From: Thermoanaerobacteraceae bacterium
GTDB taxonomy: Bacteria; Bacillota; Thermoanaerobacteria; Thermoanaerobacterales; UBA4877
Assembly (NCBI GenBank): GCA_030016635.1
Contig: JASEJQ010000019.1
Coordinates: 1 to 37,817 of the forward strand
Direction: 5' to 3'
Length of the DNA stretch: 37,817 nucleotides
The position numbers and the translations under genes are program-made. Positions 1 to 37,817 of the stretch are shown piece after piece. The notes beneath the pieces were generated by a model. The model searched no databases. It was not told where the DNA came from and was given only the letters and a program-made list of their open reading frames with translations. Every line of letters begins with the position of its first letter. The stretch's first letter is position 1.

Positions 1-30
1 GTTATAGGGAGGCTTAAGCCTCCCTATAAC
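1..30 (-). terminator. Palindrome downstream of flagellin, probable terminator
   Basis: A perfect 30-nt palindrome with 15-nt arms and no unpaired loop lies 11 nt past the flagellin stop codon at 42-44. On the minus strand it directly follows the flagellin 3' exon. Any U-tract would lie beyond the window edge, so termination is inferred from position and stem strength. The symmetry means it could also serve a gene arriving from the left. Confidence 0.7.
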
Positions 31-41
31 TTTAAATAATA

Positions 42-1209
42 CTATCTCAGCAACTGTAATACTGTCTGTGGTTGTGCATTTGCCTGCGCTCTTCCAGGCT
101 GGTGCCTTTCGGCTACCGAACAGACTATATCTTCATCCTGCAATATCTGCAGGAGCCGGGCGCTTCGGGATTAATCCCTACAGACCTCATCACCATGAGC
201 CAATGCTTTTAGGTGGTACGTCTTAGTCGTTGAACCTTCCCCATCCTTTCGGAACAGGGGCTCGGCTGCTGATTGGCCAATCCTTTTATTTCTCAAACCA
301 TCGCACCTGCTGTTTCCAGCTATGCTGTGGTATAAAGGGCTCTAAGGCTTTTCCAGCAATTCACCCGGTAATCCTCCAGGAAATTACTTTCCAGGACGCC
401 TGTGAGAATGGCTATGCAGCCATTTCGTCAAGCATTGCGGTCGCCGCCTGCTGTAGTATATTGTTCTTAGTGAACTCCATCATCTCTTTTGCCATGTCTA
501 CGTCACGGATACGGGATTCGGCTGCGGTGAGGTTTTCTGATGCGGTGCCAAGGTTGTTTATGGTATGTTCGAGACGGTTTTGGACAGAACCGAGTTTTGC
601 TCTTTCACCAGATACTGCGTTAATTGCATTATCAATGGTTGTAATATAACCAGAAATTGTGCTGGCATCTGTGGCGGTGCTAACATCTATAGTATTAACG
701 GTCAATGATGATGAATCCATTGTAGCTATAGTCAAACTTATAAACTGTGATGAATTTGCACCGATTTGGAAGTTCAATGCTGTACTACTAAAAGTACCAT
801 CTAAAAGTTTTTGGGTATTGAATTCAGTATCTGTAGCTATTCTGTTGATTTCTTCTTGTAGCTGACTGATTTCTTTTTGAATATTTGCACGATCTTCAGA
901 AGTGTTTGTGTCACTTGCTGCCTGAACAACCAGCTCTCTCATCCTCTGGAGGATTGAGTGGGTCTCATTTAATGCACCCTCTGCTGTCTGTATAAGGGAT
1001 ATGCCGTCCTGGGCATTCCTCTGAGCCTGGTCCAATCCCCTGATTTGACCTCTCATCTTCTCTGATATGGCCAATCCTGCGGCGTCGTCACCAGCACGGT
1101 TAATCCTGAGGCCTGATGAGAGCTTTTCCAGCGACTTCTGGGTATTTGTGTCATTGATTGATAACTGCCTGTAAGTGTTTAAGGCAGATATGTTGTGGTT
1201 TATTATCAT
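42..1209 (-). CDS. hag: Flagellin, gene interrupted by a group I intron
   Basis: Structural protein of the flagellar filament, exported through the flagellar type III apparatus. Exon 1 is 1209-431 and exon 2 is 90-42, joined as 828 nt (275 aa). The N-terminal D0/D1 region is canonical (MIINHNISALNTYRQLSIND, then SSGLRINRAGDDAAGLAISE), and the C-terminal D1 helix carries SRIRDVDMAKEMMEFTKNNI. Read without splicing, the frame ends after AMLDEMAA at 412. The missing flagellin tail AQANAQPQTVLQLLR is encoded at 89-45, beyond a 340-nt insertion that has group I intron structure. Joining T431 to A90 gives AMLAQANAQPQTVLQLLR and a stop. The variable D2/D3 domains are nearly absent, so this is a short flagellin. 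The start has an AAGGAGG ribosome site and a sigma-28 promoter upstream. hag is the Bacillus/Clostridia name (fliC elsewhere). Confidence 0.93.
91..430 (-). ncRNA. Group I self-splicing intron in flagellin
   Basis: A 340-nt insertion in the codons for the flagellin C-terminus. The four conserved group I elements occur in order on the minus strand: P (AATTGCTGGAAA, about 360-350), Q (AATCAGCAGCCGAGCCCC, 274-257), R (GTTCAACGACTAAGACG, 235-219) and S (AAGATATAGTC, 133-123). P4 pairs TGCTG with CAGCA, and P7 pairs GACTA (228-224) with TAGTC (127-123). A P6 hairpin CCCC..TCC-GAAA-GGA..GGGG lies at about 260-241, and hairpins occur at 158-140 and 120-108. P1 can form between exon/intron ATGCT|TG and an internal guide CAGGCGT, with a U-G wobble exactly at the splice site (T431). 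The intron ends in G (91). It has no homing endonuclease ORF. Exact splice sites are inferred from P1, the terminal G and the restored reading frame; a convincing P10 was not found. Confidence 0.93.
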
Positions 1210-1296
1210 ACCTTTTCCTCCTTGAAAATATATTTGGCATCCATGCCATAATTTTTTGCAGCCGGCCGGACTGCTTCTTTGCTTTTACGATATTGT

Positions 1297-1323
1297 ATAT
1301 CGGACAAAAAGGGAGTAAGTTTA
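1297..1323 (-). promoter_or_regulatory. Sigma-28 (SigD/FliA) promoter of flagellin
   Basis: On the minus strand TAAA (1323-1320), a 15-nt spacer and TCCGATAT (1304-1297) match the sigma-28 consensus TAAA-N15-GCCGATAA with only end mismatches. It lies about 90 nt upstream of the flagellin start, as expected for a class III flagellar gene. Confidence 0.85.
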
Positions 1324-1405
1324 TAGTTCTTTTTTAAAAATTATAGAGGATTTTTAAATAAAATATCAGGATAGAACGGGAGGAAGCGTGATGGGCTGGG
1401 GTAAC

Positions 1406-2143
1406 CTAGAAGCTTATCTCCTCTATATCATCCCAGCTTAGCTCAAAGTCCTGGTCATCTATGCTATCCAGTGATACGGGTTTGCCGTTGCAGAGCCTGT
1501 TATACTCACAGTATGCACATTTTCTCCTGTCATCTGTGGGCTTAAACTCGGTGTCTTTCAGTATCTGGCTTACAAGGCCGGATATTTTTATTTCGTCCTT
1601 TTCAAACCGGTATGAGTCATAATCTATCCTGACCGGTGAGGAGGGGTAGCTCGGGTTGAAGTACGTGATGGAGATATCGGAGGGCCTTATGTCCTCTTTT
1701 ATTGTCTTACCGGCCGCTGCCATGGTGTAGAGGTACAACCTTGTCTGTATGTCATCCCGGAGTTTTTCTGCATTTGGCCTGGCTGCTTCCGCCTTCCAGT
1801 CGTATATCTCCACGGTCTCCCCTATGATTATCAGGTCATACCTTACTGTAAGACGCATCTCCCCGTTGTTGTACCTGATGGTGTATTCGGGCAGGTATTC
1901 TTTCCCAGGCTCTATGGGCAAAAATGAGATGGCTGCAGAGACCAGGTCCATATTTTTACCTGAGAGGGGCAGGCCCAGGAAGTGCCTCCTCATGTCGAGG
2001 TGAAATTCGCTTCCCTCTTTTGCAGATGGTGAATCAAACCTCCAGTAGAGGCCGTCTATATACCTGTTTTTAAACCTGTAGGGACAGCTCAAATATGTCT
2101 TTAGTGTTGTCTGACTGAAGTACATCCTTTTTATATCCTCCAT
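1406..2143 (-). CDS. RecB/Cas4-family PD-(D/E)XK nuclease with Fe-S cluster motif
   Basis: Predicted 245-aa single-domain exonuclease of the RecB/AddB/Cas4 type (PDDEXK_1). All family motifs are visible: His48 (SEFHLD), Asp103 (RYDLI), the D-W-K catalytic core at 115-117 (EIYDWKAE) and the QxxxY-like QTRLYLY at 133-139. Cys20 (LSCPYRF) plus Cys209, Cys212 and Cys218 (CAYCEYNRLC) have the four-cysteine spacing of the 4Fe-4S clamp in AddB and Cas4. It is the last gene of a three-gene operon and overlaps the upstream helicase by 13 nt, with AGGAG before its start. No cas genes or CRISPR array are present, so it is not called Cas4. The inferred role is the nuclease subunit of a split AddAB-like DNA-end processing complex. 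Confidence 0.85.
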   Translation of the reverse strand: MEDIKRMYFSQTTLKTYLSCPYRFKNRYIDGLYWRFDSPSAKEGSEFHLDMRRHFLGLPLSGKNMDLVSAAISFLPIEPGKEYLPEYTIRYNNGEMRLTVRYDLIIIGETVEIYDWKAEAARPNAEKLRDDIQTRLYLYTMAAAGKTIKEDIRPSDISITYFNPSYPSSPVRIDYDSYRFEKDEIKISGLVSQILKDTEFKPTDDRRKCAYCEYNRLCNGKPVSLDSIDDQDFELSWDDIEEISF

Positions 2144-4296
2144 TTTGACCTCTCCTCCTGTATGAATTCATAGAATATCTTTCTAAAGAGCCTGTTATCC
2201 AGGGGCTTATCAAAGATATCATTTTTGTGGCTGGTTATGACCAGGGTCTCCTTGGCCCGTGTAATGCCTACATAGAGCAGTCTTAGGTTTTCGGCTATAA
2301 TGTTTAGCTTTGCCTGGATTCTAAAGTCCGGGTCTACATTTTTGCCCATAAGGCTTTTAAATTCTGCCTCAATGAGGGAGAAGGGATTTCTCTCTTCTTC
2401 TTTAAGATACCACGTCTCGCCTATGAAGCTGTGGGTCAAAAGCAGGGGGAAGTCTCTGGCCTCTACAGTACCCATGAAGACATTGTCCCACTCTAAGCCC
2501 TTGGCTTTGTGGTAGGTGAGGACCATTACCTCGCCTGGTTTGGCCTCGAACCCCTTCCTCTGGTAAAACAACTCAGCCAGGTCGTTGTACCTGTTTTTGG
2601 TAGAGCCCAGTTCATCTATCACATCTTCTATCCTCCAGCCGGGGTCATAGAGCCGCTTTCTTGCCTCCTCTGCCACTGCCTCGCCTATGGCCCTGCTCTC
2701 TCCATCGGCCCTTAAGAGGTCTAAGATGTATATTATGAGTTTATCAATCCTCATGCCGCCGGCATCCAGCAGCTTTTTAGCTCCTTCCAGTGCATCATAG
2801 AAGATGTCCTTCTGCTCTTCGGCCACATCCTCAGGTAGGACAGGCAGTTTGTCCATGGGATAGAGTATATCCTCCACGTTGGAGCGGTGTATAAATAGGT
2901 TTATCGGGTGGACATCGCTTATCTCGGGGGCCAGTACATACCTCATTATGTCTATTAGGTTATCCGTGCGTTCCGGCCTGTTTATGAACTTGAGGCAGTA
3001 ATAGATCTTCCTTGTGATGAGGTCACCGGCAGGGTAGCTGGATACCTCTACCGCTTTTATACCGCTGTTCTGCAGGATTTCCATCATGGACTCCACCTGT
3101 TTGTTTGTCCTGAGGAGAACTGCGCACGTTTTTTTGTCGTGGCGCTCCAAGTACTTTGCTGCGAGGGTAGATATATATGAAAACTCCTTCTCCTCATTTT
3201 CCAGTTCGTAGTATCCTATGCCGTATTTTGGATTTTGAGGATTTTTAAAGTCGTCGTCATCTACTGGCTGTATAAGCTGATACTCTAAGGCATCCTTCAC
3301 ATTGGCCAGCTCATCCATGGTCTTTACACTCTCCACTAAGTGATTGGCAAGCCTTATCACCTCTACGGAGCTCCTGCCCGATGTCTTTATCTCCCTTTTG
3401 TCATTGGCTTCGATAAAACCTGTGAAGAGCTTGGGGTCTGCTATGGTAAAGGTGGATAGTATGGCCTGGTTGGGGTCGCCCACACGCACCAGATTGCCGC
3501 ACTTCTCCGAGAGGAGCTGCATTATTTTCTCCTGCAGGAGGTTGGAGTCCTGAGCTTCGTCCTCAAAGAAATAGTTCCACCTGTCCTGAAATCTCGATAG
3601 TATCGCCGGGTACGATATAAGCAGCCTGTATGCCATGAGTATGAGGTCGCCGAAGTCCACAGCACCTTCCATCCGCAGTCTGTTCTGATACATGTCGTAT
3701 ATCTCGACTGCCCAACGCAGGTATGAGTCTCCGGGAAGATTTAGTGCAGATGGGATGATGTCAAGGGGTGTACAGTTGTTGCCTTTGAAGAGGGATATGG
3801 CCCTGCCTACATCGGATGTAAACTCATCCCTGAACCTTTTTCTGTTTTTTTCTATCTGAGCCGGGGAAGCGGAGTCTTTAATCAGCAGCTTGGAGTAGAA
3901 GATATCCTCATGGGTAGAGAGCCAGGCCTCAAAGGCCTTTTTGAGTATGTTTGCCGATTCTAATTCGTCCAGTATGGTGTAGTCTTTGGCCAGGCCGAGA
4001 GAGGCGGGGCTCTCCTTTACAATGGTTGCCGCTAAGGAGTGGAGAGTCATGACATCATAGCTCTTTCCTGATATCCCCTTTTCCTTTAGAAGGCTGCTTA
4101 TCCTCTGCTTGAAGTTGGCCACAGCCGAGTTCATGTATGTCACTATGAGCACCCTTGCATCGGGCTCCGTTTCCAGTATATGGGCGGTAAGATGGGTGAG
4201 GAGGGTGGTCTTGCCTGCCCCTGGCACAGAGGGTATGGCAAGCCTGCCGCCCCTGTAGTATGTTAGAAATTCCTTAAGGTCGTTCCTTAGATTCAT
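2131..4296 (-). CDS. UvrD/PcrA-type (SF1A) ATP-dependent DNA helicase
   Basis: A 721-aa helicase of the UvrD/Rep/AddA group. Motif I is PGAGKTTLL near residues 25-33, motif II is DEAQD near 245, motif V is TYHKAKGLEWDNVF near 595 and motif VI is LLYVGITRAKETLV near 675, so all catalytic motifs look intact. It is shorter than AddA (about 1200 aa) and has no C-terminal nuclease domain; that activity is supplied by the separate downstream gene, which overlaps it by 13 nt. The start has a well-spaced AGGAGG. The gene 73 nt upstream encodes an AddB-like ATPase. The family moves 3'-5' on single-stranded DNA in recombination and repair; the specific role here is inferred from context. Confidence 0.88.
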   Translation of the reverse strand: MNLRNDLKEFLTYYRGGRLAIPSVPGAGKTTLLTHLTAHILETEPDARVLIVTYMNSAVANFKQRISSLLKEKGISGKSYDVMTLHSLAATIVKESPASLGLAKDYTILDELESANILKKAFEAWLSTHEDIFYSKLLIKDSASPAQIEKNRKRFRDEFTSDVGRAISLFKGNNCTPLDIIPSALNLPGDSYLRWAVEIYDMYQNRLRMEGAVDFGDLILMAYRLLISYPAILSRFQDRWNYFFEDEAQDSNLLQEKIMQLLSEKCGNLVRVGDPNQAILSTFTIADPKLFTGFIEANDKREIKTSGRSSVEVIRLANHLVESVKTMDELANVKDALEYQLIQPVDDDDFKNPQNPKYGIGYYELENEEKEFSYISTLAAKYLERHDKKTCAVLLRTNKQVESMMEILQNSGIKAVEVSSYPAGDLITRKIYYCLKFINRPERTDNLIDIMRYVLAPEISDVHPINLFIHRSNVEDILYPMDKLPVLPEDVAEEQKDIFYDALEGAKKLLDAGGMRIDKLIIYILDLLRADGESRAIGEAVAEEARKRLYDPGWRIEDVIDELGSTKNRYNDLAELFYQRKGFEAKPGEVMVLTYHKAKGLEWDNVFMGTVEARDFPLLLTHSFIGETWYLKEEERNPFSLIEAEFKSLMGKNVDPDFRIQAKLNIIAENLRLLYVGITRAKETLVITSHKNDIFDKPLDNRLFRKIFYEFIQEERSKWRI

Positions 4297-4369
4297 TGTA
4301 TAGTCCTCCTAAATGCTTATTCTCTTTAAAGGCTGCATTTGATGCTTGCCATCATTCTTTATAGACTTC

Positions 4370-6322
4370 CTACGGTATGATCCTGCATGTATTTTGTAGG
4401 TATTCCATCAGCATACCGTTTTGCTCGGTAAACCTTGGGGTGAGATGGCAGTCTATCACAATCAGGCTATCTCTACAGCGCTTTAAGAGATTGACTATCC
4501 TATTGGAGAGCATATAGCGTGAATACAGCTCCTCGGTATATGTGGTCCAGATCCCGTTCCATTCCGGGAGAAACACGTATGGGTTGGAAAGAGGCCTTAC
4601 CCCATTATCCTCCCAGTCTTTATCGGAGGCGTCCAGCCATATCTGCACCTTAGAGGCAAGAGGGTTCATTAGATAGGAGTAAGGCGTTGCTATGATGACA
4701 GCATCATCTGGCATTTCCTCTAAGATTTCAATACCTTTTACCCCGCGCTTTACAGAAGTGATGAAATCCCTGCCGTACATCTTACCGGGACTTATTACCT
4801 CCATTATCTTTATATAGCCGGATGCCATGTCTATCAGCATCTTTGTGGCCATGATATTTTCCCCCGCAGCGGGCAGCGGTATGAGGTAATCCCAGAGGAG
4901 CTTTTCTAAGAAAGAGTCTATGGGGATTTCCTCCGTATAGGTGCTTAACCAGTCCAGAAGCCTTTCATATTTGTCATTGCTGTTAAAGCCTATCCGCATA
5001 ATAGTTTTCTGGTCAAGATGGGATAAGGTATTTTTGCCCTCTACAAAGTCAGCCAGTATGGATGCCCTGACAGGGTCCATATCGAAACATGCGGTAAAGG
5101 TGTCCTTCAGCTCGCTGTGGGTTGGATGAATATCCCACCAGGGATGAGCCAGAAGGGTAAGGGTGACAGCGTTGCTTATAAATGGCTGGTCTATGAGCCT
5201 GCCGGTATTGGTAAGGGGAAAGGCTGGGATACCTGAGGCTTTAAGCCCTGATATCAGAAGTTCTTCTGTAACCGGGTCCAGATAGGGTGCTATCAGGGAT
5301 ATATCCCCGGGTTTAAAGCCTGCTGAAATGAGTTTTTTAACCTCTTCAACAGCAGAGTACACCATATCGCTCTTGTATTCACACTCCACCAGCCTCACCG
5401 GGGAGGAAACGATATTAAAGGTTCCATCATTGATGTTTGACTGCAGGGCATTGGAGAGGTTTATCATACTCTCTGATGATGTATAGCTCTTATCCAGATC
5501 TTCTATGCTGCACCTTCCTTCCAATTCATTTAATGCATAGGAAGGTGAGGCACCGAGCACCATAGAGTATCCGCCATCGGTGGAGAAGGCAAGGTATGCC
5601 TCCTCAAAGCTATTTAAGAAAGAGGATATGAATGAGACCATGGAGGGGTTGGACTCTTCCAGATTGTCAACGAATAGATATTTAAACCTCTTTTCAAATT
5701 GCTTTCGGTATATCTCAGTGTCCCTCAGAAAGTTATTGTAGAGGTACGCCGTGAGGCCGTAGTCAATGAGCCCATGGCTCAAGAGGAGGTCTATATATTC
5801 ATCGAGGGCCTTCTCCATGTCCTTGTAGACTATTGGGTTTTTGTTAGGGTGAGAGGATATCAGTATATTGGAGATATCATGGTAGTCTATGAGGGATGAG
5901 ACAGCCCTGGAGAAATTGTGCATTATCTCTAAAGATATGCTGTCTGATGTGGCCTTTATATCGAGGAAGGCCCCCTCTCTTTGCAACCTCTCCACAATTT
6001 TCCTCATTATTTCATGGGCGGTGAGTGCGTCTATGAGTACAGGCTGCGGCTCCTTTACCTCAATCCTGCTGCAGTTTTCCAGTACAGCCGGCCAGAATAG
6101 CATAAGCTCTTCAGTTATGAAGCGGGGAAATGTGGTTATGTTTATGCCGGTATTAATCACAAGATCTATATTTTTCCTTATATGATTCATATTGGGTTTA
6201 TTTAATGTAAAGAACAGTATTTCATCTGTCCTTGAATGTCTTTCAGTGAGTTCCATGAGCTTATTTATAAGGTAGGTGGTCTTGCCGCTTCCGGCCTGGC
6301 CTTTTATAAGGAGTGGAGTCAA
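4370..6322 (-). CDS. AddB-like/UvrD-related ATPase, degenerate Walker B
   Basis: About 650 aa. Walker A is intact (GQAGSGKTTYL within the first 20 residues), but the motif II region reads YLFVDNLEESN near residue 220, so the usual DExxD is altered. The C-terminal part contains VWLDASDKDWEDNG, reminiscent of helicase motif regions in AddB/RecC-like proteins. It lacks the C-terminal nuclease and cysteine cluster of real AddB; these occur in the third gene of the operon. A TTG start at 6322 is chosen because GAGGTGA sits 5 nt upstream. A GTG at 6331 would add three residues but has no ribosome site. It is the first gene of the helicase-nuclease operon. A structural or end-recognition role is inferred, as for AddB beside AddA. 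Confidence 0.7.
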   Translation of the reverse strand: MTPLLIKGQAGSGKTTYLINKLMELTERHSRTDEILFFTLNKPNMNHIRKNIDLVINTGINITTFPRFITEELMLFWPAVLENCSRIEVKEPQPVLIDALTAHEIMRKIVERLQREGAFLDIKATSDSISLEIMHNFSRAVSSLIDYHDISNILISSHPNKNPIVYKDMEKALDEYIDLLLSHGLIDYGLTAYLYNNFLRDTEIYRKQFEKRFKYLFVDNLEESNPSMVSFISSFLNSFEEAYLAFSTDGGYSMVLGASPSYALNELEGRCSIEDLDKSYTSSESMINLSNALQSNINDGTFNIVSSPVRLVECEYKSDMVYSAVEEVKKLISAGFKPGDISLIAPYLDPVTEELLISGLKASGIPAFPLTNTGRLIDQPFISNAVTLTLLAHPWWDIHPTHSELKDTFTACFDMDPVRASILADFVEGKNTLSHLDQKTIMRIGFNSNDKYERLLDWLSTYTEEIPIDSFLEKLLWDYLIPLPAAGENIMATKMLIDMASGYIKIMEVISPGKMYGRDFITSVKRGVKGIEILEEMPDDAVIIATPYSYLMNPLASKVQIWLDASDKDWEDNGVRPLSNPYVFLPEWNGIWTTYTEELYSRYMLSNRIVNLLKRCRDSLIVIDCHLTPRFTEQNGMLMEYLQNTCRIIP

Positions 6323-6405
6323 GTATGTCACCTCATTTATCAGGATTGACTATGTATAACAATATTATATCAAAAGAGGGATTCCTGTACAGGTCATTTA
6401 TGAGC

Positions 6406-6433
6406 AAAGGCTGCTGGAATTCCAGCAGCCTTT
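6406..6433 (-). terminator. Stem-loop after encapsulin operon
   Basis: A perfect 28-nt palindrome (AAAGG, then CTGCTGGAA and its complement, then CCTTT) starts 3 nt past the stop codon of the ferritin-like cargo gene. It is GC-rich with short T runs on both sides, so it can end the minus-strand encapsulin operon and separate it from the helicase operon. Confidence 0.7.
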
Positions 6434-6436
6434 TGT

Positions 6437-6760
6437 TTAAGCATTTCCTACTGTAAACCCACCAGCGGCCTCTTCTGATTTTGTCCCGCCTGCAAAGTGG
6501 TCATTCTCAAACTTGAGATTTTGTGTGGCATCAAACCTTCTTAAGAGGTTGGTGAGCTCTGCAAGATGCTCTTTCTCATCGTCCCTTATATGTGACAGTA
6601 TTTCCTTTATTTCAGGTATGTCTATGGAGTCTATATGATACTGATAATTGTCTATTGCACCAATCTCTCCCGCTATGTCCTCTCTTACCCAGATGAGGAA
6701 CTGCTCTAAGCCCTCAGTCTTATAACCGCTTACTTTGTTTTCTCCATTTTCGTATGCCAT
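6437..6760 (-). CDS. Encapsulated ferritin-like protein (encapsulin cargo)
   Basis: A 107-aa four-helix-half ferritin-like protein of the EncFtn type, which oxidises Fe(II) inside an encapsulin shell. Glu32, Glu62 and His65 (in GEIGAID and DDEKEH) fall at the same numbers as the ferroxidase residues described for Rhodospirillum rubrum EncFtn. The C-terminus, after a flexible Gly/Glu-rich linker from about residue 90, ends GGFTVGNA, which resembles the short TVG-type cargo-loading peptide that docks inside encapsulins. It lies 2 nt downstream of the encapsulin gene, and its AGGAGG overlaps the encapsulin 3' end. The family call is well supported by context and motifs. The terminal peptide as targeting signal is inferred. 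Confidence 0.9.
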   Translation of the reverse strand: MAYENGENKVSGYKTEGLEQFLIWVREDIAGEIGAIDNYQYHIDSIDIPEIKEILSHIRDDEKEHLAELTNLLRRFDATQNLKFENDHFAGGTKSEEAAGGFTVGNA

Positions 6761-6762
6761 TT

Positions 6763-7578
6763 CTATACCTCCTTCTTATATGTCAGAGCGACAATGCTCT
6801 CAGAATTTTTTACCCTCAGGCCAAGTATCTCAAATACCCTGAAATAGTGGTTCATGTCTGTGGTCTCAAGGAACGAGGTAATCATATCCTGGCCCACAAC
6901 AAGGTCCATGTTCTGGCTGCCGGTGGATACGATGAAGCCATCATTATCCTTAAGTACCGGGGAGGTATATATCTTCACTCCCAGTTTCTCTATCCTCTCG
7001 GAGTCCAGATATGGTGTATCTTTGTATACCTTATTGAGTGCTGTATTCAGTGCCGGGCTTACCACCAGCACATAGGGTCCGAACATATACTTGCTTCTTA
7101 AGAGTGCCAGGGCATTTACTACATCATCATAGGCGCTGCCTTCCTGCCAGTCGCTTATGGAGTATTGCAGCCTGCCTGCGGCGTTGAGTATGCCCTCTAT
7201 TCCCCTTGTGTCATCTCCATAAAATAACAGCTTATCCTCCTCGGCCGCGAGGAGTGTAGCTGCATATGAAGCTCTGGTTAAATCTAAAGGAAGATTGTTC
7301 TCCTCATAATACTGGATATCCCTCCACGGATAAACAAAATCCCTGTATATTGTATTTAATGGGATAAAGGTCTTGCCGCTGCTACCTATTATGTCTCCTT
7401 CGCCCTCTACCAGCTTGTCCTTGGGTACTACAAATGTACCGGGGCCTACAGGGCCAAAGAGCGGTATAAACTTTCTTCCTACCAGCACGGACTTTGCAGC
7501 ATTTACCGCTGCCTGGTCAATGGCAGCCCACTGCTCAGTGGAGAACGGTGAAGCCTCTCTTGATAAATAATCAGCCAT
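6763..7578 (-). CDS. Encapsulin shell protein (family 1)
   Basis: A 271-aa HK97-fold shell protein that self-assembles into an icosahedral nanocompartment. The N-terminus (YLSREASPFSTEQWAAID) and the following RKFIPLFGPVGPG segment are characteristic of family 1 encapsulins (linocin/CFP29 type), and the length matches the roughly 265-aa Thermotoga protein. The ATG at 7578 is preferred because AAAGGAGG is 7 nt upstream; the ATG at 7584 is only 1 nt from that site. An extended -10 promoter lies at 7612-7620. With the ferritin-like cargo gene just downstream, the compartment is an iron store or oxidative-stress buffer. No prophage genes are nearby. Confidence 0.95.
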   Translation of the reverse strand: MADYLSREASPFSTEQWAAIDQAAVNAAKSVLVGRKFIPLFGPVGPGTFVVPKDKLVEGEGDIIGSSGKTFIPLNTIYRDFVYPWRDIQYYEENNLPLDLTRASYAATLLAAEEDKLLFYGDDTRGIEGILNAAGRLQYSISDWQEGSAYDDVVNALALLRSKYMFGPYVLVVSPALNTALNKVYKDTPYLDSERIEKLGVKIYTSPVLKDNDGFIVSTGSQNMDLVVGQDMITSFLETTDMNHYFRVFEILGLRVKNSESIVALTYKKEV

Positions 7579-7611
7579 CTTCATACCTCCTTTTCTTATA
7601 TTTGTACTAAT

Positions 7612-7620
7612 ATTATATCA
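7612..7620 (-). promoter_or_regulatory. Extended -10 promoter of encapsulin operon
   Basis: On the minus strand TGA-TATAAT (7620-7612) is an extended -10 element about 35 nt upstream of the encapsulin start. No good -35 box is seen at 17 nt, which an extended -10 can tolerate. Confidence 0.55.
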
Positions 7621-7688
7621 CATTCACCAGTGTTTTCCTACAAGTTATTATTATTTAATATCATGATTCAGGTGTAATAAATCTATTT

Positions 7689-7811
7689 ATGAATGATAGA
7701 AACATCCATGCACTTGACGCTCGTCTTGATACAACAAGGTCAAGTGGCATCTCTACGTTAATGATGGGCTCTGTGGATGAGGAATGTCCTCATTGGAAAT
7801 GTCAGGTGTAA
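7689..7811 (+). other. 40-codon ORF of unknown status
   Basis: An open frame of 40 codons starts with ATG at 7689 and ends in TAA at 7809-7811 (begins MNDRNIHALDARLD, ends EECPHWKCQV). Its ribosome site is weak (AGGTG, far upstream). The 9-mer CAGGTGTAA occurs just before it (7669-7677) and again at its end (7803-7811). It contains inverted repeats (CACTTGA/TCAAGTG and GAGG/CCTC). It may be the left part of the same repetitive element as the GC-rich block that follows, not a gene. Confidence 0.25.
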
Positions 7812-7828
7812 GGAGTCGTTTTAGTCAG

Positions 7829-8040
7829 TAGTGAAGGCTTTGGCGCCCGATCGTTCGGCAAACCGCTCTAATGCTCGCTCCTTCGCTCGGCAGGGTACGC
7901 CTCCATTCGGCGTCCTCGCCTTAAGGTCGGCTCATCCGGCGTCCATGCCGGATGTCCCTGCCTCGCTTGTTTCGAGGGTAAGAGCGGCTAAGCCTTACTT
8001 TAAGGTGCCTCCAGCCTTTACATGCCGACTCTGCCTACTT
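7829..8040. other. GC-rich, dyad-rich intergenic element
   Basis: This roughly 210-nt block is clearly richer in G+C than the DNA around it and full of short inverted repeats: CATCCGGC/GCCGGATG near 7929-7950, CCTCG/CGAGG near 7960-7976, and CGCC/GGCG near 7909-7923. GAGCGA-type words also recur directly. A 75-codon frame crosses it (GTG at 7831), but its composition (Arg/Ala/Pro/Ser-rich) looks like a by-product of GC-rich sequence. It resembles an intergenic repeat or structured RNA from elsewhere, and could be a decayed insertion. No tRNA, riboswitch or IS signature was recognised. Confidence 0.45.
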
Positions 8041-8079
8041 TATGCAGTGGAATCATAACAACATCAACAAATCCAACTA

Positions 8080-8114
8080 AAATACTTGTATTTCTGTTAT
8101 TCTTATGGTATAAA
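8080..8114 (+). promoter_or_regulatory. suf promoter with overlapping palindromic operator
   Basis: TTGTAT (8086-8091), a 17-nt spacer and TATAAA (8109-8114) form a sigma-A promoter for sufCBDSU. The -35 box lies inside a palindrome, AAATACTTGTATTT (8080-8093). The 10-mer AAAATACTTG occurs here (8079-8088) and again at 8134-8143, between promoter and sufC. This layout suggests a repressor; an Rrf2/IscR-type regulator is a reasonable guess for a SUF operon, but no such gene is in the window. Confidence 0.6.
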
Positions 8115-8169
8115 GTAAATAGGAATTCATAGTAAAATACTTGGAATTAGTTTTTGAAAGGAGAAGCAT

Positions 8170-8922
8170 ATGGGCAAAATGCTTTTAGAGGTAAGGGATT
8201 TAAGGGCAAGTGTAGAGGATAAAGAGATTCTCAAGGGTATCAACCTCAATATAGGCAGGGGTGAGATACATGCCATAATGGGGCCTAACGGGAGCGGCAA
8301 GAGCACTCTGTGCAATACCATCATGGGAAACCCATCCTACATGGTTGAGGGTGGCTCCATCTTCTTTGAGGGAGATGACATAACAGGCATGAAGGTCAAT
8401 GAAAGGGCAAAACGGGGTATTTTTCTTTCATTTCAGTACCCCGAAGAAATAGAGGGCATTACCCTGGAAAACTTTTTAAGGACTGCATTGAATACGGTTA
8501 CCGGTAAGAACCAGTCCATACTTGGATTTAAAAAACTCTTGAAGGAAAAGATGCAGCTTTTGGAGATGAAGGACGAGTATGCGGAGAGGTACCTGAATGT
8601 GGGCTTTTCGGGCGGTGAAAAGAAAAAGGCAGAAATACTTCAGATGGCCATACTAAATCCCAAGCTTGTAATGCTGGATGAGATTGACTCGGGTTTGGAT
8701 ATAGATGCCTTGAGGATAGTGGCAGAGTCCATAAAGAAGGTAAAGACAGAGGACATGTCCATCCTGATAGTTACCCACTATAACCGTATACTGGACTACT
8801 TAGAGCCTGACTATGTGCACGTGCTCATGGATGGACGCATAGTGAGAAATGGCGACAGCGGCCTGGCCAGGGAGCTGGAGGAGACAGGCTATGAGGCCAT
8901 AAGGGCAGAAGAGCTTATCTAG
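8170..8922 (+). CDS. sufC: SufC, Fe-S cluster assembly ATPase
   Basis: A 250-aa soluble ABC-type ATPase that drives cluster assembly on the SufB-SufD scaffold. Walker A is GPNGSGKS at 38-45, the signature FSGGEKKKAEILQ is near 145, and Walker B LVMLDEIDSGLDID follows near 166; this signature is diagnostic for SufC. AAAGGAG precedes the ATG. It is the first gene of the operon, behind a sigma-A promoter with a palindrome over the -35 box. The order C-B-D-S-U differs from the C-D-S-U-B order of Bacillus. Confidence 0.97.
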   Translation: MGKMLLEVRDLRASVEDKEILKGINLNIGRGEIHAIMGPNGSGKSTLCNTIMGNPSYMVEGGSIFFEGDDITGMKVNERAKRGIFLSFQYPEEIEGITLENFLRTALNTVTGKNQSILGFKKLLKEKMQLLEMKDEYAERYLNVGFSGGEKKKAEILQMAILNPKLVMLDEIDSGLDIDALRIVAESIKKVKTEDMSILIVTHYNRILDYLEPDYVHVLMDGRIVRNGDSGLARELEETGYEAIRAEELI

Positions 8923-8934
8923 GAGAGTGAGAAT

Positions 8935-10335
8935 ATGGCAAAGACGGTCATAAATGATATAGACTTTTCCAGATACAACATCAAGGCAAAGGTAAAGTAC
9001 AGGCATAAGACGGCTAAGGGCCTCACACCGGAGATCGTGGAGGAGATATCCTATCTCAAGGGCGAGCCGGACTGGATGAGGGAGTTTCGTCTGAAGTCCT
9101 TAGAGATTTACAACAGCAAGCCTATGCCCACATGGGGCGTAGACCTGAGTGAACTTAACATCGATGAGATTGTGGCCTATATCAGCCCGGACGCCGAGAA
9201 GGCAAAGACCTGGGATGATGTCCCCAAAGACATAAAGGAGACCTTCGACAGGCTGGGCATACCCGAGGCTGAAAAGGAATATCTGGCTGGTGTGGGTGCG
9301 CAGTTCGATTCTGAGGTAATATACCACAATATAAAGGAACAGCTTGAAAAGCAGGGGGTTATATTTGAGGACTTTGATACGGCCCTGAAGAAGTATCCTG
9401 ATATCATAAGGGAGTACTTTATGAAGTGCGTGCCGCCTACAGACCATAAGTTTGCTGCCCTTCATGGCGCCATATGGAGCGGCGGGAGTTTTGTCTATGT
9501 ACCCAAAGGGGTAAAGGTGGAGACCCCTCTGCAGGCCTATTTCAGGATGAATGCACCGGGGACAGGGCAGTTTGAGCATACCCTCATCATAGTGGATGAG
9601 GGGGCAGAGGCCCATTATATAGAGGGCTGTTCTGCACCTCAATACTCAGTATCCAACCTCCACGCTGGCTGTGTGGAGCTCTATGTAAAGAAGGGTGCAA
9701 AGCTGCGCTACTCCACCATAGAAAACTGGAGCAAGAACACATATAACCTCAATACAAAGAGGGCACTGGTAGATGAGGGCGCCAGCATGATATGGGTATC
9801 GGGTTCCTTCGGCAGCAAAAAGACCATGCTCTATCCATCCTCTGTCTTAAGAGGAGAGGGGGCCACATCAGAGTACACCAGCGTAACCTTTGCGGCAAAG
9901 GGACAGCACTTAGACACAGGGGCCAAGATGATACACTTAGCACCCAACACCTCTTCAAAGGTGGTAGCCAAGAGCCTTTCCAAGGATGGGGGCATAACCA
10001 ACTTCAGAGGACTTTTGAGGGTCGGGCCCAAGGCCACAGGGGTAAAGACCACTGTGCAGTGCGAAGGACTTATGCTGGATGATATATCCAGGTCAGATAC
10101 CCTGCCCATCATTGAGATACAGAATGACTATGTGGACATGGGCTATGAGGCAAAGGTGGGCAAAATCAGCGAGGATAAGATATATTACCTCATGAGCAGA
10201 GGGCTTTCAGAGGATGAGGCCAAGGCGTTGATAGTGAAAGGGTTTGTAGAGCCCATATCCGGCTCACTGCCTTTGGAGTACGCTGTGGAGCTCAACAGGC
10301 TTATCAATATAGAGATGGAAGGCAGTATAGGGTAG
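8935..10335 (+). CDS. sufB: SufB, Fe-S cluster scaffold subunit
   Basis: A 466-aa member of the SufB/SufD family with full SufB length and the conserved C-terminal core (GYEAKVGKISEDKIYYLMSRGLSEDEA). It forms the SufBC2D scaffold on which nascent clusters are built in the cytoplasm. The central beta-helix region contains HYIEGCSAPQYSVSNLHAGCVEL, with the conserved cysteines. It lies 12 nt after sufC with a GGAGAGTGAG-type ribosome site. The long antisense frames across it are coding shadows. Confidence 0.97.
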   Translation: MAKTVINDIDFSRYNIKAKVKYRHKTAKGLTPEIVEEISYLKGEPDWMREFRLKSLEIYNSKPMPTWGVDLSELNIDEIVAYISPDAEKAKTWDDVPKDIKETFDRLGIPEAEKEYLAGVGAQFDSEVIYHNIKEQLEKQGVIFEDFDTALKKYPDIIREYFMKCVPPTDHKFAALHGAIWSGGSFVYVPKGVKVETPLQAYFRMNAPGTGQFEHTLIIVDEGAEAHYIEGCSAPQYSVSNLHAGCVELYVKKGAKLRYSTIENWSKNTYNLNTKRALVDEGASMIWVSGSFGSKKTMLYPSSVLRGEGATSEYTSVTFAAKGQHLDTGAKMIHLAPNTSSKVVAKSLSKDGGITNFRGLLRVGPKATGVKTTVQCEGLMLDDISRSDTLPIIEIQNDYVDMGYEAKVGKISEDKIYYLMSRGLSEDEAKALIVKGFVEPISGSLPLEYAVELNRLINIEMEGSIG

Positions 10336-10347
10336 GAGGTATATGGC

Positions 10348-11502
10348 ATGAATGACACATTGATAAAGGAGCTAAATGATAGGAGCATTGGATGGGTAAA
10401 GGGATACAGGGAGTCTGGCTTTGAGAGGTTCAGCAGGCTTAACATCCCCTCATGGAAAAGGCTAAACCTCAATGGCCTTGACCTGCCTGAATATAAGGGA
10501 TATGACAGGCTTCAGGTGACAGGGGACGGCATTGATGTGGAGAATATAATGGACTGCGGCATGGAAGAGGATATAAGGGAGATAATGCAAGATGGCCAGG
10601 CCTTTGGCGTGGATGAGAAGTTTGTGTCCATGGTTGACTCCTTCTTCAATACAGGTGTGGTGATAAGGGTCCCGAAGGGGTATAACAGCAGTGTGCCTGT
10701 CATGGTTCATTATCCATCCGATGGGGATTTGATACTGGACCAGAACGTAATCATAGCAGAGCCGTTTACCAGTGTAAGTATAATTATAGACCATGAAGCC
10801 ATCTCTGAGGCCGGTGCTTTTCATAACGGCATCACCAGGGTGATAGCAAAAGAGGGTTCAAAGGTGAATCTGATGAAGGTTCAGAGGCTTTCAGACACTT
10901 CCTTTAATTTTGATTCTGTCATAGGTATTACAGGCAGAGATGCTGCCATAAACTGGTCAGTGGTAGAATTGGGCAGTGCAAAGAGTGCCGTAAGCTATAC
11001 CACGTATATGAATGAACAGGGCGGAGAAAATAACACGAAGGGGATATTTTTCGTAGATGACAGGAGAAGGCTGGACCTATCCTTTAAGGTAAACCACATA
11101 GCCCCCAACACCACCAGTGATATTGATATAAGGGGGGCGCTGAAGGACGAGGCCTATTCCATATTCAGGGGCGACTTGGACATAAAGCGCGGTGCTAAAA
11201 AGGCAAAAGGAAATGAGAAAGAGAGTGTAATACTCTTGGACAGGACAGTGAGGTCTGATGCCATTCCAGCCCTGAAGTGCGCTGAGGACGACGTAGAGGC
11301 CGGCCATGCAGCAAGCTGCGAGGAGCTGGATAAGAACACCCTGTACTATATGATGAGCAGGGGACTGAGTCTGGATGAGGCCAGGATGATGCTTGTGGAG
11401 GCCAGTTTTAATCCGATTATAGATGCCATACCTGATGATGGTTTAAAGAATGCCATAAGAGAAGTGATAAAGAGGAGGCTTACCTGTGGAGAAGATTATT
11501 GA
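10348..11502 (+). CDS. sufD: SufD, Fe-S cluster scaffold subunit
   Basis: A 384-aa paralogue of SufB. It shares the C-terminal family core (NTLYYMMSRGLSLDEARMMLVEA) and the conserved KVNHIAPNTTSDIDIRGALKDEA stretch, but lacks the SufB cysteine region. It partners SufB and SufC in the scaffold complex. The start is set by GGAGG 8 nt upstream, 12 nt after sufB. Its end overlaps the sufS start by 17 nt, a sign of translational coupling. Confidence 0.94.
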   Translation: MNDTLIKELNDRSIGWVKGYRESGFERFSRLNIPSWKRLNLNGLDLPEYKGYDRLQVTGDGIDVENIMDCGMEEDIREIMQDGQAFGVDEKFVSMVDSFFNTGVVIRVPKGYNSSVPVMVHYPSDGDLILDQNVIIAEPFTSVSIIIDHEAISEAGAFHNGITRVIAKEGSKVNLMKVQRLSDTSFNFDSVIGITGRDAAINWSVVELGSAKSAVSYTTYMNEQGGENNTKGIFFVDDRRRLDLSFKVNHIAPNTTSDIDIRGALKDEAYSIFRGDLDIKRGAKKAKGNEKESVILLDRTVRSDAIPALKCAEDDVEAGHAASCEELDKNTLYYMMSRGLSLDEARMMLVEASFNPIIDAIPDDGLKNAIREVIKRRLTCGEDY

Positions 11503-12724
11503 TGCCAGAAAGATAAGGGAGGATTTTCCTATCCTCAAGGTCAGGCCCTATGGGAAGAGCCTGATATATTTTGATAACGCAGCCACCACTCAAAAGCCAG
11601 AGTCTGTTATTAAGGCCATAGATGACTATTATTCCGGCATGAATGCCAATGTCTACAGAAGCGCCCACTACTTAAGCGGGGTTGCAACCAACGCCTATGA
11701 GGAGGCCAGGAACAGGGTAGCAAAATTCATAAACGCAGGGAGCGAAAACACAATCATATTTACCAGGAATGCCACCGAATCAATAAACTTAGTGGCATAT
11801 ACCTGGGCGATGGATAATATAAATGAGGGCGATGAGATAATCCTAACCGTGGCAGAGCACCACAGCAATATCCTGCCGTGGCAGATGGTAGCAGATAGAA
11901 AGGGAGCCAAACTGAGATATGTCTATCTAAATGAGGACAGCAGGCTGGATATGGCCTCCTATAAGGACATGCTAAACAGCAGGGTTAAGCTGGTAGCGGT
12001 GCAGCATGTATCTAATGTGCTTGGCATAATCAACCCCGTAGAGGAGATAACCGAGATGGCCCATAAGGTAGGGGCTAAGGTGCTAATAGACGGTGCGCAG
12101 AGCGTGCCGCACATGAGGGTGGATGTGAGAAAAATAGGCTGTGACTTCTTTGCATTTTCAGGACATAAGATGATGGGTCCGATGGGTATAGGCATTTTGT
12201 ATGTAAAGAAGGAGCTTCTAAACAGTGTCCCACCATTTTTGAGGGGCGGCGAGATGATAGATGAGGTGTATGAGGACAGGGCAACATTTGCCGTACCACC
12301 GCTTAAGTTTGAGGCAGGAACACCCAACGTGGAGGGCGCGGTTGGCCTTTCTGCTGCCATAGAATACATTGAGGGCATTGGCCTGGATAATATCCACAGC
12401 CATGAGGCAGAGCTGACACAGTACGCCCTTGAGAAGATGAGGGAGATTGATTTTGTAGATATCTATGGGCCTCGAGATATGAGAGACAGGGGAGGGGTCA
12501 TATCCTTCAATGTGGCAGATATACATCCCCATGATGTCTCCACCATACTGGACCAGGATGGGATAGCCATAAGAAGCGGACATCACTGTGCACTGCCCCT
12601 GATGAGGTATCTTGATGTACCGGCTACATGCAGGGCCAGCTTCTATATCTATAATGACATGGATGAGGTGGATGTCTTTATAGATAGTTTAAAGAATGTG
12701 AGGAAGTGGTTTAAATGGAGCTAA
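11486..12724 (+). CDS. sufS: SufS, cysteine desulfurase
   Basis: A 412-aa PLP enzyme (class II, SufS/CsdB type) that takes sulfur from cysteine as a persulfide and yields alanine. The PLP lysine lies in FSGHKMMGP near residue 228 and the catalytic cysteine in RSGHHCALP near 367. The N-terminus FDNAATTQKPESVI is typical. The GTG start at 11486 is preceded by GAGGAGG inside the sufD 3' end. Its last codons overlap the sufU start by 10 nt, fitting delivery of sulfur to SufU. Confidence 0.96.
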   Translation: MEKIIDARKIREDFPILKVRPYGKSLIYFDNAATTQKPESVIKAIDDYYSGMNANVYRSAHYLSGVATNAYEEARNRVAKFINAGSENTIIFTRNATESINLVAYTWAMDNINEGDEIILTVAEHHSNILPWQMVADRKGAKLRYVYLNEDSRLDMASYKDMLNSRVKLVAVQHVSNVLGIINPVEEITEMAHKVGAKVLIDGAQSVPHMRVDVRKIGCDFFAFSGHKMMGPMGIGILYVKKELLNSVPPFLRGGEMIDEVYEDRATFAVPPLKFEAGTPNVEGAVGLSAAIEYIEGIGLDNIHSHEAELTQYALEKMREIDFVDIYGPRDMRDRGGVISFNVADIHPHDVSTILDQDGIAIRSGHHCALPLMRYLDVPATCRASFYIYNDMDEVDVFIDSLKNVRKWFKWS

Positions 12725-13146
12725 ACCAGCTTTATTCAGAGATAATACTGGAGCACTATCAAAACTCACCCAATAAAAAGAAAATGGATGATGCCGATAT
12801 AGAGGAGAAGGGCCATAACCCACTCTGCGGCGATACAATCACCATCTACCTGAAGATGGATGGTGACATTATAAAGGATGCTTCATTCACCGGCCAGGGG
12901 TGTGCCATAAGCCAGGCCTCAACCTCCATGCTCATAGACCTCGTCAAGGGCAAGAAGCTGGATGAGGCTAAAAAACTGATACAGGAGTTTACCGACATGC
13001 TCTACAAAAGGGATGTGGACTTAGACGACTTAGGGGATGCACAAGCTCTCTCCGGTGTGGCTGACTTCCCAGCCAGGGTTAAGTGTGCCCTGCTCCCATG
13101 GAAGACATTAGAAGAGGTTATGGAAGAAAAAGAAGAAGGCAAATAA
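12715..13146 (+). CDS. sufU: SufU, zinc-dependent sulfurtransferase
   Basis: A 143-aa IscU-like protein of the Firmicutes SufU type, which accepts sulfur from SufS. The ligands Cys38, Asp40 (NPLCGD), Cys63 (GQGCAISQAS) and Cys124 (RVKCALLPW) match the SufU zinc/sulfur site. The roughly 20-residue insertion between Cys63 and Cys124 separates SufU from IscU. It is the last gene of the operon and is followed directly by an intrinsic terminator that overlaps its stop codon. Confidence 0.95.
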   Translation: MELNQLYSEIILEHYQNSPNKKKMDDADIEEKGHNPLCGDTITIYLKMDGDIIKDASFTGQGCAISQASTSMLIDLVKGKKLDEAKKLIQEFTDMLYKRDVDLDDLGDAQALSGVADFPARVKCALLPWKTLEEVMEEKEEGK

Positions 13147-13171
13147 GCGCTACTATTTAGAGCGCTTTTTT
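13145..13171 (+). terminator. Intrinsic terminator of suf operon
   Basis: The stem AAGCGCT (13145-13151) pairs with AGCGCTT (13161-13167) around a 9-nt loop, and a run of six T ends at 13171. The stem begins within the sufU stop codon. Confidence 0.9.
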
Positions 13172-13179
13172 GTTATAAT
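13171..13179 (+). promoter_or_regulatory. Extended -10 promoter just upstream of SNF2 helicase gene
   Basis: TGT-TATAAT is a perfect extended -10 element that begins at the last T of the suf terminator. Transcription would start around 13186-13187, next to the GTG at 13188, and no ribosome binding site lies between. No good -35 box is present. Confidence 0.5.
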
Positions 13180-13187
13180 CTATACAG

Positions 13188-16100
13188 GTGGTGCATGAGG
13201 TTATGATTGATATTGACATGAGCAGAATCGATAGAAAAATATATTTACGGGGAATGGCGTATTACAACGAAGGGCGGGTAAAGGAGGTATACGTGGATGA
13301 GGATGAGGATGGCTACAGTATAGATGCGGTAGTGGAAGGCACTGAGGATTACGGGGTACAAATTGAGATAGTAGGGGAGGATATTGTCTGTACCTGTGAC
13401 TGCCCTGCCTATTTTGAGTATGGTGGTATATGCAAACATATAGTGGCAACTCTCCTATATATCAAGCACAATCCTCAAATATTTGATGGTAATTATGATG
13501 AGAAAGACCACACTGTAGAGGAAGGGCTCATAAAGGAGTTTGTGAATAGTGGGGGTGTGCATCAGGATAAGGTGCCGGTCAATATTGAACTATCCCTGGA
13601 ACAGCTGGACGATGTAAAGGAGAGGCCGGCGTTTGGCCTGGCCATGAGGGTGGGTTCTGGAAGGCTCTATGTGGTAAAGAGCATGCGAAACTTTGCGAAG
13701 GCCATCTACAATAGGGAAGAACTGAAATTTGGGAAGGACTTTACCTATTCTCCGGATAAATGCTGTTTTAAGGATGAGGACCAGCCTATCATAGATTATC
13801 TGCTGGAGATGTATGATATTGACAGGAAATACTACACGTGGGGGGACACGCAGGGCGGCATATTCTTGCATGGGAAGTACCTGTATATTCCGGAAAGCTC
13901 TAAAAAACGGTTCTTCGATATAATGGGAGATAAAAAATTCAAGCTGTTATTAAACAACCGTGAATATGACGATGTGCAGATTGTAAGGGAAGATGTACCT
14001 GTACTATATGATGTAAAGGCTGATGGCGATAATATTGAGCTGAGCGTCAGTGGAGGCATTTTAAATTCATACCCCCTGGATAGAGAGCTCAACTATGTCT
14101 TCCGCAATAACAAGGTATTTTCTATTCCCAGTGAGCAGAGAAAATACCTGATACCCATACTTTCAGCCGTCGGGAGGAAGAGGGGAAAAAGCCTCACCTT
14201 TTCCGGGGAGCATAAGCAGCAGTTCATAGACAAAATACTGCCGACTTTGAGCCAATCCGGAGAGGTGGTCATGGATGAGAAACTTAAGAACCAGATAAGG
14301 AAGGAACCGCTCAAGGCAAAGGCGTATCTGGACAGGGATGATGTCAGCATCACCCTGCGTATGGAATATGTATATGGCGAATATTTCTTTAATGCGTTTA
14401 AACAGACGGATATGAAAGGTATAATCATTGTACGGGACCTGGATGCAGAGAAAAGGATAACTGATGTCTTAGCTGACTATCATTTTGTATTAAATGATGG
14501 AACCCTTCGACTGGATGATGATGAGGATATATACAATTTTCTGGATGAAGGGGTAGACAGGTTAAATGAGCTCTGTGAGGTCTACTGCACCGATGCCTTC
14601 AAAAACATGATGATGTACAACAGCAAGAACTACAGCATAAGCGTCAGACTCAATCAGATAAGTAATGTGCTGAAGTTCTCCTTCAATGTGGATGGGATTG
14701 ATGATATTGACATATCAGAGCTTGCAAAATCCATCAGAGAGAAGAAGAGATATCACAGGTTAAAAAATGGGAGTTATCTTTCGCTTGATGCCAAAGGAAT
14801 GGATACCATAGCAGATATTGCAGAGTCATCCGGCCTGAAGAATGATGACCTTAGGGATAAGACTATTGAGATTCCGGCATACAGGGTGATGTATGTAGAC
14901 CAAAAACTCTCGGAAAGTGATATCAAAACCAATGCAGATGGTACATACAGGGATATGGTAGGAAGGTTGAAGAAACCGGAAAACCTGGATTTTGCATTAC
15001 CGGATAGCCTTGCTGGTGTATTGAGGCCTTATCAGGAAAGGGGATTTAAATGGCTCAAGACCCTCACTGCCTACGACCTTGGTGGCATATTGGCAGACGA
15101 CATGGGGCTGGGTAAAACCCTGCAGGGCCTGGCCCTTCTCCTATCGGAGAAAGAGGAACACAACCTCTACGGTAGACCGGCCGTGGTTGTTTGCCCCACA
15201 TCCTTAGTATACAACTGGGAAAGTGAGGCAAAGAGGTTTACCCCTTCACTCAATGTGATGGTCATATCAGGAAACCGGTCAGAGAGGGAAAGAATGATTG
15301 CGGATGCGGATGGGTATGATTTGGTTGTAACCTCATATCCATTAATACGCAGGGATATTGAACTATATAAAGACAGGGAGTTTAGCTTTTGCATACTGGA
15401 TGAGGCCCAGCATATAAAAAATCCATTGTCAGATAGTGCAAGGTCTGTGAAAGAGATAAAATCAAGGCGGAGGTTTGCATTTACCGGCACCCCGATAGAA
15501 AACAATCTCACAGAGTTATGGTCTATATTTGACTTTTTAATGCCTGGCTATCTATTTTCACACAAAAAATTTGTAGAAAAGTTTGAGAAGCCTATTATAA
15601 AGGACAATGATAAAAAGGCTCTGGACGACCTTATAAAGCACATAAGACCTTTTGTCTTGAGAAGGATGAAAAAGGATGTGCTAAAGGAACTGCCCGACAA
15701 GATAGAGACCTGCTACAAGGCTGAGCTTACAAAGCAGCAAAAGATGGTCTACATGAGCTATCTGCACAGGATAAAGGATGAGATTGGTAAAGAGATAGAC
15801 AGAAACGGTTTTGAAAAGAGCAAGATTAAGGTACTGGCAGGACTTACGAGACTCAGACAGATATGCTGCCATCCGGGGATGTTCTTAGAGGGATACAGCG
15901 GAGGCAGCGGGAAGCTGGACCTGCTGATGGAAACAGTAGAGGATATAAAGGATGGGGGGAAGAGGGCATTGCTCTTTTCACAGTTTACCTCAGCCTTAAA
16001 CATAATCTCAAAGGAACTGGATAAGAGAGGCATAACCTATTTCTATCTTGACGGCAGTGTGAAGAGCGGCGACAGATTTGACATGGTAAAGCGCTTTAAT

Positions 16101-16418
16101 GAGGGAGAAAGGGATATATTTCTGATATCACTTAAAGCTGGAGGTACAGGGCTTAACCTTACCGGTGCCGATACAGTGATACACTTTGACCCATGGTGGA
16201 ATCCTGCCGTGGAAGACCAGGCCACAGACAGGGCACACAGGATAGGCCAAAAGAATGTGGTACAGGTGATAAAGCTCATATCTCAAGGTACCATTGAGGA
16301 GAAGATCATTGATCTTCAGAACAAAAAGAGGGATATGGTGAATTCTGTTATCGACTCAGAAGAGACGTTCATATCCAGCCTCACAGAAGACGATATAAAA
16401 GAGCTGTTTGCAGTGTAG
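13188..16418 (+). CDS. SWIM zinc-finger SNF2-family DEAD/DEAH helicase
   Basis: A 1076-aa Swi2/Snf2 ATPase of the RapA/HepA-like bacterial group, which acts on DNA or RNA polymerase complexes. An N-terminal SWIM zinc finger has CxC (Cys70, Cys72) and CxH (Cys82, His84). A long middle region (about 120-600) carries no obvious motif. The helicase core includes DDMGLGKTLQ near 635, LDEAQHIKNP near 737, FTGTPIENNLTELWS, and the terminal motif WWNPAVEDQATDRAHRIGQ near 1000-1018. The GTG at 13188 gives the longest frame; an ATG at 13203 has GAGG only 2 nt away, so neither start has normal spacing. The gene lies on its own after the suf terminator. Its cellular target is unknown. Confidence 0.92.
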   Translation: MVHEVMIDIDMSRIDRKIYLRGMAYYNEGRVKEVYVDEDEDGYSIDAVVEGTEDYGVQIEIVGEDIVCTCDCPAYFEYGGICKHIVATLLYIKHNPQIFDGNYDEKDHTVEEGLIKEFVNSGGVHQDKVPVNIELSLEQLDDVKERPAFGLAMRVGSGRLYVVKSMRNFAKAIYNREELKFGKDFTYSPDKCCFKDEDQPIIDYLLEMYDIDRKYYTWGDTQGGIFLHGKYLYIPESSKKRFFDIMGDKKFKLLLNNREYDDVQIVREDVPVLYDVKADGDNIELSVSGGILNSYPLDRELNYVFRNNKVFSIPSEQRKYLIPILSAVGRKRGKSLTFSGEHKQQFIDKILPTLSQSGEVVMDEKLKNQIRKEPLKAKAYLDRDDVSITLRMEYVYGEYFFNAFKQTDMKGIIIVRDLDAEKRITDVLADYHFVLNDGTLRLDDDEDIYNFLDEGVDRLNELCEVYCTDAFKNMMMYNSKNYSISVRLNQISNVLKFSFNVDGIDDIDISELAKSIREKKRYHRLKNGSYLSLDAKGMDTIADIAESSGLKNDDLRDKTIEIPAYRVMYVDQKLSESDIKTNADGTYRDMVGRLKKPENLDFALPDSLAGVLRPYQERGFKWLKTLTAYDLGGILADDMGLGKTLQGLALLLSEKEEHNLYGRPAVVVCPTSLVYNWESEAKRFTPSLNVMVISGNRSERERMIADADGYDLVVTSYPLIRRDIELYKDREFSFCILDEAQHIKNPLSDSARSVKEIKSRRRFAFTGTPIENNLTELWSIFDFLMPGYLFSHKKFVEKFEKPIIKDNDKKALDDLIKHIRPFVLRRMKKDVLKELPDKIETCYKAELTKQQKMVYMSYLHRIKDEIGKEIDRNGFEKSKIKVLAGLTRLRQICCHPGMFLEGYSGGSGKLDLLMETVEDIKDGGKRALLFSQFTSALNIISKELDKRGITYFYLDGSVKSGDRFDMVKRFNEGERDIFLISLKAGGTGLNLTGADTVIHFDPWWNPAVEDQATDRAHRIGQKNVVQVIKLISQGTIEEKIIDLQNKKRDMVNSVIDSEETFISSLTEDDIKELFAV

Positions 16419-16477
16419 CCTATTTTTGTATCTGGTATAAAAAGGCGTTGAGCTGGCGGCAAAGGGGGTAGGATTAC

Positions 16478-17242
16478 TTGATTAACTATATAGCAAATCT
16501 TGAGCCTGTATATAAGGGAATAATACTCAGCATACTGGCAGGTGCGGCGACGGGCCTGGGAGGTCTACCATTGCTTTTTATCAGGAGAAAGATACCAGAT
16601 CTAATAATTGATATATCCCTTGGTATAGCAGCAGGGATTATGCTGGCTGCCACCGCATTCAGTCTTGTAGTGCCATCCTTAGAGATTGGTGGCATCCTTC
16701 CCATGACCGTCGGTATGATTTTAGGAATGGTCTTTGTTGATTATATGGATAAGGTCATACCCCACGACCACTTCGTCAAAGGACATGAGGGCAGGGGAGA
16801 TATTAACAAGGTAAGAAGGATATGGCTTTTTGTGATAGCCATAATCATACATAACTTTCCAGAAGGCCTGGCCGTAGGTGTTGGGGGATTTTCAAAAGAT
16901 GCCGTAACCCTTGCCTTTGCCATAGGGACACAGAACATACCTGAAGGCCTGGCCGTTGCCGCTGCACTTATCTCAGCCGGTTATGGAGTAGGATACTCTG
17001 TGTGGACAGCATTCCTATCGGGGCTTATAGAACCTGTGGGAGGGATAATAGGAGCACTGCTCATAAGCATAGCACAGCCTATACTGCCGTATGCCATGGC
17101 CTTTGCTGCAGGGGCTATGCTTTTCGTGATAAGTGATGAGGTAATACCGGAGACCCATGCGGGCAATAACCAGAGGATTGCTACATATGCCATAGTGATA
17201 GGATTTATAATCATGACCATACTGGACAATGTACTGGGTTAA
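16478..17242 (+). CDS. ZIP-family divalent metal transporter
   Basis: A 254-aa integral membrane protein with about eight predicted helices. The hallmark metal-binding helices contain HNFPEG near residues 124-129 and QNIPEG near 150-155, which place it in the ZIP (ZupT-like) family importing Zn(II), Fe(II) or related ions. A loop with HDHFVKGHEGRGD between helices 3 and 4 is the usual His-rich segment. The TTG start at 16478 is chosen because AAAGGGGGT precedes it. A TGG-TATAAA extended -10 sits about 45 nt upstream, so it may have its own promoter. The metal cannot be fixed from sequence; the nearby iron genes make iron or zinc plausible. Confidence 0.9.
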   Translation: MINYIANLEPVYKGIILSILAGAATGLGGLPLLFIRRKIPDLIIDISLGIAAGIMLAATAFSLVVPSLEIGGILPMTVGMILGMVFVDYMDKVIPHDHFVKGHEGRGDINKVRRIWLFVIAIIIHNFPEGLAVGVGGFSKDAVTLAFAIGTQNIPEGLAVAAALISAGYGVGYSVWTAFLSGLIEPVGGIIGALLISIAQPILPYAMAFAAGAMLFVISDEVIPETHAGNNQRIATYAIVIGFIIMTILDNVLG

Positions 17243-17246
17243 AAAT

Positions 17247-17322
17247 TGGTGCGCCTGACAGGAGTCGAACCTGCGGCCTATTGATCCGGAGTCAATCGCT
17301 CTATCCACTGAGCTACAGGCGC
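17247..17322 (-). tRNA. tRNA-Arg (anticodon CCG)
   Basis: On the minus strand the acceptor stem GCGCCTG pairs with CAGGCGC, followed by an encoded ACCA end at 17250-17247. The D-arm has TAGCTCAGTGGATAGAGC, the anticodon stem ATTGA/TCAAT frames the loop CTCCGGA (anticodon CCG, reading CGG), and the T-arm has GGTTCGACTCC. All arms are complete. It stands alone, antisense to the adjacent protein genes. Confidence 0.97.
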
Positions 17323-17403
17323 ACACTACATTAATATATTATCACAAATAATATTGAGGTTCAATAAATACTGCACTTAAGTTATTACTTCTTATTTTTA
17401 TGG

Positions 17404-17409
17404 TATAAT
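17404..17409 (+). promoter_or_regulatory. Extended -10 promoter of thiamine-binding protein gene
   Basis: TGG-TATAAT (17401-17409), with a weak TTATTA about 16 nt upstream, lies 27 nt before the ATG at 17436. Confidence 0.6.
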
Positions 17410-17435
17410 ATGTATTATGCGAAAGGAGTGATTTT

Positions 17436-17741
17436 ATGGCCATAGCTGAGGTTGTCATAGTACCATTGGGCACAGGTTCAACCAGTTTGTCTGATTATGT
17501 AGCTGCCTGCGAGGACGTTTTAAAAAAAGAGAAAGACGTAAGGTACCAGCTAACCCCTATGGGGACGGTAATAGAAGGAGACCTACATAAAATAATCGAT
17601 ACAGTAATGAAAATGCATGAGGTACCATTTGAAAGAGGTGCCATGAGGGTCAGCACAACGATACGCATAGATGATAAAAGGGACAAAGAGGCCACTATGG
17701 AGCAAAAGGTGATATCCGTATTGCAAAAGCAAGAGAGATAA
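17436..17741 (+). CDS. MTH1187/UPF0045-family thiamine-binding protein
   Basis: A 101-aa protein of the MTH1187/YqgV family, small ferredoxin-fold proteins that bind thiamine or its pyrimidine part in the cytoplasm. The motif set AEVVIVPLGTGSTSLSDYV at the start, LTPMGTVIEGDL in the middle and RVSTTIRIDDKRDK near the C-terminus is typical. GAAAGGAG precedes the ATG. It is followed by a TPP riboswitch and thiT, which supports the thiamine link. It has its own promoter and lies upstream of the riboswitch, so it is not under that switch. Confidence 0.9.
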   Translation: MAIAEVVIVPLGTGSTSLSDYVAACEDVLKKEKDVRYQLTPMGTVIEGDLHKIIDTVMKMHEVPFERGAMRVSTTIRIDDKRDKEATMEQKVISVLQKQER

Positions 17742-17755
17742 ATTTTTATCTATTA

Positions 17756-17784
17756 TTGAATCTCACAAACATTTATACTATAAT
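17756..17784 (+). promoter_or_regulatory. Sigma-A promoter of TPP riboswitch-thiT
   Basis: TTGAAT (17756-17761), a 17-nt spacer and TATAAT (17779-17784) form a near-consensus promoter about 20 nt before the riboswitch aptamer. Confidence 0.8.
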
Positions 17785-17810
17785 TAGGTTGAAAAAATTT
17801 AAGAGACTGT

Positions 17811-17900
17811 GTCCGCTGGGGGAGCATTAAGCTGAGATCGTAGAGCAATCTACGGACCCCTTGAACCTGTCCAGGTAATGCTGGCGTAGGGAAAGCGGGT
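17811..17900 (+). promoter_or_regulatory. TPP (thi-box) riboswitch aptamer
   Basis: The conserved TPP aptamer elements are present: GGGGGAGC, GCTGAGA, ACCCCTTGAACCTG and GGTAATGCTGGCGTAGGGAA. P1 pairs CCGCT (17813-17817) with AGCGG (17894-17898). It precedes thiT and a terminator hairpin, so it acts by TPP-dependent transcription termination. Confidence 0.97.
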
Positions 17901-17902
17901 TT

Positions 17903-17931
17903 CCGCCGTGACCTACAGGTTGCGGTTTTTT
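17903..17931 (+). terminator. Riboswitch expression-platform terminator
   Basis: A hairpin CCGC..ACCT-ac-AGGT..GCGG is followed by TTTTTT (17926-17931). It follows the 3' strand of P1 closely, so P1 stability can decide whether the terminator or an alternative structure forms. Confidence 0.82.
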
Positions 17932-17967
17932 ATTTAGCGGCACGGCCTCTGAAAGGGAGGCTTTTGT

Positions 17968-18612
17968 ATGTCCAATTTCTTAAGTTCTATATTTGGTGAC
18001 TTTGCCCAGATACGTTCAGTTACTGTTGCTGTCATTGCGATTTTGATTGCAGCGGCAGCGGTGTTTCACTTCTACAGGGACAGATTCAGGTTTGACACAA
18101 AGACAATCGTATATGGTGGGCTATGCATAGCCCTGTCATTCCTGCTATCCTATATCAGGTTTTACCACTGGCCACAGGGAGGGTCTATAACCCCCGGTAG
18201 TATGCTGCCGCTCTTCATATATGCATACTACTTTGGACCGGTGGCAGGGATAACTGCGGGGGCAGCCTATGGGATACTACAGCTCATACAGGACCCATAT
18301 ATACTTCACTGGGCACAGGTGCTTTTAGACTATCCACTGCCTTTTGCTGCACTGGGCCTGGCCGGTTTCTTTAAGAATAACCTGAGGCTGGGGATCCTTG
18401 CCGGAGGATTTGGCAGGTTTTTCTTCCATTTCTTATCCGGAGTGATATTCTTTGGGTCTTATGCACCTCCAGGTATGAGTCCTGTGGTCTACTCAATAGC
18501 TGTAAACGGCTCCATAATAGGTACAGAGGTTGCAATCTGCTTTGCCATATCACTGGTACCTCAGTTTTACAATGCTGTTCAGGACCTGAGACACAACATA
18601 ATAAGAGCATAA
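17968..18612 (+). CDS. thiT: ThiT, thiamine ECF transporter S component
   Basis: A 214-aa membrane protein with about six helices, the substrate-binding unit of an energy-coupling-factor thiamine importer. Family features are the segment SYIRFYHWPQGGSITPGSML at about 59-78, FGPVAGITAGAAYGILQLI, and the GFGRFFFHFLSGVIFFG stretch that lines the thiamine site. The N-terminus has an extra hydrophobic helix compared with the shortest ThiT proteins. GGGAGG precedes the start. It sits directly under a TPP riboswitch. The shared EcfA/EcfT energising module is not in the window. Confidence 0.95.
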   Translation: MSNFLSSIFGDFAQIRSVTVAVIAILIAAAAVFHFYRDRFRFDTKTIVYGGLCIALSFLLSYIRFYHWPQGGSITPGSMLPLFIYAYYFGPVAGITAGAAYGILQLIQDPYILHWAQVLLDYPLPFAALGLAGFFKNNLRLGILAGGFGRFFFHFLSGVIFFGSYAPPGMSPVVYSIAVNGSIIGTEVAICFAISLVPQFYNAVQDLRHNIIRA

Positions 18613-18642
18613 AAAATCCGCCATATATTTGGCGGATTTTTT
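18611..18642 (+). terminator. Intrinsic terminator of thiT
   Basis: A 12-bp stem (AAAAAATCCGCC with its complement) and an 8-nt loop overlap the stop codon of thiT. The downstream arm ends in six T; the A-rich upstream arm makes it workable in both directions. Confidence 0.92.
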
Positions 18643-18710
18643 ATGCTTAAAATAGCAGCAAAGGTTAAATAAAAAAGAATAAGTTAAATCAAATTTTATT
18701 TTAGAATAAT

Positions 18711-18742
18711 GAAGGAATTTCTATAACTATGTAGAATATATA
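18711..18742 (+). promoter_or_regulatory. Sigma-H-like promoter upstream of cstA operon
   Basis: GAAGGAATT (18711-18719), an 11-nt gap and GTAGAAT (18731-18737) match the Bacillus sigma-H (Spo0H) consensus RnAGGAwww-N11/12-RnnGAAT. The full arrangement GAAGGAATTT-N8-ATGTAGAATATATA recurs exactly at 21694-21725 before another operon. The first start codon of the operon is 36 nt downstream. Confidence 0.78.
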
Positions 18743-18778
18743 CATAAAGAAGGTAATAATCTTGCGGGGTGCATATAG

Positions 18779-19291
18779 ATGGTTAAGGACGAATATTTAG
18801 ATTTATTGGAAAAGAAACATAGTGTTTACTATGATGTGTATAGAGACTATGAGTTAAACGGTAGGTTTCTGGATATATATGCAGAGTTTCATATGAGAAA
18901 TGAAAGGTATGTTTTGATAGATGTGCTGGATGCATACGAGACCCATGAGTACAGGCTCGTGAAATATTATGAGGATCTAAAACTCAAGGATGTGAGTGAG
19001 TTTAGTGCATGGCTTAAGGATGAGACCGATATTCTCATTAAACCTCATACGGAGCATATGTGCACCATATTGACCGGAGTAATGGTAACTGACAGAGGCA
19101 TTAACAGGGATGTAGAGAAATTTATTAAATATTACAGGTATACAAGATACTTCACACTTGGAATAAAAGGCTGGGGGGAAATAAGGCTTGTAGGCGTTGA
19201 CATTGCTTCCAATAGGGTGGTGGCAAACAGGAAGGGAAGAGAGGTGATAAAGGATTTTATGATTCCGATGCCAAAGCCCAATTATTTATAA
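18779..19291 (+). CDS. Uncharacterised 170-aa protein in cstA operon
   Basis: Not recognised. It is a soluble, charged protein without a signal peptide or membrane segment. It is rich in Tyr and Asp/Glu (YYDVYRDYELNGRFLDIYAEF near the start) and has a conserved-looking His/Cys region HTEHMCTILTGVMVTDRG near 92-110. The ATG at 18779 has only a weak GGGGTG upstream. It lies 36 nt after a sigma-H-like promoter and 21 nt before cstA, so the two are probably cotranscribed. A role in the transition to stationary phase, or in adjusting CstA, is inference from context only. Confidence 0.75.
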   Translation: MVKDEYLDLLEKKHSVYYDVYRDYELNGRFLDIYAEFHMRNERYVLIDVLDAYETHEYRLVKYYEDLKLKDVSEFSAWLKDETDILIKPHTEHMCTILTGVMVTDRGINRDVEKFIKYYRYTRYFTLGIKGWGEIRLVGVDIASNRVVANRKGREVIKDFMIPMPKPNYL

Positions 19292-19312
19292 ATAAAAGGA
19301 GGGAGCATTTTA

Positions 19313-20953
19313 ATGAGTGCAATAATTTTACTGGTAGGTGCTATTATTCTTCTTGTACTTGCTTATATCTTTTACGGCGGTTGGCTTGCAAAACAGTGGG
19401 GTCTGCAGCCGAACAATAACACACCTGCACACACCATGTATGATGGCGTGGACTATGTCCCTGCAAAGGCACCTGTCCTTCTGGGCCATCACTTTGCATC
19501 CATAGCCGGTGCAGGTCCTATAAACGGACCTATCCAGGCCGCCATATTCGGCTGGGTGCCTGTAACACTGTGGATACTCATTGGTGGTATATTTATGGGC
19601 GCACCCCATGATTTTGGTTCGCTTCTTGCATCATTGAGGCATAAGGGCAAGTCCATAGGTGATATCATAGAAGTAAATGTTGGCTTGACAGCAAAGAGGT
19701 TGTTCCTTTTGTTTTCATGGTTGACACTGGTACTTGTAGTTGCAGCCTTTGCAAACATAGTGGCTGATACTTTTGTCTCTACACCCCAGGCTGCTACAGC
19801 CTCTCTATTGTTTATACCCCTTGCTGTAGCTTTCGGCTTTAGTGTATATAGAAGAAATGCATCACTTGGCTTGAGTACCGTGTTGGGTGTGGCGGTTTTG
19901 GCGTTATGTATATGGATAGGTTATATAGCCCCGTTATCATTGCCTAAGACCACATGGATAATCATCCTTGCCGTGTATATAGTGGCTGCATCAGTTACGC
20001 CTGTATGGATACTCCTGCAGCCAAGGGATTACTTGAACTCTTTCCTTCTCTATGGAACGATGATTGGCGGTGTTATTGGTATACTGCTTTATAACCCGAG
20101 GATTCAACTTCCAGCGTTTACAAGCTTTAAGGTTGGTACGCAGTATCTCTTCCCGATGCTGTTCATTACCATAGCATGCGGTGCCATATCCGGCTTCCAC
20201 TCCCTGGTGGCCTCCGGCACCACAGCAAAACAGCTGGACAAAGAAGGGGATGCTAAGCTGATAGGCTATGGCTCAATGATGATTGAAAGTGCTCTGGCCA
20301 TAATTGCAACAATAACTGCTGTATATCTTACCCAGGATAAATTTGCAGAACTTATGAAGTTTGGTCCCACCAATGTGTTTGCTGATGGATTAGGTACATT
20401 TATGACCAGCTTTGGTATAAATCAGGTTATAGGGAAGACCTTTGCTGCCCTGGCAGTGTCTGCATTCGCCATGACCACCCTGGATACAGCCACGAGGCTC
20501 GGCAGGTTTGCTTTTCAGGAGTTCTTTGAAAACATATCTGAGTCTGGAGAAACTGTAACAAGCTCAAACCCTGTTGCAAAATTCTTCAGTGATAGGTATG
20601 TGGCATCTTTAATCACTGTGGTTATTTCTATTATACTTGCATTTACAAGCTGGAAGGTTATATGGCCTATATTTGGCGCGGCTAACCAGCTCCTCGCAGC
20701 GATAGCACTGCTGGCAGTGGCTGCATGGCTTGCCAATGCAAAAAGGAACAATACAATGCTCATTATTCCTATGATATTTATGTTTATAGCTACTTTGACA
20801 GCCCTTGTATTTCTGATTCAGTCTAATATTGCCTCTGGTAACTATATACTGGTGGTATTTGCTGTCCTGCTGTTTATCCTGGCTATACTATTAATACTTC
20901 AGGCATTTGGAGTGCTTACAGGAAAGGACAGAAAAGAAGGGGTAGCAAGATAG
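19313..20953 (+). CDS. cstA: Carbon starvation protein A (CstA family transporter)
   Basis: A 546-aa polytopic membrane protein with about 15 hydrophobic segments. The N-terminal YVPAKAPVLLGHHFASIAGAGPINGPIQAA block and GAISGFHSLVASGTTAKQLDKEGDA are diagnostic for CstA/BtsT transporters, which take up peptides or pyruvate when preferred carbon runs out. It belongs to the shorter Gram-positive form (E. coli CstA is about 700 aa). AAAGGAGGGAG precedes the ATG. It follows the unknown 170-aa gene behind a sigma-H-like promoter, which fits post-exponential expression, and ends at a strong terminator. Confidence 0.95.
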   Translation: MSAIILLVGAIILLVLAYIFYGGWLAKQWGLQPNNNTPAHTMYDGVDYVPAKAPVLLGHHFASIAGAGPINGPIQAAIFGWVPVTLWILIGGIFMGAPHDFGSLLASLRHKGKSIGDIIEVNVGLTAKRLFLLFSWLTLVLVVAAFANIVADTFVSTPQAATASLLFIPLAVAFGFSVYRRNASLGLSTVLGVAVLALCIWIGYIAPLSLPKTTWIIILAVYIVAASVTPVWILLQPRDYLNSFLLYGTMIGGVIGILLYNPRIQLPAFTSFKVGTQYLFPMLFITIACGAISGFHSLVASGTTAKQLDKEGDAKLIGYGSMMIESALAIIATITAVYLTQDKFAELMKFGPTNVFADGLGTFMTSFGINQVIGKTFAALAVSAFAMTTLDTATRLGRFAFQEFFENISESGETVTSSNPVAKFFSDRYVASLITVVISIILAFTSWKVIWPIFGAANQLLAAIALLAVAAWLANAKRNNTMLIIPMIFMFIATLTALVFLIQSNIASGNYILVVFAVLLFILAILLILQAFGVLTGKDRKEGVAR

Positions 20954-20955
20954 AT

Positions 20956-20983
20956 AAAAGGCCTGCCGCAGGGCAGGCCTTTT
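20956..20983 (+). terminator. Intrinsic terminator of cstA
   Basis: A 12-bp stem AAAAGGCCTGCC with its complement around a GCAG loop begins 3 nt after the cstA stop; its downstream arm ends TTTT. Confidence 0.88.
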
Positions 20984-21075
20984 AATGTAACGGGTATTTT
21001 AATGATTGAAGCCTGCAGGGTTTTAAAAAGGGAAAGGGTAGAGGTATAATTAGTTAAAAAGAAGGAGGTATTGTT

Positions 21076-21570
21076 ATGGATAATGAAAAAGGAAATGCAG
21101 GCAGGGCAGATGATATTATAAACTTTGCGAAGTCAAAACTTAAAGACATCAAAGAGGGAATTGACAATGTGGCGGATAAGGTAAAGGATGCTACTACTGA
21201 TGAGGACTCTACTGTAAGAAAGATGGGGGACAGCATAGGCTCTGTCGCAAGGTCTGCAGGTACCACCATTGCAAATCTTGCCAAAAAGCTTGGTAAAGAG
21301 ACAGGGAAACTTACCCGGATAGCGGGGCTAAAAGCAGATATTGCCAGCCTGTCAGGACAGAGGAAAACAAAGGTGGTTGAACTGGGCGAGGCTTTCCTCA
21401 ATGTATACAGGTCTGACTTTGAGGATAAGGAGACCTCATCTAAGATTGTGGATATCATAACATCTATAGATGAGATTGATGGGAAGATATCCGAAAAGCA
21501 GGATGAGATAAAGAGGATACAGCAGGAGGAAAATCTCACCGATGAGGAGATTGACGAGATAAAAGAATGA
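21076..21570 (+). CDS. Small helical/coiled-coil protein, unknown function
   Basis: A 164-aa acidic protein without a signal peptide or membrane segment. The first 90 residues (KSKLKDIKEGIDNVADKVKD, then GDSIGSVARSAGTTIANLAK) look like amphipathic helices of the apolipoprotein/LEA or phasin kind. Residues 125-160 (IDEIDGKISEKQDEIKRIQ) look like a coiled coil. GAAGGAGG precedes the ATG, and a terminator follows the stop within 10 nt, so it is a single-gene unit. No family was recognised; a role in stress or the cell envelope would be a guess. Confidence 0.8.
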   Translation: MDNEKGNAGRADDIINFAKSKLKDIKEGIDNVADKVKDATTDEDSTVRKMGDSIGSVARSAGTTIANLAKKLGKETGKLTRIAGLKADIASLSGQRKTKVVELGEAFLNVYRSDFEDKETSSKIVDIITSIDEIDGKISEKQDEIKRIQQEENLTDEEIDEIKE

Positions 21571-21577
21571 GAATTAA

Positions 21578-21600
21578 GAGGGCGATGCCCTCATTTTTTT
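21578..21600 (+). terminator. Intrinsic terminator of coiled-coil protein gene
   Basis: GAGGGC-gat-GCCCTC (21578-21592) is followed by ATTTTTTT up to 21600. Confidence 0.9.
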
Positions 21601-21693
21601 GTCTTCATGCGTCCATATATTAGAGACATAGTATCGTTTTATGTACACATATTAAATACATAGTATAAAATATGAAAATTATGTGAGGTAAAA

Positions 21694-21725
21694 GAAGGAA
21701 TTTTGAATTCAATGTAGAATATATA
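21694..21725 (+). promoter_or_regulatory. Sigma-H-like promoter upstream of amidohydrolase operon
   Basis: GAAGGAATTT (21694-21703), an 8-nt gap and ATGTAGAATATATA (21712-21725) are identical in both blocks and in spacing to the element before the cstA operon, and fit the sigma-H consensus. A GAGGAGGGG ribosome site follows at 21741-21749. The 21601-21693 stretch upstream is AT-rich and also carries a repeated ACATAGTAT (21626-21634 and 21658-21666). Confidence 0.78.
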
Positions 21726-21754
21726 AAGATATTAACAACTGAGGAGGGGTTAAC

Positions 21755-23065
21755 CTGGATAAGAGCGAACTAAAAAGCAAGGTACTGGCGGCTATAGATA
21801 AACACAAGGACAGGATTATCGGTATAGGTGATGAGATTTTTAAAAATCCGGAGCTGGGTTTTAAGGAGTTCAAGACATCGGAACTGGTAAAGAAGGTGTT
21901 TGATGAACTAGACTTAGAATATCAGGATGGCCTGGCCATAACCGGTGTAAAGGCTTTCAGTACTGGTAAAAATCATGATTTTAGGGTTGCCATAATGGGT
22001 GAACTGGATGCAGTGGTCTGCCCGGCCCACCCCTATGCTGACCCACTTACTGGAGCATCCCACTCCTGCGGCCATAATGCACAGATATCATCTATGTTGG
22101 GAGCTGCAATAGGGTTAAACTTAAGCGGTGTTCTAGATGAACTGGATGGGGATGTGGCATTTTTAGCTGTACCGGCAGAGGAGTTTGTGGAGCTGGAATA
22201 TAGAGAAAGGTTGAGAAATGAAGGGAAAATTAAATTTTTCGGGGGCAAGCAGGAGTTTATAAGACTGGGGGTGTTTGACGATATAGACATGGCAATGTTG
22301 GTCCACTCGGAAGCTGGCGTGGAAGAAAGGAAGTCATTCATTGGCGCAGGCTCCAATGGATTTATCGGTAAAGCAGTAAAATATATAGGCAAGGAGGCCC
22401 ATGCAGGCGGGGCGCCTTTCGAAGGAGTTAATGCATTAAATGCGGCCATGATAGGTCTCATGGCCATACACGCCCAGAGGGAGACATTCAGGGATGAGGA
22501 TGCTATAAGGGTACACCCCATAATAACCAAGGGCGGAGACCTGGTGAATATTGTGCCGGCAGATGTGAGGGTTGAGACGTACGTGAGAGGTAGGACAATG
22601 ACGGCTGTAATAGACGCCAATAAGAAGGTAAACAGGGCCTTAAAGGCGGGAGCATATGCTGTAGGAGCTGAGGTGGAGATAGATGAGATACCCGGGTATC
22701 TGCCTTTAAATCAAAATGAAGCAATGGGAGAGCTTTTCAAGGAGAATATGGCAGTGCTGATAGGTCAAGAAAATGTACATCAGGGCCAGTTCATGGCAGG
22801 GTCTACAGATATGGGAGATATCAGCTCTATAATGCCTGCCATACATCCAACAGTGGGTGGATTCAAGGGCCTGGCCCATTCCTCCAATTTTGAGGAGGTA
22901 GATAAGGAAATGATATATATAAATCCGGCCAAAGCCATGGCCATGACAGCCATAGACCTTCTGTATGACGGAGCTAAGCTGGGCAAGGAGATTAAATCTA
23001 AGTATAAACCGTTATATACCAAAGAGTCCTATCTCAAGATGTGGGACGAACTATTAAACGGATAA
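21755..23065 (+). CDS. M20-family amidohydrolase, apparent CTG start
   Basis: A 436-aa metal-dependent amidohydrolase of the M20 peptidase / aminobenzoyl-glutamate utilisation group. Metal-site motifs are SHSCGHNAQ near 103, PAEEF near 142 and AHAGGAPFEG near 210. The frame is open from a stop at 21740-21742, and the conserved N-terminus (IIGIGDEIFKNPELGFKEFKTSE) is coded upstream of the first ATG/GTG/TTG, which is a GTG at 21896. The only plausible initiator before that region is CTG at 21755, placed 5 nt after GAGGAGGGG. It heads an operon with two membrane proteins behind a sigma-H-like promoter. The likely substrate is an amide or peptide-like compound brought in by those membrane proteins; this is inference. 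Confidence 0.88.
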   Translation: MDKSELKSKVLAAIDKHKDRIIGIGDEIFKNPELGFKEFKTSELVKKVFDELDLEYQDGLAITGVKAFSTGKNHDFRVAIMGELDAVVCPAHPYADPLTGASHSCGHNAQISSMLGAAIGLNLSGVLDELDGDVAFLAVPAEEFVELEYRERLRNEGKIKFFGGKQEFIRLGVFDDIDMAMLVHSEAGVEERKSFIGAGSNGFIGKAVKYIGKEAHAGGAPFEGVNALNAAMIGLMAIHAQRETFRDEDAIRVHPIITKGGDLVNIVPADVRVETYVRGRTMTAVIDANKKVNRALKAGAYAVGAEVEIDEIPGYLPLNQNEAMGELFKENMAVLIGQENVHQGQFMAGSTDMGDISSIMPAIHPTVGGFKGLAHSSNFEEVDKEMIYINPAKAMAMTAIDLLYDGAKLGKEIKSKYKPLYTKESYLKMWDELLNG

Positions 23066-23084
23066 TGTAGAGGGGGAGTCAAAT

Positions 23085-23879
23085 ATGAAACGGGATATAA
23101 AACTACATGTGATTGCTTTAGTACTGGTGGTCATTGCAGAACTTATAGGGGCGAAGAGCTTTAAGGTGGGACCGGGCACGGTGGTCCTCTTGCCCATGCT
23201 TTTTGCACTGATCATGGGAATGCTTTTAGGCCCTAAGGTGCTCAAAATAGTTGATATGGACGACATGAAGAGGGCGGCACCATGGATTAACATATCCGTT
23301 ATGCTGCTTATTGCTAAGTACGGCACAAACATAGGGCCCACAATGCCACTTCTGTTAAAGTCAAGTCCTGCACTTATACTTCAGGAGTTTGGCAACCTGG
23401 GGACAATATTTTTATCACTGCCAATTGCCATGTTGCTTGGTCTTAAGAGGGAAACTATTGGTGCATGTTTCTCCATAGCCAGGGAAGGTAGCTTGGCTAT
23501 AGTAAGTGATGTATATGGTCTTGATACTCCGGAAGGTCGTGGTGTAATGGGTGTGTATATATCGGGTACTCTGTTTGGTACAATCTTCTTTGGCATAATG
23601 GCAGGACTATTGTCTCCGGTGTTTCACCCCTTTGCCTTAGCCATGGCATGTGGGGTAGGAAGTGCCAGTATGATGGCTGCCTCATCAGGTTCTCTTGTTG
23701 CCATATTTCCTCAATATGCCAGTGAGATACAGGCCTTTGCATCGGCGAGCAATCTTTTGACCGGCGCCGATGGTGTGTATATGTCCATATTCATGGCACT
23801 GCCTATAACGGAATGGCTTTATAAGAAATTTTCAAGGGGTAAGGCAGCAGTAAAGGCGGAGGTGGGGGCAGATGAATAA
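23085..23879 (+). CDS. DUF3100-type integral membrane protein
   Basis: A 264-aa protein with about eight hydrophobic helices and small-residue-rich segments (AMACGVGSASMMAASSGSLVAIFPQ), resembling the DUF3100 family often encoded beside amidohydrolases. A charged region at about 45-65 (VLKIVDMDDMKRAAPWINIS) separates helices 2 and 3. GAGGGGGAG precedes the ATG. It follows the amidohydrolase by 19 nt and overlaps the next gene by 8 nt. It probably forms a two-part transporter with that protein; substrate and direction are unknown. The family assignment is from memory of the pattern. Confidence 0.75.
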   Translation: MKRDIKLHVIALVLVVIAELIGAKSFKVGPGTVVLLPMLFALIMGMLLGPKVLKIVDMDDMKRAAPWINISVMLLIAKYGTNIGPTMPLLLKSSPALILQEFGNLGTIFLSLPIAMLLGLKRETIGACFSIAREGSLAIVSDVYGLDTPEGRGVMGVYISGTLFGTIFFGIMAGLLSPVFHPFALAMACGVGSASMMAASSGSLVAIFPQYASEIQAFASASNLLTGADGVYMSIFMALPITEWLYKKFSRGKAAVKAEVGADE

Positions 23880-24324
23880 GAAATTTGTGGATATGCTCGT
23901 GGTTTTATTAATAACAGCTGTTATAACCTTGGTTGGTAACTTCATAGGCTATAAGATAAATCCAATTGCTGCAATCCCGGGTATGCTTATTCTTATAGGG
24001 ATAGTTGTGGTGGGCATTCTGCTGGCGGAGATCATACCAGTAAAACTACCCAGCATTGTGTATATATCACTTATAGGAATAATAATTACCATACCCGGTT
24101 TCCCCGGTGCCGCATTCTTTACAGCTATGGTTAGCCAGGTGCAGTTTCTATCTCTGACAACGCCTGTCCTCGCCTATGCAGGTATATCTATAGGTAAAGA
24201 CTTAGATGCCTTTAGAGAGGTAGGCTGGAAGATTATTGTTGTCTCAATGTTTGTATTTGTAGGCACCTTTGTTGGTTCAGCCATAATAGCCCAGGTTGTC
24301 TTAAAGCTTATAGGACAGATATAG
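23872..24324 (+). CDS. Small membrane protein partnered with DUF3100 protein
   Basis: A 150-aa protein with four to five hydrophobic helices. It carries SIGKDLDAFREVGWKIIVVSMFVFVGTF near the C-terminus, a segment like those in LrgB/DUF340-type or GntP-like transport proteins. The start codon lies 8 nt inside the upstream gene, with a GGAGGTGGGGG-type site before it, so translation is probably coupled. It ends the operon and is followed by a terminator. It is read as the second half of a split transporter serving the amidohydrolase. Confidence 0.75.
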   Translation: MNKKFVDMLVVLLITAVITLVGNFIGYKINPIAAIPGMLILIGIVVVGILLAEIIPVKLPSIVYISLIGIIITIPGFPGAAFFTAMVSQVQFLSLTTPVLAYAGISIGKDLDAFREVGWKIIVVSMFVFVGTFVGSAIIAQVVLKLIGQI

Positions 24325-24346
24325 CCCGGATTTTCCGGGCTTTTTA
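24323..24346 (+). terminator. Intrinsic terminator of amidohydrolase operon
   Basis: AGCCCGGA-ttt-TCCGGGCT followed by TTTTAT. The stem starts within the stop codon of the last gene. Confidence 0.9.
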
Positions 24347-24401
24347 TAATAATAATACTCCTCATCTTATTGATATAACATATGATATAATCCATACTCT
24401 T

Positions 24402-24473
24402 GTGAACGAAAATCCTTCAATAGCCATAAAAATAATGGAGACTATGACAAAGCGGCTTTCTGAGCAATACTAA
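24402..24473 (+). pseudogene. Possible remnant of a Crp/Fnr-type regulator
   Basis: A short open stretch (starting VNENPSIAIKIMETMTKRL, ending at TAA 24471-24473) reads like the helix after the cyclic-nucleotide-binding barrel of Crp/Fnr regulators (ENPxxAxKxLexxxxRL). There is no ribosome site, barrel or HTH around it. It is probably a decayed fragment or a chance match. The rest of 24347-24496 shows nothing recognisable. Confidence 0.3.
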
Positions 24474-24496
24474 ATGGGATGAGACTTATGAGATAT

Positions 24497-24520
24497 AAAG
24501 GGCGGTTTATACCGCCCTTT
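24497..24520 (-). terminator. Stem-loop after gatC
   Basis: AAAGGGCGGT-ttat-ACCGCCCTTT lies 10 nt past the gatC stop on the minus strand. The AAA/TTT flanks make it usable in both directions. Confidence 0.8.
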
Positions 24521-24530
24521 ATTCATTGAT

Positions 24531-25781
24531 TTAACCAAATATCTTCATAACCTGAAGGATTATCCACGTGAGCGGATTGGCACCGTCACAAATACTGGAA
24601 ATCGTGGTCGCACCTGCTGGGAACTTAAAGGCCGCATCTATAGCTGCAGTTGTGTGAAGAGGGGCGACATTGGTTGCTATTAAAAGGCCTACACCAATGA
24701 CCACACTGCCGATTAAAACTGATCTTACAACATTTCCCTTGGTTACCGGTGCGATCATTGCTACCATGAATGGTATAGTAGCTAAGTCGCCAAAGGGCAA
24801 TACCCTGTTGCCCGGTATTATTAAGGCCAGGAGTATTGTAACAGGTACAAGGATTAGGGCAGTGGATATGGCTGCAGGGTGACCTATAGATACTGCAGAG
24901 TCCAATCCAATGTAGAATTCTCTGCCAGCAAATCTTTTCTGCATGAATTCCCTTGCAGACTCTGAAAGAGGTATGAGGCCCTCCATCAGGATTTTTACCA
25001 TTCTTGGCATCAGGAACATAACTCCTGCCATAGACATACCAAGCTGCAACACCTGCTGAATGCTGTAGCCTGCGGCAAAACCTATTATGATACCAAGAAT
25101 GAGCCCTATGACCATGGGTTCGCCGAATATACCAAAGCGCTTTTCTATATTTTCTGTGCTGGCATCCAGCTTGTTTAGACCTGGTATATGATCTATCAGT
25201 TTATTTAATGGGATGGCGATGGGTACATATGCCGCTGAAAAACCATGAGGCAGTGAAATACCCGGAAGCTGATAGAAGTCCTGGATAAGTGGAGCTGTCC
25301 AGTCTGCTATTTTTAAGACAATGATAACATTTATAATGGCTCCGATTATACCCAGGGTCATGTTGCCGGTGGCAGCTACAATTAAGGCGCCTGTGAAAGC
25401 GAAATGCCAGTAGTTCCAAAAGTCTACGTCCACAGTTTTGGTGGTTTTAGTGACAAGCATAATAATGTTTACAAGTAGACCTATAGGAATTATAAGGGCA
25501 CCTATACGAGAAGCAAAGGCTATTGCAGAAGCAGCGGGCCAACCAACGTCAATGACATCAAGCTTTATGCCCATACGCTGGACCATCTCCTGAGCTGCAG
25601 GGCCTAAGTTACCTGTTAAAAGTCCTATAACAAGGTTGATGCCGATGAAACCAATACCTATAGTCAGGGCGGATCTAAATGCCTTTCCTGGTTTTTGACC
25701 AAATACAAGCCCTAATATAAAGATTATTATTGGGAGCATAACGCTTGCCCCGAGGCTTAGAATAAAATTGATTACACTCAT
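24531..25781 (-). CDS. gatC: PTS galactitol-type transporter IIC
   Basis: A 416-aa membrane channel of the PTS Gat family that moves a polyol across the membrane for phosphorylation by the IIB subunit. About ten to twelve helices are visible, and the N-terminus (FILGLVFGQKPGKAFRSALTIGIGFIGINL) is typical of GatC. It lies 12 nt after gatB on the minus strand, behind a sigma-54 promoter upstream of gatB. No galactitol-phosphate dehydrogenase or tagatose kinase follows it, so the true substrate may not be galactitol. Confidence 0.93.
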   Translation of the reverse strand: MSVINFILSLGASVMLPIIIFILGLVFGQKPGKAFRSALTIGIGFIGINLVIGLLTGNLGPAAQEMVQRMGIKLDVIDVGWPAASAIAFASRIGALIIPIGLLVNIIMLVTKTTKTVDVDFWNYWHFAFTGALIVAATGNMTLGIIGAIINVIIVLKIADWTAPLIQDFYQLPGISLPHGFSAAYVPIAIPLNKLIDHIPGLNKLDASTENIEKRFGIFGEPMVIGLILGIIIGFAAGYSIQQVLQLGMSMAGVMFLMPRMVKILMEGLIPLSESAREFMQKRFAGREFYIGLDSAVSIGHPAAISTALILVPVTILLALIIPGNRVLPFGDLATIPFMVAMIAPVTKGNVVRSVLIGSVVIGVGLLIATNVAPLHTTAAIDAAFKFPAGATTISSICDGANPLTWIILQVMKIFG

Positions 25782-25793
25782 GTTCTATCCCCC

Positions 25794-26078
25794 TTAACCT
25801 TTTAATTTTTGTATTATCTCGTCAAGCACCTTATCTGCACCTATTCCGGTTATGAAGGCCAGGCCGTTTATAACAGGTACTGGATACTTCTTTTGTGTAA
25901 TTGTTGTAGTAACTATAAGGTCTGCATCCTCAGCCATACTGTCCAGTTCAGTTACCTTGCACTGTCTTATATCGACATTGATACCGTTTGCCTTAGCTGC
26001 CTCCTCAATCTTGGTGGCAACAACGGTCGATGTAGCTATGCCTGTACCGCATGCTACAATTATTCTTTTTGTATTCAT
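25794..26078 (-). CDS. gatB: PTS galactitol-type IIB
   Basis: A 94-aa cytoplasmic phosphocarrier. The N-terminal P-loop VACGTGIATSTVVATKI holds the phospho-accepting cysteine near residue 10, followed by the usual alpha/beta fold (ADLIVTTT). The start at 26078 is chosen because AGGAGGTGA is 7 nt upstream; an in-frame ATG at 26108 lies inside the sigma-54 promoter. It is the first gene of the gatBC unit and passes phosphate from IIA to the polyol bound by IIC. Confidence 0.93.
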   Translation of the reverse strand: MNTKRIIVACGTGIATSTVVATKIEEAAKANGINVDIRQCKVTELDSMAEDADLIVTTTITQKKYPVPVINGLAFITGIGADKVLDEIIQKLKG

Positions 26079-26102
26079 TTGCTCACCTCCTGCAAGAATT
26101 AC

Positions 26103-26119
26103 AAGCAAGTTTCATGCCA
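26103..26119 (-). promoter_or_regulatory. Sigma-54 promoter of gatBC
   Basis: On the minus strand TGGCATGAAACTTGCTT (26119-26103) matches the -24/-12 consensus TGGCACG-N4-TTGCW with correct GG-GC spacing. The start point would be near 26093, just before the gatB AGGAGG. The neighbouring LevR-type protein is the expected activator. A TCAAATGA direct repeat (26146-26153 and 26159-26166) upstream could be part of its binding site. Confidence 0.85.
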
Positions 26120-26145
26120 CAGATTACATATTTTGTGCAACACAG

Positions 26146-26616
26146 TCAAATGACAGATTCAAATGAGGTAATGACATTATATGTTTCTGTGGAGTTTTTT
26201 GCGGATTTTATTGATTCAAGAAGTTCCCTGTCTTGAAATAGAGACATCAACTGCTGCAGCAGTTCTATCTGACCATGGGGCTCGTTGAGTGCCAGAACAA
26301 AGATTATATCCACCGGAACATTCTCAGCTGGATTACCCATGTTTTTGAAATTAATAGGTTTTTGCAATACCCCTATGCCTATACATGGCCTTATTACATG
26401 GATGCAATCGGTATGAGGGATTGCTACATTAATACCATCGATCAAAAGACCAGTAGGGAAATGTTTTTCTCTCTCCATCAAAGCCGCATAAAAACTATCC
26501 TTTACATATTCTTTACTATAAAGCAAATCAGAGATTATCTTCAATGCCTCATCGGAACTATCCGCTACCAGCGGATTTAGTATAAGGTCCTCTCTAATAA
26601 AATCTTTAATCATCAA
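26146..26616 (-). CDS. gatA: PTS fructose/galactitol-type IIA
   Basis: A 156-aa cytoplasmic EIIA of the PTS_EIIA_2 fold. The phosphorylated histidine lies in VAIPHTDC near residue 67, in the usual G-x-N-x-A-I-P-H context. It takes phosphate from HPr and hands it to GatB. Its start overlaps the end of the regulator gene by 11 nt, so it is cotranscribed with the regulator, while gatBC follow a separate sigma-54 promoter in the gap after it. Confidence 0.92.
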   Translation of the reverse strand: MMIKDFIREDLILNPLVADSSDEALKIISDLLYSKEYVKDSFYAALMEREKHFPTGLLIDGINVAIPHTDCIHVIRPCIGIGVLQKPINFKNMGNPAENVPVDIIFVLALNEPHGQIELLQQLMSLFQDRELLESIKSAKNSTETYNVITSFESVI

Positions 26617-29482
26617 TGATTACCTCCCTTATAGTCTCCACATTATCAGCCGTGAATATTCTATCAATAAAACCATTAGATTTTATTTTTCTGTATAAAG
26701 CTGCAAAGGCTTCTTGATTGTTTTCCTTTAATGCAAGAAGGAAAACTACTTTGACCTCGTTGTTTTCCTGCCACTCAACAGGTTTTTTCAATACACATAC
26801 TGAAATACATGGTTTAATTACATTCTGAGGTAAACCGTGGGGTATGGCACAACCTTCAGCCATACAGGTGGCACCCATCAGTTCTCGTTTATAAATATCA
26901 AGTAAAAAATTGCTGTTTACGTATCCCTGCTTTTTCAACCTATCCACCATTTCATCAATTATTGAGGTTTTTGTTGTTTCTTCATTAGCAATCGTAATCA
27001 ATTCTTTTTTAATTAAATCAGTCAATGGATTATCATTGGATTTTATGCCCAATATTTTCTTCAGGTATTTTATGCCATTTCCATTGATTATTTCTTCCAG
27101 TGATAAAAAAGGGATTGGATAGTCCTCACCAGGGGAAATAGTTCCTATGATGGCCTTAATTTCGTACTGCCTTTGAAGGTCCCCTATTGTTTTATCGATA
27201 TTACCGTCTTTTGCTAAACCGAGAGGTATAATTTCATAATGATTTTTTATATCCGGGATAGAGCTGGATATGAACCTTTCTATGGTTTGAGCGCTGCCCT
27301 CTCCTGTAAGACATAAGGTTACGATTGCTTTTTTCTTTGCAATTAAAGGATCGGATTTTGCATACCTTGTGCTGTGCTTTGGCTCTGACAATGACTCGGC
27401 CAGGCCCTCCAATGTGATATCTGGGAGGAGGGACTTACGGACAGCTTCTATGGCCATCACAGTATCCACACGGTCTATAGTCCGGGTTGGGATGCCCGTC
27501 CTCTGCATAATTATCTCACCAAAGGTTACGAGAGATCCCATATCCACAAGGAGCAGTGCCCCCTTGCCTTCGTCCATATGCTTTACTGCGGCTAACGTTT
27601 CTTCTAAAGCCTCTTCAGGGGATCTGTCGAGAGGCATGTCTATGCCTACAGCATGGTTTACACCCATGAGTCCGTTAGCAACGTCGGCCATGGCTTTGGC
27701 TACATGCCCGTGTGTGACAATTATTACTGCTATGGATGGCTCTTCATAGCTGTCGTTCTTTGACATCATCTTCAGGTAAAGGGCTATATATCCAATCTCT
27801 TCAAGAGGCACATGAATTTCATATTCTTTTTCAATTATCTTGCTCATTTCCTCTGATATTGCCAGTTCTTTTTCAAAGTCTTTTTTTATCTTTTCCATCT
27901 GAGGGTTTACTATGACTTTACCAGCCTTTATCCTGGATACAGCTGCCGCAAGGTGTATTGCCAGACAGTAAATGAGTCCCTCCTTGTATTTGTATCCCAT
28001 AGCGTCAGCTACCTTTAACATCTCTTCCACTGTATGGACCATTCTTTCGCCAACCATTTGGGCGAGGTCCTGTTTGTTTATTGCATACCCTCTGGAAAAG
28101 CTGTTAGAAAAGTTTTGAAATCTTACCTGAAGCTCGCCCGATATTATCTCGTTAATATCGTTTTGTTCCAAGCCTTTGTTGCTCAATTCTGCATATCTGT
28201 CCTCAATATAAAGGTATATGTCATCGGGGAGTGTATACTCCTCTTCCTTAGGAAGTTTGTCTATCACCTCGTCTTTTGGCGTAAACTTCAGTTCGTGGTT
28301 TAGGATGCCTATCTGATCTTCCTTAATGCGCTTTTTGAGCATACCCTTTCTCACATGTGCCGGAAGGTCCTCAAGCCCTATGGTTATATCACCGTCTTTT
28401 GAGTTCAGGTTCGCTATGAAGGCCTTGGCGCAGGCAACCTGTATATCGCTCCTAAGCTGTCCTATGTTACCGGGACAGTCATAAAGGAGCATGGCTGTTA
28501 AAGGTTCCGGTTTGAGTTTGAGGGTTTTACCAATCCTTGTGGCCTCCTTGGCCAGGAAACTTTTTATAATCTGCAGTCTCTCTGATATTGGCCTTACATC
28601 CAGTGGGGGCATCTCTATTACCATGGGTATCCTTCTCCGGAATGTGAGAAGAAGGGAAGACTCAATATCCTGCGTTGTGGCTGCTATTATAAGTACATCC
28701 ACACTTCTCAGATTGTCCACTTCACCCAATCGGCGATATCTGCCGTAATCCAATATAGAAAACAATATTTCCTGACCTTCGGGTGGAAGCCTGTGCACCT
28801 CATCGAGAAATAATATGCCGCCGTTAGCTCGTTCTATAAGCCCATCCTTGTTTGTGTCTGCACCAGTAAAAGCACCCTTCACATGTCCAAAGAGCTGTGA
28901 TAGTAACAGCTGTGGATTGTCTGCATAGTCGGCACAATTGAATACTATAAAGGGCGCATTTTTTTGAAACTTGCCTGATTCTAAGGCAAATCTGTACATA
29001 GCTTCGGCCAGATGGCTTTTACCTACACCTGTTGGCCCTACTATCAATGTATGAAGCCCGTGCGGCGGGTACATAACAGCAGCCCTTGCCTGCTGCACCT
29101 GCATTTTCAAACTGCCATCATATCCGATTATTGATGAAAAAGGATCTAAATTTGGAGATGCTGTTTTTTCGGGTTTAACCGTTTCCTCTGAATCTATTAA
29201 TGACCGCAGTTTTGTCACTGCTGTACGGGAAACGTTGTAACCTTCTACATTTAGAATCCTTGTTAATTCCCTGTCGGATACTGAAGGGTTTTGATTTATA
29301 ATCTTTCTCATTTCAGTAAGGATATATGGCTTTCTTCTTTCTCTTGAGTCTGGAATGTTTAATTTTAATCTTAACTCTGTTACCTCGTCCCTCCTCATTT
29401 TTAACTTTGCTGACAGTTCTTCATCAGTCATAGGGTTTTTCTTGTCTTCATTTTTAATGAGTTCTAAAAGTTTTTGTTCCAT
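26606..29482 (-). CDS. LevR-family sigma-54 activator with PTS regulatory domains
   Basis: A 958-aa enhancer-binding protein. In order: an N-terminal HTH region (1-105), an AAA+ domain with Walker [10 protein letters not shown] near 147 and the sigma-54 contact loop GAFTGA near 200, a PRD domain (about 440-560), a mannose-type EIIA domain with the phospho-histidine in VTHGH near 589, a IIB-like segment (about 700-780), and a C-terminal EIIA domain with CAIPHG near 880. Classical LevR ends in a second PRD, so the C-terminal EIIA fusion is unusual. The ATG at 29482 is chosen for its GAGAGGGG site; longer frames from 29569 have none. Phosphorylation by HPr and EIIB probably sets its activity. 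Likely targets are two sigma-54 promoters in this window. Confidence 0.9.
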
Positions 29483-29623
29483 AATCATCCCCTCTCTTTT
29501 CTTAGCAATAATCATGCCAATTACTTTTTCAAAAGGTTTTATAATGGTCTTAAAGATATTTTTCCACAAAAAAGACCACGTTAAATAATTAACATATTAT
29601 AAAAATTTTTTTAAAACTCTATG

Positions 29624-29652
29624 TTGACAAATAAATTATATCATACTATAAT
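29624..29652 (+). promoter_or_regulatory. Consensus sigma-A promoter of gut operon
   Basis: TTGACA (29624-29629), a 17-nt spacer and TATAAT (29647-29652) are perfect consensus boxes. A palindromic operator candidate lies about 17 nt past the expected start point. Confidence 0.92.
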
Positions 29653-29675
29653 TTACTTAACAAATGAAATCATAC

Positions 29676-29689
29676 TGAACAAATGTTCA
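29676..29689 (+). promoter_or_regulatory. Palindromic operator candidate, gut operon
   Basis: TGAACA-AA-TGTTCA is a perfect dyad downstream of the consensus promoter, with a related half-site TTAACAAATG about 20 nt upstream. Its position would block transcription when occupied, and autoregulation by the SorC-family protein encoded next is the simple reading. The dyad covers the ATG at 29683, which argues that this ATG is not the true start. Confidence 0.6.
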
Positions 29690-29706
29690 AAAGGGGATGG
29701 TTGTTT

Positions 29707-30648
29707 TTGGAGGACAACCTCAGACTACTTATTAAAATATCTACACTTTATTATGGCGATAATCTTACGCAGGATGAGATTTCTAAAAAGTTAAATATAT
29801 CAAGGCCAGCGGTTTCCAGGTTGCTAAAAAAAGCAAGAGAAGAGGGGATCGTTGAGATTAAGATAAACAGCAGTTATGGCTATTCTAATCTGGAAGAAGC
29901 GCTTGAAAAACGCTTTGGTTTAAAAGAGGCAATTGTTATAGAATATCAAAATGAAGAACAGGGCATATTGAAAAGAGAGCTGGGCAAAGCAGCAGCAGCA
30001 CTCCTGATGCGGATAATAAAGAATAAAGATATCGTTGGCCTGTCATGGGGGACAACGCTTGCATCAATTCCACCTTTTATAAAGCAGAAATATACGCCTG
30101 ATACACTTTTTGTGCCTATGGTTGGAGGGATAGGTCAGGTGAACTATGATGTGCATAGCAATAATATTACAACAGAGTTTGCAAAAGCATTTGGTGGCAA
30201 ATGGCAGCTCCTCCATGCGCCGGCTTTCGTGGATAGGATGGATGTCAAGAAAAGTATTCTGTCAGATACTAACGTTAAAAGAGTGCTGGACACAGCAGCT
30301 AATGCGGATATAGCTGTTGTGGGAATTGGTGCGCCTATAGAATCTTCGACAATGCTTGCCAGTGGGTATTTTGGCGAGAGTGAAATAAAACTTTTAAAGG
30401 AAGCAGGAGCAATAGGGGACCTCTGCTCAAGGTTCTTTGATAGAGATGGGAATCCTTGCGATGTGGATATAAATGACAGGGTTATTGGGATACCACTTCA
30501 TATACTGAAGGATATTAATACAGTGGTGGGCGTGGCAGGTGGAAAGGAAAAGGTACTGTCAATTTTAGGGGCATTGAAGGGTGGATATATAGATATTATT
30601 GTTACCGATAATTTGACAGCCGGGGAATTAATAAAGGGGGTATCCTGA
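29707..30648 (+). CDS. SorC/DeoR-family transcriptional regulator
   Basis: About 313 aa. The N-terminal HTH (LTQDEISKKLNISRPAVSRLLKKA, residues 20-43) is typical of SorC/CggR-type regulators, followed by the sugar-phosphate-binding domain with GLSWGTTLASI near 112 and VVGVAGGKEKVLSILGAL near the C-terminus. A TTG start at 29707 is preferred: AAGGGG lies about 10 nt upstream and the product begins MEDNLRLLIK, as in relatives. An ATG at 29683 would add eight residues but sits in the operator. It heads the glucitol-type PTS operon and probably responds to a phosphorylated polyol. Its stop overlaps the gutM start. Confidence 0.88.
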   Translation: MEDNLRLLIKISTLYYGDNLTQDEISKKLNISRPAVSRLLKKAREEGIVEIKINSSYGYSNLEEALEKRFGLKEAIVIEYQNEEQGILKRELGKAAAALLMRIIKNKDIVGLSWGTTLASIPPFIKQKYTPDTLFVPMVGGIGQVNYDVHSNNITTEFAKAFGGKWQLLHAPAFVDRMDVKKSILSDTNVKRVLDTAANADIAVVGIGAPIESSTMLASGYFGESEIKLLKEAGAIGDLCSRFFDRDGNPCDVDINDRVIGIPLHILKDINTVVGVAGGKEKVLSILGALKGGYIDIIVTDNLTAGELIKGVS

Positions 30649-31052
30649 TGTGGATTAAATTGCTTTTGGTCATAGGAGTTGTATGGCTTATACAGTCTAT
30701 TCTAACGTATTTTCAGATTAAGGACTATCAGAGGACAAGTATGGAACTGGCTAAACAAGGTAGACTCCTTATCGGAGCTCAGAGGGGCTATCTCTCAAAG
30801 GGAGCAATACTGGTAATGTCGATAGACGAGAAATTTAATATTTCTGATTGCAGGTTATTAAATGGAATTACAGTAATGGCCAGGTTCAAAAAGTTTGAAT
30901 CCTTGATTGGCAAAAATATTTTTGATGAGGAGTGTAAAGACGGATTAAAGGGGGCTGTTGGCAAGGCCTTTGAAAAAGCGTTATCCAGTTTATCTCTCAA
31001 TAAAGGAGAATGTGCTTATGGAGAAATTACCCAGGTTGACTCCAGGGAGTAA
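30648..31052 (+). CDS. gutM: GutM, glucitol operon activator-like protein
   Basis: A 134-aa protein of the GutM/SrlM family, which assists glucitol operon expression. An N-terminal membrane helix (WIKLLLVIGVVWLIQSILTYF) is followed by a small cytoplasmic domain with GRLLIGAQRGYLSKGAILVMSID, the family hallmark. It starts at the last base of the upstream regulator and overlaps the next small gene by 35 nt. The standard place of gutM beside a PTS-Gut transporter supports the call. Confidence 0.9.
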   Translation: MWIKLLLVIGVVWLIQSILTYFQIKDYQRTSMELAKQGRLLIGAQRGYLSKGAILVMSIDEKFNISDCRLLNGITVMARFKKFESLIGKNIFDEECKDGLKGAVGKAFEKALSSLSLNKGECAYGEITQVDSRE

Positions 31053-31167
31053 AATATATCAGCTTTTCGATTATAAAAAGGTGGTGGTAGAGGGGAAGAA
31101 TGATGACTTCATAATTACTATCGAGAAAAAAGAAAAGACTGCAAGGAAAAGACAGAATACAGTGTAG
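31018..31167 (+). CDS. 49-aa protein in gut operon, unknown
   Basis: A short gene starting at ATG 31018 with AAAGGAG upstream, inside the 3' end of gutM in another frame. The product (begins MEKLPRLTPGSKIYQLFDYK) is basic at the C-terminus (EKKEKTARKRQ) and has no membrane segment. A longer open frame from 30958 exists but lacks a ribosome site. No family was recognised. Its place between gutM and the PTS IIC gene suggests a small accessory or regulatory peptide of this operon. Confidence 0.6.
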   Translation: MEKLPRLTPGSKIYQLFDYKKVVVEGKNDDFIITIEKKEKTARKRQNTV

Positions 31168-31175
31168 GGCCACGG

Positions 31176-31197
31176 GCCGGGATAATTTTACCCCGGC
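31176..31197 (+). promoter_or_regulatory. Intercistronic stem-loop before gut IIC gene
   Basis: GCCGGG (31176-31181) pairs with CCCGGC (31192-31197) around a 10-nt loop, followed by TAATTTTATT. It sits between the regulatory genes and the transporter genes, and could be a partial terminator or an mRNA processing/stability element. Confidence 0.5.
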
Positions 31198-31224
31198 TAA
31201 TTTTATTATAAGGGAGGGTTTTTA

Positions 31225-31752
31225 ATGGATGTGTTGGCAAATTTTGCACAGGGTTTTATTGGTGTATTTCAGGAAGGTGGAAAGACATTTGTTGGATTTT
31301 TAAGTGGGATAGTTCCGACCCTGGTAACCCTGATGACTGCTGTCAATGCCCTGGTCAAGTTTGTTGGTGAGGAAAGGGTTAACAGGTGGGGAGAGGCTGC
31401 TGGCAGATATACCATATTGAGGTATACAGTAATGCCTATTATGGCCATGTTCTTTTTAACCAACCCCATGGCTTATACCTTTGGAAGGTTCCTACCTGAA
31501 AAGTACAAGCCTGCATTCTATGATGCTGCAGTTTCTTTCTGTCATCCTATAACCGGTCTGTTTCCCCATGCCAATCCTGCTGAGCTCTTTGTCTACATGG
31601 GAATTGCCCAGGGGATACAGCAACTGGGGCTTTCTATAGGTGGCCTGGCCGTAAGATACTTTATAGTAGGCATAATAGTAATATTCATACGTGGTGTTGT
31701 GACAGAAAGACTTACTTTGAGGATGATGAGACAGCAAGGGATTGAAATATAG
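31225..31752 (+). CDS. srlA: PTS glucitol/sorbitol-type IIC
   Basis: A 175-aa membrane protein matching PTS-Gut IIC (GutA/SrlA). Family hallmarks are FVGFLSGIVPTLVTLMTAVNALVKFVGEERV near the N-terminus and PMAYTFGRFLPEKYKPAFYDA in the middle. It forms the channel together with the C-terminal part of the IIBC subunit encoded next. AAGGGAGGG precedes the ATG. The phosphorylated polyol may be sorbitol or a relative, since no usual sorbitol-6-phosphate dehydrogenase is present. Confidence 0.94.
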   Translation: MDVLANFAQGFIGVFQEGGKTFVGFLSGIVPTLVTLMTAVNALVKFVGEERVNRWGEAAGRYTILRYTVMPIMAMFFLTNPMAYTFGRFLPEKYKPAFYDAAVSFCHPITGLFPHANPAELFVYMGIAQGIQQLGLSIGGLAVRYFIVGIIVIFIRGVVTERLTLRMMRQQGIEI

Positions 31753-31766
31753 AGAGGAGGAGAATT

Positions 31767-32753
31767 GTGTATAGAGCAGTCCGTATTGAAAAGGGGAATG
31801 GAGGATGGGGCGGCCCCCTTGTTATAATGCCGTCCGTTGGCAAGGATAAGATTGTATCTGTTACAGGCGGTGGGATACACCCTGTTGCAAAGAAAATTGC
31901 AGAACTGACAGGTGGCACTGCAGTAGATGGTTTTAAGGGTGCTGTTCCAGAAAACGAAATATGCTGTGTGGTGATAGACTGCGGGGGGACTGCCAGGTGT
32001 GGAGTATACCCAAAGAAAAGGATTCCAACAGTTAATCTCACACCTGTAGGACAGGTAGGACCTCTTGCTGAATACATTAAGGAGGATGTATATGTATCCG
32101 GTGTCAAAGAGGAAAATATTATATCTGTGGATGAAACCCCTGAAGAGGTAGCTGGAGAAGGAAAATCAGAAAAGTCTGTTTTCGAGGCAGCCACATCACA
32201 GGCCAGGCCGGCAAATCAAGTACCCCAGGGAAATATAATTGAGAAGTTCGGCAGAACCATGGGCGGCTTTGTTGGTACCCTGTACCAGGCGGGAAGGCAG
32301 ACCATAGATCAGTTGATAAGAAATATAATACCGTTTATGGCTTTTGTTGCGACAATAATAGGTATAATCACGGCCACAGGCGTCGGCAACGCACTGGCAA
32401 ACCTTATAGCACCTCTTGCCGGTACGCTGGTCGGGCTGCTTGTAATTTCTGTGATATGTGCATTTCCTTTACTGTCGCCGTTGCTTGGGCCTGGGGCAGT
32501 CATAGCCCAGGTTATAGGGGTGCTGGTTGGTGTAGAGATAGGTAGAGGCCATATACCACCGCAGTTTGCACTGCCTGCCCTGTTTGCCATTGACCCTCAG
32601 GTTGGTTGCGACTTTGTACCTGTAGGTTTATCTCTTGGTGAAGCCAAACCGGAGACCACCAGCATAGGTGTCAGTGCCGTTTTGATTTCAAGGCAGTTTA
32701 CAGGTCCGATTGCTGTTCTCATTGCATATGCATTCAGTTTTGGTCTGTTTTAG
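31767..32753 (+). CDS. srlE: PTS glucitol/sorbitol-type IIBC
   Basis: A 328-aa fused subunit. The N-terminal IIB domain contains VVIDCGGTARCGVYPKKRIPTVNLTP near residues 70-95, with the phospho-cysteine; a linker (about 125-165) leads to a C-terminal membrane domain starting near 185 (IIPFMAFVATIIGIITATGVGNALA). This is the SrlE/GutE architecture. The GTG start at 31767 follows GAGAGGAGG. It lies 14 nt after the IIC gene. Confidence 0.94.
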   Translation: MYRAVRIEKGNGGWGGPLVIMPSVGKDKIVSVTGGGIHPVAKKIAELTGGTAVDGFKGAVPENEICCVVIDCGGTARCGVYPKKRIPTVNLTPVGQVGPLAEYIKEDVYVSGVKEENIISVDETPEEVAGEGKSEKSVFEAATSQARPANQVPQGNIIEKFGRTMGGFVGTLYQAGRQTIDQLIRNIIPFMAFVATIIGIITATGVGNALANLIAPLAGTLVGLLVISVICAFPLLSPLLGPGAVIAQVIGVLVGVEIGRGHIPPQFALPALFAIDPQVGCDFVPVGLSLGEAKPETTSIGVSAVLISRQFTGPIAVLIAYAFSFGLF

Positions 32754-32764
32754 ATAGCACATGA

Positions 32765-32786
32765 GGGGGAGCGAAAACGCTCTCCC
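32765..32786 (+). promoter_or_regulatory. Intercistronic stem-loop between IIBC and IIA genes
   Basis: GGGGGAGCG (32765-32773) pairs with CGCTCTCCC (32778-32786), nine pairs with one G-U, around AAAA. No T-run follows, so it is more likely an mRNA-stability or attenuating hairpin than a full terminator. Confidence 0.6.
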
Positions 32787-32810
32787 AAAATATTTTATAG
32801 GAGGGGCAAG

Positions 32811-33176
32811 ATGGTAAAGTATCTGACTACAGTAACTGCAGTTGGGGAACAGGTAAGTGAATTAAAGGAAGCCAATATATTGATAATCTTTAATGAAGAT
32901 GCCCCCAAAGAACTGGCAGAGATATCTGTTTTGCACACTAAGGAAGAGTTAAATGCCGAGGTCAGGCCAGGGGACATCTTAAGGATTGATGAGTGTGATT
33001 ATGTGATTTTGGATGTTGGAGACGAGGTTAATAAAAATCTTGCTTTACTTGGGCACTGCTGTTTAAAATTCGATAACAACACCGGACTCCTGCCGGGTGA
33101 TGTCAGGGTTGATGGAGAAATACCTGATATTAAGGTGGGAAGCCGGATAAAAATATATGACAAGGAGAGGATATAA
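32811..33176 (+). CDS. srlB: PTS glucitol/sorbitol-type IIA
   Basis: A 121-aa cytoplasmic phosphocarrier of the PTS-Gut IIA family. The accepted phospho-histidine is in ISVLHTKEEL near residue 43, and GHCCLKFDNNTGLLPGDV near 83-100 is typical. AGGAGGGG lies before the ATG. It receives phosphate from HPr and passes it to the IIB domain of SrlE. The gene ends just before the TTG start of the dehydrogenase gene. Confidence 0.93.
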   Translation: MVKYLTTVTAVGEQVSELKEANILIIFNEDAPKELAEISVLHTKEELNAEVRPGDILRIDECDYVILDVGDEVNKNLALLGHCCLKFDNNTGLLPGDVRVDGEIPDIKVGSRIKIYDKERI

Positions 33177-33177
33177 A

Positions 33178-34470
33178 TTGTTAAACCTGAATTATCACTT
33201 AAGGAAGATGGAAGAAGAAGGAAAGTACATTAAAATAGGCCTGGTTGGCGCCGGACAGATGGGCAGGGGAATGGTAAGCCAGATGTTTTTGATGAAGGGC
33301 ATACGGGCTTGCCTGGTATCTGATATTGCACTGGAAAATGTGATAAATGCCTACAGGCTGGCAGGAGTTAAGGATGAAGATATTAAAGTTGTTGAGAGTG
33401 TTAAAGAGGCGCAGGAGGCAATAGAGAGTGGCTATTATGTGGCAACTGCCGACAGCACAATCGTAACGGGGACACCTGCCGTTGATGTTGTCATAGACGC
33501 CACTGGTGTACCTGAGGTGGGGGCACGCCTGGCCTATGACTCCATTATGAACAGAAAACACATTGTAATGTTGAATGTAGAGACTGACGTCACCGTAGGG
33601 CCTCTTCTAAAGAAAATGGCAGACAGCGCAGGTGTTGTCTATACAGTATCTGCAGGCGATGAACCGGGAGCTGTAAAAGAACTGTACGACTTTGTTGACG
33701 GACTTGGTTTTGAGGTCCTCGTGGTTGGCAAGGGTAAAAACAATCCCGTAAACAGGCACGCAACCCCGGATTCTCAGGTAGAAAGGGCAAAGATAGAGGG
33801 TGCAAATCCGAAGATGCTTGCATCATTTGTGGATGGCACAAAGACAATGGTTGAAATGACGGCCGTGTCCAACGCTACTGGTTTTCTGCCTGACATACCT
33901 GGTATGCACGGGGCATCGGGCAACTGGGATAATCTTACAGAGGTATTAAGACTGAAAGAAGAAGGTGGAGTATTAAATAACTACCATGTGGTTGAATATG
34001 TAAACGGTGTGGCTCCCGGCGTGTTTGTTATAGTAAGGGCTCCGCTGAAGGCTATAAATGACGAACTTAAGTATCTGAAGATGGGTGACGGGCCAAACTA
34101 CCTTTTATACAGGCCGTATCATCTGACAAGCATTGAGACTCCGATTTCTGCAGTGAGGGCCTGCGTATATCATGAGCCTACAATAGCACCTGCTGGAAAA
34201 CCATATTCTGATACGGTAGCAGTGGCAAAAAGAGATTTAAAGGCTGGAGAGTACTTGGACGGGATTGGCATGTATACAATATATGGAATGATAGAAACCC
34301 ATGAGAAGGCAAAAGAGATGAATGCTCTGCCGATAGGTCTGGTAAACAAAAAGACGATGGTGTTAAGGGATATTAAGGAGGGGGAGGTAATAACATATGA
34401 GGACGTTGAGCTTGATGACCAATCTATAATAACCCAGTTGAGAAAGTTGCAGGATCAGCTTATTGGATAG
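33178..34470 (+). CDS. NAD(P)-dependent dehydrogenase with C-terminal SAF domain
   Basis: About 430 aa. The Rossmann motif is VGAGQMGRG near residues 23-31 (homoserine-dehydrogenase-like fold), followed by a catalytic region VVIDATGVPEVGARLAYDSI and a C-terminal SAF domain (about 345-410, containing LKAGEYLDGIG and DIKEGEVITYEDVEL). The TTG start at 33178 is preferred because AAGGAGAGG lies 7-10 nt upstream; an ATG at 33157 has no site and overlaps srlB. It is the only dehydrogenase of the PTS operon and takes the place usually held by sorbitol-6-phosphate dehydrogenase. Oxidation of the imported polyol phosphate or a derived acid is inferred. Confidence 0.82.
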   Translation: MLNLNYHLRKMEEEGKYIKIGLVGAGQMGRGMVSQMFLMKGIRACLVSDIALENVINAYRLAGVKDEDIKVVESVKEAQEAIESGYYVATADSTIVTGTPAVDVVIDATGVPEVGARLAYDSIMNRKHIVMLNVETDVTVGPLLKKMADSAGVVYTVSAGDEPGAVKELYDFVDGLGFEVLVVGKGKNNPVNRHATPDSQVERAKIEGANPKMLASFVDGTKTMVEMTAVSNATGFLPDIPGMHGASGNWDNLTEVLRLKEEGGVLNNYHVVEYVNGVAPGVFVIVRAPLKAINDELKYLKMGDGPNYLLYRPYHLTSIETPISAVRACVYHEPTIAPAGKPYSDTVAVAKRDLKAGEYLDGIGMYTIYGMIETHEKAKEMNALPIGLVNKKTMVLRDIKEGEVITYEDVELDDQSIITQLRKLQDQLIG

Positions 34471-34486
34471 ATTTGCGGTACAAAAG

Positions 34487-34508
34487 GTGGGGGCATGTTT
34501 GCTCCCAC
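34487..34508 (+). terminator. Stem-loop after SAF dehydrogenase gene
   Basis: GTGGGGGCA pairs with TGCTCCCAC around TGTT (nine pairs, one G-U), followed by a weak T stretch. It lies between the gut operon and a sigma-54-like promoter, so it may separate the two transcription units. Confidence 0.55.
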
Positions 34509-34525
34509 TCAGGTTTTAAGCGATA

Positions 34526-34542
34526 TGGCATGAAATATGCGT
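34526..34542 (+). promoter_or_regulatory. Candidate sigma-54 promoter of E1/E2/E3 operon
   Basis: TGGCATGAAATATGCGT has the same first ten bases as the gatBC sigma-54 promoter, with GG (34527-34528) and GC (34539-34540) at the same spacing; the -12 box is ATGCG where consensus is TTGCW. GC-to-start distance is 28 nt, against 27 nt for gatB. B. subtilis acoABCL, encoding a related complex, is known to depend on sigma-54. Confidence 0.6.
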
Positions 34543-34567
34543 TATTATTTTCCGGGAGGGATATATT

Positions 34568-35527
34568 ATGGAACTTTCAAAGGAAAAAATGCTGTGGATG
34601 TACCAAAAGATGGTGGAAATAAGGAAATTTGAACTCAAGGTGGATGAGCTTTTTAAGAAAAACATGATATGGGGTACATGCCACCTGTATATTGGTGAGG
34701 AGGCAACTGCGGTAGGCGCCTGCGCCGCACTCAACAGGGATGACTACATCACAAGCACGCACAGAGGGCATGGGCACTGCATCGCAAAAGGTGCAGAGAT
34801 GAAGAGGATGATGGCTGAGCTCTTGGGGAGAGAGACCGGGTATTGCAAAGGCAGAGGAGGGTCAATGCATATAGTAGATGTATCTACTGGAAACCTTGGT
34901 GCCAATGGGGTTGTGGCAGGAGGCATACCCATAGCCACAGGTGCGGCTCTGGCGTCGAAGAGAAGAGGTGATGGAAAGGTTACAATATGCTTCTTTGGAG
35001 ATGGAGCGGGCAATGAGGGTGCTTTCCATGAGTCACTAAATATGGCCGGGATATGGAAATTGCCCATAGTGTATCTATGCGAAAATAACCTCTATGGCAT
35101 GTCCAATCCCGTGAAAAATTCAACGGCTGTTGAGGATATTGCTGTAAGGGGCCAGGCCTATAATATACCAGGAGTGATAGTTGACGGCAACGACGTACTG
35201 GCTGTATATGAGACGGTGAAAGAAGCTGTGGGCAGGGCCAGAAGAGGAGAAGGGGCTACCCTCATAGAGAGCAAGACATACAGATGGATGGGTCATTCAA
35301 AGAGCGACCCGAGAGCCTACAGGACAAGAGAAGAGGAACAGGAGTGGAAAGAGAGAGACCCTATCAAGCTTTTTGCATCGCAGCTCATGGATAGAAATAT
35401 AGCTACAGAGGATGAGCTAAAGAAGATAGATGAACAGGTGGACGAAGAGATTGAAGAGGCCTATGAATTTGCAGTAAACAGTCCAAAAGCCAGGGTTGAA
35501 GACATAACAGAGTACGTTTATGCATAG
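34568..35527 (+). CDS. TPP-dependent dehydrogenase E1 alpha subunit (acetoin/2-oxoacid type)
   Basis: A 319-aa E1 alpha subunit of the AcoA/PdhA family. The TPP motif GDGAGNEGAFHESLNMAGIWKLPIVYLCENN spans about residues 144-174, and RGGSMHIVDVSTGNLGANGVVAGG is the preceding conserved stretch. With E1 beta it forms the alpha2-beta2 decarboxylase/carboligase part of a lipoyl-dependent complex. GGGAGGG lies before the ATG. The short length and sequence are closer to acetoin dehydrogenase than to classical pyruvate dehydrogenase, but the substrate cannot be fixed from sequence. It is the first gene of the E1-E1-E2-E3 set. Confidence 0.9.
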   Translation: MELSKEKMLWMYQKMVEIRKFELKVDELFKKNMIWGTCHLYIGEEATAVGACAALNRDDYITSTHRGHGHCIAKGAEMKRMMAELLGRETGYCKGRGGSMHIVDVSTGNLGANGVVAGGIPIATGAALASKRRGDGKVTICFFGDGAGNEGAFHESLNMAGIWKLPIVYLCENNLYGMSNPVKNSTAVEDIAVRGQAYNIPGVIVDGNDVLAVYETVKEAVGRARRGEGATLIESKTYRWMGHSKSDPRAYRTREEEQEWKERDPIKLFASQLMDRNIATEDELKKIDEQVDEEIEEAYEFAVNSPKARVEDITEYVYA

Positions 35528-35539
35528 GGAGGGAATAAT

Positions 35540-36520
35540 ATGAGTGAAAAGACATATATAGATGCGTTGGCTGAGGCATTGAGAGAAGAGTTTGACCGGG
35601 ATGAGAATGTGTTTATGATGGGAGAGGATATAGGGATATATGGAGGTGCTTTTGGTGTCACCAAGGGCATGTACCCTAAGTATAAGGATAAGCTATTGGA
35701 TACACCGATATCCGAGGCCAGCATAGTTGGTGCAGGGGTAGGATGCGCCCTTGTCGGTATGAGGCCCATTGTAGAGATAATGTTTTCTGATTTTATGATG
35801 GATGCCATGGAATGGATAGTAAATCAGGCCGCAAAGCTCAGGTATATGACCGGTGGTCAGCTTAAGGTACCTATGGTGATAAGAGCGCCCATGGGCTGCG
35901 GCACAGGAGCTGCGGCACAGCATTCGCAGAGCCTACCTGCATTGTTTGCCCATATCCCGGGGCTCAAGGTGGTTATGCCGGCTACACCTTATGATGTCAA
36001 AGGTATGCTGAAGGCTGCTGTCAGGGATGATAACCCCGTAATATTCTTTGAGCATAAGCTCTTATACTGGACAAAGGGGGATGTGCCTGAAGGCGACTAT
36101 ACAGTGCCTATCGGAAAGGCGGCAGTAAAAAGGGAAGGTAAAGACATAACAATTATTGCTGGTTCTATCATGGTACCGAGGTCAATGGGGGCTGCAGAGA
36201 AGTTAAAGGAATATGGAATAGATGCCGAGGTAATAGATATCAGGAGTCTTGTGCCAATGGATGTGGAGACTATAGTGGAATCTGTATCCAAAACGGGAAA
36301 AGCTATAATAGTAGAAGACGATAATAAAAATAACGGCTGGGGCTCAGAGGTTGTATCAAAACTCATAGAGAGCGACGCCTTTGACTATCTGGACGAGCCG
36401 ATAAAGAGGCTGGCTGGCAAGGATATACCAATTCCATATGCGCCTGAACTGGAGAGGGCGGCAGTACCACAGATAGAGGACATAATTGAGGGAGTAAAAG
36501 AAATATTTGATAAGAGGTGA
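35540..36520 (+). CDS. TPP-dependent dehydrogenase E1 beta subunit
   Basis: A 326-aa transketolase-like E1 beta subunit (AcoB/PdhB family). Landmarks are FMMGEDIGIYGGAFGVTKGM near 25-45, TPISEASIVGAGVGCALVGMRP near 55-77, and QLKVPMVIRAPMGCGTGAAAQHSQS near 105-130. It pairs with the alpha subunit encoded 12 nt upstream. AGGGAGGG is its ribosome site. Its last codons lie immediately before the E2 start, as in an operon. Confidence 0.92.
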   Translation: MSEKTYIDALAEALREEFDRDENVFMMGEDIGIYGGAFGVTKGMYPKYKDKLLDTPISEASIVGAGVGCALVGMRPIVEIMFSDFMMDAMEWIVNQAAKLRYMTGGQLKVPMVIRAPMGCGTGAAAQHSQSLPALFAHIPGLKVVMPATPYDVKGMLKAAVRDDNPVIFFEHKLLYWTKGDVPEGDYTVPIGKAAVKREGKDITIIAGSIMVPRSMGAAEKLKEYGIDAEVIDIRSLVPMDVETIVESVSKTGKAIIVEDDNKNNGWGSEVVSKLIESDAFDYLDEPIKRLAGKDIPIPYAPELERAAVPQIEDIIEGVKEIFDKR

Positions 36521-36524
36521 TAGC

Positions 36525-37766
36525 ATGGCCAATGTGGAATTGATGCCAAAACTGGGCATGACAATGGCAGAGGGAGTAATACTGAGGTGGATAAAAAAAG
36601 AAGGGGACAGGGTAGAGCAGGGAGAACCGCTCTTAGAGATTCAAACAGATAAGGTCAATATAGAGGAGGAATCATCTTATAGCGGAGTGCTATTGAAGAT
36701 ACTGGCTCCGGAGGGTGCTACGGTACCCATAAATGAGCCTATAGCTATTATCGGAGAAGAAGGGGAAGATGTAGAAAAGATATTGAGTGGGATTGGGAAG
36801 TCCAGTCAGAGTGGACAGTTAGAGAGTGAAAATAGAGAAACGGAAAAAGCAGAGGTTAAAGGAGCGGAGCTCAAGGGTATAAAAGAATCTGTACGTGAAG
36901 AAAGGCACGTTCAAATGGATAAGCCAAGGGCTACACCGTTAGCAAGAAAGATAGCAAAAGAGAATAAATTGGACCTTAAGGAAGTGGTTGGAAGTGGGCC
37001 TAAGGGAAGAATACAGAGGGCTGATGTGGAAAAATACCTAAAGGAAATAGAAGTCAAACCCGCTATTACTGCAAAGCCTGAGGAGATTTCAGGCAGAGTC
37101 CCATTAACCGGCATGAGGGGCATAATTGCAGATAAGATGCAAAAAAGTATGAACACGGCACCCCATTTTTATGTTACAATGGAAATAGATATGAGTGAGG
37201 TCCTCACGCTCAGAGAAAGATTGAATGGCAAACTTAAAGATGTTAAGATCAGCCTGAATACAATCCTTATAAAGGCATCAGCTACAGCAATAAAGGGATT
37301 CCCCATAGTCAACGCCTATGTGGAGGAAAACTCCATAGTAATGAAAGAAGGAATAAACATCGGATTGGCGGTAGCGCTGGAAGATGGTCTTATAGTGCCT
37401 GTGGTTAAAGACGCTGATAAGAAGGGTTTGAGTGAAATTGCCAGGGAGGAGCGTGCTCTTGTGGAGAAAGCACGAAATGGTAAACTTATGCCGGATGAGT
37501 ACTCAGGAGGCAGCTTTACCATATCCAATCTTGGCATGTTTGATGTCACCAGGTTTACCGCTATAATTAACCAGCCTGAGGTTGCGATTTTAGCTGTTGG
37601 GATGGTTAGGGAGGTGCCGGTGGTAGTAAATGGAGAGATAGTCATAAGACCCATCATGGAGGCGACCCTGTCATCTGATCATCGTGTAATTGATGGTGCT
37701 GTAGCTGCAAGATTCTTAAAGAGAATAAAGGAAATTCTGGAGGATCCCATTCAGATGATTGTGTAG
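36525..37766 (+). CDS. Dihydrolipoamide acyltransferase E2
   Basis: A 413-aa E2 with one N-terminal lipoyl domain (lipoyl lysine Lys43 in QTDKVN), a linker, a peripheral-subunit-binding domain at about 125-165 (RATPLARKIAKENKLDLKEV, GPKGRIQRADVEKYL) and a C-terminal catalytic domain with the HxxxDG motif in DHRVIDGAV near 386-391. The ATG at 36525 is preferred because AAGAGGTGA lies 5 nt upstream; an ATG at 36507 overlaps E1 beta and lacks a site. It carries the acyl group from E1 to CoA, so the complex yields acyl-CoA and passes electrons to E3. Confidence 0.94.
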   Translation: MANVELMPKLGMTMAEGVILRWIKKEGDRVEQGEPLLEIQTDKVNIEEESSYSGVLLKILAPEGATVPINEPIAIIGEEGEDVEKILSGIGKSSQSGQLESENRETEKAEVKGAELKGIKESVREERHVQMDKPRATPLARKIAKENKLDLKEVVGSGPKGRIQRADVEKYLKEIEVKPAITAKPEEISGRVPLTGMRGIIADKMQKSMNTAPHFYVTMEIDMSEVLTLRERLNGKLKDVKISLNTILIKASATAIKGFPIVNAYVEENSIVMKEGINIGLAVALEDGLIVPVVKDADKKGLSEIAREERALVEKARNGKLMPDEYSGGSFTISNLGMFDVTRFTAIINQPEVAILAVGMVREVPVVVNGEIVIRPIMEATLSSDHRVIDGAVAARFLKRIKEILEDPIQMIV

Positions 37767-37780
37767 AGGAGGGTTCAATA

Positions 37781-37817
37781 GTGGACTATGATGTAATAGT
37801 TGTAGGCGGTGGGCCTG
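37781..37817 (+). CDS. Dihydrolipoamide dehydrogenase E3 (start only)
   Basis: Only the first 12 codons are in the window, beginning at GTG 37781 with GGAGGG upstream. The product begins MDYDVIVVGGGP, the FAD-binding GxGxxG start of the disulfide reductase family. Directly after E2 this is most probably the E3 subunit that reoxidises the lipoyl group with NAD. Another FAD protein cannot be excluded from so few residues. Confidence 0.75.
   Translation, partial: MDYDVIVVGGGP

Follow-up and report, generated by a model that had tools for sequence, protein, structure and literature searches.

The window analysed here is a 37,817-nt stretch of DNA from a Thermoanaerobacteraceae bacterium, and its minus strand carries three genes in head-to-tail orientation, flanked upstream by encapsulin genes and downstream by a flagellin gene. 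The first encodes a 653-residue ATPase or pseudo-helicase subunit with an SF1A (UvrD) fold (positions 4370-6331), the second a 721-residue UvrD-type SF1A DNA helicase subunit with intact helicase motifs and no nuclease domain (2131-4296), and the third a 245-residue stand-alone RecB/Cas4-type PD-(D/E)XK nuclease with four conserved cysteines (1406-2143). A gap of 73 nt separates the ATPase and helicase genes and the helicase and nuclease genes overlap by 13 nt, in keeping with the order and tight packing given in the original prediction; AGGAGG-type ribosome-binding sites precede both the helicase and the nuclease genes. The ATPase ORF starts with GTG at position 6331, and position 6322 is an in-frame TTG three codons inside it. 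Just upstream of this start, on the same strand, lies a promoter-like site (6364-6391: TGTACA, 16 nt, TATAAT and an extended -10 TG), which is a consensus match only and is among the two best-scoring of the region, where the scan found 14 sites against 11.2 expected by chance.

The flanking encapsulin genes, also on the minus strand, encode a Family 1 encapsulin shell (6763-7584) and an EncB-family ferritin-like cargo protein (6437-6760) directly upstream of the trio, and the sister genus keeps this arrangement upstream of its own trio (L026:3844-4991). On the other side, a Group I intron (100-417, minus strand; Rfam 77.7 bits) abuts the flagellin ORF (412-1209), and a flagellin-like C-terminus (QANAQPQTVLQLLR) lies beyond the intron at roughly 45-100, so that the flagellin gene appears to be intron-interrupted. 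Elsewhere in the window, an ordinary TPP riboswitch (17808-17910, plus strand) sits upstream of a thiamine transporter gene (17968-18612, plus strand).

The ATPase subunit has the two features first ascribed to it, namely an intact Walker A (GQAGSGKT) and a degenerate DNLEE in motif II. Its Pfam match to UvrD-helicase is weak (E 1.3e-13), Pfam finds no ADDB_N domain in it, and none of the members tested from cyanobacteria, Salinibacter, Tepidibacter and Romboutsia has a Pfam match; the subunit is mostly unnamed in databases, which makes the whole set easily overlooked. An AlphaFold model (pLDDT 91) has the full SF1A fold and is closest to UvrD and Rep, followed by AddB, AddA and AdnB (TMq 0.60-0.65 for AddB and 0.67 for AdnB), and profile comparison places the protein equally near AddA and AddB, at about 2e-17 each. 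Across the family alignment, the Walker A lysine is kept in 61 of 63 ATPases and the Walker B aspartate in all 63, and the catalytic glutamate of the DExx motif is lost in 62 of the 63, replaced by D, N, S, G or R. One member, from a Romboutsia-type locus (L096:1529-3433), has lost Walker A. A precedent for a conserved Walker A with a lost catalytic glutamate is AddAB, where ATP at the second site, in AddB, modulates Chi complexes though AddB is not the motor (PMC4824097); by analogy with that site we infer a sensing role for the ATPase.

The helicase subunit is likewise intact and nuclease-free as predicted, with Pfam finding UvrD domains only (UvrD-helicase, E 1.4e-42; UvrD_C, E 1.6e-25) and no nuclease domain in its 721 residues. 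None of the helicase motifs checked varies among 61 sequences. By sequence the protein is nearest PcrA and UvrD; it matches the AddA profile strongly (4e-59) and scores 83.8 bits against the addA_Gpos model, below the cut-off of 707.65. Phylogenetically, 96 helicases of this type form one clade that excludes five AddA and three PcrA-like sequences, with moderate support (0.79).

The third protein proved to be a stand-alone RecB/Cas4 nuclease (Pfam PDDEXK_1, E 8.7e-25) whose four cysteines, C20, C209, C212 and C218, are placed as in Fe-S nucleases; these and H48, E86, D103, D115, K117, Q133 and Y137 are 98-100% conserved across the family. It matches the AddB profile at 4e-12, and its structural model (pLDDT 89) is nearest ACE1, then the nuclease domains of AdnA and AddB. 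ACE1, the Argonaute-associated Cas4-family nuclease of cyanobacteria (9iab, 9iac), is the closest solved relative, but besides its Argonaute association it differs in reaching only 29-40 bits by profile, against 111-132 bits for cyanobacterial nuclease subunits, a distance too great for one family; we regard the two as related but separate. None of the three proteins in the window reaches a curated equivalog cut-off for AddA, AddB, Cas4 or UvrD. Assignment of the nuclease to CRISPR Cas4 was rejected (TIGR00372, 28.5 bits against a cut-off of 65; flagellin and encapsulin genes, not cas1 and cas2, as flanks), as was assignment of the set to Gabija, since the GajB matches reflect generic UvrD similarity, the nuclease is of the PD-(D/E)XK type rather than an OLD-family GajA and the neighbours are again the flagellin and encapsulin genes. 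Nor is the set a UvrD-Cas4 fusion or a bacterial DNA2-like protein, given that no full-length locus read joins helicase and nuclease in one gene.

The first 101 relatives examined yielded full trios in G001, the sister genus (72-83% identity), and, at 23-35% identity, in G040, G045 and G086. A 398-genome sample of the phylum (Bacillota) gave 30 ATPase matches. Three of these, in G169, G370 and G408, were discounted because they probably reflect similarity to other UvrD proteins, and neither the G169 nor the G370 locus contains a trio. A single-sequence ATPase scan of genome contigs found nothing, whereas scanning 84,980 species genomes with a helicase alignment did find relatives; at least 491 were confirmed and 80 loci kept. 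The order ATPase-helicase-nuclease holds in 55 of 61 non-redundant helicase loci, with median spacings of -4 nt between ATPase and helicase and -11 nt between helicase and nuclease. With its residues and motifs conserved as given above, the trio is not a product of chance. Variants exist: Psychrilyobacter/Ilyobacter-type loci keep only helicase and nuclease together, and in Romboutsia-type loci (L096, L098 and L101) the nuclease gene overlaps addB, which addA follows.

A recJ gene, its identity checked by Pfam (PF01368, PF17768), follows the nuclease gene in 42 of the 61 loci, as the next gene in 38 of the 55 ordered loci and as the next but one in 4. It is not beside the trio in the window's genome, where the association could therefore not be noticed, nor in the sister genus or about a fifth of loci, so that RecJ may be a neighbour of the set rather than a partner. 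Divergence of the four proteins (ATPase, helicase, nuclease and RecJ) is correlated (r 0.90-0.94), as would be expected from vertical inheritance too. The other recurring neighbours are addAB and housekeeping genes; no recurrent defence genes were found among the identified neighbour families. The window genome's own recJ is on contig 29, away from the trio. Its neighbours at that site (L171:1147-7876) are a JetD-like gene (JetD_C, 113 bits) and an SMC/Rad50-like gene of 1,094 residues, which suggests a Wadjet-like locus.

The original prediction saw in the three genes the parts of AddAB distributed over three polypeptides, and this description holds: the parts form a conserved unit in many genomes, and the fold of the ATPase is AddB-, AdnB- and UvrD-like. 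As one of two alternatives it offered the trio as a minimal substitute for AddAB, a reading that fails for the window's genome. A PDDEXK_1 search there brought up another two large proteins, encoded next to each other as a complete and compact addB-addA pair on contig 92 (L006). The 763-residue AddB (5822-8113) matches ADDB_N and PDDEXK_1 and lacks Walker A, and the 938-residue AddA (3064-5880) has UvrD domains and PDDEXK_1; as an AddAB the pair (L006:3064-8113) is unusually compact. The supposition that this genome lacks AddAB was thereby rejected, so the trio is not standing in for a missing AddAB in it. The prediction was to be abandoned if a complete addAB were found elsewhere and the trio proved unconserved; the first is the case, and the second is not.

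Could the trio nevertheless be AddAB itself, or a remnant of it, with its domains separated into three genes that replace the original? The parts list is the same, the profile matches given above link the helicase to AddA and the ATPase and nuclease to AddB, and some genomes have the trio alone. No AddA- or AddB-sized protein was found in the sister genus (G001, 98% complete) or in Carboxydocella (G086, a one-contig chromosome; L119), nor is any UvrD-family protein of these two AddA-sized; none of AddAB size was seen in G124, G154 and G402, at 80-85% completeness. In some lineages the trio possibly substitutes for AddAB. On the other side, genuine AddAB accompanies the trio in the window's genome and proteins of AddA/AddB size with nuclease domains do so in most of 28 trio genomes, the ATPase is no nearer to AddB than to AddA, the helicase clade lies outside AddA and PcrA, and the Romboutsia-type trio is directly upstream of addB-addA. 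We therefore consider a split AddAB very unlikely; with its helicase clade apart from AddA and PcrA and its position directly upstream of addB-addA in some genomes, the trio would not be a broken-up AddAB by descent.

Feature by feature, the set resembles the AddAB (RexAB) of Firmicutes in having a single active SF1A motor, a pseudo-helicase that retains a second ATP site and a four-cysteine RecB-family nuclease; the layout is that of AddAB minus one nuclease, with the other set free. The differences are three polypeptides rather than two and one nuclease rather than two: the 721-residue helicase has no AddA-type C-terminal nuclease in the same polypeptide and falls outside the AddA clade, and ATPase and nuclease, which in AddB are a helicase-like domain fused to an Fe-S nuclease, are separate in every locus read. 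The trio also coexists with true AddAB and is linked to recJ. Mycobacterial AdnAB offers structural matches of AdnB to the ATPase and of the AdnA nuclease domain to the nuclease; however, AdnA and AdnB each fuse a motor to a nuclease, whereas the trio is unfused and has one nuclease. RecQ/UvrD-RecJ resection resembles the set in pairing a 3'-5' helicase with the 5'-3' single-strand exonuclease RecJ; the trio has a pseudo-helicase ATPase in addition, and an Fe-S nuclease. The best reading is that the trio, though akin to AddAB, AdnAB and RecBCD in its components and working logic, is a separate family with its subunits on three polypeptides.

In the three Fusobacteria and four cyanobacteria in which a helicase was found, all have a family ATPase elsewhere in the genome and all but one have the nuclease, so that a two-gene version in Fusobacteria and a solitary helicase in cyanobacteria were both rejected. 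The cyanobacterial proteins that were aligned have a Walker A of SGKT or TGKT, a degenerate motif II and the nuclease motifs DWKT and WQTRLY; the nuclease cysteines are present in three of four sequences, the fourth being a reading frame that stops short of them. ATPase and nuclease occur together in 167 of 194 genomes from the cyanobacterial phylum; a further 7 have the ATPase alone, none has the nuclease alone and 20 lack both (ATPase: 174 at E <= 1e-10, of which 168 at <= 1e-24; nuclease: 167 at E <= 1e-8), a co-occurrence with a Fisher p of 1e-21 in a test that ignores shared ancestry. The 20 genomes lacking both measure 1.6-3.0 Mb, a size that would suit marine picocyanobacteria. Six weak ATPase matches (E 1e-13 to 1e-19; G433, G439, G445, G447, G461 and G615) may be cross-hits.

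In photosynthetic cyanobacteria the trio genes are scattered and unlinked. In many small genomes of the phylum (1.6-2.3 Mb), which judging by their size probably belong to the non-photosynthetic lineage, the ATPase matches lie inside ORFs of about 1,300 residues. In each of the five such loci read (L201-L205), one ORF of this length encodes a fusion of ATPase and helicase (in L201, ATPase residues 2-621 and helicase 639-1280), and its last 7 to 17 nt are shared with the nuclease ORF; L206, L207 and L210, from the same phylum, have linked, unfused ATPase, helicase and nuclease genes in that order. No other finding argues as strongly for joint action of the three proteins as this fusion. The opposing view, that these are co-transcribed, independent DNA-metabolism proteins sharing no complex, draws on the unlinked parts in cyanobacteria and the variable adjacency of recJ; set against the fusion, the near-fixed gene order across phyla and the joint absence of ATPase and nuclease from 20 genomes, it appears highly improbable.

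The set also occurs on a plasmid. A tblastn search of plasmids returned two ATPase homologues, on the Salinibacter ruber plasmid pSR56 and on a large Ilyobacter replicon; no helicase homologue was found on plasmids at E 1e-50, and 50,697 phage records gave no match. The 56-kb pSR56 encodes in succession a hypothetical protein (the ATPase), an ATP-dependent helicase, a PD-(D/E)XK nuclease and recJ (L212:8950-16833), with profile scores of 454, 593 and 187 bits confirming ATPase, helicase and nuclease.

Part of the set has been noticed before. A 2017 survey describes a predicted operon, found mostly in Clostridiales and outside defence contexts, in which UvrD and a Cas4-like protein are encoded as an unfused pair, and suggests a repair role (Hudaiberdiev et al., 2017; PMC5704561). 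From that description, the operon is very probably the same helicase-nuclease pair as the trio's. RecJ has no occurrence in the text of the survey, and its operon passage names no ATPase, fusion or cyanobacterial set (PMC5704561). Our search, which covered open-access literature, found no account of the set as a whole, nor of the ATPase, the RecJ link, the fusion or the cyanobacterial distribution. The three-part set is thus apparently undescribed, with only the unfused pair noted before, in 2017.

A lead to function comes from transposon data on Synechococcus elongatus, in which loss of uvrD (a pcrA paralogue), recJcy, cas4 or a PD-(D/E)XK gene raises both RSF1010 plasmid establishment and natural transformation (PMC10653904). 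These four genes are candidate homologues of the set, and their phenotypes would fit a DNA-degrading helicase and nuclease acting with RecJ. They would also fit a defence system, one that serves to degrade the DNA of phages or plasmids instead of mending the chromosome: the S. elongatus genes limit plasmids and transformation along with Argonaute (PMC10653904), pSR56 carries the ATPase, helicase, nuclease and recJ genes, the nearest solved nuclease is the Argonaute-associated ACE1, and UvrD-Cas4 fusions occur in defence loci according to the 2017 survey (PMC5704561). Yet PADLOC yields only generic GajB and Cas4 cross-hits, recJ, addAB and housekeeping genes recur beside the set while no defence gene does so among the families identified, the set is near-universal in cyanobacteria and absent from the phage records, and the same survey judged the unfused context not indicative of defence (PMC5704561). 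Of the two roles that the original prediction allowed for a complex of its own, repair fits best and defence is the weaker, which we hold to be unlikely. RecBCD carries out both repair and the clearance of incoming DNA, so the two roles are not exclusive.

The three genes probably encode one heteromeric helicase-nuclease, composed of an active motor, an ATP-binding pseudo-helicase and an Fe-S nuclease, that would work with RecJ in processing DNA ends or gaps. In such a complex, the UvrD-type subunit would be the sole motor, presumably translocating 3'-5' on single-stranded DNA, and the degenerate subunit would bind ATP without efficient hydrolysis and act as a scaffold and as a sensor of DNA ends or of the single-strand path, like the pseudo-helicase domain of AddB. 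The small Fe-S nuclease would cut the strand fed to it, and RecJ, encoded beside the set in most Bacillota, would remove the 5' strand. DNA ends or gaps are predicted to be resected or degraded as a result, which would serve recombinational repair as well as clearance of incoming linear or plasmid DNA, alongside AddAB in genomes that have it and possibly in its place in those that do not.

The accepted bacterial helicase-nucleases for broken DNA are RecBCD, AddAB and AdnAB. The set may process broken DNA in bacteria without these textbook enzymes. For cyanobacteria, recC has been reported only from marine Synechococcus and Prochlorococcus (PMC5101192), which leaves most others without a complete RecBCD, and a resection role for the set in those organisms is plausible. 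Tentatively, the trio with RecJ could be a further class of end-processing helicase-nuclease, with three subunits plus RecJ, common to Bacillota, Fusobacteriota, Rhodothermota and Cyanobacteriota, on which cyanobacteria lacking RecBCD would chiefly rely for end resection. It could explain the joint appearance of uvrD, recJcy and the PD-(D/E)XK gene in the S. elongatus screen for barriers to plasmids and transformation and, since almost every genome sampled from the cyanobacterial phylum has it, the set together with RecJ is a concrete, deletable candidate for the missing broken-DNA activity.
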